A DNA stretch of 64,000 nt from Rosistilla carotiformis. Its GTDB lineage: Bacteria > Planctomycetota > Planctomycetia > Pirellulales > Pirellulaceae. The position numbers were made by a program, and so were the translations under genes. The notes under the pieces were generated by a model. It had not been told where the DNA came from and made no database searches. It saw nothing but the letters and a program-made list of their open reading frames with translations. The DNA lies in the NCBI RefSeq assembly GCF_007753095.1, contig NZ_CP036348.1, positions 6,177,411 to 6,241,410 of the forward strand. The letters are read 5' to 3'. This document shows, piece by piece, positions 1 to 64,000 of this stretch. The first letter of the stretch is position 1; each line of letters starts with the position of its first letter.

Positions 1-639
1 GGCGAGGTGAGCGAGGATCGCCAGTTTTTGAGCGGCATCGGTGCCGTCGACGTCCATCGTCGGATCGGCTTCGGCGTATCCAAGTTCCTGCGCCTGGGCG
101 ACGGCATCGTCGAAGGACATTCCCAAGCGATCCATCTGCGTGACCAGGAAATTGCTGGTCCCGTTGAGGATCCCTTCGAGCGAGAGGATCTGGTTGGCCG
201 ACAGGCACTGGCTGATGTTCGTGATGATCGGGATGCCACCGGCAACAGCCGCTTCGAACGCGATGCACTGTCCCAGTTCGCGGGCGCGACCAAACAGTTC
301 GGGGCCATGTTCGGCCAGCAAAGCCTTGTTGGCGGTGACGACGTCTTTGCCGCTTTCGAGCAATTTCAGCATGATCGTGCGAGCCGGTTCTAAGCCACCG
401 ATCAATTGCGCGACGACCTTGATCTCGGGATCGTTGAGGACATCGTCGAGGTCTTCGGTGACAACGCCTTCGGGCAAATCGGCGTATTCAGGCTTGCTGG
501 CATCGCGAACTACCGCGCGTTGCAGCCACAGCGTGCGGCCCGCGTGCCGCGCCGTACGATCGCCGTGATCCAACAGCAGCTTTGCCACGCCGGTACCCAC
601 GGTTCCCAAACCAACGATTGCAACCTTCGTCTTTTCCAT
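1..639 (-). CDS. hom: Homoserine dehydrogenase (3' end outside window)
   Basis: Homoserine dehydrogenase reduces aspartate semialdehyde to homoserine with NAD(P)H, on the route to threonine and methionine. The gene reads leftward from an ATG at 637-639 and stays open to the window edge, giving 213 residues of N-terminal and central sequence. Visible signatures are the nucleotide-binding GLGTVGTG near the N terminus, a GKDVVTANKALL stretch and the family block NGTSNFLVTQM followed by GYAEADPTMDVDGTDA. The C-terminal part, including any ACT regulatory domain, lies outside the window. The family assignment is secure. Confidence 0.95.
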   Translation of the reverse strand, partial: MEKTKVAIVGLGTVGTGVAKLLLDHGDRTARHAGRTLWLQRAVVRDASKPEYADLPEGVVTEDLDDVLNDPEIKVVAQLIGGLEPARTIMLKLLESGKDVVTANKALLAEHGPELFGRARELGQCIAFEAAVAGGIPIITNISQCLSANQILSLEGILNGTSNFLVTQMDRLGMSFDDAVAQAQELGYAEADPTMDVDGTDAAQKLAILAHLA

Positions 640-1439
640 TGTCTTGTTATCTTCAAATCGCAAATATTATTGAGGTCCTGACGCCTGGAATGGTAGACGT
701 TCCCACCGTTGGCTACCAGCATGGCTGCTGACCAGCGACCTTATCTGGCATATAAGAAACGTGCTCGACGCAGGGTTTGACGCTCACCATTCCCTGAATT
801 TTCCTTGTTTTTCTCGTAAACAATCCCCTCGAGCCCAGGGGAGTTCGGGAGGAAGTCTCGGGCAGAAGAATGGAGCGGATACCGGGCGCAACCGATTTGC
901 AGCGCAATGTCGACGAGAAACGTCGTCTGAATGTTTGTCGAATCCCCGCGTCACGATGGACAGCATTTCGCTGGCTCCTTCGTGCTTAACGACGGCGCGA
1001 GCGGAAGCAAAAGAGTCGCTGGAATGCCCCCCGCGGTGTGGATGTTCAAGTGCGACTGTTGGGGGCGTGCATGGTGTGCCGTCAAAGTAGTCAGCCAAAA
1101 AACATCGCTGCACACAAAACAGTCTTATCCTCAATCCGCAGGCAAACGCTCGGGCACGTTGGCGATGAAACGGCAGATTGTATCGCAAAATTTTCAAGAT
1201 CGGATCGACGTTGCGGTGGTGGTGAGGTGGAATTCCCCACCGCAAAGCAATTCTTCAGCACGTCTGGCAAATCAGCCAAGGGCCACCTAAGGGGCTGTCG
1301 AGGGAATTTCTGGCACTACGTTTGCGTCTCGTCTTTGGAATCAATTCCGATGCTATTCAATTCGGTGTGTCCACGCACCCCATTTGCACCGGCGTTTTCT
1401 GCCAACCGCCCCCCTCCTTTCCATCTCAAGAGAGTAGAC
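640..1439. other. Long intergenic region, no gene recognised
   Basis: About 800 bases separate hom (leftward) from the DUF1559 gene (rightward), so promoters for both should lie here. Open frames on both strands (for example minus 784-1245) translate to compositionally odd Arg/His/Cys-rich peptides with no family resemblance and no good ribosome binding site. I see no tRNA, repeat or clear terminator. Confidence 0.5.
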
Positions 1440-2363
1440 ATGAAAAAGAATGCCCCTCCGCGACATGCGTTCACCCTCGTCGAATTGTTAGTCGTTATCG
1501 CAATCATCGGCATCCTCGTCGGCCTGTTGTTGCCCGCGGTTCAAGCTGCCCGCGAAGCGGCTCGGCGAATGAGCTGCTCTAACAACATGAAACAGCTGGG
1601 CTTGGCGATGCACAATTACCACGACACGTTCCGCAAGTTTCCCTACGGCTACGTCGACAGCGGGATGGTCACGCGAAAACGCGATTGCTGGATGCAACGA
1701 CTGTTGCCCTTCTTCGAGGAAGGCAACATGCAGGATTTGTACGAACAACAAAATCCCGAGTGGATCATGGATGTCGATGTATCGATCAAGGATCGGCAGG
1801 TCGCATCGCTGCTGTGCCCCTCCGACACTGCGACTCCCGGCCTGGGTGCCAACGGTGGCGTTCGGTCGGATGGCGCGGGTTTCCAAGGGAACTATGTGAT
1901 GTGCACCGGCGATCAATACATGTATCACACCGCCCGGACGCGCGGACTGATCTACGCTTATTCCGACACCTCCTTCTCGTCGGTGACCGATGGAACATCG
2001 ACCTCATTGATGGGGGGCGAATCGATTCGTGGTGGCGGTGACACCGGTGGCTGGGGCGGTGCTGGCGGATATTGGGGTGGTGCTCGTTGGGGCGGCTACG
2101 GTTTCACCGCATTGGAAGCCCCGAACACGCCGGTTCCCGATCAACATTACACCTGCAAATCGACCACCTACCGGGACTTGCCTTGCATCAGTTTGGTTGG
2201 AGCCGACACAACGCATAATTCGTTGCGCAGCCGACATCCTGGCGGCGTGCAGTGCTTCCGCATCGACGGTTCGACCCAGTTCCTTTCGGAAACGATCCAG
2301 TTGGATGTCTACCATGCGATGGCCACGATCGCCAACGGCGAAGTCGTCAACGACGCGCAGTGA
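1440..2363 (+). CDS. DUF1559 prepilin-like (type II pseudopilin-type) protein
   Basis: A 307-residue member of the planctomycete-expanded DUF1559 family. After a short basic leader comes the type IV prepilin methylation segment [18 protein letters not shown], then the family hallmark [14 protein letters not shown] and [16 protein letters not shown]. The C terminus has the usual H-x-GG-x-Q ([14 protein letters not shown]) block. The protein should be processed by a prepilin peptidase and held in the inner membrane by its N-terminal helix; its biochemical role is unknown. The ATG at 1440 places the leader correctly, although the frame is open much further upstream. A small lipoprotein gene follows 48 bases downstream, a frequent pairing. 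Gly-rich stretches sit near residues 198-220. Confidence 0.9.
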
Positions 2364-2411
2364 GCATTCCAAGGCGTTAACCCATCTTCTATTTCTCATG
2401 AGTTCTATCGA

Positions 2412-2819
2412 ATGAAAAACAAACGAATCGCCCTCCTGTCAGTCGCCCTGCTGACGCTAGCCTCGATCGGCTGTGGCAGCAGTGGGCCTGCGATGTCGCA
2501 GGTTTCGGGCAAGGTCAGCTATGGGGGGGAACCTGTCACCACGGGGCATGTCGTGTTCCGAGCGAAAGATGGCAAGACGGTCAGCTTTGCTGGCCCGATC
2601 GTCGGTGGCGTTTATCAGTTTGAAACGCTGCCAGGCGAGAAGACGGTGATGATCACCGCAACGCGTCCGGTACCGGGAAAGTTCGACGAATCGAATCCTG
2701 GCGAAAAAGTGCCGGTCACCGAACAGTTCATTCCCGCGAACTACAACGCCAAGTCGGAGTTGTCGGTGATGGTTACCGAGACGGACGAAACATTCGACTT
2801 TGATTTGCAGTCGTCTTAA
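2412..2819 (+). CDS. Small lipoprotein, carboxypeptidase-regulatory/transthyretin-like
   Basis: A 135-residue exported lipoprotein. The N terminus has a basic start, a hydrophobic core and a lipobox-type cysteine (ASIGCGSS, Cys21). The rest looks like one beta-sandwich: VSGKVSYGGEPVTTGHVVFRA near residues 30-50 resembles the carboxypeptidase-regulatory-like or transthyretin-like domains often encoded next to DUF1559 genes in planctomycetes. It probably forms a transcription unit with the DUF1559 gene upstream. Its function is unknown; a structural role at the cell surface is inference from the pairing. Confidence 0.75.
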   Translation: MKNKRIALLSVALLTLASIGCGSSGPAMSQVSGKVSYGGEPVTTGHVVFRAKDGKTVSFAGPIVGGVYQFETLPGEKTVMITATRPVPGKFDESNPGEKVPVTEQFIPANYNAKSELSVMVTETDETFDFDLQSS

Positions 2820-2839
2820 GCACGATCTTGTTGCACAAA

Positions 2840-2875
2840 AAAGTGGGTCGCGCACTCGATTGCGCGACCCACTTT
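2840..2875 (-). terminator. Intrinsic terminator between convergent genes
   Basis: A perfect 15-bp stem (AAAGTGGGTCGCGCA, 2840-2854, pairing with 2861-2875) closes a 6-base loop. Read leftward, the stem runs into a T tract (the A run at 2837-2842 on the plus strand), so it fits best as the terminator of the minus-strand gene ending at 2905. It may also stop transcription of the lipoprotein gene ending at 2819. Confidence 0.8.
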
Positions 2876-2904
2876 CGATATCTCTCGACGCATAGAAGCG
2901 TTTG

Positions 2905-3417
2905 TTAGGCGGCGTCCTTCTTCTTGTTTGGCTTTTTGCCTTTGTCGGGCCGAGCGGCGCGCTGCAGTTGTTTGGGTAGCTTTTCCTTTTGTGCATCGGT
3001 CAGCGTCGCCAAAACCGCCTGGGTGAACTTTGCGCGGACTGCGTTCATCTTGTCCATCGCTTCGGCTTGCGGTTTGGTCAACCCCGCCGCTTCATTGATC
3101 GCTTCGTTTCGCTGCTTTCCCTTTTTGTCGGAATCGGCAAGCGACTTCGCAGCTGCAGCACGCTTCTTCATCAGTTCGCCGGTGATCCCTGCTTCATCGC
3201 GGATCTTCGCCATCTCGGCGCTTGCAGCTTTTCCAGCCGCTTTGATCTTTTCGGTCTGTTCTTCGGTCAAGTCAACATCGGCCAGTTGCTTGAGAATTTG
3301 AGCGGCAACGTTTCTGCCACCCTCTTTCGCTTTTCCCTTACCAGCTTTCTTCTCTTCTGCGATCGCGGGAAGGGCGACAACAGCAAGCATGACCATCACC
3401 AATGTATTGCGTCTCAT
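2905..3417 (-). CDS. Small secreted Lys/Ala-rich helical protein
   Basis: 170 residues from the ATG at 3415-3417, which has an AGAGGAG ribosome binding site just upstream. A cleavable signal peptide (MRRNTLVMVMLAVVALPAIA) is followed by a charged, helix-rich body. It contains ADVDLTEEQTEKIKA and a later LTDAQKEKL, spaced like the Spy/LTXXQ-type helical repeats of small periplasmic chaperones that planctomycetes also carry. The C terminus is strongly basic (PDKGKKPNKKKDAA). Resemblance to the LTXXQ/Spy group is suggestive only. The gene has its own terminator and appears monocistronic. Confidence 0.65.
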   Translation of the reverse strand: MRRNTLVMVMLAVVALPAIAEEKKAGKGKAKEGGRNVAAQILKQLADVDLTEEQTEKIKAAGKAASAEMAKIRDEAGITGELMKKRAAAAKSLADSDKKGKQRNEAINEAAGLTKPQAEAMDKMNAVRAKFTQAVLATLTDAQKEKLPKQLQRAARPDKGKKPNKKKDAA

Positions 3418-3596
3418 CGTGGAAGTGCTCCTCTTGGAACGGGGGGAATTGAGACTGTCGGATATCGACCGATGGATTTTAGTCTTCCCCATCTGCCAGC
3501 GCCAATTCTGTAAAGAACAATTTTGCGTGAAATCGTTCGCCACAGCGACCCCGCAACGGAGACAAACACCACACAACCCGAAAACACAGCGGACCG

Positions 3597-4370
3597 CTAA
3601 AACCAGCTGACGACCTGCCGTAAACCGGCCGCGGGATCATCTTTGGGCCAATACTCCAACCCGACGAACCCCTCAAAGCCGCTTTCAGCAATCGCGGCGA
3701 AGATCGATGGGTAATGCAATTCGCCGCACGTTAGTTCGTGTCGGCCGGGATTTCCCGCGGCGTGAAAGTGACCGATCTTGGCGATGTTCCGGGTGATGTT
3801 TTCGATCACATTCCCTTCGCTGATCTGTTGATGGTAGATGTCAAAAACAACCTTCACGCGGTCGCTGCCTACCTGATCGATCGCCGCAAACGCCTCGTCG
3901 CTGCGGGTCAGAAAATAACCGGGATGGTCGACCCATTCGTTCAACGGTTCGATCACTAACGTGATCCCAGCGGCCTCTAACATCGGGGCTGCTTGCTGAA
4001 GCCCATCGACCAACGCGCGAAACTGCGACTCGCGATCGATCCCAGGCCGAAAATCTCCGACCTGCGATATCAGCGTCTGGCAGTCGAGCCGTTGGGCTGC
4101 GGCGATCGATGCCTCCAATCCAGCCAGATAGTCGTCGCGGCGGTCGGGATCGACGAGACTAATGAAATGGGTGCAGCAGGCAGAAACGGTTAGCTGATGA
4201 AGGTCCCTGGCCTGGATGATTGCATCGAGATCACGATCCCACCAGCCCCAAAACTCGAAGGCTTGGATTCCACAATCAGCCACGTTCTGGATGGCTTGCA
4301 CTGCCGGAAGACCTTCAAAAATTGCATCGATACAAACCGAGGGCTGGAGTCCTGTTCGAGGTTTTGTCAT
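3597..4370 (-). CDS. Hydroxypyruvate isomerase-like sugar isomerase (TIM barrel)
   Basis: 257 residues from an ATG at 4368-4370; the open frame extends upstream but that part does not look coding. The fold is the xylose-isomerase-like TIM barrel of the sugar phosphate isomerase/epimerase superfamily. VIEPLNEWVDHPGYFL, VFDIYHQQISEGN, GHFHAAGNPGRHEL and FVGLEYWPKDD match the metal-binding Glu/Asp/His/Glu layout of hydroxypyruvate isomerases (Hyi). Hyi converts hydroxypyruvate and tartronate semialdehyde. It has no signal peptide and should be cytoplasmic. No glyoxylate-pathway gene stands beside it, so the substrate is uncertain; a related ketose epimerase is possible. Confidence 0.8.
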   Translation of the reverse strand: MTKPRTGLQPSVCIDAIFEGLPAVQAIQNVADCGIQAFEFWGWWDRDLDAIIQARDLHQLTVSACCTHFISLVDPDRRDDYLAGLEASIAAAQRLDCQTLISQVGDFRPGIDRESQFRALVDGLQQAAPMLEAAGITLVIEPLNEWVDHPGYFLTRSDEAFAAIDQVGSDRVKVVFDIYHQQISEGNVIENITRNIAKIGHFHAAGNPGRHELTCGELHYPSIFAAIAESGFEGFVGLEYWPKDDPAAGLRQVVSWF

Positions 4371-4750
4371 CGTCTCTAGGGGGCCGCTTAAAAAAAGAGG
4401 GAACAAAAGGGATTCAATCTGGCAGGCCGGTGGAGCTGTCCAAGGCCTGCAAAAAATAGACGCCGCGGAACCATCGACAACGCTGGCGTTGGATCGACTT
4501 CCACAGGGCGGCATTGTAGCAGGACGCAAGCACGAGGACGAATCGAGACAAACCAGATTCGACCGCATGGAAAACGCATTGTTAGACGTTTGAACGTTGA
4601 TCGAGGAGCAGCGTGCAGGTGGTCGTAGTCGCCGCGGTGACACCGTGTGCGAATTTGTCGTCCTAGTCTTTTTTGTGGTAATTGTTATGCACTAGAATAA
4701 CGAAACGCGACTGGGCGAGATTGCAGGTACAACCGCAAGCACGTGATCCC
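4371..4750. other. Divergent intergenic region
   Basis: Roughly 380 bases between the isomerase (leftward) and the kinase gene (rightward). It should carry promoters for both, but I could not identify a convincing -35/-10 pair. The frame of the kinase gene is open back to a TTG at 4682, yet the extra 23 residues look unlike a protein N terminus. Confidence 0.4.
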
Positions 4751-6067
4751 ATGAACAACATTCCGGAGGAACCGGACGGGCAGGCTCGACAGGTGGGAAC
4801 CCGTCCACTGACGACATCGATGAGTTCTGAGGAGGCAGCTTCGGAACCGGGCGATGATACTCCTAAGCTGGGCACCTCCCGTTACGAGATCAATGAATTG
4901 ATCGAACGTGGCGGCATGGGAGCTATTTTCTCGGCTCGCGATCTACAACTGTCACGAAACGTGGCAATCAAAGTTCTCCGAGCCGATCGGTCCCAAAATT
5001 CTCAGGCCAAGCAAGGGTTCATCAACGAAGCTCGGATCATGAGCTATCTGTCGCACCCGGGCGTGACGCCCATCTACGAGTGCGGGACATGTGAAGACCA
5101 GCGTCCGTTCTACGCGATGAAGCTGATCGATGGGACGACGCTGGCCGATATGATCACCTCGCGCGCTTGCAGCACATCCCATTTGGTTTACATTTTCGCC
5201 GACGTTTGCCAAACCGTTGCATTTGCGCACTCCCGCGGTGTGCTGCACCTGGATCTGAAACCTGGCAACGTGATGGTCGGCAAGTTTGGCGAAGTGCATG
5301 TCATGGACTGGGGCCTAGCACGTATCCAAGGGGGAGCGGCCGAAAAAGGAATCGATCCGCCCGACTTGGAAAACGAAAATTTCTCTTCTGTCAAAGGGAC
5401 GGTCAATGGCACGCCAGGCTACATGTCCCCCGAACAAGCACGCGGACGAAAACTGGACAAACGCGCCGATGTCTTCAGTCTGGGGGCGATCCTTTGTGAA
5501 ATTTTGATTGGCCATGCGCCGTACGAAGGCAAAGACGCGCATCAGATCCACAAGCGGGCGATGACCGGATCGATGCAAGCCGCGATCGACTTACTGGAGC
5601 ACTCGACTCAAGATTGCGTTTTGATCCGATTGGCCAAACAATGCTTGGCACGACACAAAAAAGAACGTCCCCGTTCGGCCGTGGAGGTCGCCCAGGCGAT
5701 GGCAACGTACCATGAGTCGGCATTTCAACAAATGGAAAGCGACATGCAACGCTTTTTTGAGTTGTCGCTGGACCTGTTCTGCATCGCCAAGGCCGATGGC
5801 TATTTCCAACGCATCAACTCCAACTTTTCGCGAGTATTGGGGCACAGTGATTCCGATCTCCTCGCCCGTCCATTCCTTGATTTTGTCCATCCCGAGGACG
5901 TAGACGAAACGATGCGACAAATGGAACTGCTGCAGCAGGGACAGCCGGTTGTTGGTTTTCGTAATCGCTACCGCACCGTCAGCGGTGAATTCAAAACGCT
6001 CGAATGGGTGGCCAAATCGATCGCCAACGACAACATCATCTTTGCTGTCGCACGTAGCGTCCCATAG
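4751..6067 (+). CDS. Serine/threonine protein kinase with C-terminal PAS domain
   Basis: 438 residues from the ATG at 4751. After about 42 flexible residues comes a Hanks-type kinase domain (about 45-320): glycine loop IERGGMGAIFSARD, VAIK lysine (Lys74), catalytic loop HLDLKPGN (Asp168), DWG in place of DFG (186-188) and GYMSPEQA. HLD and DWG are common in planctomycete kinases. Residues about 335-437 form a PAS domain (LFCIAKADGYFQRINSNF, FVHPEDVDETM, RNRYRTVSGEFKTLEW). There is no transmembrane segment, so it is probably a soluble kinase tuned by a ligand- or redox-sensing PAS module. The protein ends directly after PAS, with no downstream output domain. Confidence 0.9.
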   Translation: MNNIPEEPDGQARQVGTRPLTTSMSSEEAASEPGDDTPKLGTSRYEINELIERGGMGAIFSARDLQLSRNVAIKVLRADRSQNSQAKQGFINEARIMSYLSHPGVTPIYECGTCEDQRPFYAMKLIDGTTLADMITSRACSTSHLVYIFADVCQTVAFAHSRGVLHLDLKPGNVMVGKFGEVHVMDWGLARIQGGAAEKGIDPPDLENENFSSVKGTVNGTPGYMSPEQARGRKLDKRADVFSLGAILCEILIGHAPYEGKDAHQIHKRAMTGSMQAAIDLLEHSTQDCVLIRLAKQCLARHKKERPRSAVEVAQAMATYHESAFQQMESDMQRFFELSLDLFCIAKADGYFQRINSNFSRVLGHSDSDLLARPFLDFVHPEDVDETMRQMELLQQGQPVVGFRNRYRTVSGEFKTLEWVAKSIANDNIIFAVARSVP

Positions 6068-6112
6068 CCCCGGAACGCAAACGAGGTTGAATCGCGACCG
6101 TTCATCGGGGCT
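6066..6112. terminator. Hairpin spanning the two convergent stop codons
   Basis: AGCCCCG (6066-6072) pairs with CGGGGCT (6106-6112), and inside it GAACG (6073-6077) pairs with CGTTC (6099-6103). It overlaps the stop codons of the kinase and prenyl synthase genes. There is no T tract on either side, so termination is plausible but unproven. Confidence 0.4.
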
Positions 6113-7130
6113 AAAAATTTCGACTGACGCTGAACAAGGCGAGCTGTTGAAGCGATTTTTTCGCCGCGGATTCTGGCAGAAAATCAATCGCGGCGACGGC
6201 ATCGGCAGCAAACCGCTGGGCTGTCGCCAGGGTGTACGCCTTGGCATCGGATTGTTCCAACCGCGTCACGATCGCCTGACACCGTGCAGCATCCGACATC
6301 GACTGCAGTTCGTCCAACTGGGTTTGCATCGACGGATCCGACTGCAACAGATGGATCAACGGAAGCGTTGGCTTGCCTTGCAGAAGATCCGTACCCAACG
6401 TCTTTCCCACACGTTCGGTGCTGCCCCAGACATCCAGAAAGTCGTCGGCGATCTGAAATGCAATCCCCAAGTTCTCCCCAAAATCGGCCAACGCGGTCTG
6501 GGTTGGCAGGTCGGCACCTCCATGCGTCCCACCCAATCGACAACTGATCCGACACAACTCCGCCGTCTTGCCACGAATGATGTCGATGTAATCCACTTCG
6601 CTTAACTGAGAACAACCGCTCGTGAAAATTTGCCTCAGCTCTCCTTCACAGACGCGCCGCGCCGCATCGCCGATCCACTGACAGGCTTGCGTTGACCCCA
6701 AAGTGGCCGAGAGCGTAAACGCCTGAGCGAACAGATAATCGCCGAGCAAGATGCTCGTTTGGTCATTCCATTTCGCGTTGACCGTGGGTAGATGACGGCG
6801 TTGATCGGCAGAGTCCAAAACATCGTCGTGGATCAATGTCGCGGTATGGATCATTTCCATCACCGTTCCCAGTACCACATGATCGCCGGTAAGCTCTCCG
6901 GCAGCTTTTCCGGCCAGCAGCACAAGCGCCGGGCGCAACCGTTTGCCTCCCAACAATGCGCCGTGCGCCAACAGAGGCGAAAGATCCTCGTATTCGCTTT
7001 GCATCTGCTCACGCAACAATTGCTCAACCAACTGCATTTCGTCACGAATACACTCAAAACTCGAATCGGCTCGCTCGCGCAGTGAGTTGGCAGTCGATTG
7101 TTTGGTCGAGAGCGTTGTTTGCGTGTCCAT
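6111..7130 (-). CDS. Polyprenyl diphosphate synthase (trans-isoprenyl, long chain)
   Basis: 339 residues from ATG 7128-7130 (a GTG codon lies just before it). It adds isopentenyl diphosphate units to an allylic primer. The first Asp-rich motif reads HDDVLD (about residues 102-107) and the second QIADDFLD (about 228-234), with GGKRLRP upstream. Length, and the small residue Ala98 at the fifth position before the first Asp-rich motif, fit a long-chain (hepta/octaprenyl) enzyme for the menaquinone side chain better than farnesyl synthase, but product length cannot be fixed from sequence alone. It is convergent with the kinase gene. Confidence 0.88.
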   Translation of the reverse strand: MDTQTTLSTKQSTANSLRERADSSFECIRDEMQLVEQLLREQMQSEYEDLSPLLAHGALLGGKRLRPALVLLAGKAAGELTGDHVVLGTVMEMIHTATLIHDDVLDSADQRRHLPTVNAKWNDQTSILLGDYLFAQAFTLSATLGSTQACQWIGDAARRVCEGELRQIFTSGCSQLSEVDYIDIIRGKTAELCRISCRLGGTHGGADLPTQTALADFGENLGIAFQIADDFLDVWGSTERVGKTLGTDLLQGKPTLPLIHLLQSDPSMQTQLDELQSMSDAARCQAIVTRLEQSDAKAYTLATAQRFAADAVAAIDFLPESAAKKSLQQLALFSVSRNF

Positions 7131-7567
7131 CACAGCCCAGGTTCGTGGTCAGAAGTCGAGCCACCATCCGACCGCAGAAATGTGTCCAATTGCACAGGTC
7201 TGAGCCCAGCGTGTGGCATGGTGTTAACCGAACTTAAAAGCAAAAGTTAACATGACTTCCAGCCCGCTGGTAAGGGGCATAGCGACGCACCCACCCTCCA
7301 CAACCTGGTTCCGGATCTCAACCTTAGGGCCGTTACACTCCCCATCCTTTTAACATCTTCACGCCCCCCCGCCTCATCCATCATGTGCACCGCGAGCAAT
7401 CTTTCGCGAGACGTCGGCGTGGCCTGTGCAAGCCATCGAAATCCACCGAGGGGAATGAAGGGGCGTGGAGTCCCGACTGGATGCCTAAATCAATCAAACC
7501 ACACTGCCTCCTGACGATTGCAGAACGCAGTGCGGGAACGCTTTATCCGCTTCCTCACCGGCTTGGG
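7131..7567. other. Intergenic region, no gene recognised
   Basis: About 437 bases between two leftward genes. It should include the prenyl synthase promoter. A plus-strand frame around 7385-7663 overlaps the end of the DUF1559 gene and encodes a peptide without recognisable features. I see no RNA gene, strong terminator or repeat here. Confidence 0.4.
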
Positions 7568-8683
7568 TTAAGGCAGCTGGACCGCTTCGCGACCATTACG
7601 AGTGCCCATAGCGCCCCAGACGCCGTAGGGGCTCGGTTTTTTGACTCGCCACAACCAAGGTGACGATGCACTTCCAGCGTCGATCGTGTCAGCCACAAAG
7701 CGGACCGCAGCATCGGCCATCACCGCCTGGACGCCGCCAGGATGCTGGCTCGCTACCGAGAAAATCGCTCCGTTTGTCTGCCCAGTACTGCCATCGCGAC
7801 TACATGACGGTGAATTGGGAGGCAGGATCGTGTTAAAGCCCGTGATGGCTGGGTTATGGTGCCCCCATCGGTCCCCACGAATACGATCGCCATCGGAACC
7901 GCTTTTAAACTGGGCCTTGTTGCTTGGGTCGAGCATGTCCAAACAGGCTTGTGGGTTGGTGGTCAACGAATCGGCGGCGTCCACTCCCTCACCAATCGGG
8001 GCGTTTTTAACCACTTGACCGGCGACTTCGAGATCGTCCGATCCATACGATTCCGATCGCACCAACTCAGAGACCGCAATGGTATTGGACGTGCCGTCAA
8101 GAATGTCTCGGATCCCGATGTAGGCACCGTTGGATGTAGGAGCGTTCGATGTGTTGTTGCCCCCAAACAAACCACGCCATTCGTTCGACCATGCCCCTGC
8201 AAGATCGCGACCACGGTCGCCATAATTGTAGCAGTAGTTCGTTTTTCCACGGTCTCTGTCCTGGAAGACATCCGACGGACACAACAACGTGCCAATGTCT
8301 TGGTTCCACCAATCGTAATTGTCATCGGGATGGTTTCGGGCCGTATTGCTGTACCCCCAAATCTGATCGTAAAGCGCCTGCTGCTCATAGAACGGCAGAA
8401 GTTGAACATGGGGGCTCAGCCCACATTCATGGTCATTGACGCGGGTCGAGTCCACGTCGTTTCGTCCATTGCGACCTGCAGGAAACGATGTGTAAACGTC
8501 GTGGTAGTTGTGCAATGCGATGCCGAGCTGCTTCAAATTGTTTCCGCACTGCATCCGTCGCGCGGCCTCTCGCGCCGCCTGGACAGCGGGCAGCAACAGG
8601 CCCACCAAAACCCCGATAATCGCTATCACGACCAACAGCTCGACCAAGGTGAAGCCACGAGACTTCGATACGCTGCTTTTCAT
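7568..8683 (-). CDS. DUF1559 prepilin-like protein
   Basis: 371 residues from an ATG preceded by GGAGAG. The leader [10 protein letters not shown] precedes the prepilin segment [18 protein letters not shown], and [14 protein letters not shown] and [15 protein letters not shown] follow directly. [18 protein letters not shown] and, near the C terminus, [18 protein letters not shown] are also typical of DUF1559. It is probably membrane-anchored by a single N-terminal helix after prepilin-type processing. It is a paralogue of the gene at 1440, with a longer central region. Unlike that gene it has no lipoprotein partner beside it. Confidence 0.9.
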
Positions 8684-9197
8684 CCGGATCTCTCCAAAAA
8701 TTACATCCAGAAAACAATGGCGATTTAAACCACCAACACAGTCCCCTTAGATCGACTCAAACAACCAAAGGTGGCATCACAAGTGTATCGTCTCTACTTT
8801 CAGACCGTCAAGTTTCTTTTTAAAGCCAGCCCCTTAAAACACTTGAATCGACGCCACTTGCCCCCGATTCACCCTGTACATCCCCGTGAGAATCAGACCT
8901 CCGCCCTCCCAAATTTTTAAGCAGACACATCCCGAGATGGTCACATTCGGCGATCGCAACGGCGTCGACATCGCCGGGACCCGTTGCGCAAAAAGAGAGC
9001 GTTTCGTTTAGTGGGCGAGAACGCCCCCATCGAAGCGACTGAGGCTGAGATAATCCGACTTCAAAGCCCCCGCGATGGCAGCGAGGCGGCAAGCGTTTAC
9101 TTCGACGTCAAAAGATTTGCGGTTGACTTTTGCATCAGAATGCTCTTTGTTGTAAGAAGATCCATTGATGTTCGTTTCACAACCACAAGGAGCTAAA
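8684..9197. other. Divergent intergenic region
   Basis: About 514 bases between the DUF1559 gene and a small rightward gene. It holds the promoters of both by position. No conserved protein, RNA gene or repeat is evident to me in either strand. Confidence 0.4.
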
Positions 9198-9422
9198 TTG
9201 ACTTCGGAATTTGCAACCACCAACGTCTACACCATCCGCCAAATCGATTCTCACAAGACCGTGTTGTCTGAAAAACAGGTCGAAGCGGTCAGCAGCGAAG
9301 CGGCCGCCAAACAGCTCAAGCAGGTCGTCGACGAGACGGATAAGATTGAGGTCACCCTCAATGGCGAAACCGTCAACGAAATGGGTGTTTCCTATTGGAA
9401 ACAACGCATCCGTCGCCGCTGA
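9198..9422 (+). CDS. Small conserved-looking protein with TTG start
   Basis: 74 residues. The start is chosen at TTG 9198-9200 because a full AAGGAG ribosome binding site lies at 9187-9192 with five bases of spacing; an ATG at 9168 in the same frame would put that site inside the coding region. The protein is acidic then basic, with no signal peptide or membrane segment: YTIRQIDSHKTVLSEKQ, a helix SSEAAAKQLKQVVDETDK, then IEVTLNGETVNEMGVSYW and a basic tail. The alternation suggests a small beta-alpha-beta fold. Function unknown. Confidence 0.6.
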   Translation: MTSEFATTNVYTIRQIDSHKTVLSEKQVEAVSSEAAAKQLKQVVDETDKIEVTLNGETVNEMGVSYWKQRIRRR

Positions 9423-9538
9423 TCGCGATCTCGATGCACTTGCCGGGGCGACGGTCCATTTGAGGCACGGTGCGTTAACCGCAGAGACTCTCTTCACGAC
9501 GGAGCCTCGGCAATCATCCTATGACTGCATCCCCAAGC

Positions 9539-9589
9539 CCCTCGCTTACCAAGCATGCCGCGATGGCACTGCGAATACGTAAGCGAGGG
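9539..9589. repeat. Inverted repeat downstream of the 74-aa gene
   Basis: CCCTCGCTTAC (9539-9549) is the exact complement of GTAAGCGAGGG (9579-9589), an 11-bp stem with a 29-base loop. It could end transcription of the small gene or be a dispersed repeat; there is no T tract. Confidence 0.4.
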
Positions 9590-9677
9590 TGCGGCCACGG
9601 AGCGTTTCGAAGGCTTGCGATACTTTGAACGCAAAAGATTCCCAGAAACAGGCCGCATTGCCGACTAAACGGCACGT

Positions 9678-10751
9678 CTACTCAGAGGACGCTCGTTGCG
9701 ACGAAAGCATTTCGGCAACAATCGGTTTGATCGCGGCGCTCGGTACTGCGTAGCTGCAGACCCGACCGGCCCGGGCGATATTGATCCCGATCACCCGTCC
9801 GCTGGTATCGATGACGGGCCCACCGCACTGATCTGGACCTAAAACGGTATCGTGCTGCAAAGCCAACTCAAAACCGGTTAAGCGACTATTGCGAGGTCCG
9901 TTGACCCGCGTGTCGTCCTGCGATTCGGAAAACGACGCCAGTTCGCGAATCTCAGCACTCAGTTCAAACTCGTCGTCGACGCCTTCGCGACGAACCGTCA
10001 GCGCCACCGAATCGCCTGGATACAGGGCCCGCAATTCATCGGTGACCTGCTTTTGCGTCGCCATCGCGGCTCCATCCACCTTGGTGATCAAGTCGCCGAT
10101 CTCGATCCCCGCGTCATCGGCACCGCTCCCCGGGACGATGTTGACCACCCGAGCCCCTTCGGTATCGGTCTGCAACATGACTCCCAACAAGCCACGATCC
10201 AGAACCTCACGCGACGCAACGCTAACCACACCGATCCCCACCGGATCCCCTTGGCGGCCTACGCTGAAAAGAAAACTACCTACCGCTGGTTCCTGTTCGC
10301 TCCACGCGATGGGGAGCAACCCGGCGACATCGACTTTCAGTAACACCAGGTCCACCGAACGCCGCTGCGCGACGCGCTTCGCAGAGACGATCCGGTCGTC
10401 GGCCAACCGCACCCGCAGTTCCCCAGACGCCTTGAGCTCACTCGCCTTACTGATCAGGTATCCATCGGCAGAGACAACCGTCCCCAACGCAACTCGTTCG
10501 TTTTCCAGAAGAACCTCGACCGTGCTGGAACCCGCCTCGGCGGCCAGCGGTTGCATCAACAGGGTCATCGCCGCGTTGTCGCGACGCGCCGCAACGCGAC
10601 GCTGCATCCTGTCGCGTAGATAGCCAGGCAGCAGTGTTTCGGATGGAAACTGCTCGCGCACCGCTGGCTGTGCCGTGGCAGACTGGGGTGGATATGCGAC
10701 GCTGGCAGCGAAAACCAGTAAGAAACCGCCAACTAAATTTGATCGCGTCAT
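9678..10751 (-). CDS. Degenerate trypsin/HtrA-like protein with inserted PDZ domain
   Basis: 357 residues from ATG 10749-10751, which starts a clear signal peptide (MTRSNLVGGFLLVFAASVAY...ATAQ). Residues 75-180 resemble the first barrel of HtrA (DGYLISKASELK, SVDLVLLKVD). Residues about 183-265 form a PDZ domain (GLLGVMLQTD, GADDAGIEIGDLITKVDG). A second-barrel segment GPDQCGGPVIDTSGRVIGIN (305-324) then follows. The His position is Ser104 and the nucleophile position is Cys309; only Asp134 is kept. The PDZ therefore sits between the two half-barrels rather than after them. The gene begins downstream of an intact protease gene (frames touch near 10814) and is probably co-transcribed. Proteolysis is doubtful; substrate binding or regulation of its neighbour is inference. 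Confidence 0.75.
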   Translation of the reverse strand: MTRSNLVGGFLLVFAASVAYPPQSATAQPAVREQFPSETLLPGYLRDRMQRRVAARRDNAAMTLLMQPLAAEAGSSTVEVLLENERVALGTVVSADGYLISKASELKASGELRVRLADDRIVSAKRVAQRRSVDLVLLKVDVAGLLPIAWSEQEPAVGSFLFSVGRQGDPVGIGVVSVASREVLDRGLLGVMLQTDTEGARVVNIVPGSGADDAGIEIGDLITKVDGAAMATQKQVTDELRALYPGDSVALTVRREGVDDEFELSAEIRELASFSESQDDTRVNGPRNSRLTGFELALQHDTVLGPDQCGGPVIDTSGRVIGINIARAGRVCSYAVPSAAIKPIVAEMLSSQRASSE

Positions 10752-10813
10752 GGCCAGCCGTGCACCTTCACCAACGTGTGTTGAAAACTTCCGAACGAAA
10801 AGGTCCGCAGAGG

Positions 10814-11851
10814 TCAAGAATTCGGATCGCGACCGACCACCAAGATCATCCGCTTACGAACCCCATCACGCTCCAACACGATCTGGACATGTTCCCCAGG
10901 CATCGTTCCGGCAACCGCCGATTTTAACGATTCGAAGTCAGCGATCGTGACTTCGCCAAAAGTCATAATGACGTCCCCGGGAAGAATACCCGCTTCGGCC
11001 GCGGGAGAACCTTGGCCAACGACCTCGATCACCGCCCGTTCATCCAGTTTCCGACCTTGCACGCCAATCCGAGGACGAAAACCGGGGAGATGCCCCCACA
11101 GCTCCCCCCGCGCCAAACGCGTCCAATGTTCGTCGTAGTGATCGATCGGCACGTGCAAATTGTCAGTCACATCATTGCCGATTCGACTGTGAACACCGAT
11201 CAATTTGCCATTTAAATCGAATAATGGCCCCCCGCTATCTCCGCCAATCAACGCGCAGTCGGTGACCAATGACGTCTCGCGTTTGACCAACACCCGACCA
11301 ATTCGGATCACGGCACCACGATCGGGTTCGTATCCACCAGGATGCCCCACTGCGATGCACCAGGTACCGGGAGTCACGCCGCTGGACGACCCCAGCGTGG
11401 CGAAAGGCCAGCCCTCGTCGGGAACCGGATCGTCGATCTTGATCAGCCCCGCATCGACATGGCGGTTCATCCCCAACGTGGTCCCATGGACTTGTCGACC
11501 ATCACTGAGCGTCATCAAAGCTTGTTGCCCCGGACGCATCGCCACGTGGGCTGCGGTCAACACGTAGCCATCGGATGTAATCACCACGCCACTGCCTTGA
11601 GCGTAACCGATCTGGACGCTGACGGTGCATTTGGCAACGCGCTGAGAAACGATCTGCTGCTGATGCTCCAACGCCCTCAGTTCCGCTAACGAATGCGGGG
11701 CCTCCCCTCGCAACACGCCGACCAACGCCGAAGGTGCCGAAACAAAAGTAAGCCCTGATGGCTTTTGCTGAGCCGAAGCCGGATATGCCGAAATGCTCAC
11801 GGCGAATGCCAGCAAGCCGCACTGAATGCGAACAAGAGATCGAGAAATCAT
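10814..11851 (-). CDS. Exported HtrA/DegP-like serine protease with one PDZ domain
   Basis: 345 residues from ATG 11849-11851 with a signal peptide ending near SAYPASAQQ. The trypsin-like domain carries a complete triad: TAAHV (His102), DAGLIKID (Asp133) and IGGDSGGPLFD (Ser206). A single PDZ domain occupies about 260-340 (GSPAAEAGILPGDVIMTFGE). It should act in the periplasm-like space on misfolded or specific proteins. It is the first gene of a two-gene unit whose second member has lost the catalytic His and Ser. The presence of only one PDZ and the modest length fit DegS-like or planctomycete trypsin-PDZ proteins rather than DegP. Confidence 0.88.
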   Translation of the reverse strand: MISRSLVRIQCGLLAFAVSISAYPASAQQKPSGLTFVSAPSALVGVLRGEAPHSLAELRALEHQQQIVSQRVAKCTVSVQIGYAQGSGVVITSDGYVLTAAHVAMRPGQQALMTLSDGRQVHGTTLGMNRHVDAGLIKIDDPVPDEGWPFATLGSSSGVTPGTWCIAVGHPGGYEPDRGAVIRIGRVLVKRETSLVTDCALIGGDSGGPLFDLNGKLIGVHSRIGNDVTDNLHVPIDHYDEHWTRLARGELWGHLPGFRPRIGVQGRKLDERAVIEVVGQGSPAAEAGILPGDVIMTFGEVTIADFESLKSAVAGTMPGEHVQIVLERDGVRKRMILVVGRDPNS

Positions 11852-12037
11852 CTATTGTCCAAAGCGTATGAGGAAAAGATTCGAATGCGCCACCCCGTTC
11901 TGGTTTCGTCCATTGTAGACTCTCCGATGCGTTGTGGGCCAATTCGCCCCAGCGTTGCACCACAAATGTTCGCCTAATAAAACTGAACCTAACACCCTTC
12001 TAACCCGCATTTCTGCCGATCGATACCGCAGGGGAGC

Positions 12038-12952
12038 ATGGAATCTTTGGAAAATTCAAAAAAATCGGCCCTTATATTTGGTTGTGGATACTTGGGTAAA
12101 CCAGTCGCCCGCCGGTTGTTACAGCAGGGTTGGCATGTGTTTGCGATGACGCGCCGCCAAGAATCGGCGACGGTATTGAAGTCGGCCGGAATCACCCCCA
12201 TTGTTGCCGATTGGACCCGACCCAGCACACTAACCGATTTACCGGTTTGCGACCGTATCCTCGTTGCCGTTGGCTGGGACCGCAGCAGCGGCCAATCCCA
12301 ATACGACGTCTACGTCGGTGGGTTGCGAAATGCACTGAAGGCAACAAACCCCGAAGCAAATCTCGTTTACGTCAGTTCCACGGGCGTGTATCACCAAACC
12401 GGGGGCATCTGGGTCGACGAATCCTCACCCTGCCGACCGAGCATCGGATCGGGGGGGTGGGCTCATTTGCAAGCCGAAGAGACGCTGAGGCAACAACGCC
12501 CCGCTTCACCATGGACGGTGCTGCGTATGGCGGGAATCTACGGCCCCGACCGCGTCCCCCGTGGGAAAGATATCCTGTCGGGTCTCCCGCTCGCGGCCCC
12601 GACAGCGGGCTATCTCAATCTGATCCATGTCGAGGACGCCGCAAACGCCGTGATCGCCGCATGGGAAACGAACTGTTCCGAGAGAAAAACCTACGTGATC
12701 TCCGACGGCCATCCCGTCATTCGACAAACGTATTACGAGGAGATCGCCCGCGTGCTGGGTCGCCCCGCGCCAAGCTTCGAGTCGGCCCCCCCCACAGCGA
12801 TGGCAAGTCGCCGGGCAACGACAAGCAAACGGATCTGGAACGCGCGCATGCGACGCGACCTCTGCCCCCAGCTGGCATTTCCCGATTACCGAGCTGGCCT
12901 GCGCGACGTGCTTCGCGAGACGCGCACGACCATCAGGCCGGCGCCGCGGTAA
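12038..12952 (+). CDS. NAD(P)-dependent epimerase/dehydratase-like SDR
   Basis: 304 residues from ATG 12038. It is an extended/atypical short-chain dehydrogenase: the Rossmann motif reads IFGCGYLGKPVARRLL near the N terminus, VYVSSTGVYH supplies the S/T and Y positions, and GIYGPDR and LNLIHVEDAANAV follow. The motif GCGYLG and overall length match the YeeZ-like group of NAD-dependent epimerase/dehydratases, whose substrates are unknown. The usual YxxxK lysine is not evident after the Tyr, so catalysis is uncertain. Its 3' end overlaps the convergent aminotransferase gene by 20 bases. Confidence 0.78.
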   Translation: MESLENSKKSALIFGCGYLGKPVARRLLQQGWHVFAMTRRQESATVLKSAGITPIVADWTRPSTLTDLPVCDRILVAVGWDRSSGQSQYDVYVGGLRNALKATNPEANLVYVSSTGVYHQTGGIWVDESSPCRPSIGSGGWAHLQAEETLRQQRPASPWTVLRMAGIYGPDRVPRGKDILSGLPLAAPTAGYLNLIHVEDAANAVIAAWETNCSERKTYVISDGHPVIRQTYYEEIARVLGRPAPSFESAPPTAMASRRATTSKRIWNARMRRDLCPQLAFPDYRAGLRDVLRETRTTIRPAPR

Positions 12953-13748
12953 ACGCTGAAAACGCTTCGAGAAGCTGCTGGTAGATCGGACCGCGGCGAT
13001 GATTGCCGAACCAGATCCCCGGCCCCGTCCCCGTCAAGAGAATCTCATCAGCGTCCTCGAACATCGATGCGGAAAGCGGCTGCTCTCGCCAAGGAATCCC
13101 CGCAGCCTTGGCCAGCTGCCGAACGACCGATAACGTGACTCCCGGCAGCACACGTTCCGACGGCGCCCCATAAATGCAACCCTCTTGAACCAATAGAAGG
13201 TTTGCCGATGCCGTCTCCGTCAGCGAACCATCGGCGTCCAAGAGCACCGCCGTCCCTGCGGGATCGATCCGCCGGGCCTGCTGGGCGGCAAGATAATAAT
13301 GAATCCGACTGCGATGCTTCACTTGTCGCGGAACCGTTTCAGCAGCGGGCTGAACGACCGACGTGAGCACCAAACGCTCCCCCTCGCGTTGCAATCGCGA
13401 AATCCGAGCGAAGTCCAACGGCACTAAGTGCGCGAGCACCGTAGGCGCACGTCGCTGCAAATCCCCCGGCGTGACCAGCAAGGTGATGCCTGTATCGACG
13501 GATAGCGCATTCCGCTGCAGCAATTCACCGATCACATCCGGCAACCGAACAATGGCTTCCGAAACATCGATGGAAAGCGTCGCAGCCGAGCGCTGCAACC
13601 GTTGCAGATATTCATCGAGCAGAAAGACACGCTGCCCGTAGGTTCGCAAACGTTCGACCGCACAAACCCCCTGGAACAAACCAAGGTCATCGAGGGGCAG
13701 GACGATTTCGCCGTCGAACCATTCACCGCAACGATACCAAATCGACAT
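12933..13748 (-). CDS. PLP-dependent class IV aminotransferase
   Basis: 271 residues. Fold-type IV PLP enzymes include branched-chain and D-amino-acid aminotransferases and 4-amino-4-deoxychorismate lyase. Diagnostic parts are GLFQGVCAVERLRTY near the N terminus, VKHRSRIHYYLAAQQA (the PLP lysine Lys151), the glutamate block DGSLTETASANLLLV and RVLPGVTLSVV. TETASAN differs from the commoner TEGSTSN, and GTGPGIW replaces the usual GTA/TVREL, so substrate choice among the family members is open. It lies downstream of adk in the same direction with a 62-base gap, so it may be the distal gene of the ribosomal-secY-adk unit. Confidence 0.82.
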   Translation of the reverse strand: MSIWYRCGEWFDGEIVLPLDDLGLFQGVCAVERLRTYGQRVFLLDEYLQRLQRSAATLSIDVSEAIVRLPDVIGELLQRNALSVDTGITLLVTPGDLQRRAPTVLAHLVPLDFARISRLQREGERLVLTSVVQPAAETVPRQVKHRSRIHYYLAAQQARRIDPAGTAVLLDADGSLTETASANLLLVQEGCIYGAPSERVLPGVTLSVVRQLAKAAGIPWREQPLSASMFEDADEILLTGTGPGIWFGNHRRGPIYQQLLEAFSAFTAAPA

Positions 13749-13810
13749 ATCGCTTCATCTCTCTTCCAAACCAGCCGATCTGCGCACGCCGTCGACCTTC
13801 CGCGAAAGGA

Positions 13811-14383
13811 TCACCCCATCCGCGCACGAACACGATCAAGAATCTGATCGAACACAGCCGTGGGATGCTGACAACCGTCGATTCTTTCGACCAATCCGCG
13901 CTGCGCGTAGAAATCTAATAACGGCGAAGTTTGTCGATGGTATACCCGCAACCGCTGCTGAATCGTTTCCGCGTTGTCATCCGCACGCTTCTCGATCTCC
14001 GCACGTTTCAGCAGACGCTGGACCAACGCGTCCTCGTCGACATCCAGATTCAACACCATCGAAATCCGATCGTCTCTGCTAGCCAATTGCTCGCCAAGCA
14101 GTTGTGCCTGCAGCAATGTCCGTGGAAAGCCGTCGAACATACAACCGGAATTGCATTGTTCACGTCGCAGGAACTCTTCGACAATGCGAACAACCAAAAA
14201 ATCAGGAGCCAAACGCCCCATATCGATATACGATGCCACCAATCGACCGAGCGATGATCGTTCGGAGCGAATCTCTCGCAGCATATCCCCCGTAGAAAGA
14301 TGAGGGACAGAGAGATGATCGACCAATTGCTTACACTGAGTCCCTTTACCAGCACCCGGAGGCCCAATGAAAATGATTCGCAT
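13811..14383 (-). CDS. adk: Adenylate kinase (short form)
   Basis: Interconverts ATP + AMP and 2 ADP. The 190 residues begin with the P-loop GPPGAGKGTQ (residues 8-17), followed by LSTGDMLRE, the AMP-binding FDGFPRT and KRADDNAETIQQRL. The length and sequence between VLNLDVDE and RADDN show the short LID form without zinc cysteines. It follows secY by 60 bases, the classical secY-adk order of the spc operon. The methionine aminopeptidase and infA genes that usually come next are not here. Confidence 0.96.
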   Translation of the reverse strand: MRIIFIGPPGAGKGTQCKQLVDHLSVPHLSTGDMLREIRSERSSLGRLVASYIDMGRLAPDFLVVRIVEEFLRREQCNSGCMFDGFPRTLLQAQLLGEQLASRDDRISMVLNLDVDEDALVQRLLKRAEIEKRADDNAETIQQRLRVYHRQTSPLLDFYAQRGLVERIDGCQHPTAVFDQILDRVRARMG

Positions 14384-14443
14384 TGGACAGCTCCGTTGAA
14401 AGCAAGCAAACGGTTTTGGTTGTCGATACTTGGACGGTAACGA

Positions 14444-15820
14444 TTAGCCTTCCAAAAGGCCGCGGTAGTTACGCATCACCAGATGGCTATCGATCTTTTG
14501 AATCAGGTCGAACGCGACGCTAACCGCAATCAACAAACCGGTACCGCCGTAGAAACCCGCGATTGAATAGGAGACGCCCAGCGATCCGTAAACGATCGTT
14601 GGAACAATCGCGACGATCGCCAAAAACGCAGCACCGACATACGTGATCCGGACCATGACCTTCTCCAGATAATCCGCAGTCCGTTTACCGGGCCGATAGC
14701 CTGGAATGAACGTTCCGTGGTCCTTCAACTGATCGGACATCTCCTTCGGATTGAAAGTGATGGCCGTCCAGAAGTAGCAGAAGAAGAAAATCAGCGCCAC
14801 ATACATCATGTTGTAAACAAACGAGGTCCCGCTGCTCATGATCGATCCAAAACCGTTCAGGGCCGAGAACATGAACGTCCCGGGAGTGAACGACTTCGAA
14901 AGAAACTGCAACATAACACCTGGGATCATCAACAAGCTGCTGGCGAAAATGATCGGCATCACACCCGCTTGATTGATCCGCAGGGGAAGGAACTGACGGT
15001 TGCCACCGTAAACACGACGACCCCGTGTGAACTTCGCACTTTGAGTCGGAATCCGTCGCTGGCCCAGCGTGATAAACACCACGCCAAACACCACCGCGAC
15101 AAAGAGCACAATCAATATGATTAACGTCTCAATGCCGACCGTTCCCTTGGAAAGCCCAACCAATTCGGTCTTCATGTTCTGAATCAGGTCGAACAAAGCA
15201 CCTGGCATTTGAGCCAAAATACCAGCCATAATCAACAAACTGATACCATTACCGATACCGTATTCGTCGATCTGCTCACCCAACCACATCAAGAAGATCG
15301 TACCGCAGGTCATGATCAAAACCGCAGTGATCTGCCAGCCCCAAAACAGCGTGTTGCTATCGGCGCCAAAGAAGTTCGGGTTAACTTTACTCGCCTCGCC
15401 TTCGCCGCCGGCCATCAACCAAAACTTCAGATACATGTAGCTTTGGATCAGGCACAACACGACCGTCAGGTAACGGGTGTATTCGTTGATCTTCTTGCGG
15501 CCGGCTTCGCCCTCTTTCTTCAGCTCTTCGATGGGAGCCCAAACGCTACCGAGCAACTGAAAGATGATCGATGCGGAAATGTAGGGCATAATCCCCAAAC
15601 CGAAAATCGTCGCCTGGCGGAGATCGCTCGCAGCAAACAAGCTGACCTTCTCAAAGAACTGCGACGCGGTGTCCTCACCGGCCGAAGGCGCCAGATTCTG
15701 GTTCATCATCGGCAACGAGATGTGGAACCCGATACGATAGATCGCAAGCAGTCCCAGCGTCAGAAGAATTTTATTACGAAGCTCAGGGATCGTAAAAACG
15801 ACGCGTAATTTTTCCAGCAT
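14444..15820 (-). CDS. secY: Protein translocase subunit SecY
   Basis: 458 residues. SecY is the channel of the Sec translocon. About ten hydrophobic segments are visible, starting with ILLTLGLLAIYRIGFHISLP. The plug/TM2 region (GLGIMPYISASIIFQLL) and cytoplasmic loop signatures (GQRRIPTQSAKFTRGRR and PKEMSDQLKDHGTFIPGYRPG) are clear. Start ATG 15818-15820. It sits between rplO and adk, with an unusual 217-base gap on the rplO side. Confidence 0.97.
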   Translation of the reverse strand: MLEKLRVVFTIPELRNKILLTLGLLAIYRIGFHISLPMMNQNLAPSAGEDTASQFFEKVSLFAASDLRQATIFGLGIMPYISASIIFQLLGSVWAPIEELKKEGEAGRKKINEYTRYLTVVLCLIQSYMYLKFWLMAGGEGEASKVNPNFFGADSNTLFWGWQITAVLIMTCGTIFLMWLGEQIDEYGIGNGISLLIMAGILAQMPGALFDLIQNMKTELVGLSKGTVGIETLIILIVLFVAVVFGVVFITLGQRRIPTQSAKFTRGRRVYGGNRQFLPLRINQAGVMPIIFASSLLMIPGVMLQFLSKSFTPGTFMFSALNGFGSIMSSGTSFVYNMMYVALIFFFCYFWTAITFNPKEMSDQLKDHGTFIPGYRPGKRTADYLEKVMVRITYVGAAFLAIVAIVPTIVYGSLGVSYSIAGFYGGTGLLIAVSVAFDLIQKIDSHLVMRNYRGLLEG

Positions 15821-16037
15821 GGTCTAATCCGTTCCTTGGCCCACGCCACCGGTGTTCCTCGCTAGAGGAACTCTGTCAGATGCTTGAGCTTCGTAATTTT
15901 AAGATTCGTTTGCGACAAGCGTCTGACATGTATGAGACTGCTGAAAGACGTTTGTCCTATCGTCAATGGACAAAAAACAGTCGGGGCATCGCCCATTTTA
16001 TGAAATGCCGCTTCGAGAATTATCCCGAAGAATCGCA

Positions 16038-16550
16038 CTACTTGTGAGCTCGTGGAACTTCACCCGACTTCAACAATTCAGCGCGTTCCTTAGGAAGACG
16101 CTTCGGCGACAGGATGGTGACTTCACCACCGGCAGCTTGAATCTTTTCCACAGCGCTCTTACTGAAGCGATGTGCGGAAACCTTCAGCTTCTTCGTCAGT
16201 TCGCCGTTTCCGAGGATCTTCAGCTCGTCGAAGATACCTGTAAGAACGCGAGTCGAGGTCAGCACTTCTGGAGTGATCTCCATGCCGTCATCACACAGCG
16301 CTTCCAAATCCTGCACGTTCATCACCTTAACAACCGGCGCGAATGCATTGTTGAAGCCACGCTTTGGAATACGGCGGAACAACGGCATCGTACCGCCCTG
16401 GAAGCTTGGCTTGCGGCTGTAACCGCTGCGGCTCTTATGGCCTTTATGCCCTCGTCCAGCGGTCTTGCCATGCCCCGAACCGGGACCGCGGCCGATGCGC
16501 TTCCGTTTGCGATTCTTGGTAATGCCGGTGTTGACGTCGTGAAGTTTCAT
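16038..16550 (-). CDS. rplO: 50S ribosomal protein L15
   Basis: 170 residues. L15 binds 23S rRNA late in 50S assembly. The N terminus [22 protein letters not shown] and the Gly/Lys-rich [20 protein letters not shown] block are characteristic, as is [17 protein letters not shown]. It lies directly after rpsE (48 bases), with no rpmD between them, and slightly exceeds the usual length at its C terminus. Confidence 0.96.
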
Positions 16551-16598
16551 ATCGTGTGCTCTGATTTGGAGAACAATTGAACCAATTGTTCAGTCGAT

Positions 16599-17087
16599 CT
16601 AATTGTCTAGCTCAACGCCACGCAATGCCGCGATCGTTTCTCGCGTTCGCAATTTGCCGAGTGCGTCGATGGTTGCTTTCACAAGAGTTACAGGATTGTT
16701 CGTTCCGTAGCTCTTGGTCAAAATATCGTGAATACCTGCCGATTCGCAGACAGCGCGGACTGCTTGTCCCGCGATGATACCGGTACCAGCACCCGCGGGC
16801 ATCAACAGCACCTTCGCAGCGCCGAACTTACCCCAAACCTGATGCGGGATACTTCCAGCGATCAACGGGACTGCAACCATGTCGCGTGTGGCTTGCTTCG
16901 TGGCCTTCTGCACGCTTGGTGGAACTTCGTTAGCTTTTCCGTAGCCCCAGCCAACCTTGCCCTTGCCGTCGCCGACGACAACCATCGCAGCGAAGCTAAA
17001 ACGACGACCACCTTTTACAACGGCCGCACATCGTTTGATCTTTACCACGCGATCTAACAGATCGCCTTGTCCAGAATTGTCAGACAC
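16599..17087 (-). CDS. rpsE: 30S ribosomal protein S5
   Basis: S5 takes part in decoding fidelity. [39 protein letters not shown] and [16 protein letters not shown] are unmistakable. No ATG is available. A GTG at 17085-17087 with AAGAGA upstream gives 162 residues and is preferred; a TTG at 17157-17159, only 12 bases after rplR, would add 24 residues. Confidence 0.93.
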
Positions 17088-17171
17088 CAGTTCGTTCTCT
17101 TCGGTGATTGATTGCGATGGTGCTTTGTTCGCTCTGATGGCAACTGCCACGAGATGCAATCCAAAGCGAAA

Positions 17172-17540
17172 TTAAAATTCAAGTCCTGCTTCGCGTGCCG
17201 CATCAGCGAATGCTTTAACGCGACCATGATACTTGCAGTGACCGCGATCCAACTTGACCCGCTTGATTCCTGCAGCAACGGCGCGTTCGGCGACGGCTTT
17301 GCCGATCGCTGCGGCCGCGTCACAATTACCGCCAAACTTTACGGCGTCTCGCAGGGACTTGTCCTTCGTGCTTGCACTCGCCAGCGTTTTGCCGTTGATA
17401 TCATCGACCAACTGGCAGCTGAAATGGCTCAGCGAACGATTCACGCACAAACGCGGGTGATCCGCCGAACCACGCAACTTGTTACGGACGTGAAACCGAC
17501 GTCGTTGGCGATTTTTGTCTTGCTTCTTGTTCTTATCCAC
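17172..17540 (-). CDS. rplR: 50S ribosomal protein L18
   Basis: 122 residues from a GTG start at 17538-17540. L18 binds 5S r[23 protein letters not shown] and [14 protein letters not shown] in the N-terminal half, and [20 protein letters not shown] near the C terminus, identify it. It lies between rplF and rpsE as in other spc operons. Confidence 0.95.
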
Positions 17541-17593
17541 AACTCATTTCCTGCCAAAGCCCCAGCAATCGGTCCGGGGTGATGATATCGTTG

Positions 17594-17613
17594 CCCCTGG
17601 ATTTTGCCAGGGG
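17594..17613. other. Intergenic hairpin between rplF and rplR
   Basis: CCCCTGG (17594-17600) and CCAGGGG (17607-17613) form a perfect 7-bp stem with a 6-base loop, about 40 bases after the rplF stop on the transcribed strand. No T tract follows, so it looks like an mRNA stability or processing element rather than a full terminator. Confidence 0.45.
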
Positions 17614-17654
17614 AATATGTGTTTGGTTCGCCTTGCTCGGGGCACGCTTTGCCG

Positions 17655-18194
17655 CTACTTAGCCGACGCCTTACCAGCCTTCAGCTTGACTTGCTCACCA
17701 GAATAACGAATTCCCTTGCCCTTGTAAGGCTCTGGCTTTCGCAGGGATCGCAATTCCGCAGCAAATTGACTTACCTGTTGCTTATCGCAACCGGTAATCG
17801 TCACGTGCGTCGTGTCAGGACAAACGACGGTCAATCCTTCAGGGATCTTACGCACCAATTCGTTTGCGAAACCGACTCGCATCTGAATCTCACCATTCTG
17901 AACCGATGCGACGTAACCGACACCGACGATATCGAGCTTCTTTTCGTAGCCCTGAGTCACGCCGACGATCATGTTCTGAATCACCGCACGCGTCAGCCCG
18001 TGAAACGAGCGACTCTCGCGGTCATCATTAAAGCGACTGACGGTAACCTGTCCGTCGTCGACCTTCACTTCAACCTCCGAGCGATGCTCGAACGTCAACT
18101 TGCCTTTCGGGCCTTCAACAGTGATCAGCTTGCCGTCGAGCGAAACTTTTACGCCGCTGACGATAGATACTGGTTTTTTTCCAACTCGGGACAT
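17655..18194 (-). CDS. rplF: 50S ribosomal protein L6
   Basis: 179 residues from ATG 18192-18194. L6 lies near the factor-binding site of the 50S subunit. MSRVGKKPVSIVSGVKV, TVEGPKGKL, the middle block GLTRAVIQNMIVGVTQGYEKKL and C-terminal RSLRKPEPYKGKGIRYSGE are diagnostic. Order rpsH-rplF-rplR is standard. Confidence 0.96.
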   Translation of the reverse strand: MSRVGKKPVSIVSGVKVSLDGKLITVEGPKGKLTFEHRSEVEVKVDDGQVTVSRFNDDRESRSFHGLTRAVIQNMIVGVTQGYEKKLDIVGVGYVASVQNGEIQMRVGFANELVRKIPEGLTVVCPDTTHVTITGCDKQQVSQFAAELRSLRKPEPYKGKGIRYSGEQVKLKAGKASAK

Positions 18195-18260
18195 GGTTCT
18201 GCTTGTTGGTTTGCTTGACAGATTGGACTGTCACAGTTCAATCGAAACAATACGTAAGGG

Positions 18261-18662
18261 CTAGGCGACTTCGCAAAGCACTTCGCCGCCAATACCTTGG
18301 CGACGCGCTTCGCGGTCACTAACCACGCCTTTGCTGGTGCTAATGATCGTAATGCCCATTCCACCAAGGATCGGTCGCAGCTCACGGCTTCGCACGTAGG
18401 TGCGTCGGCCAGGCTTACTGATCCGTGTGATGGATTGGATCAATTGTTCGCCATTGGGACCGTATTTCAGTTCCAAACGAATCAATTTGATAGGCAAGTC
18501 TTCGGAGTCGACTTCCTCCCAATCCCAAATAAAGCCTTCGCGTTTAAGCACATCGGCGATACCACGTTTCACGCGGCTGAGCGGGATATCGACATAAGGC
18601 CGTTCGACGCGCACAGCATTGCGGATGCGGGTGAGCATATCGGCGATTGGGTCAGTCATCAT
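18261..18662 (-). CDS. rpsH: 30S ribosomal protein S8
   Basis: S8 binds helix 21 of 16S rRNA and in enterobacteria represses spc translation. The protein begins MMTDPIADMLTRIRNAVR, so the start is one of two adjacent ATGs at 18660-18662 or 18657-18659 (133 or 132 residues), 16 bases after rpsN. SRITKPGRR-like RISKPGRRTYVR and C-terminal ISTSKGVVSDREARRQGIGG are typical. Confidence 0.95.
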   Translation of the reverse strand: MMTDPIADMLTRIRNAVRVERPYVDIPLSRVKRGIADVLKREGFIWDWEEVDSEDLPIKLIRLELKYGPNGEQLIQSITRISKPGRRTYVRSRELRPILGGMGITIISTSKGVVSDREARRQGIGGEVLCEVA

Positions 18663-18678
18663 GGTCTTGGAGTCCCCT

Positions 18679-18864
18679 TTACCAGCTGGCTTTCCGGACA
18701 CCCGGAATCAAGCCTTGATCAGCGTATTTGCGGAAACAGATGCGGCATAAGCCAAACTTGCGATACACGGCTCGAGGCCGCCCACACAGCTGACAACGGT
18801 TTTCGCGACGGGTTGAGAACTTAGGTTCCCTTTCCGCCTTTGCGATCTTCGATTTGCTGGCCAC
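18679..18864 (-). CDS. rpsN: 30S ribosomal protein S14, zinc-type
   Basis: 61 residues from a GTG start at 18862-18864. It is the short zinc-binding form (type Z): [10 protein letters not shown] and [17 protein letters not shown] give two CxxC pairs, with the C-terminal [10 protein letters not shown] invariant in S14. The open frame continues upstream, but the extra residues are not S14-like and the family length is about 61. Confidence 0.95.
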
Positions 18865-19003
18865 TTGGTGGATACCTGTGGAAAAACTGGGTGAAATATT
18901 GTGTCGTGCATTACGTTGCACAACGTTTGTATGGATAACCGCCTTTGGCGAGGCGGCATTCTAGCGTTCACAATTCATCGCTGACAAGCGGTTGAACTAC
19001 GAC

Positions 19004-19600
19004 TTAGACTGCGGCAGCTGCCTCGGCTGCTTCCGCTGCTTTCTTAGGATCTTCCCGGAATGGCATTCCGAACATCTCCAACAGATCGCGACCTTGGTCG
19101 TTATTGTGTGCTGTTGTATTGATTGTGATATTCAAACCTTGCGGCTTGGTGAATTTGTCAGGGTTCAACTCGGGGAACACCATGATTTCGGATAGACCCA
19201 TGCTGTAGTTGCCGCGTCCATCGAACGCTTTGCGGCTGATACCGCGAAAGTCGCGAACACGTGGCAAAACAACAGCCACCAAGCGATCCAAAAATTCGTA
19301 CATGCGAGCACCACGCAAGGTGACCATGCAACCGATCGACATCCCTTCTCGCAACCGGAAGTTAGCGATCGACTTGCGAGCCTTGGTGAAGACGGGCTTT
19401 TGGCCAGCGATTTCGGTCATCGCTGCGTAAGCGGTTTCCAGGTTCTTTTTGTCCTGGGTCGCCGAGCCCACACCCATGTTCAGCGTGATCTTCTCGAGAC
19501 GAGGCACGGTCATCGGATTCTTCAAACCGTGCTTCTCTTGAAGCGCGGCGCGAATCTCGTTTTGGTACATCGTCTGTAATCGTGGAACGTAGTCTGCCAT
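19004..19600 (-). CDS. rplE: 50S ribosomal protein L5
   Basis: 198 residues from ATG 19598-19600. L5 carries 5S rRNA and contacts the P-site t[16 protein letters not shown], the [27 protein letters not shown] block and [17 protein letters not shown] are diagnostic. The C terminus has a short Ala/Glu-rich extension ([13 protein letters not shown]) beyond the usual end. Confidence 0.96.
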
Positions 19601-19679
19601 CGTACTATCAGTTTGTTTCTTTGAAATGACTTCGTATCGCTGCAGTCTGCGTTCTGACGCGAACCGCTTTGTCAAATAC

Positions 19680-20024
19680 CTACGACGCGTATGCCGGCCG
19701 CGGCGGGCTCATCGTGCCGAGCGAAGCACCCGAAGCCTTCGCATAACGTTCCTTGGTGCCGTCTTTCAAATAACGGACGCCAATTCGCGATGGCTTGCCG
19801 GTCTGTGGACAAACGATCATCACGTTGGAGATTGCAATTGGCATCTCCTTGTTCAATCGTCCACCCTGTGGGTTCTTCTGGCTCTTGCGAACGTGCTTCC
19901 ACACGCGAGCGACGCCTTCGACAAGAACCTTGTTATTCTTGTGATCGACCTTCAACACCTTGCCGGTGGTGCCCTTGTCGGCGCCCGCGATCACTTGAAC
20001 GTTGTCATTAACTTTGATCAGCAT
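19680..20024 (-). CDS. rplX: 50S ribosomal protein L24
   Basis: 114 residues. L24 initiates 50S assembly. The KOW motif is visible at [23 protein letters not shown], followed by [19 protein letters not shown] and C-terminal [18 protein letters not shown]. It starts 15 bases after rplN on the minus strand, the standard rplN-rplX-rplE order. Confidence 0.95.
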
Positions 20025-20039
20025 CTTAAATATCTCCGC

Positions 20040-20408
20040 TCAAACGACTTCGCTGGCCAAACTGACAATCTTCATAAAGCTCTTCTCACGCAATTCGCGA
20101 GCTACAGCACCGAAGATACGGGTACCACGTGGGTTCTTGTCGTTATCAACAATTACCACGGCGTTGCTGTCAAAACGAATGTAACTTCCGTCGGCACGAC
20201 GCGTTGGCGACTTGGTACGGACGATTACCGCCTTGACGACAGCCTTCTTCTTGACATCACTGCCAGGAATCGTGCTTTTCACGCTGCACACGATGACATC
20301 GCCGAGTCCCGCGGTACGCCTACGCGAACCACCGAGCACTTTGATGCACATCACTTCGCGAGCGCCGGTGTTGTCGGCAACAGCTAGTCTTGTTTCTTGT
20401 TGGATCAT
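20040..20408 (-). CDS. rplN: 50S ribosomal protein L14
   Basis: 122 residues, the canonical length. L14 sits at the subunit interface. [34 protein letters not shown] and [16 protein letters not shown] identify it. A 164-base gap with a hairpin separates it from rpsQ. Confidence 0.97.
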
Positions 20409-20528
20409 GGCTGATGATCTGTTATCTCATAAGTTGCCGTCTGCGTTCCCCGGCCCGAAGCGAAGCATTCGCTGCGAACCACAGAATGAGCGTTTGGCAT
20501 ATTTGCAGTATATTAACCGAACTCAATC

Positions 20529-20556
20529 GATCGCCTGGTTTAACCCCAGGACGATC
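20529..20556. other. Intergenic hairpin between rpsQ and rplN
   Basis: GATCGCCTGG (20529-20538) pairs with CCAGG-A-CGATC (20546-20556), a 10-bp stem with one bulged base and a 7-base loop, 16 bases beyond the rpsQ stop on the transcribed strand. It may be a processing, stability or attenuation element; no T tract follows. Confidence 0.45.
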
Positions 20557-20572
20557 CATTCAGCAGACAAGC

Positions 20573-20920
20573 CTATTGGCTATCCGCTTCGACGCCGTGA
20601 GCCGCTTCGATCGCTTCGCTTTCCGCTTCGCTGGCAGCGTGCTTGCGAGCAGCTCGCAGAGCGGCAACGTCCACAGCGGTGCTCTTCTCAACGACGCGAA
20701 CGAGTTCCCATCGCTTGAGCTTGCTTAAAGGACGCGACTCTACGATCTCTACCAAATCGCCAACCGCGGATTCATTTTGTTCGTCGTGTGCATAACAAAC
20801 CGTACGACGACGTACGTATTTCTTATACTTTGGATGCTTAACCAACCGCTTAATTTCAACGCGGCGAGTCTTTGCCATCTTGTCGCCAGTGACGACGCCG
20901 GTTAGTACACGCTTTGGCAT
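20573..20920 (-). CDS. rpsQ: 30S ribosomal protein S17, C-terminally extended
   Basis: 115 residues against roughly 85 usually. S17 binds the 5' domain of 16S rRNA. MPKRVLTGVVTGDKMAKTRRVEI, HPKYKKYVRRRT and DLVEIVESRPLSKLKRWELV match the family. The last 30 or so residues (AALRAARKHAASEAESEAIE...) form an extra charged helix with no counterpart in the common S17 proteins. Confidence 0.95.
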   Translation of the reverse strand: MPKRVLTGVVTGDKMAKTRRVEIKRLVKHPKYKKYVRRRTVCYAHDEQNESAVGDLVEIVESRPLSKLKRWELVRVVEKSTAVDVAALRAARKHAASEAESEAIEAAHGVEADSQ

Positions 20921-20972
20921 TCGTAATTACCTGTGTTCAACTGTTGCAGTGCTTGACCACCACACGTTTTTG

Positions 20973-21194
20973 CTAAGTCGCCGCAGCTTCGCCTTCGGCG
21001 ACAGCTTCGGGAGCACGCTGGGTTTGAATTGTCTTAATCCGCGCGATCAACCGTCGACTCTTGCGAATCTCACTTGGCGCGTCTAATCGTTCTGTTTGAG
21101 CTTGAAACTTCAAATGGAACAACTTTTCTGCAGTTTCCTTGAGCGTCAGCTGCAGCTGTTCGTCGCTCATTTCTCGTAGTTCAGTAATTTTCAT
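20973..21194 (-). CDS. rpmC: 50S ribosomal protein L29
   Basis: 73 residues from ATG 21192-21194. L29 lies near the exit tunnel. MKITELREMSDEQLQLTLKE, LFHLKFQAQTERLDAPSEIRK and RLIARIKTI are diagnostic. It has a short acidic/alanine tail. rplP lies 71 bases upstream and rpsQ 52 bases downstream. Confidence 0.94.
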   Translation of the reverse strand: MKITELREMSDEQLQLTLKETAEKLFHLKFQAQTERLDAPSEIRKSRRLIARIKTIQTQRAPEAVAEGEAAAT

Positions 21195-21265
21195 CACCAC
21201 TCACCATTGTGTTGTTGTTTCGGGCTTGCAGCCGTTAAAACCGTTTTGGTACGGTCGCAACCGGC

Positions 21266-21682
21266 TTACATCGCACGCCGCGAAACGAACCTCACCTTGA
21301 CAGGCATCTTCGACGCCAAACGCGCAAAACACACCTTCGCTTGTTGTTCTGTTACACCGCCAAGCTCGTACAGGATGGTGCCAGGCTTAACGACTGCCAC
21401 CCACGCTTCGGGTTCACCCTTACCTTTACCCATCCGAGTTTCCAGCGGAGTGCTGGTAATCGAACGGTGCGGGAACAAGCGAATGTAAAGCGTACCTTCA
21501 CCACGAACGTATTGTTGGGCTGCGATACGGCCAGCTTCGATTGTTTGTGCTCGGATCCACCCTGGTTCCAGGGATTGCAGACCAAAATCACCAAAGACAA
21601 CCGTGTTGCCGCGAGTCGCGTTACCTTTTATACGTCCTCTTTGGCTTTTTCGATGCTTGACCCTCTTGGGCATCAGCGCCAT
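21266..21682 (-). CDS. rplP: 50S ribosomal protein L16
   Basis: 138 residues starting MALMPKRVKHRKSQRG at ATG 21680-21682; the later in-frame ATG (21671-21673) is the only close alternative. L16 helps build the A-site region of the 50S subunit. GLQSLEPGWIRAQTIEAGR and MGKGKGEPEAWVAVVKPG are diagnostic. The start lies 62 bases inside the end of rpsC in another frame, an unusually long overlap that suggests translational coupling. Confidence 0.95.
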   Translation of the reverse strand: MALMPKRVKHRKSQRGRIKGNATRGNTVVFGDFGLQSLEPGWIRAQTIEAGRIAAQQYVRGEGTLYIRLFPHRSITSTPLETRMGKGKGEPEAWVAVVKPGTILYELGGVTEQQAKVCFARLASKMPVKVRFVSRRAM

Positions 21683-22331
21683 CGGTCTCTTCTCCGTGTG
21701 TACCTTGGTTAACCCAAACTTGAACGCCAATATGACCTTGAGCCGTCATCGCCTCAGCGAATCCGTAGTCGATCTTGGCAGTCAAAGTGCTCAGGGGAAC
21801 CGAACCTAAACTTTGTTTCTCACGCCGAGCCATTTCCGCGCCACCCAACCGGCCTGCCAGTTGGATCTTGATGCCCTTTGCACCCGCATCCATGGTTTGC
21901 TCCATCGAACGTTTCATGGTTCGACGGAAACTTGATCGTTTTGCCAGTTGCTGACAGATATCTTCTGCCACCAACTGAGCCATAATTTCTGGTCGACTGA
22001 TCTCTTCGATTTTCAAATTGATCCGACGGCCGGTCAGGTTTTGAAGCTCTTCTTGAAGAAGCTCGACTTCCTGACCCTTCTTCCCAATAATCAGACCCGG
22101 CCGCGCGACAAACATGATCACGCGAACTTCGTCTGTCGTTCGTTCAATCTCAATCCGGTCGATACCCGCATTGCGATATTGAGTCCGCTTGGGGTGGTTC
22201 TTGATGTGGTCACGAACCTTCTTGTCTTCGAGCAACAGTTCACCGAACTGCTTCTTCGACGCATACCAACGGCTTTTCCAGCCGATGGTAACACCGGTTC
22301 GAAACGCAACAGGATTGACTTTTTGTCCCAT
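21621..22331 (-). CDS. rpsC: 30S ribosomal protein S3
   Basis: 236 residues. S3 is part of the mRNA entry site and helicase. MGQKVNPVAFRTGVTIGW, the KH-domain RPGLIIGKKGQEVELLQEEL and the C-terminal AGRLGGAEMARREK and GQVWVN-type GHIGVQVWVN are clear. The basic tail (SKKPKRTYKR) is encoded in the part overlapping rplP. The TAA stop is at 21621-21623. Confidence 0.96.
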   Translation of the reverse strand: MGQKVNPVAFRTGVTIGWKSRWYASKKQFGELLLEDKKVRDHIKNHPKRTQYRNAGIDRIEIERTTDEVRVIMFVARPGLIIGKKGQEVELLQEELQNLTGRRINLKIEEISRPEIMAQLVAEDICQQLAKRSSFRRTMKRSMEQTMDAGAKGIKIQLAGRLGGAEMARREKQSLGSVPLSTLTAKIDYGFAEAMTAQGHIGVQVWVNQGTHGEETDGADAQEGQASKKPKRTYKR

Positions 22332-22445
22332 TAGATTCTATCTCTAGGGTTGGCCAGGACGATTGCGAGCTGGCATTCTTGTGTCGTATTTGTATCGGAG
22401 TAGCCCTGGGGGTGAAGCCCTCGGAACGCCTCTGATCTTTCGTTG

Positions 22446-22802
22446 TTAAATCTCATCCAACGGCACTACGCCGACGTGGATGTGGCTCATTCGCTTCTTG
22501 ATCATGAACGCGGTTCCACGAGCACGCGGCCGGATCCGCTTGAACATTGGGCCACCATCGACGCGAACGTCGTTGACAACCAATTCATCCACCCCAATGT
22601 TGCGACCACCGTTCTGGTCGGGGTCTTGGGCGTTACCGATCGCACTGCGGAGAACCTTCTCCAACATGCGAGCACCACGCTGTGGTTGATACTTTAAAAT
22701 GTCCAGCGCTTCATCGGCGTACTTGCCGCGGATTAAATCCGCAACCAGGCGAACCTTTTGAGCGCTCATGCGACAATAACGATGGGAGGCATTGAATGAC
22801 AT
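22446..22802 (-). CDS. rplV: 50S ribosomal protein L22
   Basis: 118 residues. L22 lines the exit tunnel. RYCRMSAQKVRLVADLIRG, ALDILKYQPQRGARMLEKVL and the C-terminal RIRPRARGTAFMIKKRMSHI are diagnostic. It follows rpsS by 11 bases and precedes rpsC by 114. Confidence 0.96.
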   Translation of the reverse strand: MSFNASHRYCRMSAQKVRLVADLIRGKYADEALDILKYQPQRGARMLEKVLRSAIGNAQDPDQNGGRNIGVDELVVNDVRVDGGPMFKRIRPRARGTAFMIKKRMSHIHVGVVPLDEI

Positions 22803-22813
22803 GAATCGAATTC

Positions 22814-23080
22814 CTACTTCTTCTTGCCGCCGTGACCACGGAACGTTCGCGTCGGTGCAAATTCACCCAACTTGTGACCAACCATGTCTTCGCTTACGAG
22901 CACTTTCATGTGCTTGCGACCGTCATGGACCATGAATGTCAAATTGACAAATTCAGGCACAATCGTGCAGGCGCGTGCCCACGTTTTGATTGGCTCCTTC
23001 TTGCCCCCTTCAAGTTGCTTCAGCACCTTGGAGAAAACTTTAGGATCAACAAACGGGCCTTTTTTGCTCGAACGACTCAT
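22814..23080 (-). CDS. rpsS: 30S ribosomal protein S19
   Basis: 88 residues. S19 sits in the head of the 30S subunit. [38 protein letters not shown] and [21 protein letters not shown] match the family end to end. Confidence 0.97.
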
Positions 23081-23172
23081 AGTTCTTCGCGTATCTGTAT
23101 TGTGTTAACGTGTTGGTGGCCCAGGTCGTCGCTTAGCAAGCTGCCAACGAGACCCTAAACACACCCCAAATG

Positions 23173-24033
23173 CTACTTAATCAATTTCAACTGGCCATAG
23201 CGACGCGACCGACGTCGACGCACGATCGAGCTGTTGCTCGGCTTGCGACGTTGACGCGTTGCTCCACCCTTGGCATTCTTGCCCTGCGGGCTAACCGGAT
23301 GACGGCCGCCCTTGGTACGACCTTCACCACCACCGTGCGGGTGATCGATCGGGTTCATCGCCGTACCACGAACGTGAGGACGACGCCCCATCCAACGTGC
23401 ACGACCAGCCTTGCCCAACACAACCTTCATATGATCGGTGTTGCTAACCTTGCCAATGGTTGCTCGGCACTTGCTAGGCACGCGACGAATTTCACCACTT
23501 GGCAACGACAACTGAGCCCAATCGGCCTCGCGTGCCATCAACGTTGCTTCGGTTCCTGCCGAACGGCAGAAAGAAGCACCAGCACCAGGTCGCAATTCAA
23601 CGCAGCAGACCGTCGTACCCAAAGGAATGTTCTTCAACGGCAAACAATTACCAAGTTTTGGCGGCGCGCTAGGCCCGTTTTCAACAGGGTCGCCAGCCTT
23701 CAAGCCATCGGGAGCAACAACATAGTGCTTCTCACCGTCGGCGTATTTCAATAACGCGATACGAGCAGAGCGGTTCGGATCGTATTGGATCGAATCAACC
23801 GTCGCAGGCATATCATCCTTCACACGACGAAAGTCGATGATCCGGTACATCTGCTTGTGTCCGCCACCACGGTGACGCGCGGTAATCTTGCCCTGATTGT
23901 TTCGCCCAGCGGTCTTACGCTTAGGACGCAACAAACGCTTCTCAGGGGTCGCACCCTTGGTCAGCTCTTTAAAGTCACTTACCGACGCGTTGCGGCGACC
24001 GGCGGACGTTGGCTTATATACTCGAATGCCCAT
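23173..24033 (-). CDS. rplB: 50S ribosomal protein L2
   Basis: 286 residues. L2 is needed for subunit association and peptidyl transfer. [46 protein letters not shown]-type region and the C-terminal [20 protein letters not shown], with the conserved catalytic-centre histidine, are clear. It lies 99 bases after rplW. Confidence 0.97.
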
Positions 24034-24132
24034 AGTGGCGTTACCTAAACAAATCTGAACTTTGATTTTTCATGCATGCCGGACGTCATCGCCACTAGCA
24101 TGTTGCTCGCTTCCCGAACTGCAATGGCAGTC

Positions 24133-24471
24133 CTAGAAGAAATCGATACGGTGCTCAGCATCCAGCGTTACCAACGCTTTCTTCCAATCCGCCGAACGAC
24201 CCGTTCGAAACTTGAATCGACGAGGCTTTCCCTTGCGATTCTGAATACGAACCTTCTCAACCTTAACGTTGAACAAATCTTCGACAGCCGACCGGACGTC
24301 GTCTTTGTTCGCTAACTTGTGGATTTCGAAAGCATATTGGTTATTGCGGCTAGCGCGATGGACACCCTTTTCAGTAACCAATGGACGCAGCAAAACCTGA
24401 TACGATTCCAACTGCACACCTTTTTCGCGGTGTGCGTCGAGTCGGACTTGTTGTTCTGTGGTTGTCGACAT
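24133..24471 (-). CDS. rplW: 50S ribosomal protein L23
   Basis: 112 residues. L23 lies at the tunnel exit and binds trigger factor and SRP. LESYQVLLRPLVTEKGVH, NQYAFEIHKLANKDDVRSAVEDLFNVKV and RKGKPRRFKFRTGRSADWKKA (split by family variation) are characteristic. It follows rplD by five bases. Confidence 0.95.
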   Translation of the reverse strand: MSTTTEQQVRLDAHREKGVQLESYQVLLRPLVTEKGVHRASRNNQYAFEIHKLANKDDVRSAVEDLFNVKVEKVRIQNRKGKPRRFKFRTGRSADWKKALVTLDAEHRIDFF

Positions 24472-24476
24472 AGTGC

Positions 24477-25154
24477 TTACGAGGCCTCCGCTTCTGATCC
24501 ACTCTCGGTATTCTCAGTCGCCTGCTTCTTGAACACGCCGTCGCGAATGCGGTCCAACGCGTCCTTGGTGATCAAAATCCGGTGAGGCTTAATGACCGTC
24601 AATGCGTTCAAGTCAGCAACGGGCGAGACGCTCACACCAGCAATGTTCCGGCCGCTCTTGTAGGTGTTAACGCAACGTCCAGCGGTTGCAACCAACGCCG
24701 TCTTGCCATCAATCCCCAACGCCTTCAGGATCCCTGCCATCGCCTTGGTAGCGGGCTTATCGAAATCCAGCTTATCGATAACAACCATTTCGTCGTCGAT
24801 AATCTTGCTAGCGATCGCCATACGCGTCGCAGTCTGCATGGCCTTCTTGGGCATCTTATAGCTGTAGTCACGTGGGCGAATTGCATGCCCGTGACCACCA
24901 CCGGTGCGCACATTGGTATGCTTGTGACCCATGCGTGCGTTGCCGGTTCCCTTCTGGCGGAACATCTTCTTCTTGTGACCAGCAACTTCTGCACGCGACT
25001 TGGTACGATGCGTTCCCATGCGAGCATTCGCTTGGTACATCACACATGCGTCGTGCAACAATTGCTTGCTGATTCGGGGCGCAATCTCAGCAGGATCGAT
25101 GTCGTACTTGCCGACTTCGCTGCCACTTGCATTGTAAATTGTTAGGCTTGCCAT
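24477..25154 (-). CDS. rplD: 50S ribosomal protein L4
   Basis: 225 residues from ATG 25152-25154, five bases after rplC. L4 reaches into the exit tunnel and in enterobacteria represses the S10 operon. NARMGTHRTKSRAEVAGHKK, FRQKGTGNARMGHKHT and KKAMQTATRMAIASK are diagnostic. A short Glu/Ser-rich tail follows the usual end. Confidence 0.95.
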   Translation of the reverse strand: MASLTIYNASGSEVGKYDIDPAEIAPRISKQLLHDACVMYQANARMGTHRTKSRAEVAGHKKKMFRQKGTGNARMGHKHTNVRTGGGHGHAIRPRDYSYKMPKKAMQTATRMAIASKIIDDEMVVIDKLDFDKPATKAMAGILKALGIDGKTALVATAGRCVNTYKSGRNIAGVSVSPVADLNALTVIKPHRILITKDALDRIRDGVFKKQATENTESGSEAEAS

Positions 25155-25159
25155 CTTTT

Positions 25160-25846
25160 CTACCTGACCATGTTCGTTTCGCGGATGACAACGTATCCAC
25201 CAGCCGGACCCGGAACGCCACCGCGCACCATGATCAAATTGTTTTCGGCATCGACACGCACAACCTGAAGGTTTCGTTTCGTGTGCTTCACATTTCCATA
25301 CTGACCAGCCATGCGACGACCCTTGAAGGTCCGGCTTGGCGAGGCACTGCAACCAGTACCACCAGCATGACGGTGCACTTTCTTGACACCGTGCGTTGCA
25401 CGTTGACCAGAGAAGTTATGTCGCTTCATAACACCAGCGAAACCACGACCCTTGCTGGTACCGGTAACATCAACAGCCTTCACTTCTGCAAAGGCGTCAA
25501 CGCCAACCTGCGCACCGACTTCAAGATCGGTTTCACCGCGAATTTCGCGAACAAAACGTTGCGGCTCGCAATCCGCCTTGGCAACAACAGCAGCACCTGA
25601 CTTATTGCGGTCACGCTGACGCTTGCTGTCCAGCTTGGCAACATGGCCACGCTCGCTGCGACTCGCCAACCGGCGAGGCTTATCAGAGAAGCCTAACTGC
25701 ACCGCCTGATAACCATCACGCTCCTGGGTACGAACCTGCAAGACATTGCATGGACCAGCTTCGAGCACAGTCACGGTCATTACCGTGCCGTCGTCGGAGT
25801 ACAACTGCGTCATACCGACTTTGCGTCCGAGGATTCCTCGTGACAT
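25160..25846 (-). CDS. rplC: 50S ribosomal protein L3
   Basis: 228 residues. L3 is an early 50S assembly protein near the peptidyl transferase centre. MSRGILGRKVGMTQLYSDDG, GTSKGRGFAGVMKRHNFSG and GTGCSASPSRTFKGRRMAGQ match the family. A 254-base gap separates it from rpsJ. Confidence 0.96.
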   Translation of the reverse strand: MSRGILGRKVGMTQLYSDDGTVMTVTVLEAGPCNVLQVRTQERDGYQAVQLGFSDKPRRLASRSERGHVAKLDSKRQRDRNKSGAAVVAKADCEPQRFVREIRGETDLEVGAQVGVDAFAEVKAVDVTGTSKGRGFAGVMKRHNFSGQRATHGVKKVHRHAGGTGCSASPSRTFKGRRMAGQYGNVKHTKRNLQVVRVDAENNLIMVRGGVPGPAGGYVVIRETNMVR

Positions 25847-26100
25847 GTCAGCCTCGCCTCAACAGTAAATTCGTGGAGCGTGTTGCTTAACAAGGTCCTA
25901 CCAAAAGAAAATCTCTGGCGGTTACCCTGAAGCTTCCGTACAATACGGCGGTTCCAGCGAAGTGGTTAAACAAACGGGTAATGCACCAACACGAGACAAA
26001 GCCCGCACGATGCGATATCTTATTCGATGCAAACAGACGAAACGTCCGCCAGCATTTTAATGTTGCAGCACAGTCGACCACGCTCCGCGTGAGCTGCTGA

Positions 26101-26424
26101 CTAGCTAGCAGTTGCCTTGATCTTAATGTCAACGCCCGCTGGCAAGCTCAACTTATTGAGAGCTTCGATCGTCTTTGCGGTCGCTTGAACAATGTCGATC
26201 AATCGCTTATGCGTCCGAATTTCGAACTGCTGACGTGCTTTCTTATTCACAAACGGCCCAGAGATCACCGTGTATCGCTCGATGCGAGTCGGCAACGGGA
26301 TCGGCCCGTGAACTTCACTGTGAGTCCGCTTCACGGTATCAACAATGTCAGCCGCACTCTGGTCCAAGATCGAATGATCGTAGGCTTCCATGCGGATTCG
26401 GATGATTTCGTGAGGAGACGCCAC
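26101..26424 (-). CDS. rpsJ: 30S ribosomal protein S10
   Basis: 107 residues from a GTG start at 26422-26424. S10 also serves in transcription antitermination with Nus[42 protein letters not shown] and the C-terminal [10 protein letters not shown] identify it. It is the first gene of the S10-spc run here; tuf, fusA and rpsL/rpsG are not upstream, and a divergent oxidoreductase gene follows instead. A small CACGC/GCGTG hairpin (26079-26091) lies just after its stop in the gap before rplC. Confidence 0.95.
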
Positions 26425-26519
26425 GGCAAGTCAGTCCAGTAAACGATTAAGGCAAATTCAACAGAAAGCTCGGCGTTCCGATTCGGCACGCTGAGCCCGC
26501 CCACAACGTGGGAGCGATG

Positions 26520-26548
26520 AAGATAAGGTTAGCTTCGGCCATCGTCAA
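26520..26548 (-). promoter_or_regulatory. Candidate sigma-70 promoter of the ribosomal operon
   Basis: On the minus strand TTGACG (26548-26543) is followed after 17 bases by TATCTT (26525-26520), about 95 bases ahead of the rpsJ start. Spacing is ideal and the -35 differs from consensus at one base. Position and match make it the best candidate for the operon promoter; the call is by pattern only. Confidence 0.5.
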
Positions 26549-26667
26549 CGCCAAAGAAGATCTTTTGATTGGAATTTTTCTGACGATCTCGCTGCGGCCC
26601 TGCGCAGGGGGCAGCCGAGGGGTTTTGTTTTAACTGGGTAAAGCCTGACGGAGCCCTGGGAATTGAG

Positions 26668-26695
26668 TTGAGTCGGGTTAGGCAGTCGGTATAGT
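26668..26695 (+). promoter_or_regulatory. Candidate promoter of the Gfo/Idh/MocA gene
   Basis: TTGAGT (26668-26673), a 16-base spacer and TATAGT (26690-26695) stand 48 bases ahead of the ATG at 26743. It is divergent from the ribosomal promoter candidate. The call is by pattern only. Confidence 0.35.
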
Positions 26696-26742
26696 TTGGG
26701 GAACCCAACACCTCCCCCCAATCAGTTTCCTCGAGTTTCCCA

Positions 26743-28047
26743 ATGCAAAACAACCCCGAAAATGCTCGCCGTCAATTCCTTAAACGTTCCGCTGCCACGT
26801 CCGCCATGGTCGCCGCAGCCCCTTGGGTGGTTTCCCCACAGGCTTTGGGCAAAACGCGGGTCGCCCCAAGCGACAAGATCTCATTGGGCGTGATCGGTAT
26901 TGGCCCACGCTGCACCTATGACCTGAAGTCGATGCTGACCCTGGACGACGTCCAGGTCGTCGCCGTTGCCGACGTACAGGAGTCGCGCCGCGTCGCAGGC
27001 AAAAAGCTTATCGACGGCCACTACAAGAACGATGACTGCGTCGTCTATCGCGACTTCCGCGAACTCCTATCGCGTGATGACATCGACACCGTGATCGTGG
27101 CAACCGGCGACCGCTGGCACGCATCGGCATCAATGCTTGCCGCAGAAGCGGGCAAAGATGTTTACAGCGAGAAGCCATGCGGCATCACAATCGATCTCTG
27201 CCAACAACTTGCGGAAACGATGAAGCGGACCGATCGCGTGTTCCAAGCGGGAACACAACGCCGCAGTGTCCCTAATTTCCAACAAGCCGTGCGACTGGCG
27301 CAAACCGGCGCGTTGGGCAAACTGCACACGCTCTATGCGTCGGTCTACATCCCTACGCTCAGCAATAACTGGCTCCCTGGCGAACCGACTCCCGATCGCG
27401 AAACCTGCGACTGGAACATGTGGCTGGGACCCGCCCCCTGGCGTCCTTACAACAGCAAGTACGTGAACGGAGGATGGCGAGGGCTCTACGATTTCGATTC
27501 CGGCGCCCGACTGCTGGACTGGGGCGCGCACACGGTCGACCTGTGCCAAATGGCAAACAACTCCGACGACACACTGCCTGTGGAATACAGCCCCTCGGAA
27601 ACAAATATCACTTGCATGTATGCCAACGGCGTCAAGCTGGTTATCGACTTCCTGAAAGAACCATTTGGCGATCGCGGCCCAAACTGGATCACTCGACTGG
27701 GAACCTGTCCGGTTCGATTTGTCGGCAGCGAAGGCTCTGTTGAAACAGGCGACAGCGGCGAGATTGTGGTCAAGCCTGCAGACCTTCAATCGCGCGTCGG
27801 AGACTACAAACGCGTGGTCGGTCTGGACGTGACCGCACACGCACGCGACTTCTTCGATTGCGTGAAGTCTCGCAAAGCACCGATCGCCAACGCTGAAGTC
27901 ATGCGTCGATCGCACGTCGCATGCCACGCAGCAGCGCTTGCCTGGATGTTGCAACGCAAGCTGACACTGGACCCGAAAACCGAAACGTTTGTCGGCGATG
28001 ACGAGGCAAATCGGTTGCGATCACGCCCAGCGCGCGACTGGAGCTAG
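26743..28047 (+). CDS. Tat-exported Gfo/Idh/MocA family oxidoreductase
   Basis: 434 residues. A twin-arginine signal (ARRQFLKRSAATSAMVAAAP) leads, followed by a Rossmann domain: GVIGIGPRCTYDL, VVAVADVQESR and VYSEKPCG, the EKP motif of glucose-fructose oxidoreductase/inositol dehydrogenase relatives. The C-terminal domain carries GARLLDWGAHTVDLCQMAN, with the D-W-G-x-H block of the substrate site. It probably oxidises or epimerises a sugar or sugar derivative outside the cytoplasm using a tightly bound NAD(P); the substrate is unknown. Planctomycete genomes carry many such exported members. It stands divergent to rpsJ. Confidence 0.88.
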   Translation: MQNNPENARRQFLKRSAATSAMVAAAPWVVSPQALGKTRVAPSDKISLGVIGIGPRCTYDLKSMLTLDDVQVVAVADVQESRRVAGKKLIDGHYKNDDCVVYRDFRELLSRDDIDTVIVATGDRWHASASMLAAEAGKDVYSEKPCGITIDLCQQLAETMKRTDRVFQAGTQRRSVPNFQQAVRLAQTGALGKLHTLYASVYIPTLSNNWLPGEPTPDRETCDWNMWLGPAPWRPYNSKYVNGGWRGLYDFDSGARLLDWGAHTVDLCQMANNSDDTLPVEYSPSETNITCMYANGVKLVIDFLKEPFGDRGPNWITRLGTCPVRFVGSEGSVETGDSGEIVVKPADLQSRVGDYKRVVGLDVTAHARDFFDCVKSRKAPIANAEVMRRSHVACHAAALAWMLQRKLTLDPKTETFVGDDEANRLRSRPARDWS

Positions 28048-28224
28048 CAGCCCCCACTCCTGCCGATATCGATTCGCTAAAATGACTTAGAAATGAAGGA
28101 CGGGGGGGAGCGTCGGCGAAGCCCCCACCGCCTTCTGAACGCAGGCAAAACGAGCGAGACGTTCCCGCTCTGCCGATCCATCCGATGCTCGCCGCCGAGT
28201 GAAACACATTACGGAACCGCTGAA

Positions 28225-30825
28225 ATGAAGACCCAAACTGCCTTCCTACTGTTCGTCATGTGGACACCCTCTCTGGCATGGGCGCAGCCTGCCGCCGATG
28301 CAACTGCGCCCGCCCCAGCAACCCCCAGCGAAGCAAGTCCCGCGGTACCCGCCGAACCGGCAGAACCCGCCACCGAGGTCGATTCGGCGATCCCCGAAGA
28401 CTACGATTCACTGGTCCAGCGGAAGTCGCAACTCATTAACGAGTATCGCGATGCTGACCAGAAGCAACAGACCGATTTAGCGCTCAAAAAGCTGAACGAA
28501 CTGTTTGTTACCGAAGTGAAGTTGCTGGAAATGGCGGAGGAGCAACTCGGTGCTGACAACGTCGACCTCACGAATGCTTACCGCGCGACACCCCAAGGGG
28601 ATGGCGGCCTGCTGGCCTTCTCGCTCTACGAACTCGGTGAATACAAACGCTCTGCGGAGCTCTACAGTCAGACGATTAACATCGCACGCCGTCGGACCGA
28701 CCTGAAACTGGAAGCTTACAATGACCTGGTTTGTTTGAACCGCCGCGCCCAACAACTCGCCCAAGCGACGCCCGAAGCGATCGATCGCTACAATGCAGCG
28801 ATAAAGACTTCCAAAGAAGTGGAAGCGTTGCTGGCGGCAAAGCAGTTCGATCGTGTCGCTGCGTTAAGCCCCGAGGCGCTGGCCACGCGAAAAGAGATCG
28901 CGGGCATCACCCCAAAACTAGCCAGCGAATACGGCACCCTAGCCACCGCCTTGACCCAAACCGGCCAGACCGAGCAGGCGGAAGCCGCTTTCGATACGTC
29001 GCTTGAAATGTATGAGCAGACGATAGGCAAGGAGACCGTCCGCTACGCAACACTCTTGTACAACAAAGCAATCTTTTATCGCGACCTGGGCCGCTTGGCC
29101 GAGGCCGAGGCGGCACTGTTGGAGACGCGGAGGATCGAAAATCGCTTGGGCGTCGATGTCCCATCGCAACTGATGACACTCAATGAAATTGCGGGTCTCT
29201 ATCGCAAGACCGAGGAATCGGAGAAGTTCGATCGCATCGTGGGTGAATACCGTCACCTGGAGCGAAATTCGCACCTGGGACTCGTTGCGTTACAACGCCA
29301 CGTGCCGCTGAATGCGTATCTTGTCGGAAGTTTCGATCCGGCCTCGCTCGTTGAAGACCCCTCGCTGAAATTCTTGCCACACGAACTGTTCGCGAACCTG
29401 GCCAATCAGATGCTGGGCGTCGATCCCGCCACGATCCAGTCGGCCGTTGGTTTTCTGAGCGTTGCGCCCATCGAACAGGCTGTCTGCTGGGGCGTACTGC
29501 TGAAACCGATCGTTGGTGCTGAACTGGCGGTGCGGTTGCCCTTTAAGACGGTCGACGCAAGCGTCGGCGATTTTAGCTACCAAAAGACAGCGGCCAAGAC
29601 TGGATTTGCCGGCGGTTACGGCACGCTTCCCGATGGCACGGTGTTCGTAGGGACGGAGAATGCACTCAAGCAGGTTTTGGCGATGCAGGAAGCCAAACCC
29701 GAGGTCACCGAAAACAGCAAATTGGGGCGCCGCATGCGGCAGATGCATGGCAGCGGCAGGTTGTTGGTCGCGTTTGACATGGCGAAGATCCAACTGTTTG
29801 CCCAAGCCATGGCCTCGGAGATGCCCCCGCTGCCGCCACAGCTTGCCAACCTGAAGTCATTGCCCGACCATCTCGATTCTGCCGGCCTGACGATCTCGTT
29901 CAAAGAGTCGCCGTACGTGTCGCTGCAAATGTCGCCGCGTGGCGATTCCTCGGTGGGCAATCTCGACGCGATCTCGCGGCAAGCGCTGGAATTCGGTGCG
30001 AATCAGTTGCTGCAGACGATCACCGATTCGATACAAGCAACGAACAGCCCGATCGCGGAACCGGTGCAGGCTTATCTGAAGCGGATGATTCTCGCGAAGT
30101 ACAAAGAGCTAACGCCGCGGGCCGAAGCAGACCAATTGGTATTGCAGCTGGAGAATATCCTGGATCTGGAAGCTGCGTTTCACGTCGGACTGCTGCTGCC
30201 CGCAGTCCAGGGGGCCAGAGCATCGGCACAGGGAATGGGAAGTTCCAACAACCTAAAGCAGATTGCTTTGGCGATGCACAACTACCATGACACCTATGGC
30301 CAGTTACCAGCACGGCGAGTGAACGCGAGCGAAAAAGCGACCGGGCTCAGCTGGCGGGTTCACGTGCTACCGTTCCTGGAACAGGGGGATCTGTACAAAC
30401 AGTTCCATCTCGATGAGCCCTGGGACAGTGAGCACAACAAGGCGCTGATCGAAAAGATGCCAAGCGTGTTTGCCTCGCCCGGAATCGAATTGCCAGCGGG
30501 CGAGACGATCTTTTTGACCTTCGACGGTCCTGGGACGCTGATGCAAAACGATCGCGCCACGCGGTTCGGCGAGATCACCGATGGGACGTCCAATACGATC
30601 ATGGCGGTCGAAGCGAACCCTGACCGATCGGTCATCTGGACCAAGCCGGACGATCTTACCTACGACCCGCAGCAGCCTCTCAATGGACTGGGAGGGGCAC
30701 GGCCGAATGGCTTTTACATCATGCTGGCAGACGGAGCGGTTCTCCTGCAACCTGCAGACGTGGCCCCCAAGACCATCGCCGCAATGGCGACGATGGCGGG
30801 TGGAGAAATTGTCGACTTCCAGTAG
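28225..30825 (+). CDS. Exported TPR protein with C-terminal DUF1559 domain
   Basis: 866 residues from ATG 28225. A signal peptide (MKTQTAFLLFVMWTPSLAWA) precedes a Pro/Ala/Glu-rich linker and a tetratricopeptide-like part (about 75-330; LAFSLYELGEYKRSAELYSQ, LATALTQTGQTEQAEAAFD, LLYNKAIFYRDLGRLAEAEA). The middle region (about 360-640) is unassigned. The C terminus (about 650-866) is a DUF1559 domain ([48 protein letters not shown]), lacking the [12 protein letters not shown] prepilin helix. So DUF1559 is delivered here by a signal peptide and joined to protein-binding repeats. The TAG stop is at 30823-30825. Confidence 0.82.
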   Translation: MKTQTAFLLFVMWTPSLAWAQPAADATAPAPATPSEASPAVPAEPAEPATEVDSAIPEDYDSLVQRKSQLINEYRDADQKQQTDLALKKLNELFVTEVKLLEMAEEQLGADNVDLTNAYRATPQGDGGLLAFSLYELGEYKRSAELYSQTINIARRRTDLKLEAYNDLVCLNRRAQQLAQATPEAIDRYNAAIKTSKEVEALLAAKQFDRVAALSPEALATRKEIAGITPKLASEYGTLATALTQTGQTEQAEAAFDTSLEMYEQTIGKETVRYATLLYNKAIFYRDLGRLAEAEAALLETRRIENRLGVDVPSQLMTLNEIAGLYRKTEESEKFDRIVGEYRHLERNSHLGLVALQRHVPLNAYLVGSFDPASLVEDPSLKFLPHELFANLANQMLGVDPATIQSAVGFLSVAPIEQAVCWGVLLKPIVGAELAVRLPFKTVDASVGDFSYQKTAAKTGFAGGYGTLPDGTVFVGTENALKQVLAMQEAKPEVTENSKLGRRMRQMHGSGRLLVAFDMAKIQLFAQAMASEMPPLPPQLANLKSLPDHLDSAGLTISFKESPYVSLQMSPRGDSSVGNLDAISRQALEFGANQLLQTITDSIQATNSPIAEPVQAYLKRMILAKYKELTPRAEADQLVLQLENILDLEAAFHVGLLLPAVQGARASAQGMGSSNNLKQIALAMHNYHDTYGQLPARRVNASEKATGLSWRVHVLPFLEQGDLYKQFHLDEPWDSEHNKALIEKMPSVFASPGIELPAGETIFLTFDGPGTLMQNDRATRFGEITDGTSNTIMAVEANPDRSVIWTKPDDLTYDPQQPLNGLGGARPNGFYIMLADGAVLLQPADVAPKTIAAMATMAGGEIVDFQ

Positions 30826-30848
30826 CCGCCAGTCCAAGCGACCGACTG

Positions 30849-30880
30849 GGTTTCGGCCCGTGTTTTCACAGGCCGAAACC
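30849..30880. terminator. Hairpin between convergent genes
   Basis: GGTTTCGGCC (30849-30858) and GGCCGAAACC (30871-30880) form a perfect 10-bp stem between the stops of the TPR-DUF1559 gene and the transaldolase gene. No T tract is present on either strand; a bidirectional terminator is likely by position. Confidence 0.55.
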
Positions 30881-30896
30881 ATCGCGGGACGGTGGA

Positions 30897-31841
30897 CTAA
30901 CAAGCCGCTCCGGCGATCGCGTCGATCTTTTCAAGCTTCACCACATCGGCAGCGAACTTGCGAATCCCCTCGGCCGTTTTTTCGGTGGCCATTGCATCTT
31001 CATTGAACTCAAATCGGAACGATTTCTCGTCCAAGGAGATGCGTTCCTGGTCTGATTGCTGAGCTGCTTCGACCGACAACGTCGGTTGGATCGCGGACTC
31101 CGAATCGGCCAGTTCTTGAAGCAGATTAGGGCTGATGGTCAGCAGATCGCAGCCGGCCAAAGAGGTGATCTGACCAATGTTGCGGAACGACGCCCCCATC
31201 ACCTCGGTCTTATAGCCAAACTTTTTGTAGTAGTTGTAGATCGACGTGACCGAGATCACTCCCGGGTCTTCGGCACCCGCAAAATCACGTCCCTCTTTCG
31301 CTTTGTGCCAATCGTAGATCCGTCCGACAAACGGTGAGATCAGCTGCACGCCCGCTTCGGCGCATGCGACCGCTTGAGCGAACGAGAAAAGGAGCGTCAG
31401 GTTGCAGTGGATCCCTTCGCGCTCCAGCTGTTCAGCCGCGCGGATTCCTTCCCAGGTCGACGCGATCTTGATCAGCACGCGGTCCCGCGAGATCCCTTCG
31501 GCTTCGTAAGCTGCGATCAGCTGATGCGCTTTGTCGATCGTTCCCTTCGTGTCAAACGACAACCGTGCATCGACTTCGGTCGAAACGCGGCCAGGTACGA
31601 TCTTCAGGATCTCCAGTCCAAACAGAATCAGCACGCGATCGATGACCGCCTCGGTCCCCTTGCTTCCCGCTTCGCGAGCCGCTTGTTCGATCAGGTGGGC
31701 GTATTCGGGTTTACCGGCCGCTTGCAGGATCAACGACGGATTGGTCGTCGCGTCCTGAGGTTGGTACTGCTTCATCGTCTCGAAGTCACCGGTGTCGGCA
31801 ACCACGGTTGTGTATTGCTTCAGCTGTTCTAACTGATTCAC
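30897..31841 (-). CDS. tal: Transaldolase
   Basis: 314 residues from a GTG start at 31839-31841, with CAGGAGA about ten bases upstream. Transaldolase moves a dihydroxyacetone unit between sugar phosphates in the pentose phosphate pathway. [12 protein letters not shown] near residues 30-41, the Schiff-base lysine in [12 protein letters not shown] (Lys125), [20 protein letters not shown] and [12 protein letters not shown] are all present, matching the TalB-type (class 1) enzymes. Confidence 0.96.
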
Positions 31842-31965
31842 GCTTCAGATCTCCTGGCACGGTTGTGATGTTTCGCTTGCCTACAATATCAATGTATCAA
31901 CCGCGCAGGGCTGGATATACCACACATTGGCGGGATTTGGCCGAGCGGTTCGCGGCGCAGAAAGC

Positions 31966-32502
31966 TCAGCTGGCGTCATTGCTGTCGATAGCGATCGGAA
32001 TCGCAACGGACGCCGCAGCGACGGCAAATGCAAATAACGGGTGACAAAAGACCGCGTGCAGTCGTCCGTTCCCTGCACCGCGGGCCACCTCGGGATCGGC
32101 GACATGGATGACGCCCAGCTTTGCGGACTCGGGGGCCGTTCCGGGCGTCCAAACGCGGCAATGCTCGGCTCGGCCGTGAGTGACGACCTGATAGATCCCA
32201 GCCTCCAGACCGCCGACCACAAACCGCCCTTGGGAATCGGTCCGCAATTCGGCGATCGGTTTCCCGAACCGACCGATCACGACCGGCGCGTCTTCGATCG
32301 GCTTTCCATTACTCTCAACGACCGCTCCTTGGAGCGTGCCATCGCGATGCAAGGCGACATCTTGGACACGGGGCGCGACGGGTATCGCCCCCTCCGTTTG
32401 ACCACTTTCCGGCTTGCCATGGGCAAACGAGACTCCCGGAACCGAGAGTCCGAGACAGGTCCAGACCACCAAAAACGATTGCAACGTTTGTCGAAATTTC
32501 AT
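31966..32502 (-). CDS. Exported carboxypeptidase-regulatory-like domain protein
   Basis: 178 residues from ATG 32500-32502; the frame is open upstream but the signal peptide (MKFRQTLQSFLVVWTCLGLSVPGVSFA) starts here. DGTLQGAVVESNGKPIEDAPVVIG...TDSQGRFVVGGLEAGIYQVV is one Ig-like carboxypeptidase-regulatory repeat, as found in many surface proteins of planctomycetes. A C-terminal hydrophobic stretch (LFAFAVAAASVAIPIAI) could be a membrane anchor. Function unknown. Confidence 0.72.
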   Translation of the reverse strand: MKFRQTLQSFLVVWTCLGLSVPGVSFAHGKPESGQTEGAIPVAPRVQDVALHRDGTLQGAVVESNGKPIEDAPVVIGRFGKPIAELRTDSQGRFVVGGLEAGIYQVVTHGRAEHCRVWTPGTAPESAKLGVIHVADPEVARGAGNGRLHAVFCHPLFAFAVAAASVAIPIAIDSNDAS

Positions 32503-32650
32503 AGGAGCTTCCAGCACGCCTGCGGGGATAATTTCCATCGGATTTGATCGGTCATCGACCCTCCGCAAGCGAAGCTTGATGGAATTCCAAGGCGTTCCAA
32601 AATATGCCGAAAAAGCTCAGCAAAACTACATGAATTTCACCGCTAGCAAT

Positions 32651-33688
32651 CTACAGACGACGCAGCCCGTCCTCGGTCATCGGATTGGGAATTTCGACAT
32701 CGATCGCGTCGATCCGGTCCAACGTCTCTTGATCCAGCACCAGATCGGCCGCGGGTAACGATTCGTTCAACTGACCAATCGTCGTTGCGCCAATGATCGT
32801 CGACGCAACGAAATCGTGCTGCTTGCTCCAAGCGACAGCAAGAGCGGTTAACGACACACCGATATCGTCAGCGATCGCTTTCAGCCGACGCGTCGTCTCA
32901 ATCGTCCGCGGATTAACAAACCGCTGCGCCATCCTTTGCTGTCGCGGTTCGCCCTTTTCAAGGTAGCCGGTGAAGCGACCGCCAGGTGGATTCTGGTCGT
33001 TGTATTTTCCCGTCAAGACGCCCCCTCCCAGCGGTGAATAGGGCAGCAGGGCAACATCCTCCTGACGGCAGACCTGCGCGAGTTCATTTTCGCAGCGACG
33101 GTTAATCAAACTGAAGTTATTCTGCACGGTGTCGTATCGCATCGTGCCATGTTTTTCGGCCTGCCACAGGCTTTTCATCACCCCCCACGACGTTTCATTG
33201 CTGCAACCGATCGCGCGGACTTTGCCCGCTTGCTTAAGCTCGGTCAGCGCGCCCAAGGTATCTTCGTAACGCATGAAATGGTCGGGCCAATGCGTTTGAT
33301 AAAGATCGATGTAGTCGGTCCCCAAACGCCGCAAGCTTTGATCGCAACAGCGGATGATTTGATGCCGATCGATCGCCGTGACGCCACCCCGAACCGGCGG
33401 GCGAAACCAACCGTGGCCGGGACCCGTAATTTTTGATGCGATCAGGACTTGGTCGCGAGGCTTCGTCTTCATCCAACGCCCGACGATTTCTTCGGTCACG
33501 CCGACGGTCTCCGCATTGGGCGGCACGGGATAAAGCTCGGCGGCATCGAAGAAGTCGATTCCCGCTTCGAAGGCGCGATCCATAATCGCAAACGATGTCG
33601 GCTCGTCGCACTGCGAACCAAACGTCATGGTTCCCATGCAAATCTCGGACACGACCAAACCACTGCGGCCTAAAGGACGTCGCTGCAT
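32651..33688 (-). CDS. Aldo/keto reductase
   Basis: 345 residues. NADPH-dependent (beta/alpha)8 reductase of carbonyl compounds. The catalytic tetrad is visible as FFDAAELYP (Asp and Tyr), IASKITGPG (Lys) and YQTHWPD (His). [23 protein letters not shown] and the C-terminal [12 protein letters not shown] are cofactor-binding blocks. Sequence style matches the YajO/Tas-like group ([16 protein letters not shown]). The gene stands alone and the substrate is not predictable. Confidence 0.92.
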
Positions 33689-33888
33689 CGTCTCACTCTC
33701 CTGGGTTGCTTGACTCGGTTGTCGGCGAATTCGGTAATCCTGTCGCGATTACTATACTGACTGACCTTGGTTTGTTAACCAGACCTGGGCAAAGACCTCA
33801 CTGTGCCGAACCGGCAAAACACCACGTTAGAACCACAAAACAGGTGGCTTCCACCCGCAAATAAGCGATGGCAGAGAAACCGCGCGGG

Positions 33889-35148
33889 CTATTTAAGCAA
33901 ATCCCGATGCACCGAATCGAGCTTGCGCTGCAGCCGTGGAGGCAACTTCTTGTCGTCCAAGACCGCGATCATTTCTCGCGCCTCGTCGAGGAACCCCTTG
34001 GCGACCAACGAACTGGCGATCGTGATCCGCGCCTGTTGAGCGTGGAATCCATCACCGGTTCCCTGCGGGTCGGCAAGTCTCAATTGGTGCTCGATCTTGG
34101 CCATCAGCACCTGGTCTGCATCGGGACGCTGCTTGGGCACAAACCGACAACTTCCGCCAGTCAGCTCCGCTAACGCTCGCAACCCCGGTTCGCAGGCGGC
34201 AATTTCAAACGCGATGCAGTGCAGCGGAATCGTTTCGTAAATCATCTCCACCAAACGCACGACGCTGTGCTGCGGCAGCGCTCGCGTCGGGATGCCCGGA
34301 TTCCACCGCGGCGGTTTATTGAATTCACCATCGGAGAGTAGGAAAACAGCGTCGGGGCGCAAACGCTCTGCCAGATCCAACGGCACGCGTGGGTCGGTTC
34401 CGTTGTTTTTGCGTACATCTTGCATGTACAACCACTGCCGAAACCGGTCGACATTCTCGTCCGTCGCCGGGATAAATTGCATCGACGCGAGTGGCCCATC
34501 AAACATTAACTGCGTTCGCCAACTGAACAAGAAAACGTAAAACGATTGCTGATCCGTCAGCTTCGTCAGCGATGACACAAGCTCGTCGCAGGCCCGCTGG
34601 TAGCGCGCACCGATCATGCTGGGCGAGGCATCCAGGATAAAGACGAAGTTGTTGCCATAGGCGTGGCTTCCAAAGAACGTGGCGTGTGGCGCATCGTTTT
34701 CGCCAGGTTCGGTTTGCGAATCCCCCGTTGCATCGGATGGACTCGACACAGGAACCGCATGGGCAACGGGAACCACAGCTCCCCCCAACCCATCGAGAGC
34801 GCCGCTTCGGTGAGCTGGCAGACGTGACGGTACGTCGACGCGAATCGGAGTGGTGGCGATGGTGGTCGGCGGCGGAGGAACCAACACCTCATCCACCACG
34901 ACCGGTTCGGCAAGTGCCCGCGGAGGGGGGCTGTTTTCCAGCGGCAGCGTCACCAACAATTCGCCCTCCGCCGTGGCTTCACTTGCCGTCACGATGAAGG
35001 TTGCAACCCCACGCTTTCCCGCGATCACCAGCGCGAGCGTCAGCAACACGATCGCATGTACCGTCGCACTGGTCGCATACCCACGCCAATCAGCGCTTGA
35101 ACTCGACAGCTTGACGGGGGAAACGGAAACTTTGGTAGGGATCGGCAT
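33889..35148 (-). CDS. Membrane-anchored von Willebrand factor A domain protein
   Basis: 419 residues. One transmembrane helix (about 28-48, VHAIVLLTLALVIAG) is followed by a Pro-rich stretch (70-160) and a VWA domain beginning NNFVFILDASPSMIG, with the MIDAS Asp173-x-Ser175-x-Ser177. LLSDGEFNKPP supplies the later MIDAS Asp. The C terminus (about 360-419) is helical and charged. VWA domains bind proteins through a divalent ion; the partner is unknown. The N-terminal layout (cytoplasmic tail, one helix, proline-rich stalk) resembles TonB-like anchors. It is flanked by unrelated genes. Confidence 0.8.
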   Translation of the reverse strand: MPIPTKVSVSPVKLSSSSADWRGYATSATVHAIVLLTLALVIAGKRGVATFIVTASEATAEGELLVTLPLENSPPPRALAEPVVVDEVLVPPPPTTIATTPIRVDVPSRLPAHRSGALDGLGGAVVPVAHAVPVSSPSDATGDSQTEPGENDAPHATFFGSHAYGNNFVFILDASPSMIGARYQRACDELVSSLTKLTDQQSFYVFLFSWRTQLMFDGPLASMQFIPATDENVDRFRQWLYMQDVRKNNGTDPRVPLDLAERLRPDAVFLLSDGEFNKPPRWNPGIPTRALPQHSVVRLVEMIYETIPLHCIAFEIAACEPGLRALAELTGGSCRFVPKQRPDADQVLMAKIEHQLRLADPQGTGDGFHAQQARITIASSLVAKGFLDEAREMIAVLDDKKLPPRLQRKLDSVHRDLLK

Positions 35149-35344
35149 CGGAGCGGGACCTCTGCACGTAGTCCTCGGGGCCGGTTCGCAGGTCGACCGG
35201 TCGACGTTTGCGACCGCAAACCGCCCCGGCGTTGGGGGTTCGACTCTTCTGCGGTTATAGCACGCCCCACGGAAGATCGCAGCCTATGGGCAGATAAAAT
35301 CGTGCGGTCGCCCTACCGGAAAGCCCGTCGCGCAGAATCGCCCT

Positions 35345-36904
35345 TCACGCGTGACGACTTGCAATCACATCGGCCGCGCGATAGCCGACCATCATCACGG
35401 TGGCTTGGGGATTTGCCCGCGGAAGGGTTGGAAAAATAGAAGCGTCGGCAACGTAGAGGCCATCGATTCCGAAAACACCAAACTGCGGATCGACAACGCT
35501 ATCGTGTGCGTCAGCTCCCATCGAACAACTGCCCGCGGGGTGGTACATCGTCATCGAAAACCGTCGAATAGCACGCTCCACCTGATCGGTGCTGCTCCGT
35601 TTCTCACCAGGCAAAATTTCTTGATCGACCCAATCGGCCAGCGGGGATTGGCTGGCGATCTGTCGCGCCATCGCAACCCCTTCGGCCAAAACCGTCAGAT
35701 CCTCGGGCGCGCTTAAATAACCGGGATCGATGTTCGGGGGATCGTTGACACTTGAGGACCGAAGCGAAATCGTACCGCGGCTCAAGGGTTGTGATCCCGT
35801 CACGGCTAGCGTGAACGCCGGCGGCGCATCGGCAGCAGGATAGCGCAAGTAGTGCGTTGGCGTGACATGGAACTGAATCGCCCGCATCCACCGATCTGCC
35901 GGCAACGCGCTGTCGGCTGGCAAATCAAAGAAGCCGCCCACCTCCGCCAGATTCGATCCGACCGGACCGCGCCGCAAGTAGTCCCATCGCGCCAGGTCGC
36001 GCATCGACCAGCGGCTCGGAAACCCGGCGGTGGCTTTGGTCGCAAAGATCACCGGGAAAGCGAGATGATCGACCAACCGTTGTCCCACCGCGGGCAAATC
36101 AACCAAGGTTGTGATTCCATGCTCAGCCAGTTGCGACCTTGGCCCGACTCCCGAAAGCATCAACAACTGGGGGGACGCGATCGCACCTGCCGATAAAACC
36201 ACGGCCCGTTTCGCCCCGATCGTCTCCGCATTCGCCCCCTCCCCAACGACCACTCCCGTCGCACGCTGATTGCGGATTTCGATGCGTTGCACCACCGTGT
36301 CGCTGCGGATCGTCACGTTCGGCGGCGGATTATCGCCAAGGAACGCCTGCATTGCCGTTTGACGAACGCCCCGGCGAGTTGTCCGACGATAAATTTCAGG
36401 CCTGCCGATGATTTCCCCGCGAGCGCACGCAGAGTTCGCCGCCGAGAGGAACGCTTGGCACGCGGGAGCGATCTCGGCAGGGAACTCGATAGAACCTTTC
36501 GATTCCAAATCGCGGCGCACTTGACTCATCGAAGCCTCGATCGATTCGAGGCTCCAATCGGCTCCCGCAATTTGCTGCCAAGCTCCCAAATCTTCCGACA
36601 TCCCCTCGCTATAGATCATCGCGTTGATGCCGCTGGAGCCCCCCAGCATGCGACCGCGTGGGCAGATCACCGTGCGCCCGGCAAGCCCTGCAGACTTCGT
36701 CGTCGAATAGCTCCAATCGACCGACGTTCCTTGCAGGTTCAGATATTCCGCGGGGCGTTCGACCGCACTTTGCTTGCGGTGCTCACGGCCAGCTTCCAAC
36801 AACAGAATCCGCGCCGTCGAATCGTTCGCCAATCGAGCGGCCAGCACGCAGCCGGCACTTCCCGCTCCAATAATGATGTAGTCATACGAGGCGGGAGATG
36901 TCAT
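35345..36904 (-). CDS. GMC-family FAD oxidoreductase (choline dehydrogenase-like)
   Basis: 519 residues. The FAD-binding motif YIIIGAGSAGCVLAARLA opens the protein. The GMC signatures are CPRGRMLGGSSGINAMIY and the second one, GAIASPQLLMLSGVGP. The active-site pair is expected at MYHPAGSCSMG (His) and RANPQATVMMVGYRAAD (Asn). Such enzymes oxidise alcohols, sugars or choline. No signal peptide is present. A [2Fe-2S] ferredoxin gene ends 15 bases upstream on the same strand, suggesting that electrons leave FADH2 through that ferredoxin; substrate unknown. Confidence 0.9.
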   Translation of the reverse strand: MTSPASYDYIIIGAGSAGCVLAARLANDSTARILLLEAGREHRKQSAVERPAEYLNLQGTSVDWSYSTTKSAGLAGRTVICPRGRMLGGSSGINAMIYSEGMSEDLGAWQQIAGADWSLESIEASMSQVRRDLESKGSIEFPAEIAPACQAFLSAANSACARGEIIGRPEIYRRTTRRGVRQTAMQAFLGDNPPPNVTIRSDTVVQRIEIRNQRATGVVVGEGANAETIGAKRAVVLSAGAIASPQLLMLSGVGPRSQLAEHGITTLVDLPAVGQRLVDHLAFPVIFATKATAGFPSRWSMRDLARWDYLRRGPVGSNLAEVGGFFDLPADSALPADRWMRAIQFHVTPTHYLRYPAADAPPAFTLAVTGSQPLSRGTISLRSSSVNDPPNIDPGYLSAPEDLTVLAEGVAMARQIASQSPLADWVDQEILPGEKRSSTDQVERAIRRFSMTMYHPAGSCSMGADAHDSVVDPQFGVFGIDGLYVADASIFPTLPRANPQATVMMVGYRAADVIASRHA

Positions 36905-36919
36905 CGCGGCGGTTGATCT

Positions 36920-37309
36920 TCAATGCTGCTGAGTCGGGAGTTCAGCGGAGGTCGGTTTTCGGCCAAAATGGCGACGCGCTGCGGTATCGGTTCCCCACAC
37001 GCCGCCAAACTTTTCGACCGAGACATCGCCATGAACGGTACAGAGGCAGGCAAGCCGCAGACCTAAAGTGCCGGCTCCCGGAACCAAATTCAGAAGTGCG
37101 TTTTCATAACGCGACGGCCACGATACGCTCCCACGCAATCTCACCGCACACATCCCGCAAACGCCCATGCCGCGACAATTTACAACGCGCGCGATACCGT
37201 TGTAAACCGGCGCCTTGGAGCGCAGCAGGACTTTGCGAAGGTTGTCCCCCGCGTCGCAAGAAATCGCTGTGTTGGAAAATCGGATGGTGGGCACAGGCTT
37301 GAATCTCAC
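36920..37309 (-). CDS. [2Fe-2S] ferredoxin
   Basis: 129 residues from a probable GTG at 37307-37309 (another GTG lies five codons on). The cluster ligands read C45-x5-C51-x2-C54-x33-C88 (NCRGMGVCGMC and RLACLCTVHGDVSV), a beta-grasp ferredoxin with adrenodoxin-like spacing. After residue 105 comes an Arg-rich tail. It lies 15 bases ahead of a GMC oxidoreductase gene, so a dedicated electron-transfer role is likely by operon logic. A CopY/BlaI-style palindrome lies about 30 bases upstream of the start. Confidence 0.85.
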   Translation of the reverse strand: MRFKPVPTIRFSNTAISCDAGDNLRKVLLRSKAPVYNGIARVVNCRGMGVCGMCAVRLRGSVSWPSRYENALLNLVPGAGTLGLRLACLCTVHGDVSVEKFGGVWGTDTAARRHFGRKPTSAELPTQQH

Positions 37310-37701
37310 GCTGCACGGTTACCGAACACCAGAATGTGTACACTTGTAGTGTAGGAATACTACGCTCCAAAATGGTGGTTCACAACCTAAAATGCCACAT
37401 ATTCCTAGGTATACGCCCCCCGCCCTCCGGACGATTGCCGCCCCCCGCAGCAGGCCAAAGCACCCGCTGTCAAAACGTTTGTGTTGATAGGGAGAAGCAG
37501 TCTGGCCCGTCGAAAATGAGACGGTGTTGTCGGATTGATGGCGCGGGAATGCTGGCGAAGATCGCGATTGACGGAAACGTCCCACGCTGCAAAGTGTTCC
37601 CCTGCAATAACTTACATCGAACGCAGCCGCCCCCTGTCGATCTTGGGCACGACGAATGCATTTACCTTTCAGTGTAACCCGCCACTTGTAAGGAGCTTTC
37701 G
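37310..37701. other. Divergent intergenic region with operator-like site
   Basis: About 392 bases between the ferredoxin gene (leftward) and a 33-residue gene (rightward). Apart from the palindrome at 37339-37353 and a second imperfect inverted repeat GTAGT...ACTAC overlapping its right side, I find no RNA gene or repeat. Confidence 0.4.
37339..37353. promoter_or_regulatory. TACAnnTGTA operator-like palindrome
   Basis: TACACT-TGT-AGTGTA is a perfect palindrome containing TACACTTGTA, which fits the TACAnnTGTA core known for CopY/BlaI/MecI-family winged-helix repressors. It is about 30 bases upstream of the ferredoxin-GMC unit. No such repressor gene is in the window, so regulation is inference. 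Confidence 0.35.
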
Positions 37702-37803
37702 ATGTCAGGAATACTTTTAATCGTTCTCGGTCTAACCATCAGCGGATTTTCGATCAACGCAGCCATGCGACCTTTGCGTGAGACCGACCCATATTACGTC
37801 TAA
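37702..37803 (+). CDS. 33-residue single-helix membrane peptide
   Basis: ATG 37702 is preceded by a strong AAGGAGC (37690-37696) at good spacing. The peptide is a short start, a hydrophobic helix (ILLIVLGLTISGFSI) and a polar tail ending DPYYV before TAA. A complete ribosome binding site directly before a frame with one membrane segment and no rare features makes it a credible small gene. Function unknown; small membrane peptides often modulate a larger membrane complex. Confidence 0.55.
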   Translation: MSGILLIVLGLTISGFSINAAMRPLRETDPYYV

Positions 37804-37981
37804 TAGAGATATCGAACGCTGCCTAAGCGAAAGGATTCGCCCCACGACCAACCAGCGTTCGAATGAAGACAGACGTTCGTTCTTCGGCAAATGTCGTCCG
37901 ATGCGACAACTCCCCCGCCCATCGCGAAGAAACGCGATTTCTATTCACTTAGCGTTCGCGGCATCCACGTCCGCTCGAGCA

Positions 37982-38260
37982 CTAGCTTCGGTTTGCAGCT
38001 TGAACGTCGTGCATCGACGGCAACCAAACCGCGCCGAGAATCATTACCGCCAGGGTCAGAGTGTGAGTTAGCCAGGCGGGATCGTTGTTGGCGACCGTTC
38101 GCAGTGTGACCAGCGTGACCAGTGTCAGCGCCGCCATGAACAGGCTTTCCGCAAACTTCTTGTCGGCGATCGAAAGCTTGCTAGCGATCAAAACCGCGAT
38201 CCCAAACACGGGGATCGCAAAGGCGTGAATGCCAAACGCAGCGGCCAATAGAGTTGTCAT
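37982..38260 (-). CDS. Small polytopic membrane protein
   Basis: 92 residues from ATG 38258-38260, with AAGGAATCC upstream. About three hydrophobic segments are visible: TTLLAAAFGIHAFAIPVFGI, ESLFMAALTLVTLVTLRTV and LTHTLTLAVMILGAVWLP, with the charged KLSIADKKFAES loop between the first two. No family recognised. The frame is open further upstream, but that region overlaps the divergent promoter zone of the dihydroorotase gene. It lies back to back with dihydroorotase and convergent with the 33-residue peptide gene. Confidence 0.65.
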   Translation of the reverse strand: MTTLLAAAFGIHAFAIPVFGIAVLIASKLSIADKKFAESLFMAALTLVTLVTLRTVANNDPAWLTHTLTLAVMILGAVWLPSMHDVQAANRS

Positions 38261-38515
38261 CAGGATTCCTTTCCGCAAGACAAGCCCCGCAACCGATTGT
38301 CGACACATTCCTTGTCCGACAGAAAAGCAGTTGCGGGATCCAATGGGCGAGGCGGATTGTGGCAGGAAAACTATTTTGGGGAAAGCTCGATCGAATTGAA
38401 AAATTGGTTCAAGTTCCGCACGCCTCCTTGGGGCTTGCATTGATCGTTGGATTGATCCACAAAGTTGTGATAGCAACAGGCCCACCCCCACGAAACGAAA
38501 GTGCAGCCACAACGG

Positions 38516-39859
38516 ATGAAAACTCTCATCAAAAACGCAACGGTCGTATTCCCCGATCAAATCGGCAAGGCATCGGTGCTGATCGACGATGGTCGAATCG
38601 TGGTCGATCCCAGCCCCGCGACGGTCGCCGATGAAACGATCGACGCCAGCGGGCTGCATCTGTTGCCCGGCGCGATCGACGATCAGGTTCACTTTCGCCA
38701 GCCCGGCCTGGAACATAAAGAAGACCTCGCCCACGCCAGCCGTGCCTGCGCCGCCGGCGGCGTGACGACGTTCCTCGAGATGCCCAACACGAATCCAACG
38801 ACCACGACGCGGCAGCGGCTACGCGAAAAGAACGCCCTCGGCGCCACCCACTCCGCCGTCAACTATGGCTTCTACATGGGAGCCACCACCAGCAATCTCG
38901 ACGAATTGAAACCAAGCGGCGATACGCCGGGGATCAAGATCTTCATCGGCAGCAGCACAGGCAATATGCTTGTCGACGAACAGGCGGTGTTGGAACAGAT
39001 CTTTGCCGAAACCGAGATGCCGATCTGCGCCCACTGCGAAGACGAGACGACGGTCCGCGCGAATGCCGAGCGATACGCCGGCAGCGACGACATCACCAAT
39101 CACTCGCGGATCCGGTCCCCCGAAGCGGCTTACATCGCCACGCGGCGCGCTGTCGATCTGTCGGTCCGGCATCAGCACCGCTTCCATGTCCTGCATGTTT
39201 CGACCGCTGCGGAACTGGAACTGATCACTCCGGCACGACCTTATGTTACGGCAGAGGTTTGCCCGCATCACCTGTTCTTCAACGTCGACGATTACGCCCG
39301 GCTCAGATCGTTGATCCAAATGAACCCGTCGATCAAATCGGCCGACGACAATCGCCAACTGTGGCAGGCGCTTTTGGACGGTGCGATCCAAGTCATCGCG
39401 ACCGACCACGCGCCCCATACGCTCGCCGAAAAGCAACAGCCTTATCCGAAGAGTCCCTCCGGTCTTCCAGCGGTCGAAAACAGCCTACCCCTTCTGCTGA
39501 ACCAAGTCGCGCAAGGGAAGTGCGATCTGCAGCAGGTGGTCCATTGGATGTGTGATGCCCCGGCGCGCGTTTGGGGAATCGTCGGCAAGGGGCGGATCGC
39601 CGATGGCTATGATGCCGATCTGGTGTTGGTCGATCTGGAACAACAGAAGACGATCCGCAATGAAGAACAGCAAACGAAGTGTCGTTGGTCCCCTTGGGAT
39701 GGCGAGACCTTAACCGGATGGCCCGTGACGACTTGGGTTGGCGGACGGCGCGTCTTCGATCGCGGCCGCTTCGATGACTCGATTCGCGGAACGCTGCCGC
39801 TGTTCGATCACCAGCGCGGCGGCTACTGGGCGACCGAGCAGGGCGTGGGGCTGGCGTAA
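38516..39859 (+). CDS. pyrC: Dihydroorotase
   Basis: 447 residues. Dihydroorotase closes carbamoyl aspartate to dihydroorotate in pyrimidine synthesis. The amidohydrolase barrel carries [19 protein letters not shown] (51-69), the lysine in [44 protein letters not shown] and ATDHAPH. The first metal motif reads D-x-Q-x-H instead of D-x-H-x-H (Gln57), as in the DDQVHFREPG-type dihydroorotases known from Bacteroidetes. Length and C terminus also match those. Start ATG 38516 is preferred over the upstream TTG. No other pyrimidine gene is adjacent, and allantoinase or hydantoinase is a less likely alternative. Confidence 0.85.
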
Positions 39860-39895
39860 ACGTCTTCGGCAGCAACGATCCGCGCCGGCGAGAAC

Positions 39896-39910
39896 GCTCC
39901 GAATCGGAGC
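39896..39910. terminator. Small hairpin between convergent genes
   Basis: GCTCCG-AAT-CGGAGC (39896-39910) is a perfect 6-bp hairpin in the 69-base gap between the dihydroorotase and FHA gene ends. No T tract follows; a weak terminator at most. Confidence 0.3.
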
Positions 39911-39928
39911 ACCTCGACGGCGGATCGG

Positions 39929-40681
39929 CTAGCGATTCCCACCACCTAACATTTTGCGGATCGCTTCGCTGGCAGCGATTTGCGACGAGGCGGACTTCTG
40001 ATTGCGGATCCCTTCGAGCACGCGTCGACGCTCCTCCTCTTCGCTCAAACCCAACGAATTGTTGGTTTCGTTGGTGTCCCACTCGATGCTGCCGCTCGCT
40101 TTGTTGGACTTGTCTGCTTCCGCTTGAGATGTCGCCCGCTGCGCTGCGTAGTTCTGCAATTCGTCCGATTGCTTGTCTCCAGGCATGCTGCCCCACGCGG
40201 AAAGATCGACGCCGTCGAGCGACAACGATTTCTTTGGCGGATCGACGTCGGCGCCGTTTGCATCGCGACGCGATTCAGATCGCCGCTTGGTTGCCGATGC
40301 GTCGCCGCTGGCAAGATCGTCGCGCCGCGTTTCGCTCGATGGTGCCGTCTCCGTCGTCTCTCCTTCTTGCACGTCGACCGCCATGCCGATCCGCATCGTC
40401 AGCTTCATTTTGCCAACTTGCAAAGTGTCCCCCGAACGAATTCGGCACGACTGTCGGTCGGTCAATTTCTGGTCGTTGACGAACGTCCCATTGCGACTGC
40501 CAAGATCCTTAACATAGAACTTCCCCTCGCGAGCGATGATCGCGCAGTGTTGGCGGCTGACCGATGAACTCTTGATGCGAAGTCCCGACGATTCGTTGCG
40601 GCCGATCACAAAGGGATTTTGAGTGATCCGGAGCCCCTGGCCTTGGTGCGATCCGCTGGCAACGATCAGTTCAGCTTGCAT
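39929..40681 (-). CDS. FHA domain protein
   Basis: 250 residues from ATG 40679-40681. The N-terminal FHA domain (about 3-100) shows FVIGRN, SSVSRQHC and DLGSRNGTFVND, the phosphothreonine-binding residues. The rest is low-complexity and acidic/basic mixed (EGETTETAPSSETRRDD), ending in charged helices with EEEERRRVLEGIRNQ. It has no signal peptide. FHA proteins read Thr phosphorylation by Hanks kinases such as the one at 4751, but no kinase gene is next to it. Confidence 0.82.
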   Translation of the reverse strand: MQAELIVASGSHQGQGLRITQNPFVIGRNESSGLRIKSSSVSRQHCAIIAREGKFYVKDLGSRNGTFVNDQKLTDRQSCRIRSGDTLQVGKMKLTMRIGMAVDVQEGETTETAPSSETRRDDLASGDASATKRRSESRRDANGADVDPPKKSLSLDGVDLSAWGSMPGDKQSDELQNYAAQRATSQAEADKSNKASGSIEWDTNETNNSLGLSEEEERRRVLEGIRNQKSASSQIAASEAIRKMLGGGNR

Positions 40682-40909
40682 GGGATGGATTGGTGATTGG
40701 ATACGACCCCAGTCTGCGGTGGGTCCCTCGCAGCTTAAAAATGTGAGGGAGCTTGAACGCGGCAAGTCACGCCTCCGATATCGGCATGCCGAGCGTAGCC
40801 ATAAGACTAAATGATTGTAAAATTCACCGTCCGAGGATTCGGCCTGTGTTCTGTTAAGTTCTAGTGAAACCCCGCGTGTTCGCGGCGGGATTTGAAAAGG
40901 AAATGTTAC

Positions 40910-41779
40910 GTGGCAAATTCAGTAGTGAAGCTTTCGTTGGTGCAAATGTCCTGCACCGACTCCAAAGCCGAGAATGTCGAGCGGGCCGTCTCGCAGATCC
41001 GCCAAGCCGCGGCCGATGGCGGACAAGTGATTTGCCTGCAGGAACTGTTCAACGGTCCTTACCCCTGCCAGACCGAAGACCATTGCCAATTCGATTGGGC
41101 GGAAACGATTCCCGGGCCGACGACTGAACGGATGAGCGAGTTGGCCGCCGAGCTGGGCGTCGTGATCGTCGTCTCGTTGTTCGAAAAACGAACCGCCGGC
41201 GTCTACCACAACACCGCCGTCGTTCTCGATGCCGACGGTTCGACAGCGGGAGTTTATCGCAAGATGCACATCCCCGACGATCCTTTGTATTACGAGAAGT
41301 TCTATTTCACCCCCGGCGATCTGGGATTCAAGGTGATCGAGACCCGCTTTGCGAAGCTGGGCGTCGCCGTTTGTTGGGACCAATGGTTCCCCGAGGCCGC
41401 GCGGTTGATGGCCCTTGCCGGTGCGGAGATCCTGCTTTACCCGACCGCGATCGGATGGATCGACGAGGAAAAAGAAGAGTACGGCACGACGCAATACGAA
41501 TCGTGGCAAACGATGATGCGATCCCACGCGATCGCCAACGGTTTGTGGCTAGGAGCTCCCAACCGCGTCGGCGTCGAGGGCCGTCTGCAGTTCTGGGGCG
41601 GTTCGTTTATCGCCAACCCCAATGGCAAAGTCATCACGCAGGGAAGCCACGAAGAACCAGAAATTATCACGGCCGACTGTGATTTGAATATGATCGATGT
41701 CGTCCGCACCCATTGGCCGTTCCTGCGCGATCGTCGAATCGACGCCTACCAAGGGCTGATGCGCCGCGTGATCGACTGA
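40910..41779 (+). CDS. aguB: N-carbamoylputrescine amidase (nitrilase superfamily)
   Basis: 289 residues from a GTG at 40910 with AAAAGGAAA about seven bases upstream. It hydrolyses N-carbamoylputrescine to putrescine, CO2 and ammonia in the agmatine route of polyamine synthesis. The nitrilase triad is Glu45 (CLQELFNGPY), Lys118 (YRKMHIPDDPLYYEK) and Cys155 (VAVCWDQWFPE). IPDDPLYYEKFYFTPGD and WDQWFPEAARLMAL are characteristic of AguB. Agmatine deiminase (aguA) is not adjacent. Confidence 0.92.
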   Translation: MANSVVKLSLVQMSCTDSKAENVERAVSQIRQAAADGGQVICLQELFNGPYPCQTEDHCQFDWAETIPGPTTERMSELAAELGVVIVVSLFEKRTAGVYHNTAVVLDADGSTAGVYRKMHIPDDPLYYEKFYFTPGDLGFKVIETRFAKLGVAVCWDQWFPEAARLMALAGAEILLYPTAIGWIDEEKEEYGTTQYESWQTMMRSHAIANGLWLGAPNRVGVEGRLQFWGGSFIANPNGKVITQGSHEEPEIITADCDLNMIDVVRTHWPFLRDRRIDAYQGLMRRVID

Positions 41780-41803
41780 TCCCTCTCCAGCTCACCCCAC
41801 TTG

Positions 41804-42667
41804 ATGAACAACACCATGAATCGAACATCTCTTGCCGCTGCGGTTGCTTTCTTTTCGCTGGCGATACTTGCCGCGCCTGCCGGATTCGCTCAATCGACGA
41901 CCGCTCCACCTGCGGAACGCAAGACGCAGTGGAATGGATACGACCAACTCCATTTCCAAGTCGCCGAGCGCGATGCTTATGTCGTCGTTCCCAAGCAGGC
42001 TGCCCCGGGCAACCCTTGGGTTTGGCGGGCACGGTTCCCCGGCTATCACGCGGAAGCCGACATCCAATTGGTGGCCAACGGATTCCACATCGGCTACGTC
42101 GACGTGGCGGGAATGTTTGGCAGCCCCAAGGCGATCGAGATCGGGAATCAGTTCTATCGTCAAATGACCGAGAAACGCGGCTTGGCGAAGCGAGTCGCTC
42201 TCGAAGCGGTCAGCCGTGGCGGGTTGTTCGCCTACAACTGGGCCGTCGTCAATCTCGATCGCGTCGCTTGTATCTACTGCGACACGCCGGTCTGCGATTT
42301 CAAAAGTTGGCCCGGCGGGATGGGGGAGGGCGTCGGTTCGGCCGCGACTTGGCAGAGTTGCCTGGCGCAATATGGATTCGACGAGAAACAGGCTGCCGCA
42401 TTCAAAGGCAATCCAATCGATCATGCAAAGAAAATTGCAGCCGCCAAAATCCCACTGCTGCACATCGTCTCGGAGAACGATCGCGTCGTTCCGCCCAAGG
42501 AGAACACCTATCTTTTGCGTGAACGTCTGCAAGCGGCGGGGCATGATATGGAAGTCATCTCGGTCCCAATGGGAACGGAAAAATCGAACGGTCACCACTT
42601 CCCGCACCCCGCGGTCGATCAGGTCGTCGCGTTCATCCAGCAGCACGCGGCGGTCGAGGCGAAGTAG
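41804..42667 (+). CDS. Exported alpha/beta hydrolase
   Basis: 287 residues from ATG 41804 (a second ATG at 41816 is equally possible and starts the signal peptide MNRTSLAAAVAFFSLAILAA...GFA more cleanly). The fold is alpha/beta hydrolase: WRARFPGYHAEAD (oxyanion region), the nucleophile elbow in ALEAVSRGGLFAYNWA (Ser), HIVSENDRVVPP (Asp) and SNGHHFPHPAVD (His). It is related to esterases or sialic-acid/xylan deacetylases found in planctomycete gene clusters. It precedes a TIM-barrel isomerase gene, and a role in carbohydrate deacetylation is plausible but unproven. Confidence 0.78.
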   Translation: MNNTMNRTSLAAAVAFFSLAILAAPAGFAQSTTAPPAERKTQWNGYDQLHFQVAERDAYVVVPKQAAPGNPWVWRARFPGYHAEADIQLVANGFHIGYVDVAGMFGSPKAIEIGNQFYRQMTEKRGLAKRVALEAVSRGGLFAYNWAVVNLDRVACIYCDTPVCDFKSWPGGMGEGVGSAATWQSCLAQYGFDEKQAAAFKGNPIDHAKKIAAAKIPLLHIVSENDRVVPPKENTYLLRERLQAAGHDMEVISVPMGTEKSNGHHFPHPAVDQVVAFIQQHAAVEAK

Positions 42668-42850
42668 GCGAATCGGCTCCATCGCGGCGAATCGACCAAC
42701 GGATCCGTTGTTGCGGCAATGGACAGCGATCCGCCTGCTGGGTTAGGTTTCGGGAAAATTGTGCAACATCGACGCACTTTGCGGGAGACCGGTTTATAAT
42801 CCAAACTCCCAGATCCCGCCTCTCTACCTCCCGAGACTCGAGCCTTCTAG

Positions 42851-43810
42851 ATGACAGACGCTTCCATGAATCGCCGCAGCATTCTCTCGATTGCGGCAGC
42901 CACCACATTGGTTGGTTCGGGCTTGCCGACAGCCCCTGCCAAAGCTGCCGACACCGCGACATCGGATGAATTTGGCGGGATCCGGTTCTGCTTGAACACT
43001 AGCACCGTTCGCGGCCAAGAACTGACGATCACCGAACAAGTCGACCTGGCGGCATCGAGCGGTTACGACGCGATCGAACCTTGGGTTCGCGATCTGGTTG
43101 CCTATAAAGAAGCTGGCGGCAGTCTGCCCGATCTGCGGAAGCGAATCGAAGACTCCGGGATCACTGTCGAGAGTGCGATCGGTTTTGCTCAGTGGATCGT
43201 CGACGACGACGACCAACGCCGAAAGGGATTGGAACAAGCACGGTCCGATATGGAACTGCTGAAGTCGATCGGCGGAAAACGGATCGCTGCACCGCCGGTC
43301 GGTGCAACCAAAGAGGCCGGTCCGGCGCTGCCTGTGATTGCCAAGCGTTACGCGGATCTGTTGAATGTTGGCGCGGAAGTCGGCGTGACGCCCGAGTTGG
43401 AATTGTGGGGCTTCTCCAAGACGCTCAGCCGCCTGGGCGAACTGGCGTACGTCGCCACCGAAGCCGGCCATCCCGATGCCTGCGTCCTGCCCGACGTCTA
43501 CCATATTTACAAAGGTGGCTCCGACTTCGCTGGCCTGGCGATGATCGAAGCCTCGCGGATGCCCGCGTTCCACATGAACGACTACCCGGCCAATCCACCT
43601 TGGGAAACGATCGGCGATGCCGACCGCGTCTATCCCGGCGACGGGATTGCTCCGTTGGACGATATCATCTCGCTGCTGCATCGCAACGGCTTCCGAGGCT
43701 ATTTCTCGCTGGAGCTGTTCAATCGCGACTACTGGAAACAACCCGCGTCGGAAGTCGCCACGACCGGTCTTCGCAAGATGAAAGCTGCAGTTCGCAAAGC
43801 GTTGGCTTAA
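42851..43810 (+). CDS. Exported sugar phosphate isomerase/epimerase-like TIM barrel
   Basis: 319 residues from ATG 42851. A Tat-like signal ([20 protein letters not shown]) leads into a xylose-isomerase-like barrel: [62 protein letters not shown] and [12 protein letters not shown] carry the expected Glu/Asp/His/Glu metal ligands. It probably isomerises or epimerises a free sugar outside the cytoplasm. It lies between an exported esterase and an exported FGE-like protein, all reading rightward. Confidence 0.82.
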
Positions 43811-43905
43811 CAAACCATTCGCTCCTGTCTGATGTTCGCTGTCGCTCCGCGAAAGGCGACCAACCGCGACAAACTCAATCTCCCAATCCCGTACTCCTTC
43901 CTGTT

Positions 43906-44961
43906 ATGAAAATGCAACGCCTGCTCGGTTCTTTGATCTGCTGTTCGTTCCTCGCTGCAGGAGCCACCGCTGCCGATCCGGTTCCTCCGCTAGACCTTCC
44001 CGAAAGCCAAGCGACTTCGGCGGCGGAGATGAAGCCGTACGAAGAGGTGATCGAACACACCGATGCGACGATCGAAATGCTGCCGATTCCTGGCGGCGTC
44101 TTCACGATGGGAACTCCCGACACCGAAGAGGGCCGCGAGGACTCGGAAGGTCCGCTGCATCAAGTGGAAGTCTCTCCCTTTTGGATGGGCAAGTATGAGA
44201 TCACGTGGGAGCAGTACGAGATCTGGGGTGACGAACTCGATACGATCCGTCGCCGCCTTTTGAAGTCGAAGGAAACGCCGCGCGACGCGGTCGTCGACGG
44301 CTTCACGCGTCCGACCGAACCCTACACCGACATGACCTTTGGGATGGGCAGCGGGCGCCATCCGGCGATCTGCATGACACAGCACGCAGCGCGGACCTAT
44401 TGCCAATGGCTGTCGGCAAAGACCGGACGCTATTACCGTTTGCCGACCGAAGCGGAATGGGAATACGCTTGCCGCGCGGGAACCAAGACCGCCTACTCGT
44501 TTGGCGACGACCCTGAAATGCTCGACGACTACGCTTGGTATGGCGAAAACACCAACGACCAATACGAACCGGTGGGCCAGAAGAAGCCGAATCCGTGGGG
44601 ACTCTACGACATGCACGGCAATGTCTCCGAATGGGTCTTGGATCAATACCTGCCCGACTTTTACAAGACATCCGCCAAGCTCAATCCGCTGGCGATTCCC
44701 AAGGTCTTGTTCCCACGCGTCGTCCGTGGCGGCGGCTGGGACAACGATCCCGAACTTCTCCGTAGCGGGGCGAGAATTGCCAGTAGCGAGGAGTGGAAGG
44801 AGCAGGATCCCCAATTGCCCCAAAGTATCTGGTATCATACCGATGCGTTGAGCGTCGGCTTCCGCATCGTTCGCCCTTTGACCGTTCCCTCCGAAAAGGA
44901 GCGGGCTGAGTTTTGGGAGAACACGCAACCCGAACAGCTTGATCCCCCCGAAGGCGAATAA
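43906..44961 (+). CDS. Exported formylglycine-generating enzyme-like (SUMF1/FGE) protein
   Basis: 351 residues from ATG 43906. The signal peptide [22 protein letters not shown] is followed by a sulfatase-modifying-factor domain: [68 protein letters not shown] (in two adjacent blocks), [18 protein letters not shown] and [18 protein letters not shown]. The two cysteines used by oxygen-dependent FGEs near the C terminus are not apparent, so a binding or scaffold role, as in many planctomycete SUMF1-like proteins, is at least as likely as sulfatase maturation. No sulfatase gene is in the window. Confidence 0.85.
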
Positions 44962-44996
44962 CCGTTTTCATTCCGGCCTCTCCCCCCCAACCCTAA

Positions 44997-46403
44997 ATGA
45001 GTCCCACGATGTCGAACCAGTCCAAGACGCCCGAGAGCCAAGATACCCGCCGCGATTTCATCAAGGCAACTGGAACCGTTGCTGCAGCGGCCACGTTTGC
45101 CGCTACCGCAGCGCCGCAGGTCCACGCGGCTGAAGACAACACGATTCAAGTGGCCCTCGTAGGTTGTGGCGGCCGGGGAACGGGAGCTGCCGTCAACGCG
45201 TTGTCGGTCGACAACGGGCCGATCAAATTGGTGGCGATGGCCGATGTCTTCCCCAAGAATCTGGAACGCAGCCAGAAGAACATCTCCAACGCGTTCAAGG
45301 ATCAAGAAGGCAAAGTCGACGTGCCGGAAGAACGGCAGTTCGTCGACTTCGATGCTTACAAAAAAGCGATGGATGTGCTGCGTCCGGGCGACGTCGTGAT
45401 CCTGGCAACGCCGCCAGCATTCCGTTGGGTTCACTTCAGCTATGCCATCGAAAAGGGGCTGAACGTCTTCATGGAAAAACCGGTCACCGTCGATGGCCCG
45501 ACGACGGTGCGGATCATGGAGCTGAACAAGAAGGCGAAGGAAAAGAATCTGAAGGTCGCCGTCGGATTGATGTGCCGTCACTGCAAGGCGCGGCAGGAAC
45601 TGTTCGAACGGATTCAGGGTGGCGAAATCGGTGAGATCAACATGTTGCGGGCGTACCGCATGGCGGGCCCCACGGGTACCGCGGCGTGTGGACCGAAGCC
45701 TGAAGGGACCAGCGAACTGATGTATCAGATCGCCAACTTCCACGGCTTCCTGTGGCTCTCTGGCGGTGCGGTCAGCGATTTCCTGATCCACAACATCGAT
45801 GAAACCTGTTGGATGAAGAACGATTGGCCCGTCAAGGTTCACGCTTCGGGCGGCCGCCACTATCGCGGCGACGATGTCGATCAGAACTTCGACAGCTACG
45901 CGATGGAATACACCTTCGCCGACGGAACGAAGATGTATATCGGTGGACGGACGATGCCCGGCTGCCGCAGCGAGTTCGCCAGTTACGCCCATGGTTCCAA
46001 AGGCATGGCGGTGATCTCGACAGCCTCGCACACGCCGGCCAAGTCGCGGATCTATCGTGGCCAGGTCGCCGACAAAGCGAACTTGGCTTGGGAATTTGGT
46101 CAGCCCGAACCGAATCCTTATCAATTGGAATGGGACGATCTGATCGCCGCGATTCGCGAAGACAGCGAATACAACGAAGTCGATCGTGGAGCGATGGCGA
46201 GCATCGTGACTTCGATGGGACGCATGGCGGCGCACACCGGTCAGGAGATCACGCTTGACCAGATGATGGCTCACAAGCATGAATTCGCCCCGGGCATCGA
46301 CAAGCTAACGCTCGATTCGCCGGCGCCATTGCAAGCGGGCGACGATGGCCGCTACCCCATCCCGCTGCCAGGAATCGTCAAGAAACAAGAATACTTGAGC
46401 TAG
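44997..46403 (+). CDS. Tat-exported Gfo/Idh/MocA family oxidoreductase
   Basis: 468 residues from ATG 44997 (ATG 45009 is an alternative). A Tat signal (TRRDFIKATGTVAAAATFAA) precedes the Rossmann domain (VALVGCGGRGTGAAVNAL, LVAMADVFPKN, VFMEKPVTVDG, with EKP intact) and the Gfo/Idh C-terminal domain (RHYRGDDVDQNFDSY). It is probably an NAD(P)-dependent sugar or polyol oxidoreductase acting outside the cytoplasm. It closes the rightward run of exported carbohydrate-type genes from 41804 and is followed by a strong terminator. Confidence 0.88.
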   Translation: MSPTMSNQSKTPESQDTRRDFIKATGTVAAAATFAATAAPQVHAAEDNTIQVALVGCGGRGTGAAVNALSVDNGPIKLVAMADVFPKNLERSQKNISNAFKDQEGKVDVPEERQFVDFDAYKKAMDVLRPGDVVILATPPAFRWVHFSYAIEKGLNVFMEKPVTVDGPTTVRIMELNKKAKEKNLKVAVGLMCRHCKARQELFERIQGGEIGEINMLRAYRMAGPTGTAACGPKPEGTSELMYQIANFHGFLWLSGGAVSDFLIHNIDETCWMKNDWPVKVHASGGRHYRGDDVDQNFDSYAMEYTFADGTKMYIGGRTMPGCRSEFASYAHGSKGMAVISTASHTPAKSRIYRGQVADKANLAWEFGQPEPNPYQLEWDDLIAAIREDSEYNEVDRGAMASIVTSMGRMAAHTGQEITLDQMMAHKHEFAPGIDKLTLDSPAPLQAGDDGRYPIPLPGIVKKQEYLS

Positions 46404-46417
46404 CGTGTCACTAGGTG

Positions 46418-46493
46418 GAGCCACTCCGCTGGCTCAATCTAAAATGCTAAAATCCAACAAGGCGAGCCACTCTGCTGGCTCGCCTTTTATTTT
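46418..46493 (+). terminator. Tandem hairpins, the second an intrinsic terminator
   Basis: AAGGCGAGCC (46459-46468) pairs with GGCTCGCCTT (46477-46486) around an 8-base loop, and the run TTTTATTTT follows: a strong intrinsic terminator for the oxidoreductase gene. About 40 bases before it, GAGCC-ACTCCGCT-GGCTC (46418-46435) is a near-identical copy of its core (17 of 18 bases), without the T tract. Confidence 0.8.
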
Positions 46494-46535
46494 GGTACCA
46501 CCTCTCAAACCGTCTCGACTCTCGGAGGAATTCCC

Positions 46536-47537
46536 GTGGCCGACACCTACCGTTGCTTCTGGGTTGAAAAAGACGCTGCGGGAGACGTCCAGCAATCGAT
46601 CATCGACCGCTCGGTCGCCGACTTGCCAAGCGTGGAATCGCCGAGCGTTCGCGTCGCCGTCCGTTGGACATCGCTCAACTACAAAGACGCGTTGGCGGCG
46701 ACGGGCCATCCTGGCATCGTCCGCCATTTCCCGCACGTTCCCGGGATCGATGTCATTGGCGAAGTGATCGACAGCGACGATCCGCAATTTTCCACCGGTC
46801 AAACCGTGATCGTCACAGGGCATGAATTGGGGACAAGCCACCACGGCGGCTGGTCACAACAGATTCGTGTACCTGCATCGTGGATCGTCCCGCTGCCGCA
46901 AGGCCTCACGCCGCGCGAAGCGATCATCTTGGGGACCGCCGGCTTTACCGCAGCCCAATGCGTGCAAGCGCTGCAGCACCACGGTGTGGAACCCGATTCG
47001 GGAAAGGTTGTCGTGACCGGAGCCAGCGGAGGCGTTGCCAGTATCGCAATCCAGATCTTGTGGCGGTTGGGCTACGACGTTGTCGCGGTCTCCGGCAAAC
47101 CCGACCAGCACTCTCGACTGAAACGATGGGGCGCTGCGGAAGTGATCGATCGCAACGACTTCATCGACGAATCCAAACGTCCGCTGTTGAGTGCTCGCTA
47201 TGCCGGCGCCGTCGATACCGTCGGCGGAACGACCCTCGACACGTTGTTGCGAACAACCGCCTACCGTGGCTGCATCGCCGCCTGCGGATTGGCTGGCGGA
47301 CACGAACTGCAGACCACCGTTTATCCCTTCCTGTTGCGAGGGATCACGTTGGCGGGAATCGATTCGGCGATGTGTCCGATGCCTCAGCGATTGGAAATCT
47401 GGAACCGGTTGGCCAGCGATTGGAAGCCGACCGAACTGGAAGATCTCGCCAACGAGATTTCGCTCGACGACCTGCCAGCCGCTGTCGACAGCATGCTGGC
47501 TGGAAAACACTCGGGGCGTTCGATCGTCCCGATGTAA
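46536..47537 (+). CDS. acuI: AcuI/YhdH-type acrylyl-CoA reductase-like MDR oxidoreductase
   Basis: 333 residues from a GTG at 46536 with GGAGGAA (46524-46530). It is a zinc-free medium-chain dehydrogenase: WTSLNYKDALAATG, PHVPGIDVIGEV, GTAGFTAAQCV and VTGASGGVASIAIQILWRLGY (cofactor site) match the YhdH/AcuI group, which reduces acrylyl-CoA to propionyl-CoA with NADPH. Group membership is well supported; the physiological substrate is not fixed by context, since no DMSP or 3-hydroxypropionate genes are close. Confidence 0.85.
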   Translation: MADTYRCFWVEKDAAGDVQQSIIDRSVADLPSVESPSVRVAVRWTSLNYKDALAATGHPGIVRHFPHVPGIDVIGEVIDSDDPQFSTGQTVIVTGHELGTSHHGGWSQQIRVPASWIVPLPQGLTPREAIILGTAGFTAAQCVQALQHHGVEPDSGKVVVTGASGGVASIAIQILWRLGYDVVAVSGKPDQHSRLKRWGAAEVIDRNDFIDESKRPLLSARYAGAVDTVGGTTLDTLLRTTAYRGCIAACGLAGGHELQTTVYPFLLRGITLAGIDSAMCPMPQRLEIWNRLASDWKPTELEDLANEISLDDLPAAVDSMLAGKHSGRSIVPM

Positions 47538-47549
47538 CATCGGCGACGC

Positions 47550-48737
47550 TCAAAGCGTCTCGGTGAACAGCTTGTACGCTTTCAGTCGCATCGCTTCGGG
47601 GAAGTCGTGGTCGCAATCGGGATGTTCGACCTGCAAGCGATCCGCGGCGTCGTGCAGTTGATAAACCTTCTTTGCCGTGTCGGCGACTCGGTCGACGCTG
47701 TCGTGCTGGAAATTACTGTCGTGCAGCGGAGCGACGATCAGCATCGGGCGTGGAGCCAAGGCGGCGATCAGCTCATGAAAATCGAACGGGATCTCTTCCA
47801 GTCGGCCACGGTATTCGGCCAGCCGCGGCATGTAACGCGTCGAAGTCCATCCGCTTCCCAACTGCCAGACGGACGGCACACTGCCGTAGTAGTCGAGAAA
47901 AGAATCGAGTCCACAGCTGGAGACGATCGCCCGGATGCGAGGATCAAAAACAGCGGTATAGACCGCGTTGTGACCTCCCAGCGAATGGCCGATCGCACCA
48001 ATCGATTCCTTGCGAACATAGGGCAACGACTGCAGCAGATCGATCCCACGCATGTTGTCCCAAATCGCCTTCAGCGTCCCGCTGGTCCAACCCAACGCTT
48101 CGAGATCGGGTTGATAATTGGCCAGCAACGGATAGCTGGGAGCCAACGTGACGAAGCCGCGCTCGGCCAATTCGGCGGCGTATTGGCGATTCGCTCTGCC
48201 ACCAAGGCCCACCACAACTTTGTGGCCAACCGAATTGTCAGTCGGATGCAAACACAGGACCGCAGCGGCCGGCTTGGCGTCGTCGGCCAGCAGCGTCTTG
48301 GGGATCGAAAGGTAAGCCGGCACACGACTGCCCGGTTCGGATTGATACGTGATCAAACGGCGAACATAGTTACCGCAATCCTCTTCCGAATCGATGCGGA
48401 CGTCCAACGGCACCCGCTTCTCTTCGCCGGGCATCGCCCCCATGATCGCTTCCATCCCGGCCAGCACCTCGAGTCGGCGAGCTTCCCAATCGGCGGGCGA
48501 CTGAGCGGTTTGAATCGTTCCATCGGCCGCGCGGTAGGCCAAGATCTCGGTCTGTGGCAAGCGAGTTGGCGCTTCCGTCGCAGGCGGGGCTGCGGATGCC
48601 GGCGATTGAGCCGTCGCGGTCGCTGTTGCTGGGGATCGAGCTGCCGATCCGGACTGGGCTTGAGCTGCGGTCCAGTGACAAGGGAGCGAGAGCAAAGCGC
48701 AGCCGGCCAGGCGCATGAAAAGTCGAGAGGCATTCAT
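47550..48737 (-). CDS. Exported alpha/beta hydrolase (acetyl-xylan esterase/dienelactone hydrolase-like)
   Basis: 395 residues from ATG 48735-48737. Its signal peptide (MNASRLFMRLAGCALLSLPC...AAQAQS) is followed by an Ala/Thr-rich linker and an alpha/beta hydrolase domain: SVPAYLSIP-like RVPAYLSIPKTLL, VLCLHPTDNSVGH, the nucleophile elbow IGAIGHSLGGHNAVY, PMLIVAPLHDSNF and the late PDCDHDFP (His). It resembles acetyl-xylan esterases and other exported carbohydrate esterases. Its 5' leader and signal sequence recur at 53502-53600 as a remnant. It is convergent with the acuI-like gene (12 bases apart). Confidence 0.8.
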   Translation of the reverse strand: MNASRLFMRLAGCALLSLPCHWTAAQAQSGSAARSPATATATAQSPASAAPPATEAPTRLPQTEILAYRAADGTIQTAQSPADWEARRLEVLAGMEAIMGAMPGEEKRVPLDVRIDSEEDCGNYVRRLITYQSEPGSRVPAYLSIPKTLLADDAKPAAAVLCLHPTDNSVGHKVVVGLGGRANRQYAAELAERGFVTLAPSYPLLANYQPDLEALGWTSGTLKAIWDNMRGIDLLQSLPYVRKESIGAIGHSLGGHNAVYTAVFDPRIRAIVSSCGLDSFLDYYGSVPSVWQLGSGWTSTRYMPRLAEYRGRLEEIPFDFHELIAALAPRPMLIVAPLHDSNFQHDSVDRVADTAKKVYQLHDAADRLQVEHPDCDHDFPEAMRLKAYKLFTETL

Positions 48738-48760
48738 CAGGTGGGCTCCGAAAGGAGAGA
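48671..48760 (-). repeat. Leader/signal-peptide repeat, copy 1
   Basis: On the minus strand this covers the signal-peptide codons and 5' leader of the esterase gene. It matches 53508-53600 closely; for example GGGCTCCGAAAGGAGA is shared exactly, and CCAGTG-CAAGGGA-C-AGAGCAA-GCGC with single differences. In the leader CTCC-TTTC-GGAG can fold into a hairpin that would hide the GGAG ribosome binding site. Confidence 0.55.
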
Positions 48761-49112
48761 GGCGGGAAGTTTTGAAGTGCCCCTCATTGTACACGCCCGC
48801 CGGAGTCAAAACTTCAGCCGACAAAACGCGTCCCCTTCCTCGCGCCAACCGCCCGCGCTCAACACCACCGCTGCGGCGCTTCCCGTCGTTTTGGTTCAAG
48901 ATGCCCCCGGCTGTCCAATGGTTCGAACAGCCGCGGCGCACCGAACGGGCCGACCTCGTCATCGACCAAGACGACGTTCCGTTGCAGACCGGCTTCGTTA
49001 TCAACCGCACCCCATGCAGCTTGGCATCCACGATGCACAGCGGTGCGATGTGTTGGACGCCTATTTCGAGTGAGGGTGCGAACGCGTCGCGTTGAGAATG
49101 TGGAGCCCGGCT
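48738..49112. other. Intergenic region, no gene recognised
   Basis: About 375 bases between the esterase start and the nitrilase gene end, both leftward. The left edge holds the repeated leader and, near 48805-48828, a degraded version of the GGAGTC...CTTCAGCCG repeat seen at 53631-53699. Frames here (for example plus 48715-49095) are not convincingly coding. Confidence 0.4.
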
Positions 49113-50537
49113 TCATTCGGTTTCGGTTGGGGAGGCCGCTACCTCCGCTCGCTTTTCTTGCTCTCGCTCGTGGGGCAACCAGGGGCGATGTCGAGCAATC
49201 TCGGCCTTGAAGTCCCCTAGGCTGGACCAATACAGCGGTTGGTTCAAATCGACTTCGGCTACCGCGACGCTGCCCCACTGAGACGCTTGAGCAAGCGGTT
49301 GCCCATCGCGATCGTAGATGGCTGAGATCATCCAATTGGACGTTACGTCTGTGTACGTGCTGCTGATTACATAGGTATGGTTTTCACAGGCGCGGGCGGC
49401 ACCGAGCAACGGATTGCATCCCCACACCGGCCACGCGATCACCTCCGCCCCTCGGTTGCTCAATTCGCGAGCCACTTCGGGAAAGAATCCGTCATAACAA
49501 ACCATCATGCCGACTTTGCCAAATCGGGTTTCAAAAACGGGGTACTCGTCTCCGGGCATAACTCCAGATGCAATTTCACTTCGCGTCAAAGAAACTTTGC
49601 GGTATTTTCCCACCATCTCGCCTTCGGGCCCAAGCAGCACTGCGACGTTGTAAACCAAATGCCCCTCTCGCTCGTGTAGTCCCGCAGCGATGTACAGGTC
49701 ATACTTTTTTGCCAGTTCAGCAAAGTAGTTCGAAGTCGGCCCCGGCATCGATTCGGCGACCTCCGCAGAGCTTGAACCGGAGTGATATCCCGTTAATGTT
49801 TCGGGCAAGACCACCAGATCCGCATGCTGCTTGGCCGCTTCGGCAATCAGCGGTTCGAATTGCTCTCGTTTTTCTTTTGCAGTCTTCCCTGCGGCGGGAC
49901 GGTAGTGAATGGTCGCCAAGCGAACGACCCTCGGCTCCGCTGCGGCGGTTGGTTCGAAACAAACGTCGCTCCAAGCGATACGTGAGTGCGCTGGCCCCCA
50001 GCGAAAATGAAGTCCAATGACCGCCTCGGTAGCGGAGGAAGGAGCTCGATAGGTACCCGCAAGCTGAGTCCAGTCGTCAACGGTTTCGCCCTCGGCGGGA
50101 TATTCAGGTTCCGATCGCGGCTTCAAACCAGGTTGGTAGGAAACCATGCTAACGCGGTCTCGCATCGCGCGGCGACCGTCTTTGTCCAACCACGTCACGC
50201 TGGCGACTCCACTGCGCCGAACCACGTCGATTCCCCGGGTTTGACGCCATACCGAGAACTGGTAGTGCTGGCCACCTTGGATCTTGATTTTCGTTTCCCA
50301 GTGCCCCACCAAACCGCGACGATCATCCGCGGTAATCGTTAACTCACCCTTTCCGCTCCGCCCACCATCGTCGGTGGAAGCAAACAACGGCCGGATCTCG
50401 GCGCGTGGGGAAACGGGCGTCCAGGTCTCTGCAATCGATTGTTCGGCCGAACCGGACTGTTCGGCTGAACCGGGATCAGCTTGGGCAAACCAAGCTGAAA
50501 TCAACACAGCGAGGATCGACACAATGTTTATTCGCAT
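49113..50537 (-). CDS. Exported nitrilase-family hydrolase with N-terminal beta domain
   Basis: 474 residues from ATG 50535-50537. A signal peptide ([20 protein letters not shown]) is followed by a beta-rich domain (about 45-200; [57 protein letters not shown]) that looks like a carbohydrate-binding jelly roll, and a carbon-nitrogen hydrolase domain (about 205-455). The triad is in [13 protein letters not shown] (Glu), [11 protein letters not shown] (Lys) and [16 protein letters not shown] (Cys). It should cleave an amide or nitrile outside the cytoplasm, perhaps in an amidated or N-acetylated polymer. It may be the distal gene of no operon; the MITE-like element begins about 200 bases upstream of its start. 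Confidence 0.82.
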
Positions 50538-50741
50538 AACGGACCTTGCACGAAAACGAGAGGGCGTCCGGGGGACTCTTTGGATTAAACTGAAAACCGT
50601 GAGCTAGCAGCACTGGCCGCGTTTTTTCCAAAGGCTTTCGGAGATGCGCTCAATCATAGCCCATCGCGCGATGCGACTAAAGCAAGTAGACGCATTGCGG
50701 CTCGCGCATCGCAAAGCACTAGAGCTGGACTCGTTTAGGTA

Positions 50742-50886
50742 CAATACCGTTCAACGAAGCGTAGTGGACGAGGCTACGAGTCCTTTTGCACGCATCAGAC
50801 CAAATCGCTGGGACTCGTAACCTCGTCCACTACATCACGCCGCTAATTCTTGCGACGGTCCGAGGCTCCTTCGTTGAACGGTATTG
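50742..50886. mobile_element. MITE-like element with 18-bp terminal inverted repeats
   Basis: A 145-bp non-coding element. Its ends CAATACCGTTCAACGAAG (50742-50759) and CTTCGTTGAACGGTATTG (50869-50886) are perfect inverted repeats. Inside, GTAGTGGACGAGGCTACGAG... (50761-50783) pairs with 50811-50833 at 22 of 23 positions. It is flanked by the 10-base direct repeat CGTTTAGGTA (50732-50741 and 50887-50896), as expected for target duplication. It has no transposase and would need one in trans. It inserted just upstream of an IS3-type remnant. I do not recognise it as a named element. Confidence 0.75.
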
Positions 50887-50955
50887 CGTTTAGGTAGTGA
50901 CCCTGATCCCGGACATGCTGAGGACTTAGAATTGCCGTTCAAGGAGATTGTCGGA

Positions 50956-51153
50956 ATGAGCAAGAAGCCACTCCAGGGCACCAACAAAGCACGACGTCCG
51001 TTCCCCGATCAATTCAAGAAAGCTGCAGTTCAGATGCTGTTCGATGGCCATACCGCGAGTTCAATCGTCGACCGTCTCGGCCTGGGGCAAAAGGTGGGGG
51101 ACTTTTTTTCGAGGGAGTCACGCTCCGATGGCAGCTTGCGCGGACGTCCATGA
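50956..51153 (+). pseudogene. IS3-family transposase OrfA, truncated
   Basis: From ATG 50956, with AAGGAG at 50941-50946, the frame begins MSKKPLQGTNKARRPFPDQF, followed by KKAAVQMLFDGHTASSIVDRLGLG. That is the helix-turn-helix start of an IS3/IS911-type OrfA, which normally runs to 90-110 residues. After residue 46 similarity stops (KVGDFFSRESRSDGSLRGRP is not OrfA-like) and no OrfB with a DDE domain follows, so this is a 5' fragment. The next 230 bases hold no recognisable gene and are probably scrambled element DNA. Confidence 0.7.
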
Positions 51154-51380
51154 GGGCATAAACCTAAAACGATTTATGAAGGCAATGCGATCAAAGAAGT
51201 TAGACCTAAATGGTTACAGCGGCTACCAAGCGTACTGTATGATTCCCAACCTCCACCGACCTTGCGGTGAGCGGAGACTCATTTTCCGGACTGTCGATTC
51301 ATCGTTAGGATGGCAGGCTGTGCATCGTCCGAGAGCGGCGTGGTCTTGGTGCCGCCCTGCTCTATCAGCCAATTTCACTT

Positions 51381-53399
51381 ATGAACCACATCCGGCTTAA
51401 TCCGAAGGACAGCGTTGTGCACCGAGTTTTTTCCTGCGTTCTAGTACTGACCGTTCTAATGTCGTCCGTCCATGCAGACGACGTTGGCCCGCTGGCGCCG
51501 AAAGAACTTCTTGCGCTCACGGCGGAAGCCACTGTCCAATTGCAGCATGCTCAGGAGATGGGGGCGATCGAGATTGCGCCGGTGCATCTGCCGACAGATT
51601 CTGCGGGTGACTGCAATCACCTGGGCTGGCCAATTGCAACGATGACCGGCGATACCATTGTGGTCATGCATCGCCGAATTCCGGGTCACAAGGCCAAGGG
51701 GGCGGGCAGCCCGGATCCGAAAATGTCTTATGGCATTGTGCTGCGAAGTGATGATGGTGGAAAGTCATGGTCGCCTCCGTATGACCTCCGCGATTGCATG
51801 ACTTCGGAAGATCGTTTGCGGGGTGGAGTTGTGCCGTTGTCGCACCGAGCCAAATTTGACAAGAGCAACAAGTCAACGCTCGGGTACAAGGTTCATCTGC
51901 ATGCAATCGGTACAACCCGCGACGGAGCGGTCGTGGCGATCAATAACCATGGTGTGTTCCGGTCCGACGATCGGGGCCGCACGTGGAAACACTTTCCAAA
52001 AGCGTTACGCGACGACAATTTCCCACATCAGATCGTGAACCTTGGGCCCCGGATTCTGGATCATCCCGAGCGTGGGCTGATGGCATTTGGCAACTGGTTC
52101 GGAGAAGCAGATACCTACCACAAGCTCAGCAACAAATTGGTGACGCTGACGTCCGCGGATGGAGGAGCCAACTGGTCGGTTGAAGAACACGACGTTGGGT
52201 TTCCCCAGTACGAACCGTCGGTCCTGATGCACGAAAACCGCTTCCTGTCGGTTACTCGCGACCAAACAAAGGTCCGATCCCACAAGCAGATGGACTGGGC
52301 ACTGAACAGTCCTCCCACGATCCTGGATACCAATCTGAAAGATCCACGATTGGTAGATACTGTCGACTTCAGTTTCAATCCGGTCACGAAGCGATTCGAA
52401 ATGGTTCGATCCGAACGGCATCGGATGGAACTATGGCTATGGAGCATGGCGCCAGGCGATTGGGGCAGCGGGAATTGGCGACGCGAATGTCGCCTGCTGG
52501 CCAGAGAGGGAACGTTTTATTCAACCGCTGACGGCTTTCATCCGGCCGGAGCTGTGATCGATGTCAAACGCGGCGTGCAACACGTGTTCGTCTATGCCGG
52601 CCACCCCAACGGCCCGGCCGGCGTTTTTCGGCTCACCCGCACCTTGGATACCCCGAGACTCAAAACCGTGCTCGACACGACGCCTCAGGTCCGCACACCC
52701 ACGCCGTTAACCGAAGGCGGTATTGTGATGACCTTCGACGACCGCAATTTCAACGACTGGGTGAAGGCGTTACCATTGTTCGATGAATTTGGCGTCAAAG
52801 CGACGTTTTTCATCAGTGGAGAGATTGACGGCCCCGCGCGGCGGGCCATCCAACAACTCACCGAACATGGACATGCCATTGGATCTCACAGTGTCAATCA
52901 CTTGAAAGCGGTTGAGTACTTTGAGACGAAATCGCCGGAAGCATTTATGCAACGCGAAATCGATCCACAGATGAAAGCGTTCAAGGCGGCGGGCGTTGCG
53001 CCGGTGTCGTTTGCGTACCCCATGAGCCGCAACAACGCCGCAACCAACGAGAAGCTGCTGGAAGCGTTTCGGCACCTGCGGACGGGCAAAGGCATTGCGG
53101 CTGGCACAGCACTCCGTGAAGACGACGCCTTTTTTGTGCCGGCGGCGAAGATCGCTGAACACGGTTGCCTGTACGGCCAGGGAATCGACTATGCTCCGCT
53201 GCGACCGGACCGCACGTACGAACAGCTTGACGGAGCGTTTCAGCGGGCTGCGGAGAACCGAGAAATCATCGTGTTATACGCACACCGGATCAGCGAATCG
53301 GGCAGAGGCCATTTTGTAACTCCCGAAGCACTAACCCGCATCTTCCGCAAAGCCAATGAACTGGGACTAAGGTTCTACACGTTTGACGAACTTCCGTAG
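51381..53399 (+). CDS. Exported sialidase-like propeller fused to NodB polysaccharide deacetylase
   Basis: 672 residues from ATG 51381. An N-terminal signal (HRVFSCVLVLTVLMSSVHA, 14-32) is followed by a sialidase-like beta-propeller (about 60-430) with three Asp-boxes: SDDGGKSW (123-130), SDDRGRTW (195-202) and SADGGANW (258-265). Residues about 447-672 form a NodB domain of carbohydrate esterase family 4: GIVMTFDDRNFNDW (metal Asp454), KATFFISG, IGSHSVNHL (His503, His507) and FAYPMSRN. Such an enzyme could bind or trim a glycan with one half and de-N-acetylate it with the other; catalytic residues of the propeller were not identified. It is surrounded by mobile-element remains, which suggests horizontal arrival. 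Confidence 0.85.
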   Translation: MNHIRLNPKDSVVHRVFSCVLVLTVLMSSVHADDVGPLAPKELLALTAEATVQLQHAQEMGAIEIAPVHLPTDSAGDCNHLGWPIATMTGDTIVVMHRRIPGHKAKGAGSPDPKMSYGIVLRSDDGGKSWSPPYDLRDCMTSEDRLRGGVVPLSHRAKFDKSNKSTLGYKVHLHAIGTTRDGAVVAINNHGVFRSDDRGRTWKHFPKALRDDNFPHQIVNLGPRILDHPERGLMAFGNWFGEADTYHKLSNKLVTLTSADGGANWSVEEHDVGFPQYEPSVLMHENRFLSVTRDQTKVRSHKQMDWALNSPPTILDTNLKDPRLVDTVDFSFNPVTKRFEMVRSERHRMELWLWSMAPGDWGSGNWRRECRLLAREGTFYSTADGFHPAGAVIDVKRGVQHVFVYAGHPNGPAGVFRLTRTLDTPRLKTVLDTTPQVRTPTPLTEGGIVMTFDDRNFNDWVKALPLFDEFGVKATFFISGEIDGPARRAIQQLTEHGHAIGSHSVNHLKAVEYFETKSPEAFMQREIDPQMKAFKAAGVAPVSFAYPMSRNNAATNEKLLEAFRHLRTGKGIAAGTALREDDAFFVPAAKIAEHGCLYGQGIDYAPLRPDRTYEQLDGAFQRAAENREIIVLYAHRISESGRGHFVTPEALTRIFRKANELGLRFYTFDELP

Positions 53400-53572
53400 A
53401 ATCGGCTTCGACGGAAGCGGTTGACGCGTAAAAAGGTGTCATTCCGTCCCGACACCTTTGATGCGCTCAACTTCGGAGTGTCCGTGTTTGATTGTTGTGC
53501 AGCAGCCCAGTGGCAAGGGAACAAGAGCAAGGCGCTGCTGGCGGCAAGATTCCAAAACGAGTTGAATTTCAT
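53400..53572 (-). pseudogene. Signal-peptide remnant of an exported protein gene
   Basis: Leftward from ATG 53570-53572 the frame gives MKFNSFWNLAASSALLLFPC and HWAAAQQSNTDTPK, a signal peptide clearly akin to that of the esterase at 47550 (SLPCHWTAAQAQS), with the same upstream leader. After about 30 residues it turns into unrelated sequence and runs into the end of the sialidase-NodB gene. No mature domain remains, so it is a decayed or interrupted gene. Confidence 0.6.
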
Positions 53573-53630
53573 CAGACGGGCTCCGAAAGGAGAAAGGCGG
53601 GATCTTTAAACTGCCTCCCATTCAACACCG

Positions 53631-53699
53631 GCTGGAGTCGAGGCTTCAGCCGAAACCGTGTGAGTCCCTGTCCGTTGCGGCTGAAGCCTCGACTCCAGC
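53631..53699. repeat. 22-bp inverted repeat downstream of the PQQ-propeller gene
   Basis: The 22 bases at 53631-53652 (core GGAGTCGAGGCTTCAGCCG) are exactly complementary to 53678-53699, with a 25-base loop. The right arm ends 14 bases past the stop of the leftward propeller gene, so it may act as its terminator. A decayed match near 48805-48828 suggests that it is a dispersed repeat. Confidence 0.6.
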
Positions 53700-53712
53700 G
53701 CGGCGGACACGT

Positions 53713-55038
53713 TCAATTTTCGTGGGGCTCGCCGATGCAGTAGAGCATTTCTTGTCGCTGGGGGCCGTCGCCTTGGCCGACGCGGAAGTAGATCCGACCG
53801 CCGCAGATCGTGGGTGTTGCGTAGGCGTCGGTGCCCAGTCGATTCTTGGCGAGTTCGATATAGTCCGAACTGTCGGCTGCAAAAACGGTACAGGTGCCGT
53901 CGTCGGCGGTGGCAAATAATTTGTCACCAGCGAGCACAAGGGCGCTGCTGAAATTGCCTCCCAGTCGCTTCTTCCACATCTGAGCTCCCGTTTCAGCGTC
54001 CCAGCGAAACCCGATCCCTTGATCGCTGACGGCATACAAGAAGCCATCGCTGACCAGCATCGAAGGTTCGTAAAGCTTGGTTCGGTTGCTCCAGACTTCG
54101 GTCGCATCTCCATCGACGCGGATGCACAGCGTGTGCGAATCGGGATAGCCGCCGCTGGCGTAGACATGATTTGCGTCCCAGACCACCGTGCCGCAAGTCG
54201 CTTCGCTGGTTCCGGGGACCGACCAGTTTTCTTCGCCGGTGGCCGGGTCGTAGCTGGTCACGGCATCGCCGCCGGTGATCAGCAATTGATCCTTGCCATC
54301 GACATGACCAACGATCGGCGAAGAGTAGGTCGAGACGGCGCCGCGGCGTTTCCGCCAGATCGGTTCGCCCGTCGATCGATCCAACGCCGCGATGTAGCCT
54401 CCGCCGCGATTATCGGCGGCGATGATCACCGAGGCCTTGTAGATCAATGGCGACGGTGCGTATCCGAATTTTGAGTTGAAGGCGCCGACCGTCGTTTGCC
54501 ACGCGATTTCGCCGTCGATGGAAAGTGCGGTCACGTGAATCGCATCGTGGTGCAAGAAGGCTGCAAAAACGTGTTCGCCATCACACGCTAGCGTGCTGTT
54601 GGCTTGCGTCCCCTTGGCATGAACCTCTCGCGTGAAACCACCCTGATTGACTTGCGTCTGCCAGCGTTGCTGACCGCTGGATCGATCCAACGCGACGACA
54701 AACTGAGTCTCGGCCCGTTCGTCGGCGGAAGCCAAGAAGACCTGATCGCCAACGACCGTGGGGGACGCATGGCCGCGGCCGGGAACCTTTGCCTTCCAGA
54801 TCACGTTTTCGGTTTCGCTCCACCGCATCGGCACCTCTTGATCGGCGGCGATCCCATTGCCACTGGGGCCGCGCCAGCTGTTCCAATCCGCTTCCGATAC
54901 GACGATCGGCGCGGCGGCGGTATCGTCTTGATCGACGCGACCGGAGATCTCTTCGACTGGCACCTTTTTGGAAGAACAGCCCGCCAGCGCGAGCAACGCA
55001 ATCGACATGAGTCGCATGTGAAAAGGCATCCGGTGCAT
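53713..55038 (-). CDS. PQQ-binding-like beta-propeller lipoprotein
   Basis: 441 residues from ATG 55036-55038, with CGAGGAGC upstream. The start MHRMPFHMRLMSIALLALAG is followed by the lipobox cysteine (LAGCSSKK). Repeated blades follow: WRGPSGNGIAADQEVPMRW, VVALDRSSGQQRWQTQV, YIAALDRSTGEPIWRKRR, TSYDPATGEENWSVPG, FRWDAETGAQMWKKR and CTVFAADSSDY. These quinoprotein-like repeats are typical of BamB-like and planctomycete outer propeller proteins. True PQQ binding and dehydrogenase activity are not indicated. It probably sits on the outer or cytoplasmic membrane as a binding scaffold. Confidence 0.85.
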   Translation of the reverse strand: MHRMPFHMRLMSIALLALAGCSSKKVPVEEISGRVDQDDTAAAPIVVSEADWNSWRGPSGNGIAADQEVPMRWSETENVIWKAKVPGRGHASPTVVGDQVFLASADERAETQFVVALDRSSGQQRWQTQVNQGGFTREVHAKGTQANSTLACDGEHVFAAFLHHDAIHVTALSIDGEIAWQTTVGAFNSKFGYAPSPLIYKASVIIAADNRGGGYIAALDRSTGEPIWRKRRGAVSTYSSPIVGHVDGKDQLLITGGDAVTSYDPATGEENWSVPGTSEATCGTVVWDANHVYASGGYPDSHTLCIRVDGDATEVWSNRTKLYEPSMLVSDGFLYAVSDQGIGFRWDAETGAQMWKKRLGGNFSSALVLAGDKLFATADDGTCTVFAADSSDYIELAKNRLGTDAYATPTICGGRIYFRVGQGDGPQRQEMLYCIGEPHEN

Positions 55039-55397
55039 CGATAGCTCCTCGGGGCGTGTAGATAGGTGTGACGCAAGTACGTTCAACCAGCCTAAAGGAT
55101 CATCGCTCGCGAGAACATCAGACCGGGCATGGAGTAAACCTCTGCGATGTTGCCTTCATATTGGAGCAAACTCTGCGACTCCGCGACTCTGCGGCAAACC
55201 ATCCCCCAACTGCCATGCGACAGTCGACGGAAGGCCCGTCGAAACTCTTTGCCCCCGAACCGGACGCGCGGATAGTGGAAGATACCTACGCAAACCGACG
55301 GCACAAAGGCACCGGAATGGACCGTAGCGGGCTGATTTGATTAGAATGAGGTTCTGCCCGTCGTCTCCCATACCCATCCCCACCAATAGCTTCCCGC
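55039..55397. other. Divergent intergenic region
   Basis: About 359 bases between the propeller lipoprotein (leftward) and the DUF1549 gene (rightward). Both promoters should be here. I see no RNA gene, repeat or clear promoter match; frames crossing it look non-coding. Confidence 0.4.
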
Positions 55398-57017
55398 ATG
55401 TTCCTACCTTGCCGCTATTTCATAGGTACGTTTCTTACGGCCAGCGTGCTGATGATGCACGCAAGTCGTGCCGCGGAACCCTCCGAGGGTTCGGGCGACC
55501 TGTTCCCCGTCGCGAAAATCAACGACTTCGTTTCCCAAGCTTGGGAGGAGCGTGGCGTGCAACCTGCCGCGCGTTGTGATGATCGCCAGTTCGTCCGCCG
55601 CGTCTATTTGGACTTGGCTGGTCGCGTTCCCACGATCGAAGAAGCCGATGCGTTTGCGAACGACCCCCAGACGGACAAGCGGGCTGCGTTGGTCGATCGG
55701 TTGTTGGCGAGCGAAGATTATCCGCAGCACTTCGCCGATCTGTTCGATGCGCTGTTGATGGGGCGAACCAACGAAGGCAAATACAAACAGCGGGCTAACT
55801 CGGGCTGGCGGAAGTATCTGGAAGATGTCTTTCGTAACAACCGTCCCTGGGACGAAGTCGCTGCGGAAGTGCTGTTGGCCCGCCCCGAAGACAAAGCGAA
55901 GCGGGGATCTGTGTGGTTTCTGTATGAACGCAACGACCAGCATCAAGCGATTGCCGAAGCGGTCGCTCCCGCCTTCTTCGGAATTCGGATCGAATGCGCC
56001 CAGTGTCACGATCACATGGTCGTCAACGAAATCGAGCAGGCGCACTACTGGGGATTGGTCGCATTTTTTAATCGCAGCAAAAATGCCAAGACCAAGGAGG
56101 GGCTGCGCGTTGCCGAATCGGCCATCGGTGGTTTCTCCGACTTCGCCAACCTCGAAGGGGACAGCACTCCCAACCTGTTGACCTTTCTCGGAGCTTCGAC
56201 GGTCGACGAGCCACGCCCGGCGGGAGACGCCAAGCAGGAAGACAGCGACGATTTGTACGTTGCGACAAGCGCGGAACCCGCCAATCGGATCCCCAAGTTT
56301 TCGCGGCGCCAGCGATTTGTCGAAGACGTGTTGCGCGATCACCCACTGTTGGCGAGGTCGATGGTCAATCGATTGTGGGCGATCATGTTGGGGCGTGGCA
56401 TCGTCCATCCGTTTGACGAGATGGACAGCGTCCATCCTCCCAGTCATCCCGAATTGCTCGACTGGTTGGCGGCCGAATTTGCCGAAAGCAACTACGACAT
56501 TCGCAGCCTGGTCCGCAGCCTTGCGCTCAGCGATGCCTATCAACTCGATTCGCGGCAACCGGTGGGAGTCGACGATCCGGCAAGTTTCGCTTGGTACCTC
56601 GAGCGGCGACTCACCGGAGAACAGCTCGCCCGTTCGATCCAGTTGATCGCCGAGGGAAAGTTCACCAACGACGCGGAGTTGATCAAACAGTTCCGCCAAC
56701 AGATCTCCGACGTCCTGCCGGACGAAACCGTTGTTGGCGTCGACGACACGTTGTTTCTGACCAATGGTCCCGGACTGGATCACTATCTGCGAAGCAGTCG
56801 CGACAAGGCGGGGTTGCTGGCGGAACTGAACGGCATTGAATCGCACCGCCAACGGGCCGAGCGTTTGTTTCAGAGTGTTTTCCTGCGGGCTCCCGACGTC
56901 GACGAAACCGAGGCCGTCGTCGACTATCTGAATGCGAGGAACGATGACCTTCCCGCCGCTCTACAACAGGTGTTGTGGTCGATGATCAATAGCGCCGAAT
57001 TTCAATTCAATCATTGA
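55398..57017 (+). CDS. Exported DUF1549/DUF1553 protein with CxxCH motif
   Basis: 539 residues from ATG 55398. A signal peptide (YFIGTFLTASVLMMHASRAA) is followed by DUF1549 (about 36-235; FVRRVYLDLAGRVPTIEEAD, LVDRLLASEDYPQHFADL, IECAQCHDHM with Cys200-x2-Cys203-His204) and DUF1553 (about 300-535; LARSMVNRLWAIMLGRGIVHP, HPELLDWLAAEF, SRDKAGLLAELNG, WSMINSAEFQFNH). The CxxCH resembles a c-type heme site but may be structural. This pair is almost exclusive to planctomycetes and relatives and is normally followed by a DUF1501 gene, as here (12 bases). Function is unknown; a surface complex is often proposed. Confidence 0.9.
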   Translation: MFLPCRYFIGTFLTASVLMMHASRAAEPSEGSGDLFPVAKINDFVSQAWEERGVQPAARCDDRQFVRRVYLDLAGRVPTIEEADAFANDPQTDKRAALVDRLLASEDYPQHFADLFDALLMGRTNEGKYKQRANSGWRKYLEDVFRNNRPWDEVAAEVLLARPEDKAKRGSVWFLYERNDQHQAIAEAVAPAFFGIRIECAQCHDHMVVNEIEQAHYWGLVAFFNRSKNAKTKEGLRVAESAIGGFSDFANLEGDSTPNLLTFLGASTVDEPRPAGDAKQEDSDDLYVATSAEPANRIPKFSRRQRFVEDVLRDHPLLARSMVNRLWAIMLGRGIVHPFDEMDSVHPPSHPELLDWLAAEFAESNYDIRSLVRSLALSDAYQLDSRQPVGVDDPASFAWYLERRLTGEQLARSIQLIAEGKFTNDAELIKQFRQQISDVLPDETVVGVDDTLFLTNGPGLDHYLRSSRDKAGLLAELNGIESHRQRAERLFQSVFLRAPDVDETEAVVDYLNARNDDLPAALQQVLWSMINSAEFQFNH

Positions 57018-57028
57018 GGCAGCTTCCG

Positions 57029-58348
57029 ATGAAACATACACACAAAACCTGCGGCAGTCCCGAGCACTTGTTGCATCGTCGTTTGTTCCTGCAGGGGACG
57101 ATGGCGGCCAGCGCAGCGTCGGTCGCCAGCTTCAACGGCCTGTTCTCGGTCCCCGCGCTTGCCGATGAAACGAAACGCCAGGGCAAGAAGTGTATTCTTC
57201 TGTGGCTGTGCGGTGCCCCCAGCCAGTTCGAGACCTGGGATCCCAAACCAGGGACTCCGTTCAGTGGTCCCTTCGGCGCGATCCCGACTAATCTGCCCGG
57301 AGTGCAGATCAGTTCGTTGATGCCGAAGTGCGCGGGGATCATGGACAAGTTGGCGGTGATCCGCAGCATGAGCACCGAACCGGGCGAACACTTTCAAGGG
57401 ATCGATGTGCTGACACGAGGCGACAAGCCGCGGCAGCCGTTTATTCGTCCGATCCTAGGTTCGGTGGTGGCGGAGCAGTTGGGGCATCTGGACAGTCCAG
57501 TTCCGCAGTTCATTCTGTTGGACCCATGTCCGGAGGGGAACGAATTCAAAGGCTTCAAGGCGGGGAACTGGGCCGGTTGGTTGGGAGCACAATATGGTCC
57601 GGTGCGAGCTGGCGGCGAATATTCGATTCCCAATTTGAACAAGCTTGACACGATCTCCGACATCGACCACCAGGATCGCGAGGCGCTGCGAAGTTTCTTC
57701 AGCAAGAAATACGAAAACGATCGCCGCAGCCAAGCCGCGGGTTCGCTGAACGCGGCCTTCGATCGGGTCAAAGGGTTGATGAGTTGTGCGCCGTTGTTCG
57801 ATCTAAATTCTTTGCCGGAAACGGATCGCCAGCGTTACGGCGCCGGGGCGTTTGCACAGCACGCGTTGCAGGCGCGGCACTTGATCGAAAACGGATCGAC
57901 GTTTGTGATGGTCGCCAACGGAATGCCTTGGGACAACCATGTCTTCCAGCACGAGATGCATCAGATGCTGGTCCCCGAACTGGATAACGTCCTGTACCAA
58001 TTGGTGACCGATCTGGAGGATCGAGGAATGTTGGAAGATACGCTGGTGATCGCGATGGGAGAGTTTGGTCGGTCGCCTTGGTTGAACGAAGCCCGCGGGC
58101 GCGATCACTATCCCAAAGCGTGGAGCATGGCGATGGCAGGGGGCGGAATTCGTGGCGGGGTCGTGCATGGTGCAACCGATCCGCTGGGACATGAGGTGGC
58201 CGAAGATGCAGTCGACAACCGGCAACTGTTTGCCACGATCTTCGCAGCCTTGGGTATCGATCCGCACGAGGAGTACGACCTTCCCGACCTGCCGACATTT
58301 TTACGTGTCGAAGACGGGGTCGCCCCGATTCAACAACTGTTGGTTTAG
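57029..58348 (+). CDS. DUF1501 exported protein
   Basis: 439 residues from ATG 57029, 12 bases past the DUF1549 gene. It has a Tat-like N terminus without a full twin arginine consensus (LHRRLFLQGTMAASAASVASF). DUF1501 proteins adopt an alkaline-phosphatase/sulfatase-like fold. KCILLWLCGAPSQFETWDPK, GIMDKLAVIRSMSTEPGEHF, VMVANGMPWDNHVFQHEM and VIAMGEFGRSPWLNEARGRDH cover the expected metal-site positions. Their activity has not been established. Constant pairing with DUF1549/DUF1553 proteins suggests that they work in one complex. Confidence 0.9.
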   Translation: MKHTHKTCGSPEHLLHRRLFLQGTMAASAASVASFNGLFSVPALADETKRQGKKCILLWLCGAPSQFETWDPKPGTPFSGPFGAIPTNLPGVQISSLMPKCAGIMDKLAVIRSMSTEPGEHFQGIDVLTRGDKPRQPFIRPILGSVVAEQLGHLDSPVPQFILLDPCPEGNEFKGFKAGNWAGWLGAQYGPVRAGGEYSIPNLNKLDTISDIDHQDREALRSFFSKKYENDRRSQAAGSLNAAFDRVKGLMSCAPLFDLNSLPETDRQRYGAGAFAQHALQARHLIENGSTFVMVANGMPWDNHVFQHEMHQMLVPELDNVLYQLVTDLEDRGMLEDTLVIAMGEFGRSPWLNEARGRDHYPKAWSMAMAGGGIRGGVVHGATDPLGHEVAEDAVDNRQLFATIFAALGIDPHEEYDLPDLPTFLRVEDGVAPIQQLLV

Positions 58349-58422
58349 CATACACCATCGGCAAGGCGATTTGCGATTTACAATATTGCGCGGCGACCTT
58401 GAATTAGCTCACGGAATCAATC

Positions 58423-59502
58423 ATGAAATCAATCACACTCAAAGAAAAGCATCGCCACAAACTGCCGATGGGCATCTTGTCGATGGCGTTATTGCCCGAC
58501 GGCGTGGGACTTGTGGCGGGGTGCATGGATGGTGTCTACCTGACCTCGATCGATAAATCCCGCGAACCCAAACTGCTCTACTCTCACGACAATTACGTCA
58601 GCAGCGTCGTTTCGATCGGTGGCGATACGATCGTCTCCGCCGGATACGATGGGACCGCACGCTGGTTCGATCTTGCGGAACAGAAGGTCACCGATTCGGT
58701 CAAGCTGCACGACTTCTGGTCCTGGGACATGACCGCCTCGCCCGATGGTAAGCACCTCGCCTCGGTCACCGGTCAGTATCTTGCTGGCGGCTACAAATAC
58801 GAACCGCAGGAAGAATCGGAGCCTTCGATTCGCGTGGTCGATGTCGCATCGAAGCAGATCATCCACAGCCTGCCTCATGTGCCATCGGTCCAATCGGTTG
58901 CGATCAGTCCCGACAATCAATTCGTCGCTGCCGGAAATTTGATGGGCGAGGTCCGAATCTATCGCATCGCGGATGGCGAATTGGTCTCCCAGTGGACGAC
59001 ATCCGATTTCACCAGCTGGGGCATCATCAAGAGTCATTGTTATCTGGGCGGGATCTTTGCGATGCAATTCAGCCGCGACGGCAAGCATCTGCTGCTGGCG
59101 GGAATGGGGCCGATGCGGGATCCGATGGCGGGCAATGGCAAACAATTGTGGCAGAAGTGGGACTGGCAGGCGGCCGAGCCGAAGATGATCGATCAAACGC
59201 ACGAGGGAGACGCCGGCGAAGGACTGATGGAAACCTTGGCGGTTCATCCATCGGGCGACATGTTTGCGATGGGAGGCCGCTTGCGTGGCGGCGATTGGAA
59301 CGTCGCCCTGTTCGACATGCAGACCGGCGATCGCATGGCGATTCTGAAACTAGGGTTCCGCGCCACCGAAGCGACTTTCACTCCCGATGGCAAGCACTTG
59401 GTGATCGTAGGGACGCAGGGGCAGCCCTCCAAACCCAAAGGCGATGGCTTTCCTGATTTTGGACGCGTCGAAGTCTTTGCGATCGAAAGCGAAGCCACGT
59501 AA
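58423..59502 (+). CDS. WD40 repeat protein
   Basis: 359 residues from ATG 58423. Several WD40 blades are visible: HKLPMGILSMALLPDG, VSSVVSIGGDTIVSAGYDGTARWFD, FWSWDMTASPDGKHLASVTG, VQSVAISPDNQFVAAGNLMGEVRIYR, IFAMQFSRDGKHLLLAGM and EATFTPDGKHLVIVGTQ. There is no signal peptide, so unlike its exported neighbours it appears cytoplasmic. It follows the DUF1549-DUF1501 pair on the same strand (74 bases), where WD40 genes often occur. It is probably a propeller scaffold; partner unknown. Confidence 0.85.
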   Translation: MKSITLKEKHRHKLPMGILSMALLPDGVGLVAGCMDGVYLTSIDKSREPKLLYSHDNYVSSVVSIGGDTIVSAGYDGTARWFDLAEQKVTDSVKLHDFWSWDMTASPDGKHLASVTGQYLAGGYKYEPQEESEPSIRVVDVASKQIIHSLPHVPSVQSVAISPDNQFVAAGNLMGEVRIYRIADGELVSQWTTSDFTSWGIIKSHCYLGGIFAMQFSRDGKHLLLAGMGPMRDPMAGNGKQLWQKWDWQAAEPKMIDQTHEGDAGEGLMETLAVHPSGDMFAMGGRLRGGDWNVALFDMQTGDRMAILKLGFRATEATFTPDGKHLVIVGTQGQPSKPKGDGFPDFGRVEVFAIESEAT

Positions 59503-59580
59503 TGGAAGCTGAAGCGGCGTCTCCCATTGCCGTTGGAAGATTTCTGCAGTCCATCCAGTGAATCAGTAGAAAGCTATTCT

Positions 59581-59615
59581 GCCCGCGATCGAAGTTTTGG
59601 CATCGGGCTGCGGGC
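59581..59615 (+). terminator. Hairpin after the WD40 gene
   Basis: GCCCGC (59581-59586) pairs with GCGGGC (59610-59615), and inner GAT/ATC bases can add to the stem. TTCTCTTTGTT follows, giving a partial T tract. A likely weak terminator. Confidence 0.4.
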
Positions 59616-59679
59616 TTCTCTTTGTTGAGGTAGGCTGGTAGCCGCTGTTGGAATATCGGTCATTGAGTGAGGTCTGTCT

Positions 59680-60417
59680 GTGAGAAACTGTCTCCTGCTG
59701 TGTTGCTGTCTGATCGCTCTCTGCTCGCCGACGGTTACAAGCGTCGCGGCCCAGTCGCCGTTGGAAAACGTGCCGCCGGTGGCGACTTATTCGATCGTCG
59801 CCTTCGACCCACAGACGCAGGAGTTGGGGGTGGCGGTGCAGTCGAAAATTCCTGCGGTCGGCGCGATCGTGCCGTGGGTTAGAGCGGGCGTTGGCGCGAT
59901 CGCGACGCAATCGTTTTCGAACACTCAGTACGGCCCCGACGGTTTGTCGCTGTTGGCCGAGGGGAAGACGGCTGCCGAGGCGATCGAGATCTTGACGAAC
60001 GGCGATTCCGGTCGCGGGCGACGCCAGATTGGAATCGTCGATGCCACTGGCAACGCCGCCACGTTTACTGGCGAAGGTTGCATGGCGTGGGCCGGCGGCA
60101 AAACGGGCCGACACTATGCAGTCCAAGGAAACATCTTGGTTTCCGAAGAAGTGGTCGATGCGATCGCAGCGGGCTTTGAACAATCGCAAGGCGAATTGGC
60201 GACGCGATTGATCGACGCACTCCAAGCCGGCCAAGCAGCTGGCGGCGAGAAGCGGGGAATGCAATCGGCGGCGTTATACATCGCTCGCGAAGGTTGGGGA
60301 TACGCCGGTCTGAACGATCGCTACCGCGACATCCGCGTCGACGACCACGCCGATCCGATCACGGAGCTGCGGCGAGTGTATCAGTTGCACAAGCAGCTGT
60401 TTCCAACGCCGCAGTAA
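59680..60417 (+). CDS. Exported DUF1028 protein
   Basis: 245 residues from a GTG at 59680. A signal peptide (MRNCLLLCCCLIALCSPTVTS) is followed by DUF1028: ATYSIVAFDPQTQELGVAVQ, VPWVRAGVGAIATQSFSNTQYG, IGIVDATGNAATFTG and HYAVQGNILVSEEVVDA. DUF1028 has an Ntn-hydrolase-like fold and is sometimes found with ureidoglycolate or allantoin genes; its reaction is unknown. It ends 27 bases from a convergent gene and forms its own unit. Confidence 0.87.
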   Translation: MRNCLLLCCCLIALCSPTVTSVAAQSPLENVPPVATYSIVAFDPQTQELGVAVQSKIPAVGAIVPWVRAGVGAIATQSFSNTQYGPDGLSLLAEGKTAAEAIEILTNGDSGRGRRQIGIVDATGNAATFTGEGCMAWAGGKTGRHYAVQGNILVSEEVVDAIAAGFEQSQGELATRLIDALQAGQAAGGEKRGMQSAALYIAREGWGYAGLNDRYRDIRVDDHADPITELRRVYQLHKQLFPTPQ

Positions 60418-60444
60418 GTCGCTCGCGCGGCCGAACAGGGAACG

Positions 60445-61293
60445 TTATTCTGCGTCGTCCGCTTCGGCGGGCGCTTCCGCGGGAGCCGCTTCGTTTTCGC
60501 CAGCTTCCATTTCAGCGGCCGGCTTGTCCGCTTCGGCCTTTTTCGCGGCCGCTTCTTCGCGTCGCTGTTTGGCCGTTTTGCGAACCGGTTTGGCTGCGAC
60601 TTGGCCCAGCAGTTCGGCGGCTTCGATCTGCACCGAGTTGGCCGTCACGTTGGTTAGCGTCGGCGGATTGGCATAGCCTTCGACGACGACGCGATCGCCG
60701 GGCATCGCAAATTGAGCGCCCTCCATTTCCAGCTTGATCCGCGTCTCTTCGGTCAATTGCACCTGAACGATCTGCCGCGGACCGGTCATCACGCCGAGTT
60801 CGCCTTTTCGGCCGAGACCAGCGACGCGGCCGATGATTCGATATTCACGGGGGCCAACCTGCTTGGGTTGCACGCCCGCTTCGCCGCCGAACAACGCAGC
60901 ACCTCCGCCACCGGCTTCGGTTGGATAGATTCCCGGCGTGACGTCGGCTAGTTGATCGGGTCGCGGTGGACGTCGCGGATCGGGAGTGAAGGCTTCCATT
61001 GCCAAGATCGGTTCCTGCCCAATGCCTCGGTCATCAAACATCCCGCTGAATCGAACGAAGACGCCTGGCCGGAGCCAACCGGCTGCCGCCGTCCCGCTGT
61101 ACTGGATCTTGTTCGGCTCCTTCGGCAGCAGGACCAAGTACATTTGAGCGTCGCTTCCTTTGACCTGCACCAATTGGCCGCGCACGCCGACGAATTGCCC
61201 TTCGACACTAATCAATTGGTTTTGCCCCCAGGTCGCGGCAACCGCGATCTGAGTGAACAAGGCGATGATCAGCAAACGTGAGATGTGGAACAT
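60445..61293 (-). CDS. Exported protein with acidic Ala/Glu-rich tail, unknown
   Basis: 282 residues from ATG 61291-61293. A signal peptide (MFHISRLLIIALFTQIAVAATWG) is followed by two beta-rich parts: FVGVRGQLVQVKGSDAQMYLV near 34-54 and YRIIGRVAGLGRKGELGVMTG near 147-167, each perhaps an OB-like barrel. A Gly-rich linker separates them and a low-complexity tail (KKAEADKPAAEMEAGENEAA) ends the protein. I recognise no family. It sits upstream of a DUF1549/DUF1553 gene on the same strand (71 bases), so the two may be expressed in one message. Confidence 0.6.
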   Translation of the reverse strand: MFHISRLLIIALFTQIAVAATWGQNQLISVEGQFVGVRGQLVQVKGSDAQMYLVLLPKEPNKIQYSGTAAAGWLRPGVFVRFSGMFDDRGIGQEPILAMEAFTPDPRRPPRPDQLADVTPGIYPTEAGGGGAALFGGEAGVQPKQVGPREYRIIGRVAGLGRKGELGVMTGPRQIVQVQLTEETRIKLEMEGAQFAMPGDRVVVEGYANPPTLTNVTANSVQIEAAELLGQVAAKPVRKTAKQRREEAAAKKAEADKPAAEMEAGENEAAPAEAPAEADDAE

Positions 61294-61364
61294 GGCCGGA
61301 AGCCCTCGAGCGTTGAACGGCGTTGGTGACGATGCGAAGCCGACATTATAACGTCGGTCGCCGC

Positions 61365-64000
61365 TTACCGATTAAACAAAAACGCCGGACTGTTGATCAG
61401 CGCCCAGGTCAGATCTTCGGTCGCCGTCAAACGCTCGTTCGCCAACTGTTCTTGACTCTGTTGCAGATCGAGCCGCAGCTGCAGCATCTTGGGATCGTCC
61501 GGCGTCGGCTGTTTCAAAGCAGCGATCCGTTTGTCCAATGACACGACGACCGGATCGGCGGGAACAGGAGCCTTGGCCGCCGCGATCGCCTTGTTCAGTT
61601 CACCCAGTTTCGCGTCGACCTTGGCAAAGTAGTCGCGCAACCGTTTCTTTTGTTCGTCGGAGCGCTGCTCCGACGCGACCGACTGGATCGCCAACAGCGG
61701 TTCGGGCAAGCCCAGTTGCACGTCGGTATCGGTCGTCGCACTCAAACGGAACCTGGCCAAGCGATGATCCGCCGCATTGTGAACTTGATCCAACGTGAAC
61801 GTGAGGATCGTCCCTTGTGGATGTCCGACGGGAGCTTCGGTTGCGAAAGTCGCCCAGTGAACGGTGCCACCAGCGGGCGAAATCGCCCAGCCTTTTTGAT
61901 CTCCCGGGTTACCGTCGATCGCTTGAGCGGGATCGAAGCCGGATTGCGTGAAGTCGGCTTTGGCATCCTTCAACTTCAGCTTCGCCATCTCTTTCGGTTT
62001 GTCCGCGGCAGCCGCTTGGACAGTGAATTCAGTGACGACAAAGTTGCCGTTCGCGGGCAGGCCAGGCCCGCCACCGGCGACGCCCGCCTGCGGCAACGCT
62101 TCGAGCCGGAATCCGGTGATCCCCTGCAAATTGGTCTTCACCGTGATCACGTACTTGCCTTTTTCCGCTTTGCCGCTGGCAACGATCGAACGATCTTCTT
62201 GGCGAGCCAACGTCGCTCCGTTGGAGGCCGACAGGCCGTTGGGTTCCAGCAGGAACCATTCCGGCGTGGCATCCGCGTGTTGTTGAGCCCAGGCCGTCGC
62301 GTGCTCTTCCAATTTGTCGGCGTATGCTTTTTGTGTCGCTGTCGCGGCGGCGATCCGTTCGTTTCTCTCCGCCTCCAATTGATCACGTTCTTCTTTCATC
62401 GCAGCGATCCGGTCGGTGCGTTCTTTTTCGACCGAGGCGAGTTGCTCCATCCGCTTTTGCTCCAACTCGGCACGCTGTTCTTGCCACCAGGCTTCGCGGT
62501 CGGCCAACGCGTTGGTTAACGCTTCGTGGTCGGCACCGATCTCGCCCAGGATCGTTTCAAACGCTTCAACTTCGCCAGGCTTGGCGTGGCGGTTGAGAAC
62601 GCGGAGGAAGATCGCGTCGACCAAAGCTTGGGGCGTTTCGTTTTGTTTGGCGATCTCCGCCAACGCGTTTTTAGGGTCGGAGATCGCGGCGCCGACGGTC
62701 GGCCCGCTAACCAAAGCCATCACCGGCCCTAGCTGCAGGTCGCTGGAACGTTCGCACTCGCAAGAACTTTCCCGCGACGGACGGCCAAAGTTTGCCAAGA
62801 AGCCGTCGGTCAACTTGATCCCCGAGTCGGGAATTGCCGCGGCGCGGGTGCCTGCCGGAACGCCCGGAATATGCGATTCAGCGCCCGTCACGCGATGAAC
62901 CGCGTCGTACAACACTTCCGCAGGCAAACGTTTCGCCGTTGCGTGAGAGTAGTTCAACGAATCGTCTTCGTTCCAGTTGTTCGTTTCCACGCTCAATTGA
63001 TAGGTCCGACTGTTGGCGATCAACCGCATCAGATGCCGAGTATCAAAACCGCTGACAACAAACTCCTCGGTCAAGAAGTCGAGCAGTTCGGGATTGCTCG
63101 GCGGATTGCCAGCTCGGATGTCGTCGATCGGTTCGATGATTCCGACGCCGGTCAGATAGCCCCAGATCCGATTCACATAACTGCGGGCGAAGTATTGGTT
63201 GTCGGGAGCGGTGATCCAGGCGGCCAATTGTTCGCGGCGGTTCGCCTGTTCGGGCATCGGATGCTCACAGGCATACGGGAAGACCGGTGGCGCGATCGCT
63301 CCGGTTCGCTCGTGCTTGATCTCGCCATCCTCCTTCTCATAGACCACCTCGTATAACGGCTTGGCCCCTTCGACCGCGGTGCCGCCGATTTTCTTGTCTC
63401 CCGCCGTCGGATCGGCTTTGAGCGCGAAGCGTGCGAAGTAGGCACTCGTTTGGTAGTACTGGTCCTGCGTCCAGCGTTCAAACGGATGGTCGTGACACTT
63501 GTTGCAGTTGAACCGAACTCCCAAGAAGAGGTGCGTCGTATTCTCCATCGTGTCTTCGGGAGTCCGCAGAATCTTGTAATACGATGCAGCAGGATTTTCT
63601 TTATTCGAACCGCTGGAGGCGACGATCTCGCGGACAAATTGATCGTATGGCATGTTGTCGCGAACGCGTTGCTGGATCCAATCGCGGAACAACTTCGCTC
63701 CCTCGGCTCCCAGGAACTTCCGATTGACCTGCAACAGATCGGCCCATTTGTTCGACCAATACTCGACAAAGTCATCGTTGCCGATCAATCGATCGACAAG
63801 TTGTTGACGCTTCTCGCGCGATGGCAACTCCGCCCCGATGAAGGCCAACACCTGATCGGCGGTCGGTGGCAGCCCGGTCAGATCGAGATGGATGCGGCGG
63901 ACAAATTCTTCGTCGCTGCAAAGACCGGAGGGCTCGATCTTCATTCGCTGCCATTTCTCAGCGACAAGTTCATCGATGCGGCCCCAGGTTTCAGGCTGTT
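61365..64000 (-). CDS. Exported DUF1549/DUF1553 protein with coiled coil (5' end outside window)
   Basis: At least 878 residues; the frame is open to the right edge, so the start and any N-terminal Cyt c-like domain are missing. DUF1549 shows EEFVRRIHLDLTGLPPTADQ, LVDRLIGNDDFVEYWSNKWADLL and NCNKCHDHPFERW. DUF1553 shows FARSYVNRIWGYLTGVGIIEP, NPELLDFLTEEFV and LMRLIANSRTYQLS. A coiled coil (REAWWQEQRAELEQKR..., about 510-570 of the visible part) and a discoidin-like insert (SNGATLARQEDRSIVASGKA, ITGFRLEALP, AWATFA-type HWATFATEAP) interrupt DUF1553 before its end TWALINSPAFLFNR. The gene reads leftward and no DUF1501 gene follows it. Confidence 0.88.
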   Translation of the reverse strand, partial: QPETWGRIDELVAEKWQRMKIEPSGLCSDEEFVRRIHLDLTGLPPTADQVLAFIGAELPSREKRQQLVDRLIGNDDFVEYWSNKWADLLQVNRKFLGAEGAKLFRDWIQQRVRDNMPYDQFVREIVASSGSNKENPAASYYKILRTPEDTMENTTHLFLGVRFNCNKCHDHPFERWTQDQYYQTSAYFARFALKADPTAGDKKIGGTAVEGAKPLYEVVYEKEDGEIKHERTGAIAPPVFPYACEHPMPEQANRREQLAAWITAPDNQYFARSYVNRIWGYLTGVGIIEPIDDIRAGNPPSNPELLDFLTEEFVVSGFDTRHLMRLIANSRTYQLSVETNNWNEDDSLNYSHATAKRLPAEVLYDAVHRVTGAESHIPGVPAGTRAAAIPDSGIKLTDGFLANFGRPSRESSCECERSSDLQLGPVMALVSGPTVGAAISDPKNALAEIAKQNETPQALVDAIFLRVLNRHAKPGEVEAFETILGEIGADHEALTNALADREAWWQEQRAELEQKRMEQLASVEKERTDRIAAMKEERDQLEAERNERIAAATATQKAYADKLEEHATAWAQQHADATPEWFLLEPNGLSASNGATLARQEDRSIVASGKAEKGKYVITVKTNLQGITGFRLEALPQAGVAGGGPGLPANGNFVVTEFTVQAAAADKPKEMAKLKLKDAKADFTQSGFDPAQAIDGNPGDQKGWAISPAGGTVHWATFATEAPVGHPQGTILTFTLDQVHNAADHRLARFRLSATTDTDVQLGLPEPLLAIQSVASEQRSDEQKKRLRDYFAKVDAKLGELNKAIAAAKAPVPADPVVVSLDKRIAALKQPTPDDPKMLQLRLDLQQSQEQLANERLTATEDLTWALINSPAFLFNR

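Follow-up and report, generated by a model that had tools for sequence, protein, structure and literature searches.

The window, by which we mean the whole stretch of DNA analyzed (64,000 nucleotides), belongs to a 7.44-Mb genome on a single contig (G000); two other genomes of the genus (G006 and G072) were available for comparison. At window positions 50732 to 50896 we found an element 145 bp long with perfect inverted ends, enclosed by 10-bp direct repeats. Its parts are listed here by window position and strand.

50732 to 50741, no strand: left target-site duplication, CGTTTAGGTA, from the sequence and the family statistics
50742 to 50759, plus strand: left terminal inverted repeat, CAATACCGTTCAACGAAG, an IS4-type MITE end, identical at 17 of 18 positions to both ends of the ISs at L230 and L231
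50761 to 50783, plus strand: REP arm 1, GTAGTGGACGAGGCTACGAGTCC; the same arm flanks a RAYT-like gene at L093
50784 to 50810, plus strand: loop separating the REP arms, 27 nt; the 141-bp form has a loop shorter by 4 nt
50811 to 50833, minus strand: REP arm 2, inverted, with its GTAG foot outward and one mismatch against arm 1
50834 to 50868, plus strand: right spacer of the MITE, 35 nt; against six full-length ISs and two IS ends of G107, only 9-nt matches at the level of chance
50869 to 50886, minus strand: right terminal inverted repeat
50887 to 50896, no strand: right target-site duplication, CGTTTAGGTA

The direct repeats are identical at 10 of 10 bases, the terminal inverted repeats pair at 18 of 18, and the inner inverted repeat pairs at 22 of 23. 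The original prediction, made from the letters of the window, had described just these features (an element of 145 bp, its perfect 18-bp inverted ends, direct repeats of 10 bp, and an inner repeat of 23 nt with one mismatch), and all of them were read again at the same positions. Folded as a single strand, the 165 nt including the direct repeats gave z scores of -8.37 (RNA) and -8.25 (DNA), with none of 200 shuffles equally stable; the structure is far beyond chance. A match to the Rfam family mir-379 (23.4 bits versus a cut-off of 56) was rejected as a weak, implausible, mere reflection of the hairpin. A search of plasmid records with the element gave no match. An ORF fragment adjoins the element at window positions 50897 to 51153 and has a homologous stretch at G006:C1:3057918-3058109; it resembles what we take to be the start of an IS3-type transposase.

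A family of intergenic copies

A DNA search of G000 with the element returned 81 matches (E <= 0.001), and at the 40 loci that were fetched we counted 54 stretches (E < 1e-8), including one reverse match and split copies. The further copies that the original prediction proposed to look for are therefore present in large number. The 18-bp end, allowing up to 3 mismatches, occurred 80 times in G000 versus 3 times for a reversed control pattern, and the inner REP arm, at the same tolerance, 152 times versus none for the control. The elements lay mostly within an open frame of at least 250 codons at 0 of the 40 loci, compared with 67 of 80 control intervals from the same loci. The element is thus found between genes at about 40 places in this genome.

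Full-length copies are carried by all three genomes of the genus. Across the wider family, 27 of 119 genomes, the three of the genus among them, had matches (E <= 0.001), the match numbers per genome being lower bounds. Outside the genus, among the matches listed, most covered query positions 10 to 125, centered on the REP doublet. The exception is G107, the contigs of the planctomycete metagenome assembly KLAP7, whose matches begin at the left end of the element (positions 1 to 92) and which has end-REPIN-end elements of its own.

In the three genomes, intact copies take mainly two forms, of 145 bp (20 of 75) and 141 bp (32 of 75), which differ by 4 nt in the loop. For the 64 of 75 copies that were aligned, identity to the consensus was 0.96 and 0.98 in the two arms, 0.95 in the ends, 0.94 in the spacer, and 0.91 in the loop. 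Compensatory changes were almost absent in these 64 copies, as only 1 arm cell and 3 terminal-inverted-repeat cells changed on both sides and yet stayed paired; structural selection on the hairpin is unsupported by this count, and for that reason we make no claim of it.

Several loci in G000 show unusual arrangements. Tandem arrays of four MITE units lie at L047 and L061, where the units are spaced about 167 bp and 117 bp apart, respectively, and the REP doublet and loop are inverted relative to the ends at L068 (G000:C1:7417728-7417868). At L049 (G000:C1:7367822-7368128), two head-to-tail copies have one common 10-bp target unit between them, as if the second copy had taken the duplication of the first as its target.

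The copy in the window is 98.6% identical to the copy at L033, and it had no counterpart among the fetched loci of G006 and G072. On the other hand, the comparison within the genus showed several MITE copies to be common to more than one species. The recent transposition originally proposed for the window copy therefore holds at the level of the species only.

The inner module resembles a REPIN

The REP arm, GTAGTGGACGAGGYTACGAGTCC, starts with a GTAG foot, and GTAG-tagged REPs are thought to be mobilized by RAYT (HUH tyrosine) transposases. REPINs are generally regarded as dependent on a single RAYT that resides in the genome and is inherited with it. The nested inverted repeat, which makes up the middle 73 bp of the element, is a REP doublet (REPIN, GTAG...CTAC). 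What had been predicted as a nested repeat is thus present, with its single mismatch, but it belongs to another mobile class than the MITE proper.

Among the 136 arms in the fetched loci of G000, 87 are at most 70 nt away from a MITE end or the right spacer and 49 are not, part of the latter sitting in damaged MITE copies. Standalone REP doublets or clusters without MITE ends were found at L088 to L091 and L093 to L097, and REP doublets without MITE ends occur in other genera as well. A single arm has a stem of 4 bp (-1.8 kcal/mol) and folds no better than shuffles, which counts against the explanation favored below.

At L093 (G000:C1:3722467-3727191), an ORF of 187 aa at positions 2057 to 2620 of the locus has three REP arms on each side. 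It is RAYT-like, with an HLH motif that appears by eye to be of the HUH type, and it matches the NCBIfam model REP_Tyr_transpos with an E value of 2.5e-10 (40 bits, under the curated cut-off of 80, and under the Pfam cut-off too). This ORF is likely to encode the putative REPIN transposase of G000. There are five matches to Y1-type transposases in this genome.

The MITE-borne arms also host other elements. A Tn5-like IS of the IS4 family, 1543 bp long with ends CTGTYGATTACCCACAAGTC, encodes a protein of 474 aa at L137 with the domains Tnp_DNA_bind and Dimer_Tnp_Tn5. It lies within 12 fetched MITE copies of G006 and G072 (L137 to L140, L143, L144, and L146 to L151), always in a REP arm, and duplicates 11 bp (GAGGYTACGAG); orthologous MITE copies without it exist (L048 versus L138 and L204 versus L139). 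An element of 255 to 256 bp with ends like those of the Tn5-like IS occupies the same REP site at L142 and L145 (G072) and at L070 (G000), and is probably, judging from its ends, a second MITE nested in the first.

Target-site duplications and target preference

We compared the 10 flanking bases on each side of 75 copies with both ends, taken from the fetched loci of G000 (29), G006 (23), and G072 (23). Copies were counted only if both ends had at most 5 substitutions and a REP arm lay beside the left end, shortened copies being left out; for G000, this retained 29 of the 54 stretches. For G006 and G072, 29 loci each were fetched rather than all copies, some of them picked because they were split. 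Since some of the 75 copies are common to species and hence not fully independent, each genome was also permuted alone.

The two flanks agreed at 9 or 10 of 10 bases in 45 of the 75 copies and exactly in 24, whereas only 6.3% of mismatched left/right flank pairs reached 9 of 10. The observed agreement was not reached in any of 5,000 permutations of the right flanks, either overall or in each genome alone. The 10-bp repeats are target-site duplications, bearing out the earlier view that they flag transposition. The remaining 30 copies, without a 9-of-10 duplication, count against the explanation favored below; they may have lost theirs by decay or by recombination between copies.

This comparison also bears on an alternative that treats all 145 bp as a single long element of the REP/BIME type, mobilized by a RAYT through single-strand HUH transposition, with the terminal inverted repeats forming an outer stem and the 10-bp repeats coming from a repeated target. 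Such an origin would fit the GTAG...CTAC doublet at the core, the RAYT-like gene flanked by the same REP in G000, and the Y1-type transposases; moreover, the flanks often hold another palindromic repeat, so that some likeness between them is expected without duplication. However, the likeness of the flanks was 7.67 of 10 within a copy versus 5.34 across copies, and REP-type insertion is not known to produce such a likeness within a copy. The ends of the element, furthermore, match the ends of DDE-encoding ISs, and REP doublets exist without terminal inverted repeats. We regard movement by a RAYT alone as very unlikely.

The 45 duplications have a near-palindromic consensus, CG(T/G)TTAA(A/C)CG (CGKTTAAMCG). 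In the window copy, CGTTTAGGTA deviates from it in the right half, identically on both sides, and this 10-mer is no commoner than chance in the window (1 match with at most one mismatch versus 4.07 expected). A palindrome of the GTTTAACCGCG type was found within 40 nt of 27 of the 75 copies. Insertion of the MITE at the margin of another palindromic repeat is thus frequent, though it does not apply to most copies. The sequence CGTTTAACCGCG is a dispersed repeat, with 39, 216, and 263 exact sites in G000, G006, and G072 versus 3, 1, and 0 for the reversed control, respectively. Together with a GC hairpin, it forms a palindromic repeat that differs widely in copy number within the genus (39 versus 216 and 263), and some of its copies form arrays in which the orientation alternates.

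The flanks of 10 loci were joined at a single target copy and compared with the other genomes, giving five continuous alignments. Four of these are reasonable empty sites: L217 of G006 in G072 (95% identity), L198 and L188 of G072 in G000 (79% and 78%), and L043 of G000 in G006 (75%). Their single target copy agreed with the duplication at 8, 9, 8, and 8 of 10 bases, respectively. The fifth, L037 of G000 in G072, aligned continuously at 88% with a poorly conserved junction. For the other five loci, including that of the window copy, no empty site was present among the loci returned, so the search for empty sites proposed with the original prediction succeeded for the family but not for the copy that had prompted it. 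The left flank of the window copy was found at one place in G072, and its right side elsewhere in G006 and G072; the window locus is rearranged and also carries the transposase-like fragment.

Full-length IS relatives encode IS4-type transposases

In G107, the end CAATACCGTTCAATTAGC was present at 16 places, and the 16 that were fetched sit no more than about 360 nt from a contig end, which is what one would expect if the assembly broke inside a repeated IS. The initial 92 residues encoded at this IS end matched the Pfam domain Nterm_IS4 (39 bits versus a cut-off of 25). Used as a probe, the 92 residues matched 10 of 241 genomes of the family and, with this probe only, 0 of the 3 genomes of the genus. 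Nor did G000 contain an IS-sized pair of MITE ends with at most 3 mismatches.

We found six full-length relatives in other genera of the family (L228 to L232 and L236), in which two ends (CAATACCG... in common) span 1469 to 1476 bp. The ends of the ISs at L230 and L231 are those matching the MITE at 17 of 18 positions on both sides, and those at L228 and L229 match at 16 of 18 positions at one end and 13 to 14 of 18 at the other. The flanks were identical at 10 of 10 bases in L229, L230, L232, and L236 and at 9 of 10 in L228. However, L231, among the closest to the MITE in its ends, had a duplication of only 5 of 10, as did a seventh, shorter locus (L235); both count against the explanation favored here. 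The targets at L228 to L230 (CGTTTAAC, CGTTAAACG) are like those of the MITE, and those at L232 and L236 are unlike them.

The six transposases have in common an invariant D134-D209-E315 triad and Y308-R311-E315-K322 signature (6 of 6; numbering of L229), with spacings that fit D(60-110)D(100-150)E and Y(2)R(3)E(6)K, which are given as IS4-family hallmarks (PMC2266710). All six scored above the Pfam cut-offs for Nterm_IS4 (PF13006) and DDE_Tnp_1, and the four that were scanned scored above the cut-off of the NCBIfam IS4 model NF033592. Set against the signature -AATR--------WTW, the MITE end fits with AATA and partly at WTW, where it has CGA and the G107 IS has TTA. Since full-length ISs have such ends, 10-bp duplications, and IS4-family transposases, we assign the element to the IS4-type MITEs. 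The expectation that the length of the duplication could identify the transposase proved useful, as 10 bp points to an IS4-type enzyme. The full-length IS with the same ends that was to be looked for was found with nearly the same ends in other genera, but, with the 92-residue probe, not in this genome or genus (0 of 3).

A quite different reading would make the element a cassette that a site-specific (tyrosine) recombinase had integrated at a CGNTTAANCG core, the 10-bp repeats being the recombination cores. The 10-bp site on either side is nearly palindromic and strongly favored, as such an enzyme might leave it, and tandem copies can have one 10-bp unit between them (L049, and C70 of G107). 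Yet the 10-bp sequence varies among loci while remaining the same on both sides, odd ones included (GGTATAACCA, CGATGAAACG), and 6 of 6 full-length relatives examined encode DDE/YREK transposases. We therefore consider a recombinase exceedingly improbable.

Candidates for a partner within G000 were rejected. Its DDE transposases gave 12 matches to PF01609, and 0 of these 12 loci had MITE ends (at most 4 mismatches). When five of the 12 proteins were scanned in NCBIfam, one, at L072, passed the IS4_1 model. The IS at L072 was rejected as the partner on account of its ends, CAATACTGTTCGGC, which are like those of the MITE at only 11 to 12 of 18 positions, its 9-bp duplication, and its protein, barely alignable to that of L229. 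This IS4_1-type IS (L071/L072) is 1573 bp long and lies, with the duplication TGTCAGGAC, within a GTGTCAGGAC...GTCCTGACAC palindrome. A derivation of the right spacer from a partner IS by internal deletion was likewise rejected, the only matches being of 9 nt.

The element might also be a fossil, amplified in the past by an autonomous IS since lost from the genus, with nothing moving it now. In line with this, the transposase probe matched 0 of the 3 genomes of the genus, and many copies are common to species. Against it stand the window copy, which is 98.6% identical to that at L033, has ends and a duplication that are both perfect, and is without a counterpart among the fetched loci of the relatives, as well as the distant IS4-family IS retained by G000 (ends CAATACTGTTCGGC), which might act in trans, though its ends match at only 11 to 12 of 18. 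We hold this variant, which is compatible with the explanation favored here, to be slightly more doubtful than probable.

A REPIN as the probable cargo of an IS4-type MITE

The 145-bp element is very probably a non-autonomous MITE of the IS4 family, belonging to the IS4-type subgroup, whose middle part is a REPIN carried as cargo, and one ancestral fusion of the two would have been amplified through the MITE ends. The non-autonomous, MITE-like nature first suggested for it is supported by the copies, the duplications, and the full-length ISs with nearly the same ends. Running from the end through a C into the REP arm, the left junction is identical in 73 of the 75 copies. The right junction conforms to a strict pattern in 53 of 75, and the other copies listed have the same spacer with base changes, one of them with an unclear right end. 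Each module also occurs by itself: full-length ISs have the ends but no REPIN, and the REPIN is found lacking the ends. The common junctions therefore argue for one fusion followed by amplification, and this amplification would have gone through the MITE ends, because it is these that produce duplications.

As to the mechanism, a DDE transposase acting in trans would recognize the 18-bp ends and excise the element. It would then be inserted at a near-palindromic CG(T/G)TTAA(A/C)CG target, where repair of the staggered cut would duplicate 10 bp. These cut-and-paste steps are modeled on the IS4 family, and the copy number, duplications, target motif, and full-length ISs come from the genomes studied here. 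The fusion of REPIN and MITE, as the junctions suggest, would have happened once, in the ancestor of the genus, and its product would have spread through the MITE ends with the REPIN riding as cargo.

The elements of G107, 112 to 115 bp long, differ in their fusion junctions, with TTC on one side and about 10 nt on the other. Their flanks agreed at 10, 9, and 8 of 10 bases in 3 of 7 rows and at 0 to 6 in the others; these rows count the copy at L169 on both strands, and L169, which carries one inserted nucleotide in its end, agrees at 9 of 10 when read by eye. The simplest reading of these junctions would be a second, independent capture of a REPIN, and a single old fusion that later diverged is possible. 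A still broader proposal is a recurrent alliance, in which REPINs repeatedly become the cargo of IS4-type MITEs and are spread by a DDE transposase in trans as well as by the resident RAYT, the fusion outlasting the lost DDE partner of the genus. We put this forward as a rather unlikely, tentative generalization.

Each part of the element is ordinary; the fusion of a REPIN with an IS4-type MITE is unusual. Among the matches listed in a literature search that took in few subscription journals, none described a REPIN within an IS4-type MITE. The REPIN would here owe its spread to another transposition system, unrelated to its own, and this would also explain its target duplications. The targeting also appears layered, since the MITE often lies beside one family of palindromic repeats and the Tn5-like IS lands in the REP arms borne by the MITE. 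With the copies, the full-length partner ISs, and the RAYT-like gene identified, the enzyme responsible for each movement can be put to a direct test.

Comparison with known systems

As described in a survey of the IS4 family, members of the subgroup IS4 are 1400 to 1650 bp long and have -AATR ends and duplications of 10 to 13 bp, and some of them show a marked target preference (PMC2266710). The MITE is like them in its ends, which begin N-AATR, its 10-bp duplication, and its target preference, and its relatives, of 1469 to 1476 bp with DDE and YREK residues, agree with the same account (PMC2266710). The WTW given there for positions 14 to 16 is present in the G107 IS and partly in the MITE (PMC2266710). 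Unlike the members of that subgroup, the window element is geneless, and full-length ISs with such ends were found only in other genera.

Another study describes GTAG REPs in planctomycetes and credits one of these, R. baltica, with several families of GTAG REPs and numerous genes for tyrosine transposases (PMC3733652). Our element resembles REPIN/RAYT systems in its two inverted GTAG arms with a loop, its many intergenic copies, and a RAYT-like gene with the same arms (PMC3733652, PMC6006769). It departs from them in that 87 of 136 arms are part of an element whose insertion duplicates its target. The stem of a single arm, moreover, has 4 bp here versus the 6 to 9 bp given for most REP stems (PMC3733652).

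An IS4-family element at a palindromic repeat has a precedent in ISRm22, which is reported to insert into REPs, to split the REP, and to have 6-bp repeats (PMC1525189). The MITE is similar in that it uses CGKTTAAMCG, with 27 of 75 copies beside the CGTTTAACCGCG hairpin repeat. It differs from ISRm22 in duplicating 10 bp, and the REP arms inside the MITE are split in this genus by the separate Tn5-like IS. The GTAG-15 family of Anabaena variabilis offers a closer parallel in form, with REP dimers lying within a repeated outer palindrome (PMC3733652). The account of that family links the outer palindrome to no transposon (PMC3733652), whereas here the outer part consists of transposon ends, with 10-bp duplications and full-length relatives.
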